Source: a virus. Taken from it: a stretch of 40,580 nt of DNA. Where the stretch lies: IMG/VR virus record IMGVR_UViG_3300050821_001649, positions 1-40,580 of that record; one strand, given 5' to 3'. The translations under genes were made by a program, and so were the position numbers. Positions within the stretch are counted from its first letter, which is position 1. Each line of letters starts with the position of its first letter. The notes under the pieces are model-generated. The model searched no databases, was not told where the DNA came from, and saw only the letters and a program-made list of their open reading frames with translations. This document shows, piece by piece, positions 1 to 40,580 of the stretch.

Positions 1-98
1 CGTCCTCGAAGCGGGGGAGGATACGCTAATCAACCGCTGAAGGATCTCCAAAAGCAATTTGCGCTCATGCAGCAAAAGCATGAAACAACTGTCAATAA
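1..98. repeat. Left copy of 98-bp exact terminal direct repeat
   Basis: Identical base for base to the last 98 bases of the window. A reading frame that starts at 40351 passes through this repeat and continues in frame to the stop at 369, so the repeat marks the point where a circular or circularly permuted genome was cut open. Most likely it is an assembly overlap; a true short terminal repeat cannot be excluded from sequence alone. Confidence 0.95.
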
Positions 99-369
99 GA
101 TGGTTGAAGATTCAAAGGATGTAACTGGTGTTCCAAAGATATCGCATGAAGAGGCGGAAGAAATGTGGTCTCGCACGCCGGATGCCGATGATGAAGCTGA
201 GATGGGCGCTGCTTTAAAAACTGGTCTTCAAAAAGAAAATGTCGGGATTTATAAGCCAAAGGTTAAGGCACCAAGTGGTGCTCCGATCAATACAAAACCT
301 GTAACAGCTCCAACGCCTGCTCCCACGCCTGACTTTGGAGGCACTTTTCAAATTGGCGGTAATATGTAA
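1..369 (+). CDS. 3' part of junction-spanning virion-region protein
   Basis: This is the downstream part of a gene that starts at 40351. In the closed genome the product is 166 aa: a charged, helical N-terminal half, a Gly-rich stretch at about residues 49-52, then an acidic middle and a Pro/Thr-rich, Ala-Pro-type tail ending in a TAA that overlaps the next ATG (TAATG at 367-371). An internal ATG at 67 lacks a convincing SD and would delete the conserved upstream frame, so the 40351 start is preferred. Its place between two Gln/Asn-rich proteins and the 980-aa protein suggests a small internal virion or tail-assembly protein. No family is recognised. Confidence 0.85.
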   Translation, partial: RPRSGGGYANQPLKDLQKQFALMQQKHETTVNKMVEDSKDVTGVPKISHEEAEEMWSRTPDADDEAEMGAALKTGLQKENVGIYKPKVKAPSGAPINTKPVTAPTPAPTPDFGGTFQIGGNM

Positions 370-3311
370 TGCCAGATCTCGATTTTAATTCTATTCCTGA
401 TCCGTTAGATCCAGGCGTCCAGCTACAGAAGTATGCTGGTATGGGATTAAATCGTGGTGCTAAGATTGCAAAATCTGTCTATAAAACGGTTGCCGGAGAT
501 GCTGAACCTATTATCACTCCAGCCATTAAAGGTACCTATAACGCAGTTGAACCACTCATCAGCAAACTCTTCAACCAGTACCTTGAAAAGGGCAATAGGT
601 TCATGTCCGGGGCCATTTCTAATCTCCTGAACGGGAAAGGTGCTTCCGACAACTTAGGTCAAATGGTTGATACGCCAAATAGTGTTAGCTGGCAAGACGT
701 AACACACTCAAAGGCTTTCAACGATATGTTGGAAAGATACACTGGCCAGCCAATTAACTCTCCCATGAACCGCGTTGCCAGAATCATGCAAAACGATCTT
801 GGGATGCTTGGCGACTTTAAATTAGACCCGTTGATGCACTCTGGCCTTGGAGGGGTAACAAAGGCTGGTGATATTGCTCTCAAATCTGGAAACGAGGCAG
901 GAAGCTTTGCCAAAGGTCTTCAGAATGGAGAACGAACTCTTGCCAGTTATGGCGGTCAGTCTTTATTGCCTTCTGCCGTGAACAAAATCGCTGGTCATGG
1001 CCTAGAGCTGGCTGGTAAAGGCATCACTAAAGCGCCGCTTGTTGGTAAGCCGATCAAGACGCTTTTGGAAGGCATTTCGACCAAAACTGGTAACGTTCCT
1101 TACGATAACGCCAAAGAGCAGATGCTGACGAGCCCGAATAACGCCAGCACTATCGACGCCATCAAAATGGAAGAGGATGACAATAAGGCTATCATAGCCA
1201 CGGCTAAAAAAATGAATATCACGCCTGATGAATTGAACAAACGAATTCTTGAATACATAGAGCCGTCTGGATCTCAGACACTAAAGGGGCAATTAGAGAA
1301 TGCTCCATTCATGGTTCAAAAGGCCGCCGCCACAATGTTGCCTCCTGAAATGAAAGCGTTGGCCGATAAGTACATTGGCAATTTCGAGAAGTTCGCTGGT
1401 TCTGAAGGCGGGAAGACCCGCGACTACTACATGGAACATAATTCCACTCCTGAATTTCAAGACTTGATGAAAACGCTATACCCTAAAATCGAACTTTCTC
1501 AACGTCAGGCTATCGAAAAAGCGATCAATGACGCCAAGAAAAGCCGTGGTGATACGTTGGGCAAGTACACGATCAACGAGATCAATAACATGGCTCAAGC
1601 TGGAAAGTTAAGTAAGGTGAGAGGACTTGGCAACATTCCTCAACTAGACGAATTCAAGGGTAAGGTGTTTGATGATAACGTGGCGCGGGTTCATGCACAA
1701 CGTTATCTAGAGAACGCTAAGGTCACTAACGAAAAAGACTTTATGACCCACGTTGCTAAGACCTATGGTGTTCCTAAAGACGCCTTGTTAGAAAAGTACC
1801 GTTCCAAAGAGATCAAACCTGGTGATTTAGTAGAAGCCCCTGTTTCTAAAGAACTGAGCAAAGACGGAACGCTTTCTTTCCCTCCTGAGATCGCTAAGTC
1901 GCTAGAAAAGATGAAGAACATGGGCAGTTCTTCGCCTTGGGCCAGAGAAGCTCAGGGATTGGTGTCTAACTTCAACAACTTCACTAAGAAGAGCTTCTTC
2001 GGTCTGTTTCCCGCGTCCGTTGGTCGTATCTATGCTGGTAACAACGCTTTGGCCTATATCAATGACCTGTGGCACCCACAATCACAAGCCTCTGGTCTTT
2101 CGTTGGCTAAAGCTGTCCGCGACGGAAAGTTCACCGATAAAGTCATTGTTAACTCTCCGAAATTAGGCCCTTTAACAGATCGTCAAGTCTTCAACCTTGC
2201 CAAAGAGAACCGCGCCTATGGCATGGGTCAGTTCAAGATGGAAGTGCCCAAGACGGTTGACCAGGAAGAAACCTATCTTGGTTCTAAAGGTTTGCAAAAG
2301 CACGTTGTAGATAATATGTGGAAGGCTCACAACTTTGCTGAAGACGCTTCTCGTTTAGGTACATTCGTCGAGACTCTTCGGCAAGGTTATGAACCTTTTG
2401 CTGGTGCCAAAGCCGTTCGTAAAGCTTTGTACGATTATAGCGATCTGGGCGAATTAGACCAGAAGGCTAAACAACTTGTCCCGTTTTACACGTTCCAGCG
2501 CAAGAACATTGAGAACATGACCAAACAATGGTTGAAGGCTCCTGGTCGTTCTGGACTGCCTATCAAACTTCAAAACGAGAACAGCCAAGATATACAAGAC
2601 CAACGCAAGTATTGGTCAGGTAATAAAGCCGAAGGAACTCCAATCGGGATTGGTAATCTTCTGAACAAAACTATTGGCACTAACCTTCCAGAGAATGAAT
2701 ACCTTCATCTTAACGGTCTCTGGCCAGCTAATGACGTAAACCGATATACCGGGACAGGGAGAACAGTTTCTGACGTTTTAAACCCAATCAATATAGGTAA
2801 ATCAACTCTAAAAACATTGGGCGGAATGGTTAACGCTTTTGTCAGAACTCCCGTTGAAATGGCCGCTAATTACAACCTGAATGCAGGCCAGAAAATTGAA
2901 AAGATACCGGGTCAAATGGCTAATTTCGGGAATGTTGTAATGCCTAAGTTAGCCATGCAATACCCGCTTTCTCAATTGCGGGCGCTCAATGACCCAATGC
3001 AAGCCATGACCGATGATAAAACTGGGCCTATTGAAAAACTACTTCGATACAGCGGCGGCCTTAGCCTTCATGAAGCCGACCCTCAATTGGAAAAAAACTA
3101 TTCAACAATGGAAGATCTTCTTAACTTCAAAGGAACTCATGAGTTGGGTGTTAAGAACATGCCACGCTACTTCGCCAAGGAAGCTCAACGGAAATATCAA
3201 TCTGGAGATAAGGCCGGTGCAAAGGCCGCTTATATGAATGAATTGCTTTCCGTTAAACAAGAAAAAGCTGAAGGCGAAAAGTTAAAACAACTTCTTTCTG
3301 GAGGGCAATAA
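369..3311 (+). CDS. Large internal virion / DNA-ejection-type protein (980 aa)
   Basis: At 980 aa this is the largest protein of the genome. It lies directly after the nozzle and small internal-protein genes, where podoviruses encode proteins packed in the head and ejected with the DNA. Residues about 650-730 contain a run seen in large phage polyvalent or ejection proteins: an N-F-A-E-D-x-x-R-L-x-x-F block, then a DYSDL-like motif and a PFYTFQRKNI-like motif. The rest is helical, Lys/Ala/Gly-rich and of low recognisability. No transglycosylase or protease catalytic motif is evident. The start ATG overlaps the previous stop (TAATG) and the stop overlaps the next ATG. Assignment to ejection or injection is by position plus the DYSDL/PFYT signature; an enzymatic role is possible. 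Confidence 0.75.
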   Translation: MPDLDFNSIPDPLDPGVQLQKYAGMGLNRGAKIAKSVYKTVAGDAEPIITPAIKGTYNAVEPLISKLFNQYLEKGNRFMSGAISNLLNGKGASDNLGQMVDTPNSVSWQDVTHSKAFNDMLERYTGQPINSPMNRVARIMQNDLGMLGDFKLDPLMHSGLGGVTKAGDIALKSGNEAGSFAKGLQNGERTLASYGGQSLLPSAVNKIAGHGLELAGKGITKAPLVGKPIKTLLEGISTKTGNVPYDNAKEQMLTSPNNASTIDAIKMEEDDNKAIIATAKKMNITPDELNKRILEYIEPSGSQTLKGQLENAPFMVQKAAATMLPPEMKALADKYIGNFEKFAGSEGGKTRDYYMEHNSTPEFQDLMKTLYPKIELSQRQAIEKAINDAKKSRGDTLGKYTINEINNMAQAGKLSKVRGLGNIPQLDEFKGKVFDDNVARVHAQRYLENAKVTNEKDFMTHVAKTYGVPKDALLEKYRSKEIKPGDLVEAPVSKELSKDGTLSFPPEIAKSLEKMKNMGSSSPWAREAQGLVSNFNNFTKKSFFGLFPASVGRIYAGNNALAYINDLWHPQSQASGLSLAKAVRDGKFTDKVIVNSPKLGPLTDRQVFNLAKENRAYGMGQFKMEVPKTVDQEETYLGSKGLQKHVVDNMWKAHNFAEDASRLGTFVETLRQGYEPFAGAKAVRKALYDYSDLGELDQKAKQLVPFYTFQRKNIENMTKQWLKAPGRSGLPIKLQNENSQDIQDQRKYWSGNKAEGTPIGIGNLLNKTIGTNLPENEYLHLNGLWPANDVNRYTGTGRTVSDVLNPINIGKSTLKTLGGMVNAFVRTPVEMAANYNLNAGQKIEKIPGQMANFGNVVMPKLAMQYPLSQLRALNDPMQAMTDDKTGPIEKLLRYSGGLSLHEADPQLEKNYSTMEDLLNFKGTHELGVKNMPRYFAKEAQRKYQSGDKAGAKAAYMNELLSVKQEKAEGEKLKQLLSGGQ

Positions 3312-3481
3312 TGCCTTATGAATCTCAAAAACAAGAGCGCTGGGCTCATACTGAATCAGCTAAGAAGGCAGGATTTCCTACCGCTGAATTCGATAAAGCA
3401 AGTAAGGGTATGAAACTTCCATTGAAGGTTAACCCCAAAGAACATATGAAGCGGATAGCCGAATCAAGGATGCCCAAGTGA
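3311..3481 (+). CDS. Small conserved phage protein of the 'KSQxQRRxxH ... FDKASKG' type (56 aa)
   Basis: The 56-aa product begins MPYESQKQERWAH and continues through EFDKASKGMKLP to a basic end. It matches a small protein often seen in podovirus structural regions, where an S-Q-x-Q-R-x-x-H start is followed by a V/F-x-E-F-D-x-A-S-K-G-x-x-L-P segment. Function is unknown. It starts on an ATG overlapping the previous stop and overlaps the next gene, which begins on a GTG at 3478. Location suggests a virion-associated or assembly role. Confidence 0.75.
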   Translation: MPYESQKQERWAHTESAKKAGFPTAEFDKASKGMKLPLKVNPKEHMKRIAESRMPK

Positions 3482-4044
3482 TCTGGTTTGACTTCTCGAA
3501 TGTTGATAATTTCATCGGAAAAGATGGATGGAATCAATACCGTTTAAAGAAGTTCATCAATCAATTGACTTTGGGTAAATTTTTAGGAAATAAAAGAGTA
3601 ATTCTTGCATACCAACAACCTGCTGGAACGGCTGGCGGAACGGCAACAACGGGAGCGTTTACTACTTATCCAATAAACACAATTCTTCAAAATGATCTAT
3701 CTATAGCTGCCATTTCGTCAAATACTTGGATATTGCCTGCCGGGACTTATTATTTGGAAAGAGGATGGCTAGAACAAGGCGGAACAGGGAATTTTACGTG
3801 TAGATTATTTAATATTACTGATTCTACGACGATTTTGACTGGATCTTTAAATGCCGCCCCCAGCCAAACATTTTGGGTATTTACTGAATTAAACTATGGC
3901 ACTTTTACTATTCCGGCAGGAAAGGTAATTGCATTCCAATATTATTCAACAAGCACTGCTGGAATTGGTGATCTGGGGCCTGGGACAAATGGATCTGGAC
4001 AAGCCAATACATTTGGATTGATAAGTTTTGTGAAGATAGGCTAA
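3478..4044 (+). CDS. Tail-associated jelly-roll-like (C1q/TNF-like) protein
   Basis: The 188-aa product starts at a GTG overlapping the previous stop; AAGGATG lies just upstream and no in-frame ATG is available nearby. Residues 1-40 are charged, then a beta-rich, Thr/Gly/Ser-rich domain follows with alternating hydrophobics and a W-I-L-P-A-G-T-Y-Y-L segment, as in the small C1q/TNF-like jelly rolls that cap many phage fibres and spikes. The context, before a long adhesin-like protein and after the ejection protein, fits a receptor-binding tip or fibre-accessory role. There is no catalytic signature. It could alternatively be a head decoration protein. Confidence 0.65.
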   Translation: MIWFDFSNVDNFIGKDGWNQYRLKKFINQLTLGKFLGNKRVILAYQQPAGTAGGTATTGAFTTYPINTILQNDLSIAAISSNTWILPAGTYYLERGWLEQGGTGNFTCRLFNITDSTTILTGSLNAAPSQTFWVFTELNYGTFTIPAGKVIAFQYYSTSTAGIGDLGPGTNGSGQANTFGLISFVKIG

Positions 4045-4071
4045 AATCAAGCATACTAATTGGAGAAAAAA

Positions 4072-5361
4072 ATGATAAAGATTCCAGTTTTTCTATTTTC
4101 AATACTTCTAACTTCTTGGGTTTTTGGTCAAAGTGCCCCTAATCTAACAAATATTAACCCAGCTACAGGACCTCAATCTGGTGGTACCGCTGTCACACTA
4201 ACCGGGACTAATCTTTCGCCTAATCCAGTTGTTTATTTTGGAGGTTCCCAAGGTGTCGTGACAGGATCTTCGTCTACTGCTATTACCGTCACTTCTCCAG
4301 TTGGAATGAATGCTGGTATTGTTCCCGTGTACGCGATTGTTGGAATCAACAATTCAAATTCTTTGGGATTCACGTATATAGCTAGTACCGCGACTCCGAC
4401 CCCTACTAACACATCCACTTCAACATCAACCGCTACCAATACTTCCACTTCAACGGCCACTAATACCCCAACGGGTACATCGGTCAACACTTTCACTAAT
4501 ACTCCAACTCAAAGCTCTACTTCTTCTTCTACGAGCACTTCTACTTCTACCTCTACCTCTACCTCTACTTCGACCGCTGGCAATACCTCTACTTCGACGG
4601 CCACTTCTACTTCTACCTCTACTAACACTGCCACATCTACTTCCACTAAGACTTATACCCAAACTTCGACCAGTACTCAAACAGCCACAAATACGGCTAC
4701 TAGTACGGCTACTAATACACCGTCTGTTACGATGACGCCCACTACAATAACACTTAATGTTCCGATCATTACCATCTTGCAATCAGGCTCAGGCACTTTT
4801 AACGTAACGGGTCATCCGTTTTATCTCGAAGCTATATGCGTTGCTGCTGGTGGTTCGGGTGCTGGAGCTGGAACGAGTCCTGGTGGTGGTACGAACGGCG
4901 GCTCTGTTACTTTTGGGACTTTAACTTGTACAGGCGGTATAGCTGGAGGTAGTGGTGGTGCTGGCGGAACCCCAACTTTGGGATCTGGATGGACTTCTGC
5001 CGTTACTTTTGCCGGAGCTTCGGGCCAACCAGGAGATAATCTTGTTAATAGTACAGGTGGTGCTGGTGGCGATTCTGTTCTGGGCGGAGGTGCTCCCGGT
5101 GGCGGAACTGCATCTGCCGGGTTAACAGCTATAGCAAATACTGGTTCTGGTGGCGGTGGTGCTGGCGGATTGGCTGGCGGTGGATCGTCTGGTGGCGGTG
5201 GGGCGGGAGCTTATATTGACGCTTGGGTCACATCGTCAATTCCTTCTTCTTTTGTTTACAATGTCCCGGCAGCCACAGCAGGTGGTACAGCAGGCGGTGG
5301 TGGTAATGCAGGCGGTGGTGGTGCTTCTGGCATCATCATTGTAAAACAGTATTACCAATAA
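4072..5361 (+). CDS. Secretion-signal, IPT/TIG-like, Thr/Ser-repeat, Gly-rich adhesin-type tail protein
   Basis: The start at ATG 4072 is chosen because GGAG sits 6 nt upstream; a TTG at 4060 would put residues before the hydrophobic leader. The 429-aa product has four parts. Residues 1-19 form a signal-peptide-like segment (two lysines/isoleucines, hydrophobic core, ending W-V-F-G before Q-S-A). Residues about 22-104 are an IPT/TIG-like beta domain with a P-x-x-G-P-x-x-G-G-T signature. About 107-218 is a Thr/Ser/Asn low-complexity linker built on Ser-Thr repeats. From about 230 to the end is a Gly-rich domain ending G-I-I-I-V-K-Q-Y-Y, as in Gly-rich C-terminal domains of phage tail proteins. 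A host-binding fibre or surface adhesin role is inferred. A signal peptide on a virion protein is unusual. Confidence 0.75.
   Translation: MIKIPVFLFSILLTSWVFGQSAPNLTNINPATGPQSGGTAVTLTGTNLSPNPVVYFGGSQGVVTGSSSTAITVTSPVGMNAGIVPVYAIVGINNSNSLGFTYIASTATPTPTNTSTSTSTATNTSTSTATNTPTGTSVNTFTNTPTQSSTSSSTSTSTSTSTSTSTSTAGNTSTSTATSTSTSTNTATSTSTKTYTQTSTSTQTATNTATSTATNTPSVTMTPTTITLNVPIITILQSGSGTFNVTGHPFYLEAICVAAGGSGAGAGTSPGGGTNGGSVTFGTLTCTGGIAGGSGGAGGTPTLGSGWTSAVTFAGASGQPGDNLVNSTGGAGGDSVLGGGAPGGGTASAGLTAIANTGSGGGGAGGLAGGGSSGGGGAGAYIDAWVTSSIPSSFVYNVPAATAGGTAGGGGNAGGGGASGIIIVKQYYQ
4411..4725 (+). repeat. Degenerate Thr/Ser codon repeat tract
   Basis: Tandem short units of the ACTTCTACCTCT and AATACTNCNACT kind encode the Ser-Thr/Asn-Thr linker of the adhesin-like protein. 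Codon choice drifts between copies, so selection appears to act on the protein. The centre (about 4525-4570) is the purest part and the likeliest to slip or vary in length. Confidence 0.8.
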
Positions 5362-5573
5362 TGAACTTGCCCGAAAAAGAAGCAAAACTACTCTTCAAAG
5401 AAGCGGCTAAAGAAGCCATTAAAGAATGGGCTGACGATAAATACGCTTTGGTAGGAAAATGGACTGTAAGTGCCCTTATAGTGGCTTTAGTAGCGGCTAT
5501 GTGCTGGTTCGTTCTTACAATGAACGGATGGACAGCCCCTTGGCAGATCGATTTCGTTAAACACGTCAAATGA
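5361..5573 (+). CDS. Small one-TM protein, holin-like
   Basis: The 70-aa product has a charged amphipathic N-terminal helix (about residues 1-28, many Glu/Lys/Ala), one predicted membrane span (about 33-52, V-S-A-L-I-V-A-L-V-A-A-M) and a short Trp-containing tail. This layout is common in small phage proteins annotated as putative holins near structural genes. It starts on TAATG and its stop overlaps the nuclease gene (ATGA). A second holin candidate lies in the minus-strand lysis cassette (8613-8912), so the role here is uncertain. Confidence 0.65.
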   Translation: MNLPEKEAKLLFKEAAKEAIKEWADDKYALVGKWTVSALIVALVAAMCWFVLTMNGWTAPWQIDFVKHVK

Positions 5574-5884
5574 CCTCTTCGTCCATTGTTTCATTAGCTA
5601 AGTGGGAAACTGAGTTTAAGTTTCATCCAACCCGTAAGTGGCGCTTCGATTTTGCAAACCCCACCTTGAAGATTGCCATAGAACAAGAAGGTGGGATTTG
5701 GACAGGTGGGCGTCATACTCGTGGGATTGGTTTTCTAAAAGACATAGAGAAATATAACACCGCGACCTCGATGGGTTGGCGTATATTGCGATTCTCTACT
5801 CAACAGATCGCCAAGATGGAATACGTCCCATTCCTAGAGGCTCTTATCAGTCAAGACTCTCGTAACGCTTCTGAAGACTCTTGA
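5570..5884 (+). CDS. Putative PD-(D/E)XK-superfamily nuclease
   Basis: The 104-aa product carries W-R-F-D-F-A (about residues 24-29) followed by I-A-I-E-Q-E-G-G (about 35-42), the spaced Asp and Glu of a PD-(D/E)XK core, then G-G-R-H-T-R-G-x-G-F and a conserved D-x-x-K-Y-N helix. The same block occurs in small phage proteins described as VRR-NUC or restriction-endonuclease-like. Possible roles are Holliday-junction or branch resolution before packaging, or DNA degradation. It is the last plus-strand gene of the late arm; its 3' end overlaps the convergent minus gene by 38 bp. Confidence 0.75.
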   Translation: MTSSSIVSLAKWETEFKFHPTRKWRFDFANPTLKIAIEQEGGIWTGGRHTRGIGFLKDIEKYNTATSMGWRILRFSTQQIAKMEYVPFLEALISQDSRNASEDS

Positions 5885-6026
5885 TCTGGATCTTTAAGAT
5901 CTTCTTAGTGTTCTTAGCTCGGTAATTACGGTGATATTGGTTATAATCTTCCCGGCTCTCTTCCCTGCGTTTTTGGGCAGCTTCGCGGCCCTTTTTACGC
6001 TTCTCTTCGTCGGTTAACTTAGCCAC
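5847..6026 (-). CDS. Small basic hypothetical protein
   Basis: The 59-aa product starts at GTG 6026, which has AAGGAG 7 nt upstream; the frame stays open further upstream but without an SD. It is very basic and helical (Lys/Arg-rich, E-E-K-R-K-K-G-R-E-A-A), consistent with nucleic-acid contact. It overlaps the end of the HNH gene by 8 nt, suggesting translational coupling, and converges with the plus-strand nuclease gene. Family unknown. Confidence 0.6.
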   Translation of the reverse strand: MAKLTDEEKRKKGREAAQKRREESREDYNQYHRNYRAKNTKKILKIQIKSLQKRYESLD

Positions 6027-6474
6027 AGTGTTTCTCCTTGGGATTTCGCTTAAATACCCTCTTCCAGGCTTCCTTATAGCTACTAGGATGCCACTGTCCC
6101 CGGTACAACAGGGGGATCTCAAAAGCGCCTACGATCTCTAGTTCCAACTGGTCTAAGATGATCTTCATTTCCGGTTTTCTAAAATCACTCTCTTCGCCCG
6201 ACTTCTTTGTATCGGTTTTGCCAGAATGGCACCAAGGATGAAGAACCTGCATATTGCGCGGGGAAAGGAACCCGCATAGGGCAAACCTATCCGCTGTGTA
6301 ATGCCCAAAAATGTGATCAACCTCCACATCCTTGACGTTTCGGATGGGAACTTTGCACTTCTCGCAAATAGGCAAGAAAGCGTTATAGAAACGCACGTTT
6401 GCTTCAATAACGGCATCCCTGACCACCTTATATAGGGCCAGCTTAGGTTTCATACCCTTGGATATGTAGTTCAT
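6019..6474 (-). CDS. HNH-type endonuclease
   Basis: The product is 151 aa from ATG 6474, whose ATGA overlaps the preceding stop; a GTG at 6489 would add five residues. It has a C-E-K-C zinc knuckle, a V-E-V-D-H-I core that supplies the HNH catalytic His, and N-M-Q-V-L-H-P-W-C-H-S-G-K-T as the second half of the beta-beta-alpha metal fold. Such enzymes nick or cut double-stranded DNA and in phages serve in packaging, homing or recombination. It is far from the terminase genes and sits in the putative early arm, so a homing or processing role is as likely as packaging. Confidence 0.8.
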   Translation of the reverse strand: MNYISKGMKPKLALYKVVRDAVIEANVRFYNAFLPICEKCKVPIRNVKDVEVDHIFGHYTADRFALCGFLSPRNMQVLHPWCHSGKTDTKKSGEESDFRKPEMKIILDQLELEIVGAFEIPLLYRGQWHPSSYKEAWKRVFKRNPKEKHCG

Positions 6475-6905
6475 GGGTTGCCAGCCCACCTTGCCGCCTT
6501 TTCTGCGCTTAGGAGGCTCTGGATGGACGATTTGCCCTCTTTAAGACTCTCGGACAGGTAACGGGCAAGAGAGGCCATATAATTAGGCCCAGACGCCTCA
6601 GATAGGGCGCATTCCTTGGCCGTAGTGGTCTTTTTGCCCTCTGCCTCAAACTGAACCAGTTCCTTGGTATAGGCGATCTGGTTGAAGGTCTCGCATTCAT
6701 TGCGAATAAAGGCTAACCGATTCAAATACTCCGAATACTTCCTCAAACGCTCTTTGAGGTGGGATTCGTTGTCTTCTAGAGGGGCAATTGCCACAGAGCG
6801 CATTTCGCCCGTCATCAATTCGTACATCTTGGGGATTTTATCCTGGTAGTCCCTGTCTACGGATGGGCTGTTGAACCGATAGGCCAATATCTCTGTTAGT
6901 TCCAC
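6471..6905 (-). CDS. Hypothetical helical protein
   Basis: The 144-aa product from a GTG at 6905 is predominantly helical, with charged heptad-like stretches around residues 40-80. No recognised domain. Its first 68 bases overlap the previous gene in another frame, which is long for this genome; either the true start is internal or the two frames encode one protein through a frameshift. The stop overlaps the HNH ATG. Confidence 0.55.
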   Translation of the reverse strand: MELTEILAYRFNSPSVDRDYQDKIPKMYELMTGEMRSVAIAPLEDNESHLKERLRKYSEYLNRLAFIRNECETFNQIAYTKELVQFEAEGKKTTTAKECALSEASGPNYMASLARYLSESLKEGKSSIQSLLSAEKAARWAGNP

Positions 6906-7098
6906 TCTTTACGCTCTCCCAATTGTGATATTCCTCCCGGGCGTTAGCACAGGCTCCCCAAGCTTCACGGACGGCTCTTTCCAGTTTTTCATTGATCTTA
7001 CCGCTCTCATCGGCAAAGGATTCGCCGAGGATCGAAAAGAGGTGGTTCTCGCTTAAATGGATGCACTTATAGACGTAATCAAGTTCTGATTTCGTCAA
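6838..7098 (-). CDS. Hypothetical protein
   Basis: The 86-aa product starts at a TTG that overlaps the previous stop (TTGA at 7095-7098). It is helical and acidic for about 60 residues (Y-K-C-I-H-L-S-E-N-H then a K-L-E-R-A-V-R-E-A-W helix). The last approximately 22 residues overlap the next gene and are Arg/Gly/Gln-rich, as if the genuine coding frame moves over. No family recognised. Confidence 0.5.
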   Translation of the reverse strand: MTKSELDYVYKCIHLSENHLFSILGESFADESGKINEKLERAVREAWGACANAREEYHNWESVKSGTNRDIGLSVQQPIRRQGLPG

Positions 7099-7628
7099 AA
7101 GTCCACCTCTTTATGGGTGGAATCGAAGCGGGCGCTATAATCAAGAAACTTAATGCCTACCTTGGTAGCATATTGGTAGAAGTCATCATTTTCGGGATTA
7201 AGCCCCTTAAATAGTGCTGCTTGAGCCCCAAATTCGACCGCCATACCACAACGGAAACCCTCGAACTTAGTACGGACATTAGAAGGAGTTGAATCTTTTT
7301 GAGGCATAGGTGAAATGGCCCTGTTTGTCGGGATAGGCATTGTTCCATGTGGAACACTAGCCTCTGAAGGATTTTCTAGAAATACACTATCAACCCACCG
7401 CGATCCGTGCGTGTATCCCGATCCCGGCTTGGGAGGCGCGATATTCCCTTCCATGAAATAGGTTGAACCTGGGAGTAGCGGTCCATAGGCGTCATAGGTG
7501 TCTTTGCCGATATTAAAGACAAGCCCTTTATCGCTTTTGACTTTGTAATACAGGGCCTTGGGGCCTTGGGTTGGGGTTGGGCCTTCTTTGATGAACACTT
7601 TTTCACTGAACTTCTCTTTCTCGGACAT
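7095..7628 (-). CDS. Hypothetical protein, possible OB-fold ssDNA-binding role
   Basis: The 177-aa product starts at ATG 7628 with AGAGGC upstream. The N-terminal approximately 90 residues alternate short beta-like segments and glycines (Y-Y-K-V-K-S-D-K-G-L-V-F-N then P-G-S-T-Y-F-M-E-G-N), followed by a Pro/Ser/Thr-rich linker and a helical C-terminal part. The layout resembles phage single-strand-binding proteins but no diagnostic motif is present, so function is unknown. It is the first gene after a good promoter (7664-7692) and probably leads the 7628 to 5847 transcription unit. Confidence 0.6.
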   Translation of the reverse strand: MSEKEKFSEKVFIKEGPTPTQGPKALYYKVKSDKGLVFNIGKDTYDAYGPLLPGSTYFMEGNIAPPKPGSGYTHGSRWVDSVFLENPSEASVPHGTMPIPTNRAISPMPQKDSTPSNVRTKFEGFRCGMAVEFGAQAALFKGLNPENDDFYQYATKVGIKFLDYSARFDSTHKEVDF

Positions 7629-7663
7629 TAGAGCCTCTTTGTTTGATTTCGACTTCGGAATAA

Positions 7664-7692
7664 CTTATACCACAATCATCTCGTTTAGACAA
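7664..7692 (-). promoter_or_regulatory. Sigma70-type promoter with extended -10
   Basis: On the minus strand TTGTCT (7692-7687) and TATAAG (7669-7664) are separated by 17 bp, with TG one base before the -10. It would drive the 7628 gene and those after it. The -35 box overlaps the U-tract of the terminator just upstream. Confidence 0.6.
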
Positions 7693-7693
7693 T

Positions 7694-7727
7694 AAAAAGC
7701 GCCTAGGGGGAGTCAGTCCCTAGACGC
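7694..7727 (-). terminator. Intrinsic terminator after the lysis cassette
   Basis: A 10-bp stem with one C-A mismatch (7727-7718 with 7708-7699) is followed on the minus strand by TTTTT (7698-7694). It lies 17 nt after the patatin stop and would separate lysis transcription from the downstream promoter. Confidence 0.75.
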
Positions 7728-7743
7728 GAGAGTCGGAAGTTAG

Positions 7744-8616
7744 TTAATCAATGATCTTGAGGTTGTTTCTCAAGACGGGTTGGACCTGAGAGGCGGTTTT
7801 AATGTTGGCCTGGATATCAACCTGGTCAAACACGTTGGAATCGCCCTGATAAGTGCCCATGTAGAAGAAGCTGGTCACGTTCTGGTTCTCAATGACTTCA
7901 TCCACATCATTCAAGAGATTCTCGTTAGCCATTGCCAGGAACAAGTTCGTCGTTCCACCAATGATCGAGCCGTCTTGGCCGTTAGCCCCAGAGTCCTGGG
8001 AGAACATACCCGTCAGACAGATATGAAGCTCTGTACAACCATTTTCCATAGCGATCTTGACTGGGCCAGCTTCTCGATACCCACCATCTGCATAACCATC
8101 TATGCCGTTCTTGGCGATAAACCCATCTACCATTGGGTAGATGATGCAAGAGCAAACGATAGCGTCTTGGAAGTCTTCAATGGTTTCAACTTTACCCAAG
8201 GCATCGTTATCGGTTTCAAACGTGCCATCGGGGTTCGCGGTAATGTGCTGGTGATACCCGGTGTTGATATGAACCCGCGAGATGGTGACAGGGACAGACG
8301 GGCGGCCAACAATGTACTTCTGGATCAATTTACGAAGGGGACCATAGCCGTAAGGAACCCCTGGATAACGGCGAAGGGCTAAGTCGCCTATCAAAGCGAT
8401 ATCATCCTTCTTCACAAAGATTTGATCAGTGCTTGTGATTTCAGCCAAAACTTGCAAACCCACTTGCGGACCACGGAAACCAAGAACAGATGCCCAGATA
8501 GAGCCCGCCGAAACGCCAAAGAGTTGGTCATATTTGACATTGGCTAAAGGACCGATAGTGTAACCAGCGTGAGCCGCAATACGAGAACCGCCGCCGTTAA
8601 AGACGATACCAATCAT
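7744..8616 (-). CDS. Patatin-like phospholipase
   Basis: The 290-aa product shows the complete patatin catalytic set: a GGGSR oxyanion-hole strand (residues 8-12), the nucleophile elbow G-V-S-A-G-S with Ser36, and the Asp of D-G-G at residue 177. Patatins are Ser-Asp dyad lipid acyl hydrolases. It overlaps the upstream holin candidate by ATGA and lies downstream of the GH25 lysozyme, in one lysis-like operon ended by a terminator. There is no spanin-like gene nearby, so attack on membrane phospholipid during lysis is an attractive inference; an effector or membrane-remodelling role is also possible. No signal peptide is seen, so access to membrane would come through the holin lesion or from the inner face. 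Confidence 0.88.
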   Translation of the reverse strand: MIGIVFNGGGSRIAAHAGYTIGPLANVKYDQLFGVSAGSIWASVLGFRGPQVGLQVLAEITSTDQIFVKKDDIALIGDLALRRYPGVPYGYGPLRKLIQKYIVGRPSVPVTISRVHINTGYHQHITANPDGTFETDNDALGKVETIEDFQDAIVCSCIIYPMVDGFIAKNGIDGYADGGYREAGPVKIAMENGCTELHICLTGMFSQDSGANGQDGSIIGGTTNLFLAMANENLLNDVDEVIENQNVTSFFYMGTYQGDSNVFDQVDIQANIKTASQVQPVLRNNLKIID

Positions 8617-8912
8617 TTGGCCACCACCGTATTTTGGGCTTGCTGATAGAGATCCGCTTGATGCTGGGCATAAGCTTTAACCGCCGCACCGAAAGCCCCT
8701 AAAATCCCAGTTGCGGTGATGACACCAACGTTGGCCGGGGAGAACATGGTAGCGATATAAGCCACCGCGCCGATGGTGCCAGCGTGGAGAACGCCGCCCA
8801 AAAGGTTCTTGATGACGGGGTTAGCCACCAGGAATGAATTAACAGCAACAATAGCCCTAGACAAGAAATTAGTTTGAGGTACTTGGGCTGGTACTTGAGT
8901 CGGTTCTGGCAT
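8613..8912 (-). CDS. Holin candidate
   Basis: The 99-aa product has a Pro/Gln-rich N-terminus, two hydrophobic segments (about residues 34-60 and 62-78, Gly/Ala/Ile/Val-rich) and a polar Gln-rich C-terminus. It is preceded by a very strong SD (AAGGAGATAACC before ATG 8912). It lies between endolysin and patatin, which supports a pore-forming lysis role. The sequence does not match a specific holin family by eye. Confidence 0.7.
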   Translation of the reverse strand: MPEPTQVPAQVPQTNFLSRAIVAVNSFLVANPVIKNLLGGVLHAGTIGAVAYIATMFSPANVGVITATGILGAFGAAVKAYAQHQADLYQQAQNTVVAK

Positions 8913-8939
8913 GGTTATCTCCTTTTTCAGGAGTATAGC

Positions 8940-9560
8940 CTAGACTGCTTTTGCCTGTAAAGCCTGAAGATCGGCTAATGAGCCTTGAAACAGGTCTATA
9001 TCGACTTGCCCCCATACCCCAGGCACGTTCTGGGTTGGCATTTGGATCATATCGGCCTTGGGATTAGTGCCAAAATCTCCGTAGTGATTCACTAGCCAAA
9101 GTTTGTACTTCTCAAACGGGAAGTCTGGCAAGAGGTAAGAAGTTATGAATAAATGGCTAACGTATAGGAAAACAGGGCCATTCAGTTCTGTTTGGACGTA
9201 ATCAAGCCATGTAGTTAGCTTGGAAATGATCACATCATTAGCCAACTCACTCCAATCGCCCTCGGCATCTAAAGCTATTAACACAGGTTGGTTACATGCT
9301 TTTATTTGGTCCGTAAAGCTTTGTGCTTGAACCAAGGAATCTTGTAATGGGTCAAAGAAATGATAAGCGCCAACCAGTAATCCCGCCGCCTTGGCCCGCT
9401 GAACATTAACCTGAAAAGATGGGTCAACCTCGGATTCGCCTTGAGAAGCTTTACAGATCGCGAATTGAACACCTTCCGATGCGACTTTTGACCAATCATA
9501 CGGCGCGTTCCAATGACTAACATCAATACCTCCAATGGTTTCTGGCAAAATTTTAATCAT
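8940..9560 (-). CDS. GH25-family lysozyme (endolysin)
   Basis: The 206-aa product is a single GH25 (Chalaropsis-type muramidase) domain: G-I-D-V-S-H-W-N with Asp13, G-A-Y-H-F-F-D-P around residues 64-71, the catalytic A-L-D-A-E strand with Asp98 and Glu100, and the final W-G-Q-V-D-I-D-L-F strand. It hydrolyses the glycan backbone of peptidoglycan. There is no signal peptide or cell-wall-binding domain, so release probably depends on the downstream holin candidate. It overlaps the preceding small gene by 4 nt. Confidence 0.92.
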   Translation of the reverse strand: MIKILPETIGGIDVSHWNAPYDWSKVASEGVQFAICKASQGESEVDPSFQVNVQRAKAAGLLVGAYHFFDPLQDSLVQAQSFTDQIKACNQPVLIALDAEGDWSELANDVIISKLTTWLDYVQTELNGPVFLYVSHLFITSYLLPDFPFEKYKLWLVNHYGDFGTNPKADMIQMPTQNVPGVWGQVDIDLFQGSLADLQALQAKAV

Positions 9561-9769
9561 AGATCTATCCCCATAGAGTCTTTCATAGCCCGGGCCAATA
9601 TACCTTCTTCAGTCCGCTTGTAGTTGCTAACAAACCCATTACAGACGCTTAAATCGCGGGCAGGTTTCCAACTCCTAGTTTCTTGACCGTCTTCTCGCTT
9701 GATCGTCCAACGAAGACATAGTTCTTTTTGAACACAATCTTTGTTGGAACATTTAATGATGAGGCTCAA
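9557..9769 (-). CDS. Small Cys-containing hypothetical protein
   Basis: The 70-aa product from a TTG at 9769 has four cysteines in its first 43 residues (K-C-S-N-K-D-C, then E-L-C and V-C-N-G-F), consistent with a zinc-binding fold. There is no in-frame ATG in the N-terminal half. It is tightly placed between the 222-aa gene and the lysozyme. Function unknown. Confidence 0.6.
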   Translation of the reverse strand: MSLIIKCSNKDCVQKELCLRWTIKREDGQETRSWKPARDLSVCNGFVSNYKRTEEGILARAMKDSMGIDL

Positions 9770-9771
9770 CG

Positions 9772-10440
9772 TTAAAGCTCGTCAAAAATAGAGGTAATGT
9801 TGTTAGAAACGCTCGAAGGTAAATATATGGCAGCATTCCCCGTCTCTCTACGGTCACGGGCATTAAGAAGTCTATTCATCCTCTCTAATTCCGCAGCGTA
9901 TTCGCGTTCATGACGAATTATATTTTCCTGAACATAAATACTATTTTCAGCTTGATTCCGGGCCACTTGCCAATAAGGATTATCTATACTAGTTGTATTT
10001 GGCGGTGCCGCGCTAATTTGATCTCCAAAGCCACTAGGTTCAATATTACTATATTGTGTTGGTGGCCAAACAATATAGCGTGGATTCTCTTCAACACCAT
10101 CTAACCTCTGAGTAGCACGCGGATGCGCTTCAGACGCTCTCTCTATCCCTATTGTAATAGCATCCCAAAATGGATATTCTAATCTAGGTTTTTCTTTTAG
10201 CATCTTGAATTCGATACCTTCGGATTTCATCCAAGGCACCACAATGGCTAAACTGCGGCGCTTTTCAAAATCCTCTTCAACGAAAATATCCAATGGCTTC
10301 TGGCCTGACTTAATTTGATCTTTGATAAATTTTATAATGGTATTGGGTTCATAATCGCTGCTTAGTTCTTTAGTACGTTGCCGGTTAAGACAATGGCGTC
10401 GAACGTAATCACTTGGATTTTTCGATAACACTATGATCAT
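9772..10440 (-). CDS. Hypothetical protein (222 aa)
   Basis: The start ATG 10440 has AAGGAGATTAAA directly upstream and overlaps the previous stop. Residues about 1-95 look like an alpha/beta domain; about 100-160 are Pro/Asn/Ser-rich and disordered-looking; about 160-222 form a charged helical, possibly coiled-coil end. No catalytic motif recognised. Confidence 0.65.
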   Translation of the reverse strand: MIIVLSKNPSDYVRRHCLNRQRTKELSSDYEPNTIIKFIKDQIKSGQKPLDIFVEEDFEKRRSLAIVVPWMKSEGIEFKMLKEKPRLEYPFWDAITIGIERASEAHPRATQRLDGVEENPRYIVWPPTQYSNIEPSGFGDQISAAPPNTTSIDNPYWQVARNQAENSIYVQENIIRHEREYAAELERMNRLLNARDRRETGNAAIYLPSSVSNNITSIFDEL

Positions 10441-10691
10441 TTTAATCTCCTTAGACTCAATCTACCTTCATTATCCAACCTGCCCTGCTCTTCGTCCGTA
10501 GTCCAGAGACTACGATACCCAACGCCGTCACTCTTGTTTTTCTCTTCCCATTCAGCAATTTTCTTTGACCTCGCTTCACAATCGGTGTGTTTAGGATCGG
10601 CTATTCCTAAACAGCAACCAAACGGACAGTACTTAGTGGCATTTGGGTATTTCACAATTCCTTTACCCACTGGCAAAAGATGCACACCCAC
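10437..10691 (-). CDS. Small Cys-rich hypothetical protein
   Basis: The 84-aa product from GTG 10691 (a second GTG two codons on is an alternative) contains Y-C-P-F-G-C-C-L-G followed by T-D-C, a plausible metal-binding or disulfide-like knot, then a charged helical tail. The SD is weak. Function unknown. Confidence 0.55.
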   Translation of the reverse strand: MGVHLLPVGKGIVKYPNATKYCPFGCCLGIADPKHTDCEARSKKIAEWEEKNKSDGVGYRSLWTTDEEQGRLDNEGRLSLRRLK

Positions 10692-10725
10692 CCCAGAGGG
10701 AACGGCGCGAGAACATGGTTACAAG

Positions 10726-11145
10726 CTAACTGCTTGGCTGTCTGATCCACTTGCCCTGTTGATCCCTCACCCATTGTTTTCGCCTTTCGTTGTTAATCTC
10801 CAAACTTTTTGAAACAGACTCAATAACCTTTTCAACCAATCGGATATTCGCCGCTCGTTCTTCGAGAGAGGGTTCCCAGGGAGCCGAATCCAAGAGTTCG
10901 ATTTGAGGAAGCTTTGACATGAAGACATGAAGCCCAGCGCAAACCGCCCACTGAAGATCTTTTGGTCCAACTAAAGCCCTTTCGACCAGTATTTTAAACT
11001 CTTCAAAATTTCTACCAGATGCCAAAAATCTATTAGCGTGAGTCATATCCCTTCCCCAAGCTTCCATTGGCCTGTAATGCTTTGATCTCAACGTCTGGTA
11101 ATACCAATCCACCATTTGTTGCGCTACGGTTTGTTTCCGTTCCAA
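10726..11145 (-). CDS. Hypothetical helical protein
   Basis: TTG 11145 is chosen as start because AGGAG lies 5 nt upstream; the GTG at 11151 overlaps that SD and is less likely. The 139-aa product is all-helical and amphipathic, rich in Trp, Arg and Glu, with a basic C-terminus (N-E-R-R-K-Q-W-V-R-D). No domain recognised. It is preceded by an approximately 170-nt leader containing stacked hairpins. Confidence 0.65.
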   Translation of the reverse strand: MERKQTVAQQMVDWYYQTLRSKHYRPMEAWGRDMTHANRFLASGRNFEEFKILVERALVGPKDLQWAVCAGLHVFMSKLPQIELLDSAPWEPSLEERAANIRLVEKVIESVSKSLEINNERRKQWVRDQQGKWIRQPSS

Positions 11146-11200
11146 GAACACTCCTAGACAGAGAGATTGCCAACGGTTAACGTCTGGCTGTTGATGGGTT

Positions 11201-11288
11201 GACTTGAGAAGTAAATTTACAAGTCTTCAAATAAGCCTCTAGAATCCGAACCGCGTCTTTGCGGTGAAGGATTCAAGCCGATAGGCTT
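11201..11288 (-). ncRNA. Stacked hairpins in the leader of the 10726-11145 gene
   Basis: On the minus strand a composite hairpin combines AAGCCT/AGGCTT (11288-11283 with 11238-11233), GAATCC/GGATTC and ACCGC/GCGGT around the loop AAAGAC. An alternative AAGCC-TATC-GGCTT hairpin shares the outer strand. A further GACTTG/CAAGTC hairpin lies at 11225-11201. No U-tract follows, so this is more likely a regulatory or processed RNA than a terminator. It matches no RNA family that I recognise. Confidence 0.45.
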
Positions 11289-11312
11289 CCCATGATTTGA
11301 TTAAAACCAGGT

Positions 11313-11690
11313 TTAGGTAAAGCAAAGCCTTTCTACCCGTTTTTGGTAAAATCGAACAACGACCGTTAAATTAACCTTCTGCACGATCATCTTCCAAACG
11401 AAAGTCCCAGAATCGGGCGAAAGTTTGGGGTGCCGTTCATCCCTACCTGCAAGTGTCTTTTGTTGACTTGCTTCTCTAACCCTTGGTCTGGGCCGATAGG
11501 AATCACCGATAACGTGTGCCAAAAATGAAAAAGCCTTTGGGTATTTGAAGCTGTCTAGGTTGCAAGCATTACACACGATGCCCACCGGTTGGTTACGGTG
11601 ACTAAACAGCCTTAAAGATCCAAAGGCTTCTCTGTGTGTACCCCTTGCAAGAGGGCTATTTGCGCTAGATATACCAAACTCGCTATTCAT
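11313..11690 (-). CDS. Hypothetical basic protein
   Basis: The 125-aa product from ATG 11690, within the last codons of the upstream zinc-ribbon gene, contains one C-N-A-C-N motif (about residues 41-45) and is Arg/Ser-rich. The C-x-x-C-N segment recalls nucleases of the endonuclease VII or HNH type, but the remainder does not match and the expected His is not evident. It may be a decayed nuclease. Confidence 0.4.
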   Translation of the reverse strand: MNSEFGISSANSPLARGTHREAFGSLRLFSHRNQPVGIVCNACNLDSFKYPKAFSFLAHVIGDSYRPRPRVREASQQKTLAGRDERHPKLSPDSGTFVWKMIVQKVNLTVVVRFYQKRVERLCFT

Positions 11691-11865
11691 TGACAAGCCT
11701 TTTTAATTCCTTGTAAGCATTTTTTAGGCATACCCCACATAATTCAACGGGTTGGCCCCCTTTTCCTCTGAATTTAAGCGATCCGGCAACTCGCTTTAGT
11801 TGAAGCACTACCAGGCCCACTAGGGGTTTTTCGCTCTTCGCGCCACATTCGCCACAGTAAGGCAT
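11683..11865 (-). CDS. Zinc-ribbon protein (60 aa)
   Basis: Two C-x-x-C knuckles (Y-C-G-E-C-G at residues 3-8 and L-C-G-V-C-L around 42-47) are spaced as in a zinc ribbon, with a basic C-terminus. It starts on TAATG with the upstream YopX-like gene. It probably binds nucleic acid or a host protein; the partner is unknown. Confidence 0.65.
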   Translation of the reverse strand: MPYCGECGAKSEKPLVGLVVLQLKRVAGSLKFRGKGGQPVELCGVCLKNAYKELKRLVNE

Positions 11866-12401
11866 TATTGATCCTTCAATTTTTTATAGAGATGCCCACA
11901 CAGATAACTTGAACCATTGATGTTGGAATGGGCACCATTTTTAACTATTTCCAATGTAAACCCATCGAAATCCATGTTTATCTTTCCCCAGACAACACGA
12001 TAAATACAACCACAGGTATTGTGATCTATACAATGGGTTTCATTGTTGAATTCACCACCAAAAACGGGCGATACCAAATCGCCTTCGTATACTTTTTGAT
12101 CCGCAACATCTATTAGGCCGCTAAAGCGCCTGTGCATTTCAGATCCTTTACAACCTATGAGTCTTTGTTGCTTAATATCTTCAAAACACTCGCAAATGCC
12201 GTGTTGCGTCTTTTTTAAATCAACCAATGGGCTCCGTTGGTTATAGGCTGTTACACAGGCATATTTAAACTTCGCCCGCTCATCACGATTCCAAATCTTC
12301 GCCAATTGCGAACACTTGCAGCAACACTTCCCAATTAGGGACGTAATTGGCTCTATTTCCTCCCGCTTCAGGCCCTTGCACTCCGACCAATACTCAGTCA
12401 T
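11865..12401 (-). CDS. YopX-like domain protein with Cys-rich N-terminus
   Basis: The 178-aa product starts at ATG 12401 with a strong GGAGG. The N-terminal approximately 75 residues are Cys-rich (G-K-C-C-C-K-C-S and C-E-C-F). The C-terminal part resembles the YopX fold common in phage early regions: K-V-Y-E-G-D-L-V followed by a beta-strand Y-R-V-V-W-G, a F-D-G-F-T-L strand and a final H-L-Y-K-K-L. YopX proteins have no firmly established function. The fusion to a Cys-rich domain is not the usual YopX layout. Confidence 0.65.
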   Translation of the reverse strand: MTEYWSECKGLKREEIEPITSLIGKCCCKCSQLAKIWNRDERAKFKYACVTAYNQRSPLVDLKKTQHGICECFEDIKQQRLIGCKGSEMHRRFSGLIDVADQKVYEGDLVSPVFGGEFNNETHCIDHNTCGCIYRVVWGKINMDFDGFTLEIVKNGAHSNINGSSYLCGHLYKKLKDQ

Positions 12402-12561
12402 TTTTACCTCCTAATTGGATTTGGGCTTCAAACCATTCAACGCCGATTGGTTCAAAAGCCTTTAATTTTCCACAACGAACACAAATGCCCATCCGATAAG
12501 AGAACCCACGATTTATATCCGCCCGCTTATGTCCAACCAACCAACAAATGAACTTTTTCAT
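12394..12561 (-). CDS. DUF1660-like small zinc-binding protein
   Basis: The 55-aa product begins MKKFICWLVGHKR, then R-M-G-I-C-V-R-C-G-K. This is the layout of DUF1660 phage proteins: an M-K-x-x-x-C-W-L-x-G-H-K start and a C-x-R-C-G-K knuckle. AGGATG precedes ATG 12561 and the end overlaps the YopX-like gene by 8 nt. Function unknown. Confidence 0.7.
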   Translation of the reverse strand: MKKFICWLVGHKRADINRGFSYRMGICVRCGKLKAFEPIGVEWFEAQIQLGGKND

Positions 12562-12579
12562 TTTTCATCCTAAATGTTT

Positions 12580-12732
12580 TTATGCTTCACGTCTTACGTT
12601 CATCACCTTGCAAACCTTACATCTGCGCCGGGGCACAGGCATCAACCCCAAGTTACCACGCCGACACAACCCGCATTTAAAAACACCCCAAGGAGTCATT
12701 AGCGGAACTACTTGAAACCACTTCTTAGCCAT
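12580..12732 (-). CDS. Small zinc-ribbon protein (50 aa)
   Basis: ATG 12732 has GGAGTGGAG immediately upstream. The product contains F-K-C-G-L-C-R and R-C-K-V-C-K, a four-Cys ribbon with a strongly basic surface. It sits in a run of small genes read as one unit. Confidence 0.65.
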   Translation of the reverse strand: MAKKWFQVVPLMTPWGVFKCGLCRRGNLGLMPVPRRRCKVCKVMNVRREA

Positions 12733-12759
12733 CTCCACTCCTTTACGCTATAAGGTCTT

Positions 12760-12927
12760 TTATGCTTTAAGCTTTTTAACCCAATACAAACATTCTCTGA
12801 ACACTTCCGCCTTTATGTCATTTACCCCCAGTTGAACCCAATTTTTCTTTAGCTTGTGGTGCCTAGCCCATCCTTTTTCGTTTTCCATTCGTAGCCGGAT
12901 CGTTTTTATCACTTCTTTCTTTGTCAT
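12760..12927 (-). CDS. Small basic hypothetical protein (55 aa)
   Basis: The frame from ATG 12927 encodes a helical Lys-rich protein (M-T-K-K-E-V-I-K-T-I start, W-V-K-K-L-K-A end). It overlaps the neighbouring 12863-13102 gene by 65 bp in another frame, so one of the two boundaries may be wrong. Only the length and good terminal spacing support it. Confidence 0.45.
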   Translation of the reverse strand: MTKKEVIKTIRLRMENEKGWARHHKLKKNWVQLGVNDIKAEVFRECLYWVKKLKA

Positions 12928-13102
12928 TTGACGGCTTCCTTTCTTGTTTTAAACCACGGTTTAGCTTGGCACATTGTTCAATGGCGTTGTAACTGTCGTG
13001 GTGGTAGTCGTTGGCATCGCCGTCTGGGCCAATTACCCCGTACATGGTTTGAATCCAGTATTTACCATCATTTGGGTTGCCTTTGAAAAATCTACCGCCC
13101 AT
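12863..13102 (-). CDS. Hypothetical protein (79 aa)
   Basis: Starts at ATG 13102 after AAAGG. The first approximately 50 residues look folded (K-Y-W-I-Q-T-M-Y-G-V-I-G and H-D-S-Y-N-A-I-E-Q-C-A-K). The last 30 are a charged Lys/Arg/Asp tail that overlaps the next gene. No family recognised. Confidence 0.55.
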   Translation of the reverse strand: MGGRFFKGNPNDGKYWIQTMYGVIGPDGDANDYHHDSYNAIEQCAKLNRGLKQERKPSNDKERSDKNDPATNGKRKRMG

Positions 13103-13134
13103 ATTCTCAACCTTTCTTTACATCAAAATGAGTG

Positions 13135-13338
13135 TTATAACTTAAAAGCGCCTTTACGTTTCCAACCTCGACCAAACTCAAGGTTGACCAACTTCATCTT
13201 CGTTTTGAGTTCAACAACCTGCATTGGGCGGTCTTCGCTTACTACCCAAGCCTTATCCTTTGATTGGTCAATAAAAATGCAATTAACCCCTAGCACATTC
13301 ACTTTATCGCCAAACTCGAACTTCATTTTCTTTGTCAT
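13135..13338 (-). CDS. Hypothetical small beta-rich protein
   Basis: The 67-aa product from ATG 13338 with GGGGGATGGG upstream. Sequence of the F-G-D-K-V-N-V-L-G-V type followed by strand-like segments suggests a small SH3-like barrel, ending in a basic tail. Function unknown. Confidence 0.6.
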   Translation of the reverse strand: MTKKMKFEFGDKVNVLGVNCIFIDQSKDKAWVVSEDRPMQVVELKTKMKLVNLEFGRGWKRKGAFKL

Positions 13339-13358
13339 CCCATCCCCCTTTTACGCCA

Positions 13359-13562
13359 TCAAATCCGTTTGGCTAATTCACGTTTCGGCATATTCGATAA
13401 ACAACTTTTGCAATCCACCTTTTTCGCATCATCGGAAATATCACCAGTGAATCCGTGGCACTCTTCCGAGCCTTCGTTAACTTGAATGACGCCTTTATGA
13501 CCAGTTGTGCAAAAAGCCTTACACCGAGTATAAAATCCGCCAACTCCAATGAAATGAACCAC
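13359..13562 (-). CDS. Small Cys-containing protein
   Basis: GTG 13562 gives a 67-aa product with Cys pairs (R-C-K-A-F-C, E-E-C-H and D-C-K-S-C). A frame from ATG 13564 is also open but lacks these motifs, so this frame is preferred. The SD is AGGGG. Possible zinc protein. Confidence 0.5.
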   Translation of the reverse strand: MVHFIGVGGFYTRCKAFCTTGHKGVIQVNEGSEECHGFTGDISDDAKKVDCKSCLSNMPKRELAKRI

Positions 13563-13585
13563 ATTGCACCCCTTTTACGCCCTAA

Positions 13586-13792
13586 CTAGCGGTTGTTCTC
13601 ATTGAACCACTTCGCCTTAACTTCCGCTTCCGTGGTCGCATATTCGCCCGTACTATTACATTCATCCTCGTGTGTAGTGCATCCCATATACCAGCGCATT
13701 GGTCCCTCGAACTGGGGTCGGTCAATGATTTCGGGTTCCGCCCCGCACAACCAGCACCTCAAGTATCCCTTCGCACCAACTTCGCCACCCAT
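13586..13792 (-). CDS. Lar-like (restriction alleviation family) zinc protein
   Basis: The 68-aa product shows L-R-C-W-L-C-G-A-E-P then W-Y-M-G-C and a terminal helix A-E-V-K-A-K-W-F-N-E-N-N-R. This is the pattern of Lar-type proteins: C-x-x-C-G, a W-x-V-x-C strand and a terminal A-x-x-x-W-N helix. In Rac prophage Lar modulates type I restriction, but most phage members are untested, so an anti-restriction role is only inferred. AGGGGGCGTT precedes ATG 13792. Confidence 0.65.
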   Translation of the reverse strand: MGGEVGAKGYLRCWLCGAEPEIIDRPQFEGPMRWYMGCTTHEDECNSTGEYATTEAEVKAKWFNENNR

Positions 13793-13824
13793 AACGCCCC
13801 CTAAGTCCTAACAGTGTTTCAGCT

Positions 13825-13962
13825 TCACTTTTTTGGCTTAAATTCAAACCAAAGCACTCTGAACCATCCTTTTTCATAACTCATGAACGGGTGACGAACA
13901 AACCACCATGGATCCTGAACAACCGCACCAACACGCCACTCAAATACCGTGTGCCTCGCCAT
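13825..13962 (-). CDS. Small Trp-rich hypothetical protein (45 aa)
   Basis: ATG 13962 follows GGTGGGGAAG. The product is rich in Trp and Phe (D-P-W-W-F-V-R-H-P-F and W-F-R-V-L-W-F) with a basic tail. No family recognised. The strong SD and stop positions support it. Confidence 0.55.
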   Translation of the reverse strand: MARHTVFEWRVGAVVQDPWWFVRHPFMSYEKGWFRVLWFEFKPKK

Positions 13963-13991
13963 CTTCCCCACCTTTCTTTGTGCCCGAATGG

Positions 13992-14270
13992 TTAGTGCTT
14001 ATTACTCGCCACGGCCTTTACGTCAACGTATCCAGTTTCATCCCAATCCGAGGTTGGTATTTTGCCGATGACCTTGCGTCCCAGTTCAAGAGTGTCTTTT
14101 GAATAGACCCGGCGGTAAAAGTCCGCATTGGGCTTCACTCTCTTCTCGTCCCGCATAAATTCTTTCCAATCGGGCCGGTCAACCCTCGAAATCATGCCGT
14201 ACTTGCGGGACACGATCCGATAGCCCATCTGCTTCAATTCGCCCATCGTTAAGGTCGTCTGGTCCATCAT
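13992..14270 (-). CDS. Hypothetical protein (92 aa)
   Basis: ATG 14270 (or 14267) lies after AAAGGTGA. The product has a helix-rich start (T-M-G-E-L-K-Q-M-G-Y-R-I-V) compatible with a small DNA-binding fold, then a basic middle. The element at 14283-14413 lies directly upstream. Confidence 0.55.
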   Translation of the reverse strand: MMDQTTLTMGELKQMGYRIVSRKYGMISRVDRPDWKEFMRDEKRVKPNADFYRRVYSKDTLELGRKVIGKIPTSDWDETGYVDVKAVASNKH

Positions 14271-14282
14271 TCACCTTTCACA

Positions 14283-14413
14283 CGAATAGTTCTAAGATGC
14301 GCTCGGCGGGTGTGCACATCGATATAAGTCCGAAGAGGCAAACTCAATAGCCTTGCACCTTATAAGCTTTGCCTTTTCCACCCGTCCAGCGCACCTTCCC
14401 GAATAGTTCTTAG
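14283..14413 (-). repeat. 130-bp inverted-repeat element flanked by 14-bp direct repeats
   Basis: The arms 14297-14312 and 14379-14394 are inverted copies (14 of 16 positions, counting one G-U pair). A second internal stem AGGCAAA/TTTGCCT is nested in the loop on the minus strand. The whole is bounded by direct repeats at 14283-14296 and 14400-14413 (13 of 14 identical). It lies between two genes with no ORF above about 30 codons inside. It looks like a small insertion or a structured RNA. Confidence 0.5.
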
Positions 14414-14416
14414 GCT

Positions 14417-14617
14417 TTAAACCTTATTTTTCTTAATCTTTCCCATGATGTATAAAATCCATCTTGTATATCCGTGTGGTGCATTAAAGAAGTGGGTGGG
14501 GATTCCTGGTTTTGAAATAAGAATTGTTTTCAATTTTTCCCAATTTTTATGTCCTTCCGCCACTCCCTTTTCGTATCCGGCTCGATGACCGTCTTGCCAA
14601 TCTTTAGAGTTGGGCAC
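14417..14617 (-). CDS. Hypothetical protein (66 aa)
   Basis: GTG 14617 has AGGAGGTTTAT upstream, one of the strongest SDs here. The N-terminal half is polar with a G-H-R-A-G-Y-E-K-G-V-A-E-G helix-turn pattern shared with the next upstream gene (A-G-Y-A-Q-G-R), and the C-terminus is basic. Function unknown. Confidence 0.6.
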   Translation of the reverse strand: MPNSKDWQDGHRAGYEKGVAEGHKNWEKLKTILISKPGIPTHFFNAPHGYTRWILYIMGKIKKNKV

Positions 14618-14652
14618 ATAAACCTCCTTTACAGCCTAATATTCGATCTTGC

Positions 14653-15036
14653 TTAAACGCCCTTCTTCAAAGCCTCGTAGCGTTGGTGCCATTTGCAACG
14701 AGGATACTCATACTCATTCTTTTTATGATTCCAAACGCGGTCGCAATCACATTGGCTACCACCATCAGCATCATCCAACAACTCCATAGCCTCTTTCAAC
14801 CGATCGTTGGCCTTGGCTAGGTCGGCAAATGCTTTACGCCCTGCCTCTTTAAAGTTTTCTCTACCTCGAATTGCTGATTTCAATTCACCTTGCATGGATA
14901 GACGGCCTTGGGCATAACCAGCTTCGTATTTAGCCTTCTCCACGCACCCATCACCCTCAAAGTGCGTAGTGCCTTCGTGACCCACATGGGCAACGGGCTG
15001 GATGGGTTCATGTTCACTTCCAATCGGTGGTAACAT
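14653..15036 (-). CDS. Hypothetical coiled-coil protein
   Basis: The 127-aa product from ATG 15036 after AAAGGAGAGAT has an A-G-Y-A-Q-G-R helix start, a long charged helix (about residues 48-90) and a C-terminal Cys/His cluster (Q-C-D-C-D then R-C-K-W-H) that could bind zinc. Such small proteins are common in phage early regions. Confidence 0.6.
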   Translation of the reverse strand: MLPPIGSEHEPIQPVAHVGHEGTTHFEGDGCVEKAKYEAGYAQGRLSMQGELKSAIRGRENFKEAGRKAFADLAKANDRLKEAMELLDDADGGSQCDCDRVWNHKKNEYEYPRCKWHQRYEALKKGV

Positions 15037-15069
15037 ATCTCTCCTTTAAGCTAGAACTGCACTTCTTGT

Positions 15070-15507
15070 TTACTTAGGCCTCTTTTTACCTTCAAACATA
15101 GCCTTGCAAGTCCTACAATCCCTTGCCGGTCTGCCGTTATAGGCGTTCTTATAATGCCTCGTATTCTCTTCCGTGAACTCGTGTCCACGTTTGCAATGAG
15201 TCTTACGCTTGTTCTTGGCCGTAATCCCCTCGCCACACATCACATTCTCCGCCCTAGTCAGCAATCTCAAGTGTTTGGGGTTAACGCACAAGCGATTTCG
15301 GCAGATGTGGTCAACGTCTAGACCCTTGCGAATCTTCCCCTTGTGATGGATGTAATAGTACCGATGCGCATACCACGATTTACCGTGTATTGAAAACGTC
15401 CCATAGCCCGTATATTCAACGTTACCAATCCAATTCCAACACCCATTATCTTGAAGGCGGTGTCTGGTCAAAATCATGTTTGGCGTATTCTTGTACGGTC
15501 TGCCCAT
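15070..15507 (-). CDS. HNH_3-type homing endonuclease-like protein
   Basis: The 145-aa product contains C-W-N-W-I-G (residues about 23-28), W-Y-A-H-R-Y-Y, D-V-D-H-I-C-R-N-R-L-C-V-N-P-K-H-L (the HNH/zinc-binding-loop core), and a C-terminal C-K-R-G-H-E-F with R-T-C-K. This matches the small HNH-type homing endonucleases of phages, which cut DNA at an allelic target and mobilise their own gene. It is free-standing, with no intron evident around it. Confidence 0.88.
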   Translation of the reverse strand: MGRPYKNTPNMILTRHRLQDNGCWNWIGNVEYTGYGTFSIHGKSWYAHRYYYIHHKGKIRKGLDVDHICRNRLCVNPKHLRLLTRAENVMCGEGITAKNKRKTHCKRGHEFTEENTRHYKNAYNGRPARDCRTCKAMFEGKKRPK

Positions 15508-15530
15508 TACACCCGAACCTCCATTCTTGT

Positions 15531-15677
15531 TTATTTTTTAGAATGCAACGCCATGGTCTCTTCGTGAGTCAAATCACGGTCGTGCATGTTGTAGCTGTAA
15601 AAATACCAGCCAGTAGTCAAAATCGTAAGCATTGCGACTAAAAAAATCCCAGCAACAAACTTATCTGAGCTATCCAT
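15531..15677 (-). CDS. Small one-TM protein (48 aa)
   Basis: ATG 15677 after GGGGATAAAA. One hydrophobic segment (about residues 7-26: V-A-G-I-F-L-V-A-M-L-T-I-L) and a His/Glu-rich polar tail. Probably an inner-membrane protein; function unknown. Confidence 0.6.
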   Translation of the reverse strand: MDSSDKFVAGIFLVAMLTILTTGWYFYSYNMHDRDLTHEETMALHSKK

Positions 15678-15707
15678 TTTTATCCCCTAATCTACTTTCT
15701 TGTTGAA

Positions 15708-15775
15708 GGTTGGCTGCGGATATCGAGTCCGCACTACCCGGGGCACCGAGTCTGCTACCATTACAGCAAGCCAAC
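15708..15775 (-). ncRNA. tRNA-like cloverleaf with shortened anticodon loop
   Basis: Read on the minus strand: a perfect 7-bp acceptor (15775-15769 with 15715-15709), T8-G9, a D arm of 4 bp with loop AATGGTA carrying the usual GG, and a T arm of 5 bp with loop CTCGATA (the T-C-G-A core). The anticodon-position hairpin is a 6-bp stem (ACTCGG/CCGGGT, one G-T pair) with only four loop bases (TGCC) instead of seven, so no ordinary anticodon can be read. CCA is not encoded. It is either a decayed tRNA or a tRNA mimic. Confidence 0.6.
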
Positions 15776-15858
15776 CGTTTATAATAAGCCTTCGTCTTTA
15801 AATCGGATCGCCTTCGCGTATCGGCACCACTACCAGCGACCCGCCGAGAAGAAAAATC

Positions 15859-16110
15859 TCAAAGCAACACCTCTTGAACTGCCTTGTAGCTTTTGAGGTA
15901 GTACCGCGCAAACGTCTTGCCGTGTTCAGTTACCATTTCAGTATGAAGCGATAACCCTCTCTTGATAAGACGCTTTTGAACTGCCGGATCGTATCTCAAT
16001 TCTGAAATTCGGGCGGTATGATTACCAATCCCTAATTCTAGGATCATGTCCAAGTTAGATAAACGACGGCCTTTTTCCAGTTCAACAAGCAATCGTTGGC
16101 ATTGGGTCAT
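15859..16110 (-). CDS. HTH_39-like small DNA-binding protein
   Basis: The 83-aa product starts at ATG 16110 (ATGA overlap with the preceding gene). It follows the HTH_39-type layout: a short helix Q-R-L-L-V-E-L-E, a recognition-like helix I-G-N-H-T-A-R-I-S-E-L-R, and a beta-wing that ends F-A-R-Y-Y-L. It is likely a small winged-helix regulator or DNA-organising protein. Targets unknown. Confidence 0.7.
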   Translation of the reverse strand: MTQCQRLLVELEKGRRLSNLDMILELGIGNHTARISELRYDPAVQKRLIKRGLSLHTEMVTEHGKTFARYYLKSYKAVQEVLL

Positions 16111-16283
16111 TTAGACTCCTTTAGCGCCTTTATTTCAGCTAAAAGCTTTTGTGACTCAGCCGCATGGATATCAAGTTGTTTCCGGTTAACCTCTTGGGCG
16201 TGGGCGAGATGTTGTTTGAGGATCATGTTTTGTTCTTGTAACTCTTTACAATCAGTTGATTCACCACAAGTTTTGCAAGCCAT
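16107..16283 (-). CDS. Small coiled-coil protein with Cys motif (58 aa)
   Basis: ATG 16283 with AAAGGAATAAAAT upstream. An N-terminal M-A-C-K-T-C-G plus D-C-K (zinc-like) is followed by a continuous amphipathic helix (about residues 13-58). The leader contains the 16301-16365 structured RNA. Confidence 0.6.
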   Translation of the reverse strand: MACKTCGESTDCKELQEQNMILKQHLAHAQEVNRKQLDIHAAESQKLLAEIKALKESK

Positions 16284-16300
16284 ATTTTATTCCTTTCCTC

Positions 16301-16365
16301 AAAAAGATGCCTAAACCCCCAGGGGACCAGGGTTGCTAAGGGAGGGATATCCCAGCATTTAGGCA
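16301..16365 (-). ncRNA. Three-way-junction RNA with U-tract
   Basis: On the minus strand an outer helix TGCCTAAA/TTTAGGCA (16365-16358 with 16315-16308) encloses two hairpins: TGCT-GGG-ATAT-CCC...AGCA and ACCC...GGGT. It is followed by TCTTTTT (16307-16301) and 18 nt later by the 16283 start. It could be a terminator with an elaborate stem or a regulatory RNA controlling the downstream small genes. It lacks the CTGATGA and GAAA cores of a hammerhead. Confidence 0.5.
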
Positions 16366-16371
16366 CCTTCT

Positions 16372-16392
16372 AAAGGGGGGCATTGCTGCCCC
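16372..16392 (-). terminator. Hairpin after the amidoligase cassette
   Basis: A perfect 6-bp stem GGGGCA-GCAA-TGCCCC with a GNRA loop on the minus strand lies 8 nt after the 16401 stop, followed by CCTTTAG. The U-tract is poor, so termination may be partial or the hairpin may protect the mRNA 3' end. Confidence 0.55.
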
Positions 16393-16400
16393 GCTTCATT

Positions 16401-16904
16401 TTACCGCTTCTTCTTTACGACTTTCTTCTTACCACCGCCGCCGCTCTTCTTTGCCAGCAAGAGACGGAAAGACTTGATGACCATCGGCGTGTTACAACCA
16501 AACGGCTCTTCGCGCTTCAGGTATTGATAGAGATCGATGGGAAGGTTGCCCGCTTCGGCTTTATCCTTAGTATCTTGCTCTTTCTTCGCCTTGGCGATCT
16601 TGGCAGCCGCTTCACGCGCCTCTTTCATCAACTGCTTATCGTTGATGTGGCCGATGACATCCTTGGAGTAAACATCTCCCACCTTGTCATGACCTTCAGT
16701 GGCACCCAGGAAGCGGTATTTAACCTTAGCCCCCTTGTGGCCACCGCGACCAACGACAGTCTCGCGGACTTCCAACACAACGACTTGACCCTCGATCTCC
16801 GAATCGCCGTGGTTTTGATCCGTCTTGGACTTTCGGCGAAGCACCACGTCACCAACTACGATGACGCTTCCGGCTTTCTTCTGCTTAAAAGCATGATATT
16901 GCAT
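16401..16904 (-). CDS. Hypothetical protein with Lys-rich C-terminus, amidoligase cassette
   Basis: ATG 16904 is preferred because AAGGAGAAGTTTG lies upstream; a GTG at 17015, directly after the previous stop, would add 37 residues and cannot be excluded. The 167-aa product has beta-rich segments (G-S-V-I-V-V-G-D-V-V and G-Q-V-V-V-L-E-V), a central basic helix and a final G-G-G-G-K-K-K-V-V-K-K-K-R tail. It is the last gene of the cassette that starts at 19194. The Lys-rich tail makes it a conceivable amine substrate of the amidoligase, but that is speculation. Confidence 0.6.
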   Translation of the reverse strand: MQYHAFKQKKAGSVIVVGDVVLRRKSKTDQNHGDSEIEGQVVVLEVRETVVGRGGHKGAKVKYRFLGATEGHDKVGDVYSKDVIGHINDKQLMKEAREAAAKIAKAKKEQDTKDKAEAGNLPIDLYQYLKREEPFGCNTPMVIKSFRLLLAKKSGGGGKKKVVKKKR

Positions 16905-17015
16905 CAAACTTCTCCTTATCTGATTTTTGAACATGAACCATCGATTCGGAACCTGTTCTCTTTTAGAATTAAGCAATTGTTTAACTCCTTGGTTTACCCA
17001 TTTCAGCGGGTTCAC

Positions 17016-17909
17016 CTATCTCCCAACATAATCCAAGCACAGAGGACAGCCATCACAAGGGACGGCGTGAAGCGTGCCAAGTTCTCCTGCTACCCAGTGA
17101 TTGCCATATCCATCACAGCAACCCGGCACCTCATCTAAAACTTCTTCCCCGGCCCTCAATTTCTCGATAGCCTCTTGGATCTTGGCTTTATCAGAAGCGG
17201 TTAAGGATGCTTTTGCCGCATCTGATAGAAGGATTACGCTCTTCTCTTCTTTCTTAACGTATTTCTGAAGTTTGGCATCCCAGACTTTATCCTTGTAGAA
17301 ATCGCCCTGAGAGCCGTGATATCCTGCGCAACTGGCATACATTTTTTTCATGAAACCGTCATTTGAGAGCCAAATATCTTTCTCTGACTCATCGTATATC
17401 CACCCTTCTCCATAGGTCAGAAGACGGCCGCTAGCTGTCAAAATGGCGATCTTTTGGTACTTAGGCATGAAGGACATGAAGTTCAGCCCATATACGCCAG
17501 CCATGAAAGCCATCCCCCGCGAGTCGGACCACTCCCCAAAAGGAAAACGAGTTTTGGTCATCATCACAGTCTGTTTGACCATATCATCCCAGTTAGCCCA
17601 GTGCCCATTGTGAGAGAGAGCCGCTTCGCAAGTGCCCACCGTTGTCAAAGGCACATTGACTGAAACCGGGAACGGATGACACAAAGCCGATGACTTTTCT
17701 CCGATAGATGCCAGTCGGAAATGTAAGACGTAGGGAGGTTTGATCTCTGCCATTTTGGCAATCGCCTTTTGAGGGTCGATGTTTTTGAGATAGTGGACCT
17801 TTCCGGCTTGAATCCAAGAAAGCCCTGCACCGTCAGGATTGGCAATAGCAGCTTGCTGCATCCATTCTTTTGGTGGTTTCTGCGTCTTTGACGCCATGAT
17901 CACGCACAT
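17016..17909 (-). CDS. Class II glutamine amidotransferase-like Ntn hydrolase
   Basis: The 297-aa product begins M-C-V-I-M-A, placing Cys2 as the N-terminal nucleophile after Met removal. It continues with N-P-D-G-A-G, a L-H-F-R-L-A-S strand and a L-S-H-N-G-H-W motif, the landmarks of class II glutaminase domains that release ammonia from glutamine. The C-terminal region has a C-C-D-G / C-D-G-C-P-L-C cluster suggestive of metal binding. It overlaps the amidoligase gene by one base. Families pairing a GAT-II with an amidoligase are known from phages and bacteria, and it probably works with the 17909-18682 enzyme. Confidence 0.82.
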   Translation of the reverse strand: MCVIMASKTQKPPKEWMQQAAIANPDGAGLSWIQAGKVHYLKNIDPQKAIAKMAEIKPPYVLHFRLASIGEKSSALCHPFPVSVNVPLTTVGTCEAALSHNGHWANWDDMVKQTVMMTKTRFPFGEWSDSRGMAFMAGVYGLNFMSFMPKYQKIAILTASGRLLTYGEGWIYDESEKDIWLSNDGFMKKMYASCAGYHGSQGDFYKDKVWDAKLQKYVKKEEKSVILLSDAAKASLTASDKAKIQEAIEKLRAGEEVLDEVPGCCDGYGNHWVAGELGTLHAVPCDGCPLCLDYVGR

Positions 17910-18682
17910 TAGATAACTCCCTCTATCTGTAATAGTTCTGCTATTTTCACTCTCGTCTTCGTTGCCAACGTTAAGACTCTTCCGTTAGGCACCGGGTCAA
18001 AAAGGACTTCTCTCAGAGGATGGTACGACTCGACACTCATCCCCGTTGGGTTATCATCCTCAGTAGACATATCGACGTTAAATGCTACTTCTCGCTTTTG
18101 AATCGAAAGCCACTTCTCGATCAACTCAACCAAATAGTCAAACGCCGCGAGAGATAACCTCTTTTCTTCAAACATCGGCAAAAGCCTGAATTCAACCGTG
18201 CCATGTAACGCATGACAATAATTGATGTGCGAGTAACGGATATCGCTCTTGTTCTTCAAAGATGCTTGCTGAAGCGGATCATTGAACCGCTTACGGCAAT
18301 AGTGGTTTTCGCCTTTGAGACGCGTCCAAAACGGATGCTTATCTGGGATTTCCATAGACTTACCCCAAAGCGCCCACTTACGCTCAAAGTATCGATAAAA
18401 CCGCTTGCTCATCAGAATCGAATAGTCCGCATTCGACTTGAAAGAAACGTGAATGTGGAAACCACAGCTTTTATTGCAAGCGTCAGGGTAATGGGTGTCC
18501 AGAAAGCTGCGCCCTTGATCTACCGTCAAAGGAGGCGAAGAAATCTCCCCTTGATGGGTTTTGCCCGTATCACAGACAGACCCGTCATGGTGAACCCACG
18601 AATTACCACTGGCTATTGCAAAAGCCGTTGTGGTATCCCACCCTCCCTCTAATTCAAGCCCTACCAGGGCTATGCGGGACAT
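17909..18682 (-). CDS. Amidoligase (Amidoligase_2-like, COOH-NH2 ligase)
   Basis: The 257-aa product contains V-G-L-E-L-E-G (first metal/ATP strand), H-H-D-G-S-V, G-E-I-S-S-P-P-L, C-G-F-H-I-H-V-S, R-Y-x-x-I-N-Y and T-V-E-F-R-L-L-P, the successive blocks of glutamine-synthetase-fold amidoligases. These enzymes use ATP to join a carboxylate to an amine on peptides or small molecules. Position between a GAT-II and a 170-aa partner points to a modification cassette. The substrate is unknown; cell-wall peptide or a phage/host protein are the options raised for this class. Confidence 0.87.
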   Translation of the reverse strand: MSRIALVGLELEGGWDTTTAFAIASGNSWVHHDGSVCDTGKTHQGEISSPPLTVDQGRSFLDTHYPDACNKSCGFHIHVSFKSNADYSILMSKRFYRYFERKWALWGKSMEIPDKHPFWTRLKGENHYCRKRFNDPLQQASLKNKSDIRYSHINYCHALHGTVEFRLLPMFEEKRLSLAAFDYLVELIEKWLSIQKREVAFNVDMSTEDDNPTGMSVESYHPLREVLFDPVPNGRVLTLATKTRVKIAELLQIEGVI

Positions 18683-19194
18683 TAAGCGCCACCTTTGACT
18701 TCGTGGACCTCGTTGGTGTTGATCTCAACCGTCATGTGGAACGGTTTCAAGTAGTTGATATAGATGAACTTGGTGGCGTACTTGATGCAGTTGTTCAGGT
18801 TTTTGAGAGATTCATTAGGATAAACCCCGTCAAAGTTGAACTCCAAACCTTCACTTAAGCCTTTAGCCCGAAGGAAGGAAAGGTTGATTCGAGAGCTTTG
18901 GATCAAAGGCTTGCCGTAGTCCGTGAATGAGATGGATTGGTTTTCGCAAGCCATGTTCAACGATTCGGCGATATCCCCAGAAGGGAGAGTATAAGGACGA
19001 TTCTCGTAGCCGTGGATAGTCATGGGGTCGCTCAACCGTCCACTTGATAAAGCTTTAAAGAAAGCTTCCATCTTTGGCGATTTCATCTTGATCTTGACAC
19101 CAGCTTCAGTTCGTTCGATGGAATAGGTACCCAAGTCGATTTGAGCACCCTTAGTGATCTTCACCTCTTCAACTTCTTTCGTAATTTTTGGCAT
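18682..19194 (-). CDS. Conserved-cassette hypothetical protein (170 aa)
   Basis: ATG 19194 has AGGGGGACATT upstream. The product is beta-rich, starts with a charged K-I-T-K-E-V-E-E-V stretch and has no recognised motif. It is the first gene of the amidoligase/GAT-II cassette, joined to it by a one-base overlap, so it may be the substrate, a carrier or an accessory factor. A long structured leader precedes it. Confidence 0.65.
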   Translation of the reverse strand: MPKITKEVEEVKITKGAQIDLGTYSIERTEAGVKIKMKSPKMEAFFKALSSGRLSDPMTIHGYENRPYTLPSGDIAESLNMACENQSISFTDYGKPLIQSSRINLSFLRAKGLSEGLEFNFDGVYPNESLKNLNNCIKYATKFIYINYLKPFHMTVEINTNEVHEVKGGA

Positions 19195-19201
19195 AATGTC
19201 C

Positions 19202-19391
19202 CCCTAAAAAAATTTCGTCCGGCTGGTCTTCACAGTCAGCATCACCAACACGTTACGGAGCGAACCACGCCTTCAGGCCGAAGCCATCCAACGCTTACCT
19301 CCGACTGCGATGGATATAGCTTTGGGCTATCCCCAGCCGAACTCAGACTCTATGCTTTATTCAGGACTTGAGACCTGTCGCTTTGCAGCGA
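19202..19391 (-). promoter_or_regulatory. Structured leader RNA (attenuator/riboswitch-like) of the amidoligase cassette
   Basis: On the minus strand a TCGCT-GCAA-AGCGA hairpin with GNRA loop (19391-19378) is followed by CAGG/CCTG. A long-range helix CGGCTGG/CCAGCCG then joins 19339-19333 with 19226-19220. It encloses a GGATAGC/GCTATaTCC hairpin, a GCAGTC/GACTGT pairing, a GGAG/CTCC pairing, and two mutually exclusive hairpins, GGC-TTCG-GCC and GCC-TGAA-GGC. A run of seven U (19212-19206) follows the long helix just before the SD. No known riboswitch class is recognised. Confidence 0.5.
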
Positions 19392-19440
19392 GTAGCATTA
19401 AGCGTTAACCCTTCCCAGAATTAACGCCCCCTCTGCTTTG

Positions 19441-19611
19441 TTACTTAATGTACTCCTTGATGAAAGCAACCAAAACATGGTTGGCTTTGTACTTACGCGC
19501 TTCGCACTTTTTTTGGAAAGCCGCAATGATGTCGGCGTCCATGCGGACAGCGATTGTTGCTTTTTCTTTTTCAACATTTTTCTGCAAATGCTGTTCGAGA
19601 TCAATTTGCAT
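19441..19611 (-). CDS. Ribbon-helix-helix (CopG/Arc-type) regulator
   Basis: ATG 19611 follows AAAGGAGTCATTG. The 56-aa product has a charged N-terminal helix, then A-T-I-A-V-R-M-D-A-D (the beta strand with alternating residues), and two helices (I-I-A-A-F-Q-K-K-C and N-H-V-L-V-A-F-I-K-E-Y), the canonical RHH arrangement. Such proteins bind palindromic operators as dimers and often repress their own promoter. A perfect AAGTTAACTT palindrome lies between its promoter and its SD (19625-19634). It probably controls the unit that continues into the amidoligase cassette. Confidence 0.8.
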   Translation of the reverse strand: MQIDLEQHLQKNVEKEKATIAVRMDADIIAAFQKKCEARKYKANHVLVAFIKEYIK

Positions 19612-19649
19612 CAATGACTCCTTTAAGTTAACTTCATCAACTTGAGCGT

Positions 19650-19678
19650 ATTATTACATAACATCTTTAATATGTCAA
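19650..19678 (-). promoter_or_regulatory. Sigma70-type promoter of the RHH gene
   Basis: On the minus strand TTGACA (19678-19673, consensus -35) and AATAAT (19655-19650) are separated by 17 bp, with TG one base before the -10. An AAGTTAACTT palindrome and a second AAGTT copy lie between the expected start site and the RHH SD, a likely operator. Confidence 0.65.
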
Positions 19679-19691
19679 ACAAATAATTCGT

Positions 19692-19997
19692 TTAAGGAAA
19701 AATAATTTCGTTTGAGTCCACAGTTAAGGCAGAAGTGCAAAACATTACGGGTGCAAGGTTGCTATCTTTTAAATCACTTAAATTGATAAGACCGCGATTT
19801 CCTTTGTTTTGTGGTGAAATCACCTCTACATCTAATTTCCCGCTCTCGTGCATAAAGTTAACTAAGACGCGCAAGTTTTTATAAGAATTTTTGATATCGG
19901 CGGTATCAGTAATAGTTGCTTGGAAAGGAAAGTCATAAACAAGCCGAGGTTTGATGTCGTAAAGATTAAGAGGCGCTTTACCTAGTTTGTTTATCAT
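19692..19997 (-). CDS. Member F of six-gene paralogous array
   Basis: The 101-aa product has Y-D-F-P-F-Q-A after a short N-terminal extension, a beta-rich body and the terminal N-E-I-I-F-P. It shares the FPF-x-A entry and E-x-x-F-P exit with members A, D and E upstream. As the last gene of the array it has no overlapping downstream start, yet keeps the C-terminal motif. Start ATG 19997 overlaps the previous stop. Function unknown. Confidence 0.65.
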   Translation of the reverse strand: MINKLGKAPLNLYDIKPRLVYDFPFQATITDTADIKNSYKNLRVLVNFMHESGKLDVEVISPQNKGNRGLINLSDLKDSNLAPVMFCTSALTVDSNEIIFP

Positions 19998-20251
19998 GGT
20001 AGAACCTCTACTATAGGCGAGGAAATGGTTTGATTTCCTGTGCTAAATAGACCTATAAAACTAAATCGCCACGTGTACCACTCAAAACGACCTGAGTCAT
20101 TCGGTTTTTCTCCAAAGAAAATATCTTCATTATCCTCGTTTTGCATAACCCCATCGATTGTTAGGATAGTTCCCTCGGGAAGGTTTGATCTGCTTTCGTT
20201 CAGGATTGCTTTAAATGGAAAACTTGGGTAAGGAGGTTTAAAGTCGCTCAT
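19994..20251 (-). CDS. Member E of six-gene paralogous array
   Basis: The 85-aa product contains P-S-F-P-F-K-A-I at residues about 9-16, a beta-rich body, then F-S-T-G-N-Q-T-I and the terminal V-E-V-L-P. The last codons read GAGGTTCTACC and act as the SD and spacer of gene F. Start overlaps gene D by ATGA. Function unknown. Confidence 0.7.
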   Translation of the reverse strand: MSDFKPPYPSFPFKAILNESRSNLPEGTILTIDGVMQNEDNEDIFFGEKPNDSGRFEWYTWRFSFIGLFSTGNQTISSPIVEVLP

Positions 20252-20559
20252 GGCAGGATCACCTCACGCATGGTAAGGATGGTCTGCTTACCGGTTTTGA
20301 ACTTCCCTAAATTAGGGGGAACGTAAAAATCATCATGCCAAACGTGCATACAATGCCCAGCGTATTCGTCTTTCCAACCATCTGATGCGGGACCGTTTAC
20401 ATTGTGGCCGCCCATAGTGGGGCAATAGGCGTTAAAGCTGCCATCCTTGCCGAAAATAATAATGTCTGTGCCTGTGTCCCACCAACGTTTTGCTTTAGCC
20501 GGAAAAGGAAAAGGAGGGTGATTATTTAATGATATAGGTTTATTTGGGGTGTATCTCAT
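20248..20559 (-). CDS. Member D of six-gene paralogous array
   Basis: The 103-aa product contains P-F-P-F-P-A-K-A, a Trp/Gly/His-rich middle (D-G-W-K-D-E-Y-A-G-H-C), then F-K-T-G-K-Q-T-I-L and the terminal R-E-V-I-L-P encoded by GAGGTGATCCTGCC, which is also the SD region of gene E. Function unknown. Confidence 0.7.
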   Translation of the reverse strand: MRYTPNKPISLNNHPPFPFPAKAKRWWDTGTDIIIFGKDGSFNAYCPTMGGHNVNGPASDGWKDEYAGHCMHVWHDDFYVPPNLGKFKTGKQTILTMREVILP

Positions 20560-20798
20560 GGAAACATTACCTCATGAGTAGAGCATTTTAAACGCACTGA
20601 TTTCTTATAGGGTGACAACACTGTTTTTATGAATCTTTTAGAAAACCATCCATTAGTTAGTTCTGGATCTAGATAGAAATAGCGATTGTCTTTTATTTTC
20701 TTATTAACGTATACGGTATAGATGCCGCCTTTTTTAATTTTAGCTCCCCCTGGGGCTTTTATACATTTGACTAAGAATGATGTGACTTCAGGTTTCAA
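20556..20798 (-). CDS. Member C of six-gene paralogous array
   Basis: TTG 20798 is chosen: it overlaps the stop of gene B as TTGA exactly where its sisters have ATGA, and GAGGTG lies upstream; an upstream TTG at 20816 would extend into gene B by 22 bp. The 80-aa product has T-S-F-L-V-K-C-I, K-K-G-G-I-Y-T-V-Y, a W-F-S-K-R-F strand and terminal H-E-V-M-F-P. It is closest to gene B. Function unknown. Confidence 0.65.
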   Translation of the reverse strand: MKPEVTSFLVKCIKAPGGAKIKKGGIYTVYVNKKIKDNRYFYLDPELTNGWFSKRFIKTVLSPYKKSVRLKCSTHEVMFP

Positions 20799-21061
20799 GG
20801 AAACACCTCTTCGCAAACCGTTATTGATTGATGGCCTGTAGAGAAAGGAGTGACATCGATTTTTTTAAATCTTTCAGCAAACAAGCCGCCAATAAGACTT
20901 TTGTCGATGTAATAGTAGAGGTTTCCGCTGAGAGCATTTCTGGTGCCATAAATTGTATAAATCTCTCCCTTGAAAACCGAATAAGCCCCAACAGAATCAA
21001 TACACTCAACTAAAAACGGTTCGCAAGGCTTGGCCTTGTCTTCTAATGGGAACAGACTCAT
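20795..21061 (-). CDS. Member B of six-gene paralogous array
   Basis: The 88-aa product contains E-P-F-L-V-E-C-I, F-K-G-E-I-Y-T-I-Y, L-F-A-E-R-F-K-K-I and then F-S-T-G-H-Q-S-I with a terminal E-E-V-F-P. The K-G-x-I-Y-T-V plus R-F-x-x-I framework, shared with gene C, resembles a small SH3-like fold. ATG 21061 overlaps the stop of gene A. Function unknown. Confidence 0.7.
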   Translation of the reverse strand: MSLFPLEDKAKPCEPFLVECIDSVGAYSVFKGEIYTIYGTRNALSGNLYYYIDKSLIGGLFAERFKKIDVTPFSTGHQSITVCEEVFP

Positions 21062-21396
21062 GGGAACACCGTTTCAGCCGCGTCTACAAAAAGCTTTTGG
21101 CGTTTAAGTTTGAACTTGGAATAGTCCACGATGGGGATGAAGTCTTTTCGAAATATTTCCCAACAATGTAAGTCTTGATCTGGGTTTGATTCCATTTCGT
21201 AATTTGAGGAATGCCCCGCCCAAGCCGAACCCATATAAGCGTAAAATAAAGGTTTGGGGCTATTAGGGTTTAAAACGCCTAGAATCTCTATAGGGTTTTC
21301 AGTGAGTTTACTGCCGCGTCTATCGATAGCATTCCCTATGTATATAGCCCGAAATGGAAAAGACGGTGGCAGTTCATGGTTCATCATCATTGGCAT
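21058..21396 (-). CDS. Member A of six-gene paralogous array (promoter-proximal)
   Basis: The 112-aa product contains P-S-F-P-F-R-A-I, a middle with several Trp/Tyr (Y-A-Y-M-G-S-A-W-A-G) and the terminal A-E-T-V-F-P. ATG 21396 has AGGGGAC upstream and lies 34 bp downstream of a strong extended -10 promoter. It leads the array; function unknown. Confidence 0.7.
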   Translation of the reverse strand: MPMMMNHELPPSFPFRAIYIGNAIDRRGSKLTENPIEILGVLNPNSPKPLFYAYMGSAWAGHSSNYEMESNPDQDLHCWEIFRKDFIPIVDYSKFKLKRQKLFVDAAETVFP

Positions 21397-21429
21397 TTTG
21401 AATGTCCCCTAAGTCGAATGAATGGACGG

Positions 21430-21459
21430 ATTATAGCATAACAAACAAAGAGGGGTCAA
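21430..21459 (-). promoter_or_regulatory. Strong extended -10 promoter of the paralog array
   Basis: On the minus strand TTGACC (21459-21454) and TATAAT (21435-21430) are separated by 18 bp, with TG one base before the -10. It drives gene A. The -35 lies inside the 3' arm of the terminator hairpin at 21452-21479, so terminator and promoter are fused. Confidence 0.7.
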
Positions 21460-21479
21460 TCCCCTGAAGGATCAACCCC
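21441..21479 (-). terminator. Intrinsic terminator before the paralog array
   Basis: An 11-bp stem with two G-U pairs (21479-21469 with 21462-21452) and a short loop, followed on the minus strand by TCTTTGTTTG. It ends the unit coming from 23965 and overlaps the next promoter. Confidence 0.6.
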
Positions 21480-21494
21480 GCCTGACTCTCGCGG

Positions 21495-21617
21495 CTACAT
21501 ACCCTCCAATAGCACGGCTAAGGCCTTTTCGTTTGCCTCTCCCCGCTCTTGTATCTCTTCCCAGCTCCCCTCATCGGATTGATTAAAGATCGCCTCTTGT
21601 GCCTTTTGCTTTGTCAT
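21495..21617 (-). CDS. Small acidic helical protein (40 aa)
   Basis: ATG 21617 overlaps the previous stop (ATGA). The product is an acidic amphipathic helix (Q-E-A-I-F-N-Q-S-D-E-G-S-W-E-E). It is the last gene before the terminator. Function unknown. Confidence 0.5.
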   Translation of the reverse strand: MTKQKAQEAIFNQSDEGSWEEIQERGEANEKALAVLLEGM

Positions 21618-21862
21618 AACGTCCCCTTTCGATTTGAACCACGTTTAGCGATAAACACGCCCACAGACTCAACCCTCTCAATCCTATTGCAACGGCGGCA
21701 CCAATCTTCACAATAGGGCATTGCCATTGCCGGACCAAATGCCCCCAGATCAACCCACCTATGTCCCAACATAAAGCAAGCGTTATTTGGTTTCCTGCAT
21801 TCGCATAATCCCCAAACTAAGAAAACCTCTAAAAGTAACACAACTTCCAGAACCTCTTTCAT
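21614..21862 (-). CDS. Cys-rich protein with hydrophobic N-terminus
   Basis: ATG 21862 follows AGGGGGAGAC and is preferred over an ATG-like start 21 codons upstream. The 82-aa product has a hydrophobic start (V-L-E-V-V-L-L-L-E-V-F-L-V-W), then C-E-C-R, L-G-H-R-W-V-D and Y-C-E-D-W-C-R-R-C. The L-G-H-R-W plus C-x-x-C pieces recall DUF1660-type zinc proteins. Possibly membrane-associated. Confidence 0.55.
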   Translation of the reverse strand: MKEVLEVVLLLEVFLVWGLCECRKPNNACFMLGHRWVDLGAFGPAMAMPYCEDWCRRCNRIERVESVGVFIAKRGSNRKGTL

Positions 21863-21870
21863 GTCTCCCC

Positions 21871-21945
21871 CTAGTTCCAAATGGACCCCGCCCCTGGATA
21901 GGAGCGGTGCCATAACCAAGCCCAAAGTTTCACATTCTCTTTCAT
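21871..21945 (-). CDS. Short ORF (24 aa), doubtful
   Basis: A Trp-rich 24-codon frame starts on the ATGA of the preceding stop and ends 8 bp before the next SD-bearing start. Position is gene-like but it is too short to support by sequence alone. Confidence 0.3.
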   Translation of the reverse strand: MKENVKLWAWLWHRSYPGAGSIWN

Positions 21946-22409
21946 AGTTTTGGGACCTTTGGGTAATGCTTCCTTACGATATCCGCACATTTTTTTAAGA
22001 CTTTGGCCTTGGCGGCATCGGCGGCGGCATCGGCGGCGGCATAGGCGGCATAGGCGGCGGCATAGGCGGCGGCATAGGCGGCATAGGCGGCGGCATAGGC
22101 GGCGGTTTTGACCTCTTCCAATGTCACCTTTTCACCATTCGCCCAAGCTCTAGCAACTTTCAAAGCTTCGGCAGGGCGTTTCTCGCCTTTCTTCACATAT
22201 TTCAGAGACAATTCAGCGCAATCGCAAGCGGCTAAAACTAGATTCATACGTGCTTTTGATCCTGCTATTCCACTCTTCTTTCCTAAAAGCCATAACATCC
22301 AGTCACCACGTTCACAAGTTTCCCAAGCTTGCTTTTCTGTTTTATCGCCTATCCATTCAACGGCAGAATTACAGGCACCTAATTTTTTCAGCTTCTCTTT
22401 GAATTTCAT
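21942..22409 (-). CDS. Imm5-like protein with Ala/Tyr/Asp repeat tract
   Basis: The 155-aa product fits the phage/bacterial protein type often annotated as putative immunity protein Imm5: G-A-C-x-x-A-V-E-W-I-G-x-K-T, A-W-E-T-C-E-R-G-D-W-M-L-W-L, A-C-D-C-A-E-L-S-L-K-Y-V. Then comes an A-A-Y-A-A repeat (about residues 102-135) and a basic C-terminus. The repeats are alanine-rich with Tyr and Asp every 4-5 residues, so they could form a helical rod. Whether it neutralises a toxin or has a phage-specific role is untested. ATG 22409 overlaps the previous stop. Confidence 0.7.
   Translation of the reverse strand: MKFKEKLKKLGACNSAVEWIGDKTEKQAWETCERGDWMLWLLGKKSGIAGSKARMNLVLAACDCAELSLKYVKKGEKRPAEALKVARAWANGEKVTLEEVKTAAYAAAYAAYAAAYAAAYAAYAAADAAADAAKAKVLKKCADIVRKHYPKVPKL
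22011..22106 (-). repeat. GCC/TAT codon repeat tract
   Basis: On the plus strand, near-perfect tandem units of GGCGGCATA, with GGCGGCGGCATA and CATC variants. It encodes the Ala/Tyr/Asp repeat of the Imm5-like protein and should be prone to slippage in steps of three. Confidence 0.8.
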
Positions 22410-22615
22410 TATCTTGTCCCCTTATTCTTGAAATATCGCTTGTTCTGGGCTTTTCGCTTTTCCCTGAAACTAGCGTCCGTCTTGTAACGTTGGTTTTGGT
22501 ACTTGAGGCATTTAGCGTTATTCATAGCCTTCCCGCACTTGGCGCAAAGCTTGTGCCCTTGATACCTAAACCCCCTCAAAGCCTTCCCACAATCCCGGCA
22601 GATATCCTTAATCAT
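22409..22615 (-). CDS. Zinc-ribbon protein (68 aa)
   Basis: ATG 22615 after GGGGGACGTG. The product has I-C-R-D-C-G-K and L-C-A-K-C-G-K, a four-Cys ribbon, followed by a Lys/Arg/Tyr-rich tail (R-E-K-R-K-A-Q-N-K-R-Y). Likely nucleic-acid binding. It overlaps the Imm5-like start by one base. Confidence 0.65.
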   Translation of the reverse strand: MIKDICRDCGKALRGFRYQGHKLCAKCGKAMNNAKCLKYQNQRYKTDASFREKRKAQNKRYFKNKGTR

Positions 22616-22688
22616 CACGTCCCCCTTCTAGAGATATTCCTACGATCAAACAAACTAGAGCGCAAAGCATGGTTAAATCGGTGTCCAC
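22608..22688 (-). CDS. Tiny one-TM peptide (26 aa)
   Basis: GTG 22688 overlaps the previous TAG. The peptide is mostly one hydrophobic span (L-T-M-L-C-A-L-V-C-L-I-V-G-I) with an acidic N-terminus and a polar C-terminus. It overlaps the next gene by 8 nt. Small membrane peptides of this type occur in phages, but no family match can be given. Confidence 0.4.
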   Translation of the reverse strand: MDTDLTMLCALVCLIVGISLEGGRDD

Positions 22689-22834
22689 TAGCGCCCCAAA
22701 GCCCGAGAGATGCAACTATCAATTTCATCCCGGTTTTGGCGGATAAACTCCCGCATAGAAAGCCGGGAGCGTTTCCACCAAAGATATAAACCCTCATCAT
22801 TGTTTATCCATTGTTCCCGTTCATTGTTGTTCAT
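22688..22834 (-). CDS. Small conserved phage protein, NDEGLYxWW type (48 aa)
   Basis: ATG 22834 with GGATAGGGGATAACC upstream. The sequence W-I-N-N-D-E-G-L-Y-L-W-W-K-R-S-R and R-E-F-I-R-Q-N-R-D-E-I-D matches a recurrent small phage early protein of unknown function. The frame of the larger overlapping ORF in this interval is rejected. Confidence 0.7.
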   Translation of the reverse strand: MNNNEREQWINNDEGLYLWWKRSRLSMREFIRQNRDEIDSCISRALGR

Positions 22835-22836
22835 GG

Positions 22837-23283
22837 TTATCCCCTATCCGCTAAAGCAAGGCGGTTTTGACGTTCCGCAAAATCAAGGTTTGAGAGGATT
22901 GTTAGTTCACGAATAGCGGTTTCGTAGTGCAAAAGGCTAGAGCGTCTAACCGCTTGCGCGCGTGAGGATTCGCGGCCCTTGGATATCTCCCCTAAGAGCG
23001 TATCGATCCGGCGTCTCATATATCCCAGAGAGTTATCAAGGTTATCCAAGCCCTCCGGTGCCTCGACAAACAGGTCAATATTGATTCCAAGCTTGGACAT
23101 AATCCCCCTAACCTTTGATTGATGCTTGGACGTCGAAACCGAATAGCTGTAATTGTTGAACACCACCTTTCCCCCGATTTTCGCCACGAATAACCACCAA
23201 TTGTAAGAATGAGCCTTTAGCGTGTTAGGGTCAAAAGTGACGTTTGAGCCCTTGTAAATCCCCGTCCGTTTCATGAGTTTCAT
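22837..23283 (-). CDS. Hypothetical protein, first gene behind the hammerhead
   Basis: ATG 23283 follows AGGAGGGGACTAG. The 148-aa product begins with a beta-rich part (G-I-Y-K-G-S-N-V-T-F-D and W-L-F-V-A-K-I-G-G-K-V-V-F-N) that looks like a small wing or SH3-like domain, then a long charged helical C-terminus. No family recognised. Its leader contains a complete type II hammerhead ribozyme. Confidence 0.65.
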   Translation of the reverse strand: MKLMKRTGIYKGSNVTFDPNTLKAHSYNWWLFVAKIGGKVVFNNYSYSVSTSKHQSKVRGIMSKLGINIDLFVEAPEGLDNLDNSLGYMRRRIDTLLGEISKGRESSRAQAVRRSSLLHYETAIRELTILSNLDFAERQNRLALADRG

Positions 23284-23307
23284 CTAGTCCCCTCCTAAGT
23301 GTGTTCT

Positions 23308-23358
23308 GACCTCATCAGCGTTGGAATAACCAACGGACGGCCTAGGGCCGTTTCGGTC
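23308..23358 (-). ncRNA. Type II hammerhead ribozyme
   Basis: On the minus strand the conserved core is complete. Stem II 5' strand GACC (23358-23355), GAA (23354-23352), stem III ACGGCC-CTA-GGCCGT (23351-23337) including the A15.1-U16.1 pair, C17 (23336) as cleavage nucleotide, stem I CGTTGG-TTATT-CCAACG (23335-23319), CTGATGA (23318-23312), and stem II 3' strand GGTC (23311-23308). Stem II is the open helix, so this is type II. Self-cleavage would fall between 23336 and 23335, just downstream of the upstream gene's stop. Confidence 0.92.
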
Positions 23359-23550
23359 TTACTTCGTCGGCTTGCTGTACTTGTTGCGGTTCCTCCTATG
23401 CATGGCGTTCACTTCGTTTACCCTGCTGTCCGGCTGGTCGGCCTGCCACACGCCACACTTAAGGCAACGCGATTGCCCTTTGTGATGAATGTAGTCCGTT
23501 TGGCATTCGCAATCCCAATAGCTGGGCGTTGTCTTCGTGCTGTTGCCCAT
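23359..23550 (-). CDS. Small zinc-ribbon protein (63 aa)
   Basis: ATG 23550 after GGAAAGGTGGGACGGG. The product has D-C-E-C-Q then C-L-K-C-G-V-W, a zinc-ribbon layout, with a basic tail. Its stop immediately precedes the hammerhead, so its mRNA would be cut just after the stop codon. Confidence 0.65.
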   Translation of the reverse strand: MGNSTKTTPSYWDCECQTDYIHHKGQSRCLKCGVWQADQPDSRVNEVNAMHRRNRNKYSKPTK

Positions 23551-23571
23551 CCCGTCCCACCTTTCCGGCCT

Positions 23572-23736
23572 TTAGGCCTTATATTCGATTAAAACGCCGA
23601 AACGATTCGAAAACCCGCGCTCTTTCATAGCGTGTTTACTTAAAAGATAGACTGAATATAAGTGTGTAGGTAACAACCCGCTTTGATAGCGTATGTATTC
23701 CATTGCATCGTATTTTGTTCTAAAAACTTCTAACAT
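23572..23736 (-). CDS. Hypothetical protein (54 aa)
   Basis: ATG 23736 overlaps the previous gene by 7 nt. The product has a helical N-terminus (V-F-R-T-K-Y-D-A-M-E-Y-I-R) and a basic Phe-rich end. Function unknown. Confidence 0.55.
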   Translation of the reverse strand: MLEVFRTKYDAMEYIRYQSGLLPTHLYSVYLLSKHAMKERGFSNRFGVLIEYKA

Positions 23737-23885
23737 TCGGTCACCGCCTTGACGGTCACTTCGGTAGCGCCGTCTTTAATAATGGCTTCTCTTACGATCT
23801 CAGGTAAATCCAAGCGCAAACTTTCAAATTCGTCGCTTTCAACCCGCATACCGTTTTTCTGGTAATAAATTACTTTGTATTTCAT
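23730..23885 (-). CDS. Hypothetical small alpha/beta protein (51 aa)
   Basis: ATG 23885 after GGTGAAGCC. A beta strand K-Y-K-V-I-Y-Y-Q-K-N-G, a helix L-P-E-I-V-R-E-A-I-I-K and a final strand T-E-V-T-V-K-A-V suggest a compact fold. Function unknown. Confidence 0.6.
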   Translation of the reverse strand: MKYKVIYYQKNGMRVESDEFESLRLDLPEIVREAIIKDGATEVTVKAVTEC

Positions 23886-23965
23886 GGCTTCACCATCCCG
23901 ACTAACACGAATGCCAAGGCCGAAAGCACTAACACGGCCTCCATGCTGTAAAGTTTGTTTTTCAT
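23882..23965 (-). CDS. Tiny one-TM peptide (27 aa), first gene of the minus arm
   Basis: ATG 23965 has GGAGGGATACCA upstream. The peptide is a single hydrophobic span (A-V-L-V-L-S-A-L-A-F-V-L-V-G) with a basic N-terminus; its ATGA overlap couples it to the next gene. It is promoter-proximal, so it is probably made early and abundantly. Confidence 0.6.
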   Translation of the reverse strand: MKNKLYSMEAVLVLSALAFVLVGMVKP

Positions 23966-24005
23966 TGGTATCCCTCCAAGTGATCGCTAACTGCTATAGA
24001 CAGAT

Positions 24006-24034
24006 ATTATTTCATAACTCTTAATCCGTCTACA
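24006..24034 (-). promoter_or_regulatory. Candidate promoter of the minus arm
   Basis: On the minus strand AATAAT (24011-24006) with TG one base upstream resembles the -10 of the RHH-gene promoter; a weak TGTAGA sits 17 bp upstream. Downstream sequence (ATTAAGAGTTATGA) also aligns with that promoter. The -35 is poor. Confidence 0.4.
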
Positions 24035-24516
24035 CTTATTTTGGGTAAACTTAAAATAGTTTATGGATTTTGCATTCTTTGGGGTGTGCTGAATGGGGGG
24101 CTATGGTCATATGTGTTATGTAATAATCATCGAAGAGAAGGCCCTTTAAATGAATGCTAGTTGATAATCGTTCTCAACGCGTTTGGCCATGTTATTGTGA
24201 ACGCCTAAGTTTTGCTAGCTTTTGTCAAAAGCGGAATCAATGCCACTTAGTGGAATAGCCCAGTCTTCCGTGTCGTTTACTACTAAGAGGCAGTGAGAAG
24301 GTAAGTGTGTGTTGGTGTTGTGCTTCGCTCCTGTCTATAGGGTGTTGTAGTGAGAGTCTATGTCCTAACTCCAGGTTGTGAACCATTGGCTGTGTGTAAA
24401 GAAACTTAACTCTCAAGTGTAAAGAAAGCTTACACATGGGTTTTGGGTGTTCTCGCCTACTAGTCACAAACCACACCCTTGCCTCAACACTCTTGACCAC
24501 AACCTATAGACGATTA

Positions 24517-24546
24517 AAACTTCTATAACTCTGATTATAGAAGTTT
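24517..24546. repeat. 12-bp perfect inverted repeat in the control region
   Basis: AAACTTCTATAA and TTATAGAAGTTT flank the 6-nt loop CTCTGA. A-rich upstream and T-rich downstream flanks fit a bidirectional terminator, but the AT-rich stem also fits an operator. It precedes the start at 24565. Confidence 0.7.
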
Positions 24547-24564
24547 GGCATATAGAAAGGGGCT

Positions 24565-24756
24565 ATGACTAAAACCAAAACCCTTTGTTTACAACAGTTT
24601 CAAACAAGCTCGATTGACCAAGGAATGGTTTTCAGGAGTCCCTTTTGGGGTGGGGGCAGGTCTCATTGTAGCTCTTTTTCAACCGGTAGTGTTCGATCAG
24701 AGTTTGTTCAATCAGAACACCATTTAGACACACCACTTTCCAAACAGGGTGCATGA
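24565..24756 (+). CDS. Weak ORF with good SD, possibly real (63 aa)
   Basis: ATG 24565 has AAAGGGGCT upstream, but the product has no recognisable features and lies over the direct repeats. The first bases of its coding sequence resemble those of the 12-codon frame at 24769. It may be a leader peptide or decayed gene. Confidence 0.3.
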   Translation: MTKTKTLCLQQFQTSSIDQGMVFRSPFWGGGRSHCSSFSTGSVRSEFVQSEHHLDTPLSKQGA

Positions 24757-24768
24757 AACAAAGGGAAT

Positions 24769-24807
24769 ATGGCTAAAACAACGATGGTGACACCACAACG
24801 ATCTTAG
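24769..24807 (+). CDS. 12-codon leader ORF candidate
   Basis: ATG 24769 follows AAAGGGAAT and its start (ATGGCTAAAAC) mirrors the ATGACTAAAAC start at 24565. It ends 38 bp before the next gene's ATG. Too short to support as a gene by itself. Confidence 0.25.
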   Translation: MAKTTMVTPQRS

Positions 24808-24845
24808 GCTATTGTTGGGACATCTTGATAGGGGAGGTAAGGGCG

Positions 24846-25145
24846 ATGAAGAAGACGATTGGTGGGTTGGTAGGGGCGGGATTGATAGTGGGCATGGGGC
24901 TTTCGTACAAGCCTAATTTGGACGGTAAGCAAGGTAGATATGATGTGCAGCTAAAGGATGCGCGCGGAATGACTTATGTGCTCAAAGGCACGAAGGATGT
25001 AAGGGTTAACAAGGATGGCACGTTTGATATTTATTCGAATGGATATTGGAGGCCATCGACGGTGCATACGAATGAGTACAAGGTGGTGATCGTGGATAAG
25101 AAGCCGACGATTAAGCACAAGATCAGCTCATTTGTTTTAAAATGA
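24846..25145 (+). CDS. Hypothetical protein with N-terminal hydrophobic segment
   Basis: ATG 24846 follows GGGGAGGTAAGGGCG; a TTG at 24825 lies upstream of that SD and is rejected. The 99-aa product starts with a KK-anchored hydrophobic segment (residues about 4-19, signal-anchor or signal peptide) and continues as a basic beta-rich domain with V-R-V-N-K-D-G-T-F. It is the first gene of the morphogenesis arm. Function unknown. Confidence 0.6.
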   Translation: MKKTIGGLVGAGLIVGMGLSYKPNLDGKQGRYDVQLKDARGMTYVLKGTKDVRVNKDGTFDIYSNGYWRPSTVHTNEYKVVIVDKKPTIKHKISSFVLK

Positions 25146-25227
25146 CTGGATTAACGGTTGACTAGGGATGGTATGGGGAGATAGTATCGGACACAAGAGC
25201 GGGGGATCAAATTTGTGGGGGTGGTAA

Positions 25228-25494
25228 ATGGGCGGTTTTGTTGAGTTCGTGATGAAGGATGGGACGACTCGTGACATGGCAGTTACGGGGGTAGGGAAGA
25301 ATGGGAAGATCAACGGCACGTTATTTTTCGATGGCACGAATGACCGGACGAACTTTCCTCAGAACGTGTTTGTCAATTTAGATCACCAACCGGTGGCCTG
25401 GGTGAAAGATGTGGAGAAGGACGATTCGCCTAAACCCAAACCAGGTACATACCATGAGATCAGTGAAACCACAGCTGTAGCCAAGGAGAAATAG
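25228..25494 (+). CDS. Hypothetical protein (88 aa)
   Basis: ATG 25228 with GGGGGTGGTAA upstream. A beta-rich N-terminal approximately 60 residues (F-V-E-F-V-M-K-D-G-T-T, T-L-F-F-D-G, V-F-V-N-L-D) and a Lys/Pro/Glu tail. Position suggests a head-assembly accessory. Function unknown. Confidence 0.6.
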   Translation: MGGFVEFVMKDGTTRDMAVTGVGKNGKINGTLFFDGTNDRTNFPQNVFVNLDHQPVAWVKDVEKDDSPKPKPGTYHEISETTAVAKEK

Positions 25495-25495
25495 C

Positions 25496-25861
25496 ATGGA
25501 AGAGAAGAAAGTCAAATTGATGGGGCCGAATGAGAATTTCGTGCCTAAGTTTTTGAAGCATGGCGGCGACGTGAAGGTGGGGGGCGAGATGAAGACGAAA
25601 CTCGAATCCGTGAACCACGATGATATGAACGGCGAGAAGAAGCATCCGGACACGAACCCTGGGGCGGATGAACAATCTCGTACGGTCCACAAGGAAGAGC
25701 CTGCCGAGAAGGGTGCCCGTCCTGGGATGGAACAACCTGGGGAAAACATGATCACTATCTCGAAGCAGGAGAAGCTTAACCGCCAACCGCGTGCGTTCAA
25801 GTATTCGCGGGAGGGTCGGGCTGTGGACAATGGCTCGAATGGTAATGGTGAAAGCTACTAA
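25496..25861 (+). CDS. Hypothetical charged, disordered-looking protein (121 aa)
   Basis: ATG 25496 with AAGGAGAAATAGC upstream. Lys/Glu/Gly/Pro-rich with no compact hydrophobic core, typical of flexible assembly or scaffold-associated proteins. It is followed by a terminator. Function unknown. Confidence 0.6.
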   Translation: MEEKKVKLMGPNENFVPKFLKHGGDVKVGGEMKTKLESVNHDDMNGEKKHPDTNPGADEQSRTVHKEEPAEKGARPGMEQPGENMITISKQEKLNRQPRAFKYSREGRAVDNGSNGNGESY

Positions 25862-25874
25862 GTGATGTGATTGC

Positions 25875-25897
25875 GCCCCTGGGTAACCGGGGGCTTT
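25875..25897 (+). terminator. Intrinsic terminator
   Basis: GCCCC/GGGGC stem (25875-25879 with 25890-25894) around a GGTAACC inner palindrome, followed by TTTGTTGT. It ends the first small transcription unit. Confidence 0.6.
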
Positions 25898-25925
25898 GTT
25901 GTAATAAAATTATTCTGGAGGATTT

Positions 25926-26513
25926 ATGCACGTTGAAGATATGCAATTAGAGAATTACCCGATCAAGGCTCACTCCAACCCAGATGGCGAGATGTACATT
26001 GGAGGGCCAAAACCCGCTTCTCATATCTGGCGAATCGATTACGTTGACTCGAATGGTTATGCCAAGTGGATTTTCTACCGTGGGGAATTATCTAACCCCG
26101 TGGCAGAGCTTCCCATTGAAGAGATCCGCATCATGGAAAAACGGATGGAGAAGCCTCACCGTATCACGTCCGTTAAATTTGGTCTTATCTATCATCAGGA
26201 AGAGCCTAAAGGCCCTTGGGTTCGTTTTGACCCTAATGATAAAGACCCGCGCGCCAAACTGTACTACGAAGGCAATTACACCGAGCTTTATTTCTCGACT
26301 TGGCGTAAAGCTGCCTATAACGGCCACTTCGATCCTTTCAAATTGACCCGCGCTTTCTCTGAGAAGGAATCGGCCCGTCAGAACTTGGAAGCCAAAGAAC
26401 GGTACGCGAAGGAACTGGAAGACCGATTGGCGGCTGAACGTCTTAAGAACGAACAGCTCCTAGAGAATAATAAAGCGTTGCTTGAGGAAGCTAAAGTCCG
26501 AAAGGCGAAATAA
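25926..26513 (+). CDS. Hypothetical protein with C-terminal coiled coil
   Basis: ATG 25926 follows CTGGAGGATTT. The 195-aa product has a folded N-terminal approximately 140 residues with several Trp/Tyr (W-R-I-D-Y, W-V-R-F-D-P, L-Y-Y-E-G-N-Y-T-E) and a charged coiled-coil C-terminus (about residues 145-195, L-E-A-K-E-R-Y-A-K-E-L-E). Function unknown; oligomerisation is likely. Confidence 0.6.
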   Translation: MHVEDMQLENYPIKAHSNPDGEMYIGGPKPASHIWRIDYVDSNGYAKWIFYRGELSNPVAELPIEEIRIMEKRMEKPHRITSVKFGLIYHQEEPKGPWVRFDPNDKDPRAKLYYEGNYTELYFSTWRKAAYNGHFDPFKLTRAFSEKESARQNLEAKERYAKELEDRLAAERLKNEQLLENNKALLEEAKVRKAK

Positions 26514-26743
26514 TGGAAGTGCTTTATTTCATGGGCGGCTTTATCGTAGGTAGTGGCGCGGCTTATGGGTGGTTTCTGGTGGGTCGTAACACAGGCTACC
26601 AAGATAAAAACATTGTTCCACCCCCAGCGCCTTTAAAACTTGCCGAATCTAAAACACAAAAAGATCCAGGTCCGCCTGCCGGATGGGTAGATGACTTTCA
26701 CGACCCTTCGATGGCTAAATATCGTCCAGAGGAAGAACTATGA
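26513..26743 (+). CDS. Small one-TM hypothetical protein (76 aa)
   Basis: TAATG start at 26513. One hydrophobic N-terminal segment (L-Y-F-M-G-G-F-I-V-G-S-G-A-A-Y-G-W) then a Pro-rich linker and acidic tail. Possibly membrane-anchored. Function unknown. Confidence 0.6.
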   Translation: MEVLYFMGGFIVGSGAAYGWFLVGRNTGYQDKNIVPPPAPLKLAESKTQKDPGPPAGWVDDFHDPSMAKYRPEEEL

Positions 26744-27102
26744 GCGAATCAAACGCAGTCTATGCCGATGATGATATCTTTACCGGGCCTAATGGGGAGA
26801 AGCTTCGGTACAAGTATATTCGTATGACGGCCTCCCGTATCGCTTTGGGCAAGCAAAGAACCGTATTGAAGAAGTTGGACCCAGCCAAGAAGGCCGATTT
26901 CTATTACAAGGTCTATCAAGCTTTGGACCGGCAAAGTATCGCCACCAAATCCGACCCCTTCTTTCAGATCGGTATTTCGCCTTATACGTTCATGAATGAA
27001 GCGGTTCGTATTGGTGGGTTTGATACTAGCTACGGGGAAGTCTTCTCGCGAATGCACATGGCCTTTTTGGAAGTGGCGGCTAATTACGAGTTTGATAAAT
27101 AA
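26740..27102 (+). CDS. Hypothetical protein upstream of terminase genes (120 aa)
   Basis: ATG 26740 overlaps the previous stop. A compact alpha/beta-looking product with several Tyr/Phe (F-Y-Y-K-V-Y-Q-A-L-D-R, R-M-H-M-A-F-L-E-V-A-A-N-Y). Its stop overlaps the next gene (TAATG). Function unknown. Confidence 0.6.
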   Translation: MSESNAVYADDDIFTGPNGEKLRYKYIRMTASRIALGKQRTVLKKLDPAKKADFYYKVYQALDRQSIATKSDPFFQIGISPYTFMNEAVRIGGFDTSYGEVFSRMHMAFLEVAANYEFDK

Positions 27103-27770
27103 TGGCCGGTCGTCCGCGTCACGCTAATACGATCAATGCTATTCCTGAAGGTCCGATGCCGACGGCTAAGGCTAAGTGGGCGGCAATCGCTAAATGGCAC
27201 GCCATTAACGATGAGAGACGTAAGGGTGGATACGACGAGATAACCGGTCATGAGTTCATGAAGCATACCGGTATCAAAGAGATCGATATCCTGAATGCCG
27301 GGTCGCACAAAGAGTATATCGAAGCCGTGATGTCCCTAGCCAAGGGGCAGTCCACGTTGTGGTTCAAGGATGAAATCGAGCATCTTCAACAGTCGATGAA
27401 GAATATGCGCGAAGCTGGAGAAGATAAAGAATATGTCAAGATGGCCTTTGAACTGGCCAATATGCTCAAGTTCAAGGATACCGACTTCTCTGGGATGGAA
27501 GATTCGGAAGCCAAGACGGCGGTTGAGACGGTTGAAGAAATAATGAATTTGCTTAATGACCCGGCAGTGGTATCGGCGCTGAAACAGGAGGAAGGAATTG
27601 TCTCGCAAAAGGTTATCCCAGCTCTCATTTCAGCGAATTTTAAGTCTGGAGCAAAAGCAAAAATTATTACGTCTACACGCCCTGGTGAGTCAGTTGAAGG
27701 TGCAATCGAGGCAAGATCCGATAAGCTTGTGGATACCGTTTCAGAAGCAGGAGAGGGGCCTGTACAGTGA
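27102..27770 (+). CDS. Candidate small terminase subunit (by position)
   Basis: The 222-aa product starts with a basic segment (A-G-R-P-R-H) that could bind DNA and is otherwise helical, with a helical central region as in DNA-recognition subunits. It lies immediately before the large terminase ORF. Its last 173 bases overlap the ATPase ORF in another frame, an unusual overlap. No diagnostic motif is present; the assignment rests on position. Confidence 0.45.
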   Translation: MAGRPRHANTINAIPEGPMPTAKAKWAAIAKWHAINDERRKGGYDEITGHEFMKHTGIKEIDILNAGSHKEYIEAVMSLAKGQSTLWFKDEIEHLQQSMKNMREAGEDKEYVKMAFELANMLKFKDTDFSGMEDSEAKTAVETVEEIMNLLNDPAVVSALKQEEGIVSQKVIPALISANFKSGAKAKIITSTRPGESVEGAIEARSDKLVDTVSEAGEGPVQ

Positions 27771-28470
27771 GAAACGCTTCATCTTTTATACTGGCGCTAA
27801 CCGCACTGGTAAGTCTGACTTTATTTGTGCTTATATCAGCTTATGGCTGTTGGGTCGTCATCCGGCAATTAAAACCCCTAAGAACGGTGTTGCCTGGTTA
27901 TCTGTTACCGACTTCTCAAAAATAGAGCAAGTCTTGTTGCCTAAGTTCATAAGGATGCTGCCGATAGGGTCTTTCACCTACAACGCCCAAAAGGCATTGC
28001 TTGAAATGAAGAACGGGTGCAAGTTGTTCTTTAAATCTGAACAATCAGGCCCACTGTCTTATGAAGGTTCAGATGTTGACTTACTCGCTTTGGACGAAGA
28101 GCATCTTCGCAATACGTTCAATGCGGCAGTAATTCGTACTACAGGACGGAGGGCTAAGATCCTGATCGCCGCTACATTAGTCGGGGGTATAACCTGGATG
28201 TACGACGATTTTATCCTTCCGACCCAAAAAGGGGAGCGCAAGGATGTCGAATTGATAGTCTGCTCTCAATTTGATAACCCGATGCTGGATAAGAAGGAAG
28301 TTCAAGCTGAGTTCGATCGGATGAGTAAATCCGACCCTATCAAAGCGAGAATTTGTATTTTGGGAGAATTTTTGGACATGAGCGGTGAATCGGTATTCCC
28401 GTCCGAGCTTATGTACAATTTGAGGTTGAAGTTGCCGGTGCCGGTGCGTGGTGAACTAATAGGAGCCTAG
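27598..28470 (+). CDS. Large terminase, ATPase part (split)
   Basis: TTG 27598 follows AGGAGGAAGGAA. The 290-aa product has Y-T-G-A-N-R-T-G-K-S as Walker A (residues 64-73), D-L-L-A-L-D-E-E as Walker B (Asp166/Glu167) and the I-A-A-T coupling motif (about 190), i.e. the translocase half of TerL. It then stops after a S-G-E-S-V-F-P segment, just where the linker to the nuclease domain begins. The nuclease half lies 470 bp downstream, so the packaging motor is encoded as two polypeptides unless a recoding or splicing event joins them. Confidence 0.88.
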   Translation: MSRKRLSQLSFQRILSLEQKQKLLRLHALVSQLKVQSRQDPISLWIPFQKQERGLYSEKRFIFYTGANRTGKSDFICAYISLWLLGRHPAIKTPKNGVAWLSVTDFSKIEQVLLPKFIRMLPIGSFTYNAQKALLEMKNGCKLFFKSEQSGPLSYEGSDVDLLALDEEHLRNTFNAAVIRTTGRRAKILIAATLVGGITWMYDDFILPTQKGERKDVELIVCSQFDNPMLDKKEVQAEFDRMSKSDPIKARICILGEFLDMSGESVFPSELMYNLRLKLPVPVRGELIGA

Positions 28471-28478
28471 GAGGCTTT

Positions 28479-28661
28479 ATGGATTTTACGTTTCATTTGA
28501 CTAGCGGTGGTACAAGAACTGTTACTGGCGAGACTTGCAAGATCGATGATAAAGAAATAACCATTTTGGATGAAAATGGCAAGATCTTATTCTGGATTCA
28601 AAAGGTGTTTGCGGCAATGATCATCTATGAAAAACCCAATGTCAAGCTGGTGTCAAAATGA
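28479..28661 (+). CDS. Small hypothetical protein inserted between terminase halves
   Basis: ATG 28479 follows AGGAGGCTTT, its own strong SD, so it is not part of the terminase frame. The 60-aa product is beta-rich (F-T-F-H-L-T-S-G-G-T, K-E-I-T-I-L-D-E-N-G-K-I-L-F) and ends overlapping the next gene. Function unknown; whether it binds the split terminase or the GroES-like product is open. Confidence 0.6.
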   Translation: MDFTFHLTSGGTRTVTGETCKIDDKEITILDENGKILFWIQKVFAAMIIYEKPNVKLVSK

Positions 28662-28954
28662 AGTTCGTTCCAGTAGCCCAGCACATCATGATAAAACCAG
28701 AAGAGATCACAAACACGCTAAAGAAGGTTCAAACAGAAGGTGGGCGTGAGATCGAGATCCTGATGGGGGATCGTTCTAAAGACCTTGCCATTAAAGCTGT
28801 CAATAAGGGAAAGATTGTCCGGTCCAGTAGCAAGCTTTACAAAAAGGGGCAGGTCTTGGTTTATTATCCCTTCTCACCTAATAAATTGGACGTGGAAGGT
28901 ATTGAGCATCACATTATTCACGAACGGGATGTGATGGGAATTGTCGAAGACTAG
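28658..28954 (+). CDS. GroES-like co-chaperonin (98 aa)
   Basis: The length and the end match GroES: residues 1-14 M-K-F-V-P-V-A-Q-H-I-M-I-K-P resemble the family start, the middle has N-K-G-K-I-V followed by K-K-G-Q-V-L-V-Y-Y, and the C-terminus H-H-I-I-H-E-R-D-V-M-G-I-V-E-D parallels the family's I-M-S-E-S-D-I-L-A-I-V-E. A phage GroES can pair with host GroEL to help fold the capsid protein, as known for T4 gp31, though this is inference here. It lies between the two terminase ORFs. Confidence 0.65.
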   Translation: MKFVPVAQHIMIKPEEITNTLKKVQTEGGREIEILMGDRSKDLAIKAVNKGKIVRSSSKLYKKGQVLVYYPFSPNKLDVEGIEHHIIHERDVMGIVED

Positions 28955-29696
28955 CTGGGTAGATTATCCATACGGCAGCGTCTATCGTTTTGAGACGGCT
29001 AGGCACCCCAATCCGAAGTATCATTATGTGATTGGGGCCGACTCGGCATCTGGGCTTCCTAACCGCGATAGATCGGCTGCCCAAGTTGTCTGTATTGAGA
29101 CCCATGAACAAGTAGCGGTTTATGGGGAAGAATGCCCACCAGACCGGTTCGCTTTGATGCTTAGTAAGCTTGGGGATTTTTATAACAACGCCGTCATAGG
29201 CGTGGAACTGGACAAGTATGGATTTCTTACGACAAATATTCTTAAGGATCTGTATTCAAATCTTTACTTTCATATCGCTTCGCCCACTTCCTACGAGATT
29301 AGCATCTCCAAGGAATACGGGTGGAAACCGTCCACGACGAACCGCCAAATCGCGGTTGACTTCCTCAAAATGGACTACGCAGCCAACGCTTCGGAAAGCG
29401 AAACGGAGCGGGAAAAAGCCTTAAAGATCTATGATGCTAGAACGTATGATGAGATGGCATTTTTCATTAAGAACCGGGAGACAGGTAAGGAAGCAGCTCA
29501 GAGAGGTAAGAAGGACGATCTTTTAGCCGCGCTGTGGGTGGCCAATTTCATTTGGCACGAATCTCAGGTGCGTTATGAGTTTAAAGCAGTGGATAACACG
29601 CCGAAACCGTTGTCAATTATTGATGAAATGAGGTTATTGAGGAATGAATCAGAAGCCACCGGAAAAGGATTTGGACCAAGAAAGCTGGTCGAGTGA
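28941..29696 (+). CDS. Large terminase, nuclease part (split)
   Basis: TTG 28941 has GATGGGAA upstream and overlaps the GroES-like stop by 14 bp. The 251-aa product opens with the V-D-Y-P-Y-G-S-V-Y-R-F-E linker typical of TerL, then Y-V-I-G-A-D-S-A-S-G with Asp34, N-N-A-V-I-G-V-E-L-D with Glu89/Asp91, and K-K-D-D-L-L-A-A-L with Asp192/193, the acidic metal-binding residues of the RNase H-like headful nuclease. It makes the packaging cut when paired with the ATPase ORF. Confidence 0.88.
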   Translation: MSKTSWVDYPYGSVYRFETARHPNPKYHYVIGADSASGLPNRDRSAAQVVCIETHEQVAVYGEECPPDRFALMLSKLGDFYNNAVIGVELDKYGFLTTNILKDLYSNLYFHIASPTSYEISISKEYGWKPSTTNRQIAVDFLKMDYAANASESETEREKALKIYDARTYDEMAFFIKNRETGKEAAQRGKKDDLLAALWVANFIWHESQVRYEFKAVDNTPKPLSIIDEMRLLRNESEATGKGFGPRKLVE

Positions 29697-29928
29697 TGGA
29701 GAATTCGTTACCTGTAAGCATAATGATTGCTTCTATTATGTGCGTCACAAAGGTCAAAGACGTCGATTATTGGCCCGTTTTTATCCTGATAGGGTAGAGT
29801 TCAAGTGTGATAGCTGCAAACAGAAGTCTACATATCGATTTACTAAGGAATTGGTGCAAAAGAGCATTGACGAATCCAAATTCGTTCCGTTAAACTCTTT
29901 AATAGCGGATTGGGAAAAAGAGAAATAA
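29644..29928 (+). CDS. Zinc-binding hypothetical protein (94 aa)
   Basis: ATG 29644 overlaps the end of the nuclease ORF by 53 bp. The product has T-C-K-H-N-D-C and F-K-C-D-S-C-K-Q-K, two Cys pairs of a zinc ribbon, with a basic middle. Possibly a packaging or early-capsid accessory. Function unknown. Confidence 0.6.
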   Translation: MNQKPPEKDLDQESWSSDGEFVTCKHNDCFYYVRHKGQRRRLLARFYPDRVEFKCDSCKQKSTYRFTKELVQKSIDESKFVPLNSLIADWEKEK

Positions 29929-30227
29929 TGGAACGGACCTACAAGTGTTGGGACGTTCGGTGTCGTAAGCAATTTGTTGCTCACGACCCATTCCCTTGTA
30001 CAGTTGATCATATTTGTCCTAGATGTGGTGCCGGAACCCGTTCTTGGGTTCCTTCAAAGGAAGAGCGGCTGAATGGCGCTCCTTATCATGACGTTGGAAC
30101 GGGCCTCGTTGTACGGCTTGGCAGAGAACACCAAATGCTTTACGCAAATGGTTATCTTAAGCTGAAGACGTACGATAGCGAGATCCTCGAAGTCAACGAC
30201 ATTTCGGATTTCACTCCTAGCGTATAG
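29928..30227 (+). CDS. Zinc-ribbon hypothetical protein (99 aa)
   Basis: ATG 29928 is chosen because it forms TAATG with the preceding stop; an upstream TTG at 29910 adds six residues. The product has K-C-W-D-V-R-C and H-I-C-P-R-C-G-A, a typical zinc ribbon, then a beta-rich tail. Function unknown. Confidence 0.65.
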   Translation: MERTYKCWDVRCRKQFVAHDPFPCTVDHICPRCGAGTRSWVPSKEERLNGAPYHDVGTGLVVRLGREHQMLYANGYLKLKTYDSEILEVNDISDFTPSV

Positions 30228-30245
30228 CCTTCCAAAAGGCTCTCG

Positions 30246-32402
30246 GTGGAAACACCGTTGATTCAATCTCAGGATGCTGTAGCTCCAATATCCACCACGC
30301 AAGACCCTTTAGAACTGGTCAAGCTGATAAACCAGTGCGTCCGCGAAGCCGATTCCCATAAAACCAAATTCGGTTACAACTCCAAGATGGAGAAGTTCGA
30401 CAAGCTCTATAACAACAAGCTCTATGACGGTGCCGAACAAGGCCATCTTTACTTTGAAGCTCGTGCCAACTACTACCGTAAGTACGTTGATGGTATGGGT
30501 AATATACTTACCCGCGAGAAACTATCTGATACCGTTCTTCGCCGGGATGATGAAATCTCTTCCATCTCCGCTGAAGTTTTTAATCGAATCATTTCCTATG
30601 TCCATTACTACAACAAACGCGATCTTAAAGAGTTCGATTGGGCCGTCTATGCTGGCAAGCATGGTAACGGTATCATGCACGTCTATTACAATCCTGAAGC
30701 TGATGAAAACCAGGGCCTTCCTATCTATGAACCCATTAACGCTAAGTACATTGGCATATCCCCTGGCGCGAAGAATATCGACGAAGCTGTTTTTGTTTAT
30801 TACAAACGCCCTGTTGCCACAGCATCTCTTCAACAAGCTTATCCTGACCTAGATATCAAGTCGGACTCTGATGTTTCCAGCACTTCTCTTATGAACCAAA
30901 AGGAATCTGGCAAATTTAGGTTCTTTGTTACTGACCCTAACAACTCAGCGTTTATGGGCTATACGACAGGCGGCACTAAACTTTCTGGCGACCAGAAAGG
31001 TAAGAAACAAACCTGGTTAACCACCTTCTATTACAAAGATCCAGAGAAGGTTGACCTTATAACTGAAGATGAGCTTCGCCAATGGATTGAAGACAATCCT
31101 GGTTTTGGAAATAAGAACAATCGCGAAAAGACATTCAAGAACTTAGTCGATAAATTGCCTATGACTACTTACCTCTATCCTCATGGCCGTAAGATCCAAA
31201 AGGCTAATGACTTTATTCTAGAGGATGACCCGAACCCATATCCGTGGATTCCTTTTGTTAATTTCGGTATGTTTACTGACCCTGACAATTTTTGGTCAGA
31301 AGGCATCATCTCCATGATCCGCCAGGATGTGCGTAACATCCATTTGGCATCCTCTAGCATGGCAGCTAATGTTGACTTCCGTAATCGCCCTCCGTTCTGG
31401 ACCACCTCTAAGCGTTGGGATAATAACCAATCTTTCGCTTCTGAACCTAACCAAATCATTCCTTTGGAACAAGGCGCGACCATTCAGCCTTTGAATATCC
31501 CGCCAGTTGCGTCTAAAGACGTATTGGAACTCATTCAGTTCCGTATCAATGAAATAGAAGGAACGACAGGCATTAGGGAATCTCTTTTTGGCCAGATGCC
31601 GCAAGTCGGGGCTCCGTCTGGTGTTCAGATGGATAAGATCAATAACGCTGCCGTCGGTGCGGTACTTCCGATCTTTACTCGCTTCACTTATGCGCGCAAG
31701 GCCGTTGGAGAACGTATCCTTTGGATGATTCAGAATTACATGACTAATCCACGCAAGATCCGGTTCATCAACCAAGCGGATAATCCAATGCAAGCTCAAG
31801 TTCAATCCATTAACCAACCAAACCCTGCTGCGCCTGGTAGTTTTACGAATGATGTCATGCAAGGCGATTGGGAATACTACGTCGAAGAGACTAGTGGGCG
31901 GCCATTTAGCCAAGAAGCGCGTTTTCAACAAATGGAAGCCGCTGCCAAAGCCATGCAGCCGTTTGCTCCGGCTGATGCTGCTAAGTTGTTATTAGAAGCT
32001 TCTCAATTACCGGGTTGGACAAAGTACGCAACTGCTATCGACAAGCGTTACCAGATGCAGCTTGAAATTGGTATCACCAACGCTGAACGCGACCGTCAAC
32101 TCAAAGAATTCATTGCTATTAACAAAGCTCAGGCTGATGAACGCAAGGCCGAGGCTATGGAAGTCAAGTCTGGCGCATTCGTTAAGGGAATGGAATCGAA
32201 GGGTATCAAGGATATTGCACAAGCTATGTCTACCGGCATGGAAGACGCAGCCCGCGATATGATGAACGAAGAAACTACTCCCTTAGCGCCTACTCCGACA
32301 ATTGCCGAGCCGCCGAAGCCGCCCTCATTCCCAGATATCGGTCAATTACCTGGGGCAGAGAATTTTGCTCAACCTAAACCTTTGGAAGGAGGTATGGGCT
32401 AA
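30246..32402 (+). CDS. Portal protein
   Basis: GTG 30246 follows AAAAGGCTCTCG. At 718 aa the product is in the size range of portals of podoviruses. It lies after terminase and before scaffold and capsid, the standard order. The N-terminal half is helical and charged, followed by a stem-like alpha/beta region and a long helical, Gln/Ala/Met-rich C-terminal segment (about residues 600-700) typical of a barrel or crown. Portal rings form the DNA entry channel. No residue-level motif was checked; size and position carry the call. Confidence 0.8.
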   Translation: METPLIQSQDAVAPISTTQDPLELVKLINQCVREADSHKTKFGYNSKMEKFDKLYNNKLYDGAEQGHLYFEARANYYRKYVDGMGNILTREKLSDTVLRRDDEISSISAEVFNRIISYVHYYNKRDLKEFDWAVYAGKHGNGIMHVYYNPEADENQGLPIYEPINAKYIGISPGAKNIDEAVFVYYKRPVATASLQQAYPDLDIKSDSDVSSTSLMNQKESGKFRFFVTDPNNSAFMGYTTGGTKLSGDQKGKKQTWLTTFYYKDPEKVDLITEDELRQWIEDNPGFGNKNNREKTFKNLVDKLPMTTYLYPHGRKIQKANDFILEDDPNPYPWIPFVNFGMFTDPDNFWSEGIISMIRQDVRNIHLASSSMAANVDFRNRPPFWTTSKRWDNNQSFASEPNQIIPLEQGATIQPLNIPPVASKDVLELIQFRINEIEGTTGIRESLFGQMPQVGAPSGVQMDKINNAAVGAVLPIFTRFTYARKAVGERILWMIQNYMTNPRKIRFINQADNPMQAQVQSINQPNPAAPGSFTNDVMQGDWEYYVEETSGRPFSQEARFQQMEAAAKAMQPFAPADAAKLLLEASQLPGWTKYATAIDKRYQMQLEIGITNAERDRQLKEFIAINKAQADERKAEAMEVKSGAFVKGMESKGIKDIAQAMSTGMEDAARDMMNEETTPLAPTPTIAEPPKPPSFPDIGQLPGAENFAQPKPLEGGMG

Positions 32403-32557
32403 TGGATTTCGCGCAAGCGCCTCAACCAACTATGCAGCCTGGTCAATCGGGTAACGCCGCTAAACCAAGTCCGCAAGAGATCATGCAGAAGATTGCAATG
32501 ATCCGAGCTATGCAACCACAAAATGGAATGGCGATTCAGCCGCCAGTGACTCAGTAG
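32402..32557 (+). CDS. Small Gln/Met-rich protein after the portal (51 aa)
   Basis: TAATG start at 32402. A Gln/Pro/Met-rich peptide with a short I-M-Q-K-I-A-M-I-R-A-M segment that recalls the M-M-A-L-I-R-A-A-Q segment in the 35599-35883 protein. Perhaps a head-assembly or core peptide. Function unknown. Confidence 0.55.
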   Translation: MDFAQAPQPTMQPGQSGNAAKPSPQEIMQKIAMIRAMQPQNGMAIQPPVTQ

Positions 32558-32624
32558 TATTTACAGATTTTGAGTAGAACAAATAAAAGAAGTGCGGGGG
32601 TAACACCCAGAAAGCGAGATTCAC

Positions 32625-33485
32625 ATGGCTGGTGAACAGGAAGAGATCGTAGTAGACAAAGGGGCTGCCGAGGGTGGCGAGCCTGGGGATGACAAAACTC
32701 AAGGGCAAGAGGGTGTAGATGCAGGTGCATCCGCGATTGACCCGCAAGAGTATCAACGGATTCAGAGCGAGAATCAAACTCTGGTTCAGAACTGGCAAAA
32801 GTTAGAAGCTTTAGCCAATCGTGATGAGGTTTTCCGTAAAGAACTTGAAAGAGCGTGGAAGGGTCTTCCTCCAAAAGAGCAAGCCCAGATCGCCCAACAG
32901 GCTCGACAACCGGAAAAGCCGAAAACGAATCAGAACCAAAGCAATAAAGAATTAGAAGATATCCGGGCACAGTTAAAGGAATGGAAGCAAACTCAAGAAC
33001 GCCAACAGGTTGAATCCTTACGGCGAGAAAAGTTTTCTGAAGTTCAGGATGAAACCAACCGTGCTTTTCAGAAGTTCGAGGCTACACCCGCCGACCAGCA
33101 AGAATTCTGGAAGCGGTATGGTGCAATGGTTCAAAACGAAGCCCAGACGTATATGCAAAACGGTATGCCATTACCGCAAGCAATGCAGAAGGCTCAGTAC
33201 AACCATAGTTTTAACATAGCCGGGGAATACGCTCTGTTGATGGAAGATAAGCTTGCTACGTTGTGGTCGAAAAAGGCCCAGGAGCGAAATAGCCCTTTAC
33301 GGGGTATTGCTAGTCCTGCGGATAAGCAGGGAGCGCCGGGTGTTATGCCTGGTGTTAAGGAGCGGTTTTTAGCCGCTATCAAAAATGAAAAGAGCGCTGA
33401 AAAGAGAGCCCAAATGTACGTCGAATTCGGTAGAGAATTCGGTGAACCAAATGGGGGATTCTTTAAGAGTTCAGGAGGAATTTAA
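32625..33485 (+). CDS. Scaffold-like protein
   Basis: The 286-aa product is acidic at the N-terminus, then Glu/Gln/Lys-rich and helical with coiled-coil heptads (about residues 60-140), with no compact hydrophobic core. This and its place between portal and capsid genes fit a scaffold that guides procapsid assembly. The 68-bp gap before ATG 32625 contains TTTACA and AATAAA spaced 16 bp, a possible weak promoter. Confidence 0.75.
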   Translation: MAGEQEEIVVDKGAAEGGEPGDDKTQGQEGVDAGASAIDPQEYQRIQSENQTLVQNWQKLEALANRDEVFRKELERAWKGLPPKEQAQIAQQARQPEKPKTNQNQSNKELEDIRAQLKEWKQTQERQQVESLRREKFSEVQDETNRAFQKFEATPADQQEFWKRYGAMVQNEAQTYMQNGMPLPQAMQKAQYNHSFNIAGEYALLMEDKLATLWSKKAQERNSPLRGIASPADKQGAPGVMPGVKERFLAAIKNEKSAEKRAQMYVEFGREFGEPNGGFFKSSGGI

Positions 33486-33488
33486 CAA

Positions 33489-34487
33489 ATGGCTAGTTCA
33501 CCTATTACGGGAGTAGCAGCGCAGGTATGGCCCCTAATCCCGCAGGAAGTGGTCGATAACATTTCTATCGCCCATCCGGTGTTTTTTGACTTGTATGAAA
33601 AGTGTAAGAAAACCTGGAAGGGTGGTACGCAGTACCAGCCGGTCGTGTTGTATGCTTCTGATACGGAAGGTGCGTTCATCGATCCGACTTCGACTTCTGC
33701 TAGCTTGGGCACTACCCAAACTCAGAAGACGGAAGGCATCGTTTATAACATCAAGGCCGTGCAAAATCCTTACTCCATTACGCTGGACGAAAAAGTCCGC
33801 GCCGGGGATTCGGAATATGCTCGTATCACCTTGCAAGAATCGAAGATCATTCAGGCTACCAACCGTCACGTCGAGCTTCTTTCGACGAACATGTACCAAG
33901 GTAATCTGAACTCGAACAGCCTCCAATTCTGGGGTCTGGATCAGATCTGTTCCACTTCGGATGCGACTCCGTTCGTTGGTCAGATCGATCAGTCGGTCGA
34001 TACTTGGTGGGCTCCTAGCACCATCACGACTTCGACGACTTTCAACTCGCTCAACCCGCTTATCACCCGTATCTCGGTGATGACGGACGGGGGGGATAAA
34101 CCGGATATTGGTATCCTGGGCCAAGTCTTGCATCCTCGTTTAGTTCAGATCATGGGTGGCGGTAATGTCAACACCAAGATCGATAACAAGGAAAGCGTCT
34201 GGCGCACCGGTGATATCTCGGTCCAAGATGTTCGCTTTATCAAGGATAAGGGCGCTACCGATGATGGTTCGTCCACTGGTAACTGCTACATCTTGACTTC
34301 CAAGTATTTGGAATTCTGGTTCGATTCGAGCTTCGATTTCTGGTCTTCGGGATTCACTGAACCTGTGGCCGCTTCTTATAACACTGGGTACATTCGCTCG
34401 GTGATGTTCTTGGCTACCACTCAACGTCGGCGTATGGGTGGGTATGTGACCGCTGGTACTGGTCCGTATCCTTTCACGCTTACCTAG
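33489..34487 (+). CDS. Major capsid protein
   Basis: ATG 33489 follows AGGAGGAATTTAACAA. The 332-aa product is the expected size for a HK97-fold capsid protein of a T7/P22-like phage, with E-V-V-D-N-I at the start, L-N-P-L-I-T-R-I-S-V near the centre and a L-T-S-K-Y-L-E-F-W strand. A terminator follows directly, as is common after capsid genes to boost its ratio. Fold assignment is inferred from size, composition and context. Confidence 0.85.
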   Translation: MASSPITGVAAQVWPLIPQEVVDNISIAHPVFFDLYEKCKKTWKGGTQYQPVVLYASDTEGAFIDPTSTSASLGTTQTQKTEGIVYNIKAVQNPYSITLDEKVRAGDSEYARITLQESKIIQATNRHVELLSTNMYQGNLNSNSLQFWGLDQICSTSDATPFVGQIDQSVDTWWAPSTITTSTTFNSLNPLITRISVMTDGGDKPDIGILGQVLHPRLVQIMGGGNVNTKIDNKESVWRTGDISVQDVRFIKDKGATDDGSSTGNCYILTSKYLEFWFDSSFDFWSSGFTEPVAASYNTGYIRSVMFLATTQRRRMGGYVTAGTGPYPFTLT

Positions 34488-34498
34488 TATTTTCTTGG

Positions 34499-34520
34499 GT
34501 GCCCTCTTAACCGGGGGCAC
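34499..34520 (+). terminator. Intrinsic terminator after the capsid gene
   Basis: GTGCCC/GGGCAC stem (34499-34504 with 34515-34520) followed by TTCAATTTCTTTT. It would make the capsid unit more abundant than the downstream genes. Confidence 0.65.
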
Positions 34521-34544
34521 TTCAATTTCTTTTCGGAGGATGAA

Positions 34545-34871
34545 ATGGCTAATGTTTCAGTTCTTAATAAAAAGGCTATCGTTACTGGCAACCCTAACTC
34601 ACCTTTGGGTCTGGGTCGTAAGCGTGCGTACACTTGCACATATAACAGCACTGGTACGACGAATACTTTGTCGGGCGTCGGACCTTTAAAAAACGGCGAC
34701 TTGATCTTTGTGCGAGAAACCCAAACTAACGCCGCCACTGGTTATGCGGGAATTTTGTGGAATACGGCGAATACGGTTTATGATCTTAATTCAGGAACCA
34801 TTGGTTTGGCTCCCGTTAACGCGTCGCCTAATGCGAATGTTAACTTGGTAGTCGAAATCGAAGATTTGTGA
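34545..34871 (+). CDS. Small beta-rich head protein (108 aa)
   Basis: ATG 34545 follows CGGAGGATGAA. The product is Thr/Asn/Gly-rich with beta-strand periodicity and resembles the small decoration-like proteins after capsid genes. Not assigned to a named family. Confidence 0.6.
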   Translation: MANVSVLNKKAIVTGNPNSPLGLGRKRAYTCTYNSTGTTNTLSGVGPLKNGDLIFVRETQTNAATGYAGILWNTANTVYDLNSGTIGLAPVNASPNANVNLVVEIEDL

Positions 34872-34879
34872 GGCCGTAA

Positions 34880-35203
34880 ATGTCAACAGCCACTAACGTA
34901 ACGTATCTTCAGTACGGAAGTTCTTGGGCGGCTAAACCGTTCAATAAGGGATGGGGAAGAATTCGTTTGACGGCTATTTTCCCGTCCGGCGTTAATTCTT
35001 GCACTATCACCAATATTCCGAATTTGGCACCCGATTCCGAAATTCGAGTGGCACAACAAGCCCAATCCGGGGCAACTAGTAAGTTTACAGAAATTGCACT
35101 AGGTCGAGTGAACGGCCCGGTTGGGACGGTAGTGATCGCTACAGAAGATACTTCCAATACTTCGATAGCGACTCCGTTCATGCTTCAAATCGTTAATCAG
35201 TAA
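34880..35203 (+). CDS. Small beta-rich head protein (107 aa)
   Basis: The ATG is 8 bp after the previous stop, with GAGGCC upstream. Another Thr/Ser/Asn-rich beta-rich product of similar length; possibly a paralog or second decoration protein. Function unknown. Confidence 0.6.
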   Translation: MSTATNVTYLQYGSSWAAKPFNKGWGRIRLTAIFPSGVNSCTITNIPNLAPDSEIRVAQQAQSGATSKFTEIALGRVNGPVGTVVIATEDTSNTSIATPFMLQIVNQ

Positions 35204-35211
35204 GGAGAATC

Positions 35212-35589
35212 ATGAATCAACAACCTTATCATTTTAAGGAGATGGGTACTACCGACGTTAAAACAACTAACGTTGCTAGGATCGTCACCGCAACAACCAC
35301 AACTTTAATTACCGCCCCTGCTGGCGTCCAGGCCACTTATCAACCTGGTACATTATCTCTTTTGATCTATCAAATTGATTGGGATATGGCTGGTGCGACT
35401 AATACTTTGGTTGTAGGCGATAACAATGCGGTTGACGGTACGGACCGCATCTTTTTGAATACGGCTATTACCGGAAGAGGGTCTATTACTTTCCCTCAAG
35501 GATTGGTTTGTAATGCTGGTAAAAGATTGGCTGCCGTTACAACCGGCACTGTTAACACTTGGGTTCGTGTGACTTATCAAATTATTTAA
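35212..35589 (+). CDS. Small beta-rich head protein (125 aa)
   Basis: ATG 35212 follows AAGGAGAATC. A Thr/Ala/Gly-rich beta-rich product with alternating hydrophobics (S-L-L-I-Y-Q-I-D-W). It continues the series of three decoration-like proteins. Function unknown. Confidence 0.6.
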   Translation: MNQQPYHFKEMGTTDVKTTNVARIVTATTTTLITAPAGVQATYQPGTLSLLIYQIDWDMAGATNTLVVGDNNAVDGTDRIFLNTAITGRGSITFPQGLVCNAGKRLAAVTTGTVNTWVRVTYQII

Positions 35590-35598
35590 GGAGCTGTC

Positions 35599-35883
35599 AT
35601 GAAAAACAATCAAGGAATGCCTTTTGGTTCTAAAGGCCCCGAAGGCATGGGAGATGATCCGGCTGCTCAAAAATTAGGGGGCGCTGTTGGCGGCGGGATG
35701 AAACACGTTGTTTCCCCTGGCGCTGATGGCGCAGGTCAAATGCCTGGAGCTGGAATCGATCAAGCTAAGAAGCATATGATCATGATGGCTTTGATTCGTG
35801 CGGCTCAAGGCGGCGGCCAACCTATGGGTGGCGGGGCTCCGATGGGCGGAGGCGCGCCTATGGGAGGTGGCCCAAATGGCTAA
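35599..35883 (+). CDS. Met/Gly-rich protein with GGGAPM repeats (94 aa)
   Basis: ATG 35599 follows AAGGAGCTGTC. Gly/Met/Pro-rich; the C-terminus holds three G-G-G-A/P repeats (M-G-G-G-A-P-M) after M-I-M-M-A-L-I-R-A-A-Q. The segment I-x-M-x-A-L-I-R-A resembles the 32402-32557 peptide. Low complexity suggests a flexible virion protein. Function unknown. Confidence 0.6.
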   Translation: MKNNQGMPFGSKGPEGMGDDPAAQKLGGAVGGGMKHVVSPGADGAGQMPGAGIDQAKKHMIMMALIRAAQGGGQPMGGGAPMGGGAPMGGGPNG

Positions 35884-36088
35884 TTGGATACAAAAAACTC
35901 ACATGAATAAGGGTGGCCTTCATAGGGCCACTGGTACGCCTATGGGTAAGAATATCCCAAAGGCTAAGGTGGAAAGGGCTGCTCATAGTTCAAGCCCGCA
36001 CATGGCTCACATGGGCCAAGCGGCTTTGAACATGGAAGGTTTGCCTCATATTGGAAATATCGCCAATGCGCGCATGGGGATGAAATAA
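35876..36088 (+). CDS. Small basic head-tail protein, KGxLHRxxGxPxGK type (70 aa)
   Basis: ATG 35876 (overlapping the previous stop, GGAGGTGG upstream) is preferred over an ATG at 35798 whose upstream codons belong to the previous gene. The M-N-K-G-G-L-H-R-A-T-G-T-P-M-G-K-N-I-P segment is a recurrent small motif of podovirus and related phage proteins, followed by a His/Met/Ala-rich tail. Function unknown. Confidence 0.65.
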   Translation: MANWIQKTHMNKGGLHRATGTPMGKNIPKAKVERAAHSSSPHMAHMGQAALNMEGLPHIGNIANARMGMK

Positions 36089-36091
36089 AAA

Positions 36092-36817
36092 ATGAGCCAA
36101 CTGGTTCTAGGTCCAGCAACTACAGAACAGAGCGTTCTTTGCCAAGTCCGCCGAAAGTGTAAGGTCAATCCGACAAGCCCGGACGCCTATACTTCTGACG
36201 CTACTATCGTGGCTTATGCCAACGAAGAAATGCAGAGGCTTGCCTCGGAATGCCGAAGCATTAAATCTTCAAACATTGGGCTAGAACAACTGACGGTTGT
36301 TGGTCAACGGATGTATGACCTTCCATCGAATTGTTTGGAACTGGTAGATGTTTACGTGGGTGCGCCAAATGCTCAGATCCGTTTGAGCCAAGGTAGCACT
36401 GAAGAAATGTACAACATCTATGGACCTGGATATTTCACGAGAAATGGGCAACCGTTTCACTATTACATCGATTGGGACCCAACTGGCAATGCTGGTCAAG
36501 GCACTTATGCTTTGGCTCTGGCAATGGTTCCTAACGTGGCGGGGTTTCCTATAACCCAGTTCTTTGTTTTGAAACCGGCTTTGTTTACCGTGGGAACTAA
36601 TACAGCCGTTCCTCAAATCGATGATCGATTGGACCAAGCTTTGATCTATGGGATAGCCGCTCAGATCATGCATGACAAGCGCGATCCTGCATTTGAAGGG
36701 CTTTATTCTCAAAAGCGACAAGAATATGTTCAGAAGTACAACGATTCCGGTCGCAAGAGCAGGGAACCTTTATCTATGTTAAATAACAACTTCCAACGTT
36801 ACTCGTTCGAGATGTGA
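36092..36817 (+). CDS. Head-tail adaptor protein
   Basis: The 241-aa product fits the gp4/gp11-like adaptor position before the nozzle gene: a helical N-terminus (Y-A-N-E-E-M-Q-R-L-A), beta strands in the middle, and a basic helical C-terminus with Y-S-Q-K-R-Q-E-Y-V-Q-K-Y. Adaptors form a ring below the portal and bind the tail. Family call is by position and length. Confidence 0.7.
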   Translation: MSQLVLGPATTEQSVLCQVRRKCKVNPTSPDAYTSDATIVAYANEEMQRLASECRSIKSSNIGLEQLTVVGQRMYDLPSNCLELVDVYVGAPNAQIRLSQGSTEEMYNIYGPGYFTRNGQPFHYYIDWDPTGNAGQGTYALALAMVPNVAGFPITQFFVLKPALFTVGTNTAVPQIDDRLDQALIYGIAAQIMHDKRDPAFEGLYSQKRQEYVQKYNDSGRKSREPLSMLNNNFQRYSFEM

Positions 36818-36818
36818 T

Positions 36819-39023
36819 ATGGGATCAAGAAAAGTAATCGACGGCATTACTTCAAACGCCAGAGGCTTATCGGGTTCCCAAACCACTGGCAGGCGCATGA
36901 GCCAACAGTTTGGGCTTCGTGGAGGCCTAAATAACAATTCGGATATTACTCTTCAGGCTCCTAGTGAATGGCTAAATTGCACAAATGCCAGAATACCAGC
37001 TTTAAACACGACTGCTTTTGGCGGTATCGTTAACACGTTGCCCCCGGTTAACGTAGGTGGAACACCTGGTAGTTATGCAGACGCATTTACCTACGCAGGT
37101 TTTCCTCAAACCGTCTTCGTTGCAAATCTGAACAATACGATCTTGCCAGCCGAGACTTATGTTGAATCTGGGACGGGCACGACTACACTAGTCAATACCA
37201 ATGGGGTCTTGAGCCAATCTTACGTTCAGTTTTCCATGACTACGGGTCAAACTTGTACGCACACCGCGACTCTTCCGCAGGTAAATCTTGGCCTTATAAA
37301 TATCACTACGCCTATTTTATCGTTGGCTATGGAAAACTTAACTGGGTACGCTTCTGGCTATATCCGAATTGGCACCGATGCTTCTAACTATAGACAATGG
37401 AACTTTACTCAGACAGATACCAGCGGTTCATTTGTTCCTATTAAATTCCTATTCAATTCTCCGTCTTCAACAACTGGTTCATGGAATCCATTTGTCATTG
37501 AATACGCTCAGGTATCCATAACAGCCAATTCAACAGTGACTACAAAATTCGTTCATTTAACAATAGCTAATTTCACCTCTGTGACCACGGCAACCAAAAC
37601 TTTCCCCTGGCCTTCGGCCAACATAAACTCAGCATACCCTTATGTATATTTAACCCAAGCTCCTGACCAATTTAATCAATCCGATGATTCGCTGATCGCC
37701 AACGTAAACAATGCTTTGTACAACACACTTTCTAATGACCCCATAGGGTCGGCTGATAACAGTTTGTCATTTATGCCTATGTTCGATGGTTTTTATTCAG
37801 GTTCCGATCAATCTAATTTCAACTTCTGTCAGTTTCCAAATACTGGGGCTACCCAGAAAAATACTTTGTACTTCGCTAACGGTCAGGATGGTGTTTTCTC
37901 TGTTGACTTCAATGCTACCGTTCCGACCATGGCCAAGGTTACATCCACTAAGTATAAATACATTGTCTCTTATCAAAACTATATGTGGTACGCGGGTGAT
38001 CCGGCCAATCCAAATACTCTGGTTCCAAGCATCATTGCCACCCCCGGAACTTTGGATACTTCCAATGCCTTAGTTATAGACCCTGGAAACGGCCAGAACG
38101 CAATTACCGGAATGGTATCAATGGATACCTACCTGATCATTTTTAGAACAAATGATATTTGGATATTAACCGGGAATACTACAGGTCTAATTACTGCGGG
38201 TGGCAATATAGCTTTACAAAAGACAATGGCTACTGTTGGGGCTTATAACCAGAACTGTATTGCGCGCATAGGATCAAATGCCTATTTCTTTAATGGCAGG
38301 GCGCTCTATAGCTTTAACGGCAACCAAGAAACGCTAATATCCGAAAAGATAAACTTATCTATCAACGGTACAGTGGTTAGTCCATTTTCAGTTTCTTTGG
38401 CGTATAATTCAGCCGAAGAAGCTTTATATATAATGTGCGGCCCAGGCAGCCCTTCTAGGACCACGCCTGTTCAAACAGCAGATTATGATAACTGCGGCGC
38501 TTTTATCTTTAACCCGACTGAAAATAATTGGTCATTTATTGGCGGAACAGCAGATGCTTTAAGTGTTTATCTTGGCGGTTTTACATACGTTTCCCCCGCT
38601 GATGGCATACCCAGATGGTATACATACGGGCTTTATTTCCTGACTCAGGCTCAAACCAATGGGCTTTTTCCCACTTCTTACAACCAGAACTTTTTGGTAC
38701 AATCCTCTTGGAACAATTTGGGAATGCCTTTTATCCAGAAAGACCCGGCCCAGATCAGGTTGTTCATAACGTCCAATCTCAGTTCGGCCATAGGAACGTT
38801 AAAGTTTTATACTGATTTTGTCGGTGGCACTGTTGCTTATACCACTACATTTACGATTCCGCAGGTCGGTAGTACTCCATACGTTGAGTTGAATATAGGC
38901 CCAGGTTGTCAGGGTCACGCTTTCTCTGTAGAAATTGATTCGGCTAATACGCAGAGCAATTTTTACAACTCAATCGTTTATTCGGGTTATGCGATTTCAT
39001 ATACCGAAGCGGAGGTAATCTAA
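36819..39023 (+). CDS. Tail nozzle/hub-type protein (734 aa)
   Basis: The start is 2 bp after the adaptor stop. Gly/Asn/Thr-rich with repeated beta-strand segments suggesting a beta-propeller, including Y-L-I-I-F-R-T-N-D-I-W-I-L-T-G and A-Y-F-F-N-G-R-A-L-Y-S-F-N-G. This matches the place of T7 gp12 or P22 gp10-type tail-tube/stabilisation proteins. It would form the distal tube of the short tail. Confidence 0.75.
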   Translation: MGSRKVIDGITSNARGLSGSQTTGRRMSQQFGLRGGLNNNSDITLQAPSEWLNCTNARIPALNTTAFGGIVNTLPPVNVGGTPGSYADAFTYAGFPQTVFVANLNNTILPAETYVESGTGTTTLVNTNGVLSQSYVQFSMTTGQTCTHTATLPQVNLGLINITTPILSLAMENLTGYASGYIRIGTDASNYRQWNFTQTDTSGSFVPIKFLFNSPSSTTGSWNPFVIEYAQVSITANSTVTTKFVHLTIANFTSVTTATKTFPWPSANINSAYPYVYLTQAPDQFNQSDDSLIANVNNALYNTLSNDPIGSADNSLSFMPMFDGFYSGSDQSNFNFCQFPNTGATQKNTLYFANGQDGVFSVDFNATVPTMAKVTSTKYKYIVSYQNYMWYAGDPANPNTLVPSIIATPGTLDTSNALVIDPGNGQNAITGMVSMDTYLIIFRTNDIWILTGNTTGLITAGGNIALQKTMATVGAYNQNCIARIGSNAYFFNGRALYSFNGNQETLISEKINLSINGTVVSPFSVSLAYNSAEEALYIMCGPGSPSRTTPVQTADYDNCGAFIFNPTENNWSFIGGTADALSVYLGGFTYVSPADGIPRWYTYGLYFLTQAQTNGLFPTSYNQNFLVQSSWNNLGMPFIQKDPAQIRLFITSNLSSAIGTLKFYTDFVGGTVAYTTTFTIPQVGSTPYVELNIGPGCQGHAFSVEIDSANTQSNFYNSIVYSGYAISYTEAEVI

Positions 39024-39913
39024 TGGCTGGCGCTCCCACTCCCACTGCAAACGGGACATTCAATGGTGGAATTAACTATGGAAATGCGAACTTGCCAGAT
39101 CCAATTACCGGTCTTCCGACTAATATCTTTCAAGGAACTGGCGTAAATGGGTTAACTCAACCCACTTGGTATCAACCTCAAACCTTCACGCCAACCGATA
39201 TCACTGGTCAATATGACACAGAACAAGCAGTGGATCAGGCTTACCATGATTTGGCCGATAATTACTACGGTGGTGGTAATCAATTCTCGTCTCCGAATAG
39301 TTTTAGTTCTCTATTCAATGCCGGAGAAGGTCTAGGGCAGTTGCAAGGTTTGGCTAAAATGTACGGTGGTGGTATTCAAAATCAACAACAAGACAATGGC
39401 ATCCTAAACGATCTGAATGTTTTGGCGTCGGATACTGGCGAAGGCTATGGAAACGGTAGTGGTTCAGGGGCTACTTATCAATGGCTTAATAATCAAACTA
39501 ACCAACTAGCCAATACTGAAAACGCTAACGTGGCTGGTTATGATGCGACTAATACTACTAACGCTAATAATGCCGGGTATCTTCAGCAAGCGGCTATTGC
39601 TCAAAACCAATTACTTGGTGAACTTAATCAACGCGGATTGTTACAGTCATATTTGAATGGTGGCGAAGGAACGGCTGATATGGCCAATTTATCTAATAAT
39701 CTTCAGAACGCCCAGAATGATCAGGGACTTGGACTTCAAAATGAATTAAGTGGTCTACAAAACTCTAATCAAAACTTTTTGATGGATCAGAACCAGTTTC
39801 AAAATGCTTTGAATAACTTCTCAACCCAAAAATCAAATTCTCAGGCCGGATTGACGGATATTTTTGGGCTGGGGGCCGCTGCCATTCCTTTTGTATCTAA
39901 ACTATTAGTCTAG
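39023..39913 (+). CDS. Gln/Asn-rich internal virion protein (296 aa)
   Basis: TAATG start. A Gly/Asn/Gln-rich start, then a Gln/Asn-rich helical core with repeated N-Q-L-x-N-x-x-N-x and a hydrophobic C-terminal segment (F-G-L-G-A-A-A-I-P-F-V). Such proteins are packed inside the head and ejected. Function inferred from position after the nozzle. Confidence 0.65.
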   Translation: MAGAPTPTANGTFNGGINYGNANLPDPITGLPTNIFQGTGVNGLTQPTWYQPQTFTPTDITGQYDTEQAVDQAYHDLADNYYGGGNQFSSPNSFSSLFNAGEGLGQLQGLAKMYGGGIQNQQQDNGILNDLNVLASDTGEGYGNGSGSGATYQWLNNQTNQLANTENANVAGYDATNTTNANNAGYLQQAAIAQNQLLGELNQRGLLQSYLNGGEGTADMANLSNNLQNAQNDQGLGLQNELSGLQNSNQNFLMDQNQFQNALNNFSTQKSNSQAGLTDIFGLGAAAIPFVSKLLV

Positions 39914-39922
39914 GAGATAGAT

Positions 39923-40351
39923 ATGGCCACCATGACAAACAATCCATTTGGTAATTACACAGTTGGTCAAGCGCCTGGTCAAAACCAAGTCAACCTTGGG
40001 GCTATGACGGGCAATCTTCAAAATCTTCTGCAATCAGGGGATTTAGGAAATAATACGCCAAATCCAATGACGGACATCATCTCTAATGGCGGACAGTCTC
40101 AACTTGGGTATCAAAACGCTATGGCCAATTCTAGAATGGCTAATACTGGGCTTCAATCGCTCCAAGATCAATTAGCGCAGGAAGAACAGGACTGGAAGCA
40201 ACAACAACAGCAACCCGGTCTTTTAGACTTCCTTGGGCTGGGAGCTTCTGCTGGGAACACGGCGAGGAATATTATCAATTCAGCAGACCAATCTGGGAAT
40301 GCAAAAAACAACGCTTTAATGATGGCTCTGTTACAGGGAGGAATTGAATAA
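39923..40351 (+). CDS. Gln-rich internal virion protein (142 aa)
   Basis: ATG 39923 follows AGGAGATAGAT. Gln/Asn-rich with a short Q-Q-Q-Q-Q-P stretch and a C-terminal F-L-G-L-G-A-S-A segment like the preceding gene, suggesting a duplicated core/ejection protein. TAATG links it to the junction-spanning gene. Confidence 0.65.
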   Translation: MATMTNNPFGNYTVGQAPGQNQVNLGAMTGNLQNLLQSGDLGNNTPNPMTDIISNGGQSQLGYQNAMANSRMANTGLQSLQDQLAQEEQDWKQQQQQPGLLDFLGLGASAGNTARNIINSADQSGNAKNNALMMALLQGGIE

Positions 40352-40580
40352 TGGCAGATAACGTAGCGGGTTTTAATCACCTAGATTCAGTTCTTTTGGA
40401 TGTTGGCAATCAGTTTCGCCAAGATGCCATTAAACAAGCCCAACTTGAAGCCATGAAAGCCCATTATAAACAGATGGAATATCGTCCTCGAAGCGGGGGA
40501 GGATACGCTAATCAACCGCTGAAGGATCTCCAAAAGCAATTTGCGCTCATGCAGCAAAAGCATGAAACAACTGTCAATAA
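40351..40580 (+). CDS. 5' part of junction-spanning virion-region protein
   Basis: ATG 40351 overlaps the previous stop. Its first 44 codons run to 40482; the next 98 bases are the terminal repeat, and the frame continues from base 99 to the stop at 369. The full product is 166 aa. Start choice rests on the TAATG overlap and GGGAGGAATTGA upstream. Confidence 0.85.
   Translation, partial: MADNVAGFNHLDSVLLDVGNQFRQDAIKQAQLEAMKAHYKQMEYRPRSGGGYANQPLKDLQKQFALMQQKHETTVN
40483..40580. repeat. Right copy of 98-bp exact terminal direct repeat
   Basis: Second copy of bases 1-98. Removing one copy gives a 40,482-bp circle and restores a single 166-codon gene across the junction. Confidence 0.95.

Follow-up and report, generated by a model that had tools for sequence, protein, structure and literature searches.

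The window analysed here is a complete virus record from IMG/VR, 40,580 bases long. Matches to a portal protein (PHROG 156), a terminase (PHROG 2) and a major head protein (PHROG 9953) identify it as a tailed phage. No near relative was found by a DNA search of the phages collection, nor by searches of viral contigs and the phages collection with the portal protein and the two proteins flanking the element described below. A train of small genes runs leftward, opposite to the structural genes, and within it we identified a complete type II hammerhead ribozyme on the minus strand (23358-23308). It lies in noncoding DNA between two co-directional genes, on their sense strand, in a gap of 75 nt in which no promoter-like or terminator-like sites were found. 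The upstream gene (23359-23550, minus strand, TAA at 23361-23359) encodes a 63-aa protein. The preliminary description called it a zinc ribbon: the four cysteines that are the sole basis for this name are present, but the protein has no Pfam match and its family, PHROG 18262, carries no function annotation. The downstream gene (22837-23283, minus strand) encodes 148 aa and its ATG lies 24 nt past the ribozyme. An antisense ORF placed over the ribozyme by the first gene caller (23299-23592, plus strand) is spurious.

Read 5' to 3' on the minus strand, the stop codon is followed directly by the 5' strand of stem II, GACC (23355-23358), the core residues G12-A13-A14 (GAA, 23352-23354), the stem III hairpin ACGGCC-CTA-GGCCGT (23337-23351), C17 (23336), the stem I hairpin CGTTGG-TTATT-CCAACG (23319-23335), the core heptamer CTGATGA (CUGAUGA, C3-A9, 23312-23318) and the 3' strand of stem II, GGTC (23308-23311). 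All positions of the invariant core (C3 U4 G5 A6 N7 G8 A9 / G12 A13 A14 / A15.1-U16.1 / H17) can be read from the sequence at 23354-23312, with A15.1-U16.1 closing stem III, and position 17 is C here as in 194 of the 196 relatives among the matches listed. Stems I, II and III measure 6, 4 and 6 bp with zero mismatches; I and III are closed by a 5-nt loop (UUAUU) and a CTA loop, respectively, and II is open. When 63 nt containing the element are folded in isolation (−21.1 kcal/mol, z = −2.35), both the minimum free energy (MFE) structure and the centroid reproduce the three-way junction exactly, so the core and pairing first proposed for the element hold. A strict-core descriptor with stem minima of 4, 5 and 5 bp finds one copy in the window and none in 400 Markov-resampled windows. 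By homology to the hammerhead family, cleavage is predicted after C17 (23336) and before 23335. The cut had earlier been placed directly after the stop codon; this needs correction, as the predicted site is 23 nt past the stop and it is the 5' edge of the ribozyme that adjoins it. The 52-nt leader to the 23283 gene was assigned correctly (23284-23335) and contains the Shine-Dalgarno (SD) sequence AGGAGG at approximately 23296-23291.

The Rfam hammerhead model RF02276 gives the element 29.0 bits, under the gathering score of 37, with an E-value of 2.8e-4 in a search of 201 nt; searching the whole window with all families gives 0.057, and that model alone gives 1.4e-5. We built a covariance model, R1, from 30 other viral hammerheads of the non-pseudoknot form, excluding the window, and this model scores the element at 63.6 bits (E = 5.4e-16). 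The covariance search suggested in the preliminary description is negative by the Rfam cut-off and significant with an independent model. The low RF02276 score arises because that model describes a pseudoknotted subclass, whose consensus stem II in the Rfam alignment is 2 bp. Among the 196 distinct viral type II hammerheads in the matches listed, two forms stand out. The first typically combines a stem II of 2-3 bp with pairing between loop I and the tail, and 73% of its listed members have a pseudoknot of at least 4 bp. The second has a stem II of at least 4 bp, a stem I mostly of 6 bp and a loop I of 5-6 nt that is mostly U-N-A-N-G/U, and only 9% of its listed members have the pseudoknot. 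The window element, with its 4-bp stem II, 6-bp stem I and 5-nt U-N-A-N-K loop, belongs to the second form, and the longest helix that its loop I and tail can form is 2 bp. This is a subclass difference: the pseudoknot is typical of the family majority and does not define all of its members. The second form is under-called by the standard Rfam model. Only 25 of 50 records with unmistakable hammerheads reach the RF02276 cut-off, and for 8 of these 50 records that model gives no hit at E = 0.001; R1 recovers 6 of these 8 at 33.7-65.3 bits, four of the six being in its training set. Across the 30 divergent members of the R1 alignment the core is invariant and both partners change in 12 of 15 pairs; these counts call for caution because the descriptor that chose the members demands pairing; it is the spread of pair types that is informative and not the perfect pairing itself. 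Taken together, these features describe an active-looking hammerhead, predicted to cleave, of the non-pseudoknot subclass. The phage PaP3, to which a hammerhead was attributed in 2011, was tried here as a named control and yields none with either Rfam or R1; the 2011 paper placed it among core variants (PMC3088659).

We examined the gene context of at least 196 distinct type II hammerheads from viral contigs (loci L002-L121) that were picked by ribozyme sequence only, and the final test needs no gene selection. In 86% of the 196 listed, a same-strand ORF of at least 30 codons has its stop within −3 to +10 nt of the ribozyme 5' edge, compared to 8% at random positions and 18% on the antisense strand. 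An SD sequence with a start codon 5-60 nt past the ribozyme occurs in 82% of these listed elements (random, 18%; antisense, 12%), and both features together occur in 69% (random, 1.9%; antisense, 2.6%). Counting one ribozyme per record among the matches listed, the joint figure is 65.5%; at CTGATGA heptamers outside ribozymes it is 3.1%. The placement holds within both subclasses of the listed set, in which the distance from ribozyme to stop has its mode at 0 to −1 nt and the median distance to the start is 24 nt. The window element, at 0 nt and 24 nt, is one ordinary case. The pattern was replicated in cellular genome contigs, where the descriptor gave 34 hits, including two probable false positives (stop, 82%; SD and start, 91%; both, 76%). 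In the DNA of the records listed, 36 of 110 carry more than one hammerhead and 74 carry a single one. All 86 pairs of listed neighbouring hammerheads are on the same strand, with a median spacing of 446 nt, and the largest ORF fills 77% of the interval between them, or about one gene per ribozyme. The gene-boundary position is therefore a rule and no peculiarity of this phage. TAG accounts for 64 of the 168 abutting stops in the listed set, perhaps owing to bases that the stop has in common with the ribozyme 5' edge.

A second self-cleaving RNA, absent from the preliminary description of the hammerhead, lies 4 kb from it within the same leftward train, a twister-P5 ribozyme (19362-19437, minus strand; RF02684, 45.7 bits, gathering score 37.6) that begins 3 nt after a TAA. 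With 23 stretches from a pattern scan of viral contigs and the window, we collected 35 distinct twister-P5 elements. A stop codon (within −3 to +15 nt) precedes 77% of them, an SD sequence and start follow 89%, and both are found in 69%, compared to 2.7% at random positions. Twister-P5 ribozymes thus resemble the hammerheads in lying directly after a stop, before the next SD and in arrays, and differ from them in having an unrelated fold and active site. The window copy departs from this pattern in that it is followed by a 163-nt structured leader (19195-19361, minus strand) and not directly by an SD sequence. This leader, which reaches to the 19194 gene, has a branched fold with a 10-bp closing helix and then seven U just before the SD, an attenuator-like arrangement, and it has no Rfam family and no convincing match among phages. 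The TAA upstream of the twister ends a 56-aa ORF (19441-19611, minus strand) that by eye looks like a ribbon-helix-helix protein and may have that fold; it is preceded by a good promoter-like site, TTGACA-17-AATAAT, at 19678-19650 on the minus strand. The segment 19441-19678 together with the twister is possibly a self-contained regulatory cassette that ends in the ribozyme. One record carrying both ribozyme classes is uncommon: twister-P5 occurs in 0 of 50 hammerhead records and a hammerhead in 1 of 22 twister-P5 records (L123), counts that come from incomplete records.

The best explanation of these observations, to which we give a probability of about three in four, is that the hammerhead segments phage polycistronic RNA at gene boundaries by a predicted self-cleavage. 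We favour it because two unrelated folds share the same niche, strand, arrayed occurrence and position between stop and SD. The leftward polycistronic RNA would be cut in cis during its synthesis. With the ribozyme wedged between stop codon and SD, the 23359-23550 gene would be parted from the 23283 gene and neither would be damaged. The upstream message would keep its stop codon and a 23-nt tail with the stem III hairpin and a 2',3'-cyclic phosphate at its 3' end; the downstream message would open with the stem I hairpin, bearing a 5'-OH, and continue through the remainder of the 52-nt leader with a clean ribosome-binding site. Together with the twister-P5 ribozyme, the train would be split into at least three RNAs able to decay and be translated independently. 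Hairpin-led 5'-OH ends are poor substrates for the 5'-end-dependent RNase E, a discrimination that makes protection or uncoupled decay plausible. Cleavage itself is predicted from homology, and we infer that it takes place in vivo, protects the ends and affects expression. The operon-splitting site of the preliminary description, as a predicted function, is supported by the placement of the 196 listed hammerheads and by their same-strand arrays. Its picture of an otherwise continuous operon does not cleanly hold: the train also contains the twister-P5 ribozyme and, near 21.45 kb and 19.66 kb, sites resembling promoters or terminators. These sites suggest that the train may have internal transcription starts, though they are no more numerous in the region than expected by chance. 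That the mRNA carrying the hammerhead is expressed early was an assumption.

What bacterial and phage hammerheads do has been a standing question since their discovery in 2011. Operon splitting is not new in kind, because Perreault et al. proposed a processing role for clustered phage hammerheads and reported that such arrays cleave in vitro and in E. coli (PMC3088659). The RF02276 hammerheads of that study resemble the window element in their core, their permutation (I and III closed, II open), their phage setting, their gene-flanking position and the processing of long phage RNAs proposed for them (PMC3088659). The window element, whose activity is a prediction, differs in its 4-bp stem II and 5-nt loop, and no pseudoknot of at least 3 bp could be drawn between its loop I and tail. 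What is added here is that proximity to phage genes is sharpened to a testable rule (stop, ribozyme, SD, start, on the sense strand and with about one gene per ribozyme) that is common to two unrelated ribozyme classes; neither the sharp rule nor its extension to twister-P5 was found in the limited body of literature searched.

The predicted outcome resembles that of engineered ribozyme insulators. In the RiboJ insulator, a hammerhead cuts back the 5' leader so that a constant sequence beginning with a hairpin precedes the SD, much as the window element would; RiboJ was derived by engineering a satellite RNA hammerhead, which has a different permutation, and is placed after promoters, not between genes. 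The glmS ribozyme of bacteria likewise cleaves itself ahead of a coding region and leaves a 5'-OH mRNA, and it differs in being ligand-dependent, in repressing its own gene and in its unrelated structure.

Several observations weigh against a simple cutting role, among them the sub-threshold Rfam score. The close spacing of phage genes would by itself also bring any element that lies between them up against a stop codon. No loop I tertiary partner, as needed for fast cleavage, was identified in the window element. Nine nucleotides of the cleavage strand, CCGUCCGUU, have a perfect complement among the opening codons of the downstream gene (approximately 23262-23270 against 23340-23330, minus strand), and in a longer RNA the MFE fold pairs this stretch with the downstream gene instead of forming the ribozyme (local p = 0.004). 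Slow cleavage could therefore be pre-empted, although in an RNA that folds as it is transcribed the ribozyme would be about 38 nt ahead of the complement. The same stretch could serve a regulated switch in which the downstream alternative fold, a ribosome at the abutting stop or a ligand gates the cut, so that cleavage reports translation of the upstream gene. Given the known size of a terminating ribosome's footprint, the ribozyme 5' edge falls inside it in 86% of the listed hammerheads. We nevertheless regard a switch as unlikely: downstream complementarity is not enriched across the listed members of the family, the element has minimal stems and no attached aptamer domain, and genome compaction also predicts tight placement.

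Alternatively, the ribozymes could free blocks of genes, here the roughly 3.9 kb between 23335 and 19.4 kb that the hammerhead and the twister-P5 flank in the right order, for circularisation by an RtcB-type ligase or for other re-ligation. Ends with a 5'-OH and a 2',3'-cyclic phosphate suit RtcB-type ligation in principle, so the chemistry fits. We consider block release improbable all the same, as most arrays among the matches listed enclose single genes of about 446 nt, the 74 of 110 listed records with a single ribozyme in the DNA on record are unable to bracket a block, and the two classes seldom share a record, as noted above. Perreault et al. could not detect spliced or circular products (PMC3088659). 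Least probable, and very much so, is that the elements are decayed or neutral repeats, or recombination linkers for swapping gene cassettes, kept as DNA and not as RNA. Copies within one record are alike, for example in L015, and they sit exactly at gene edges, as a linker would; the two-sided variation of 12 of 15 pairs around an invariant core (in a set chosen for pairing), the common strand of all listed neighbours and the filling of the same niche by the unrelated twister fold argue against this reading. We also put forward, tentatively and as less likely than not, a broader proposal: unrelated self-cleaving folds have converged in phages on a stop-anchored, SD-preceding cut that yields single-gene, hairpin-capped RNAs, and the strict abutment of the stop codon may reflect a cut timed by the ribosome as it terminates.

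Dense arrays, with seven to ten ribozymes per stretch and one per small gene, occur in L178 (from the named isolate Singulisphaera sp. GP187), L070, L015 and L136. Singulisphaera sp. GP187 has seven R1 matches, and L136 has eight twister-P5 ribozymes consecutively. A fluoride riboswitch-like match in the window at 7215-7170 (16.6 bits, 34 needed; E = 3.8) is attributed to chance. The leftward region of the phage also contains genes resembling a patatin-like phospholipase (7744-8616, minus strand), an amidoligase (17909-18682, minus strand) and an Imm5-like immunity protein (21942-22409, minus strand). On the plus strand, two ORFs set apart by several small ones (27598-28470 and 28941-29696) each have terminase-like matches, and the region 27598-29696 possibly encodes an interrupted or split terminase.
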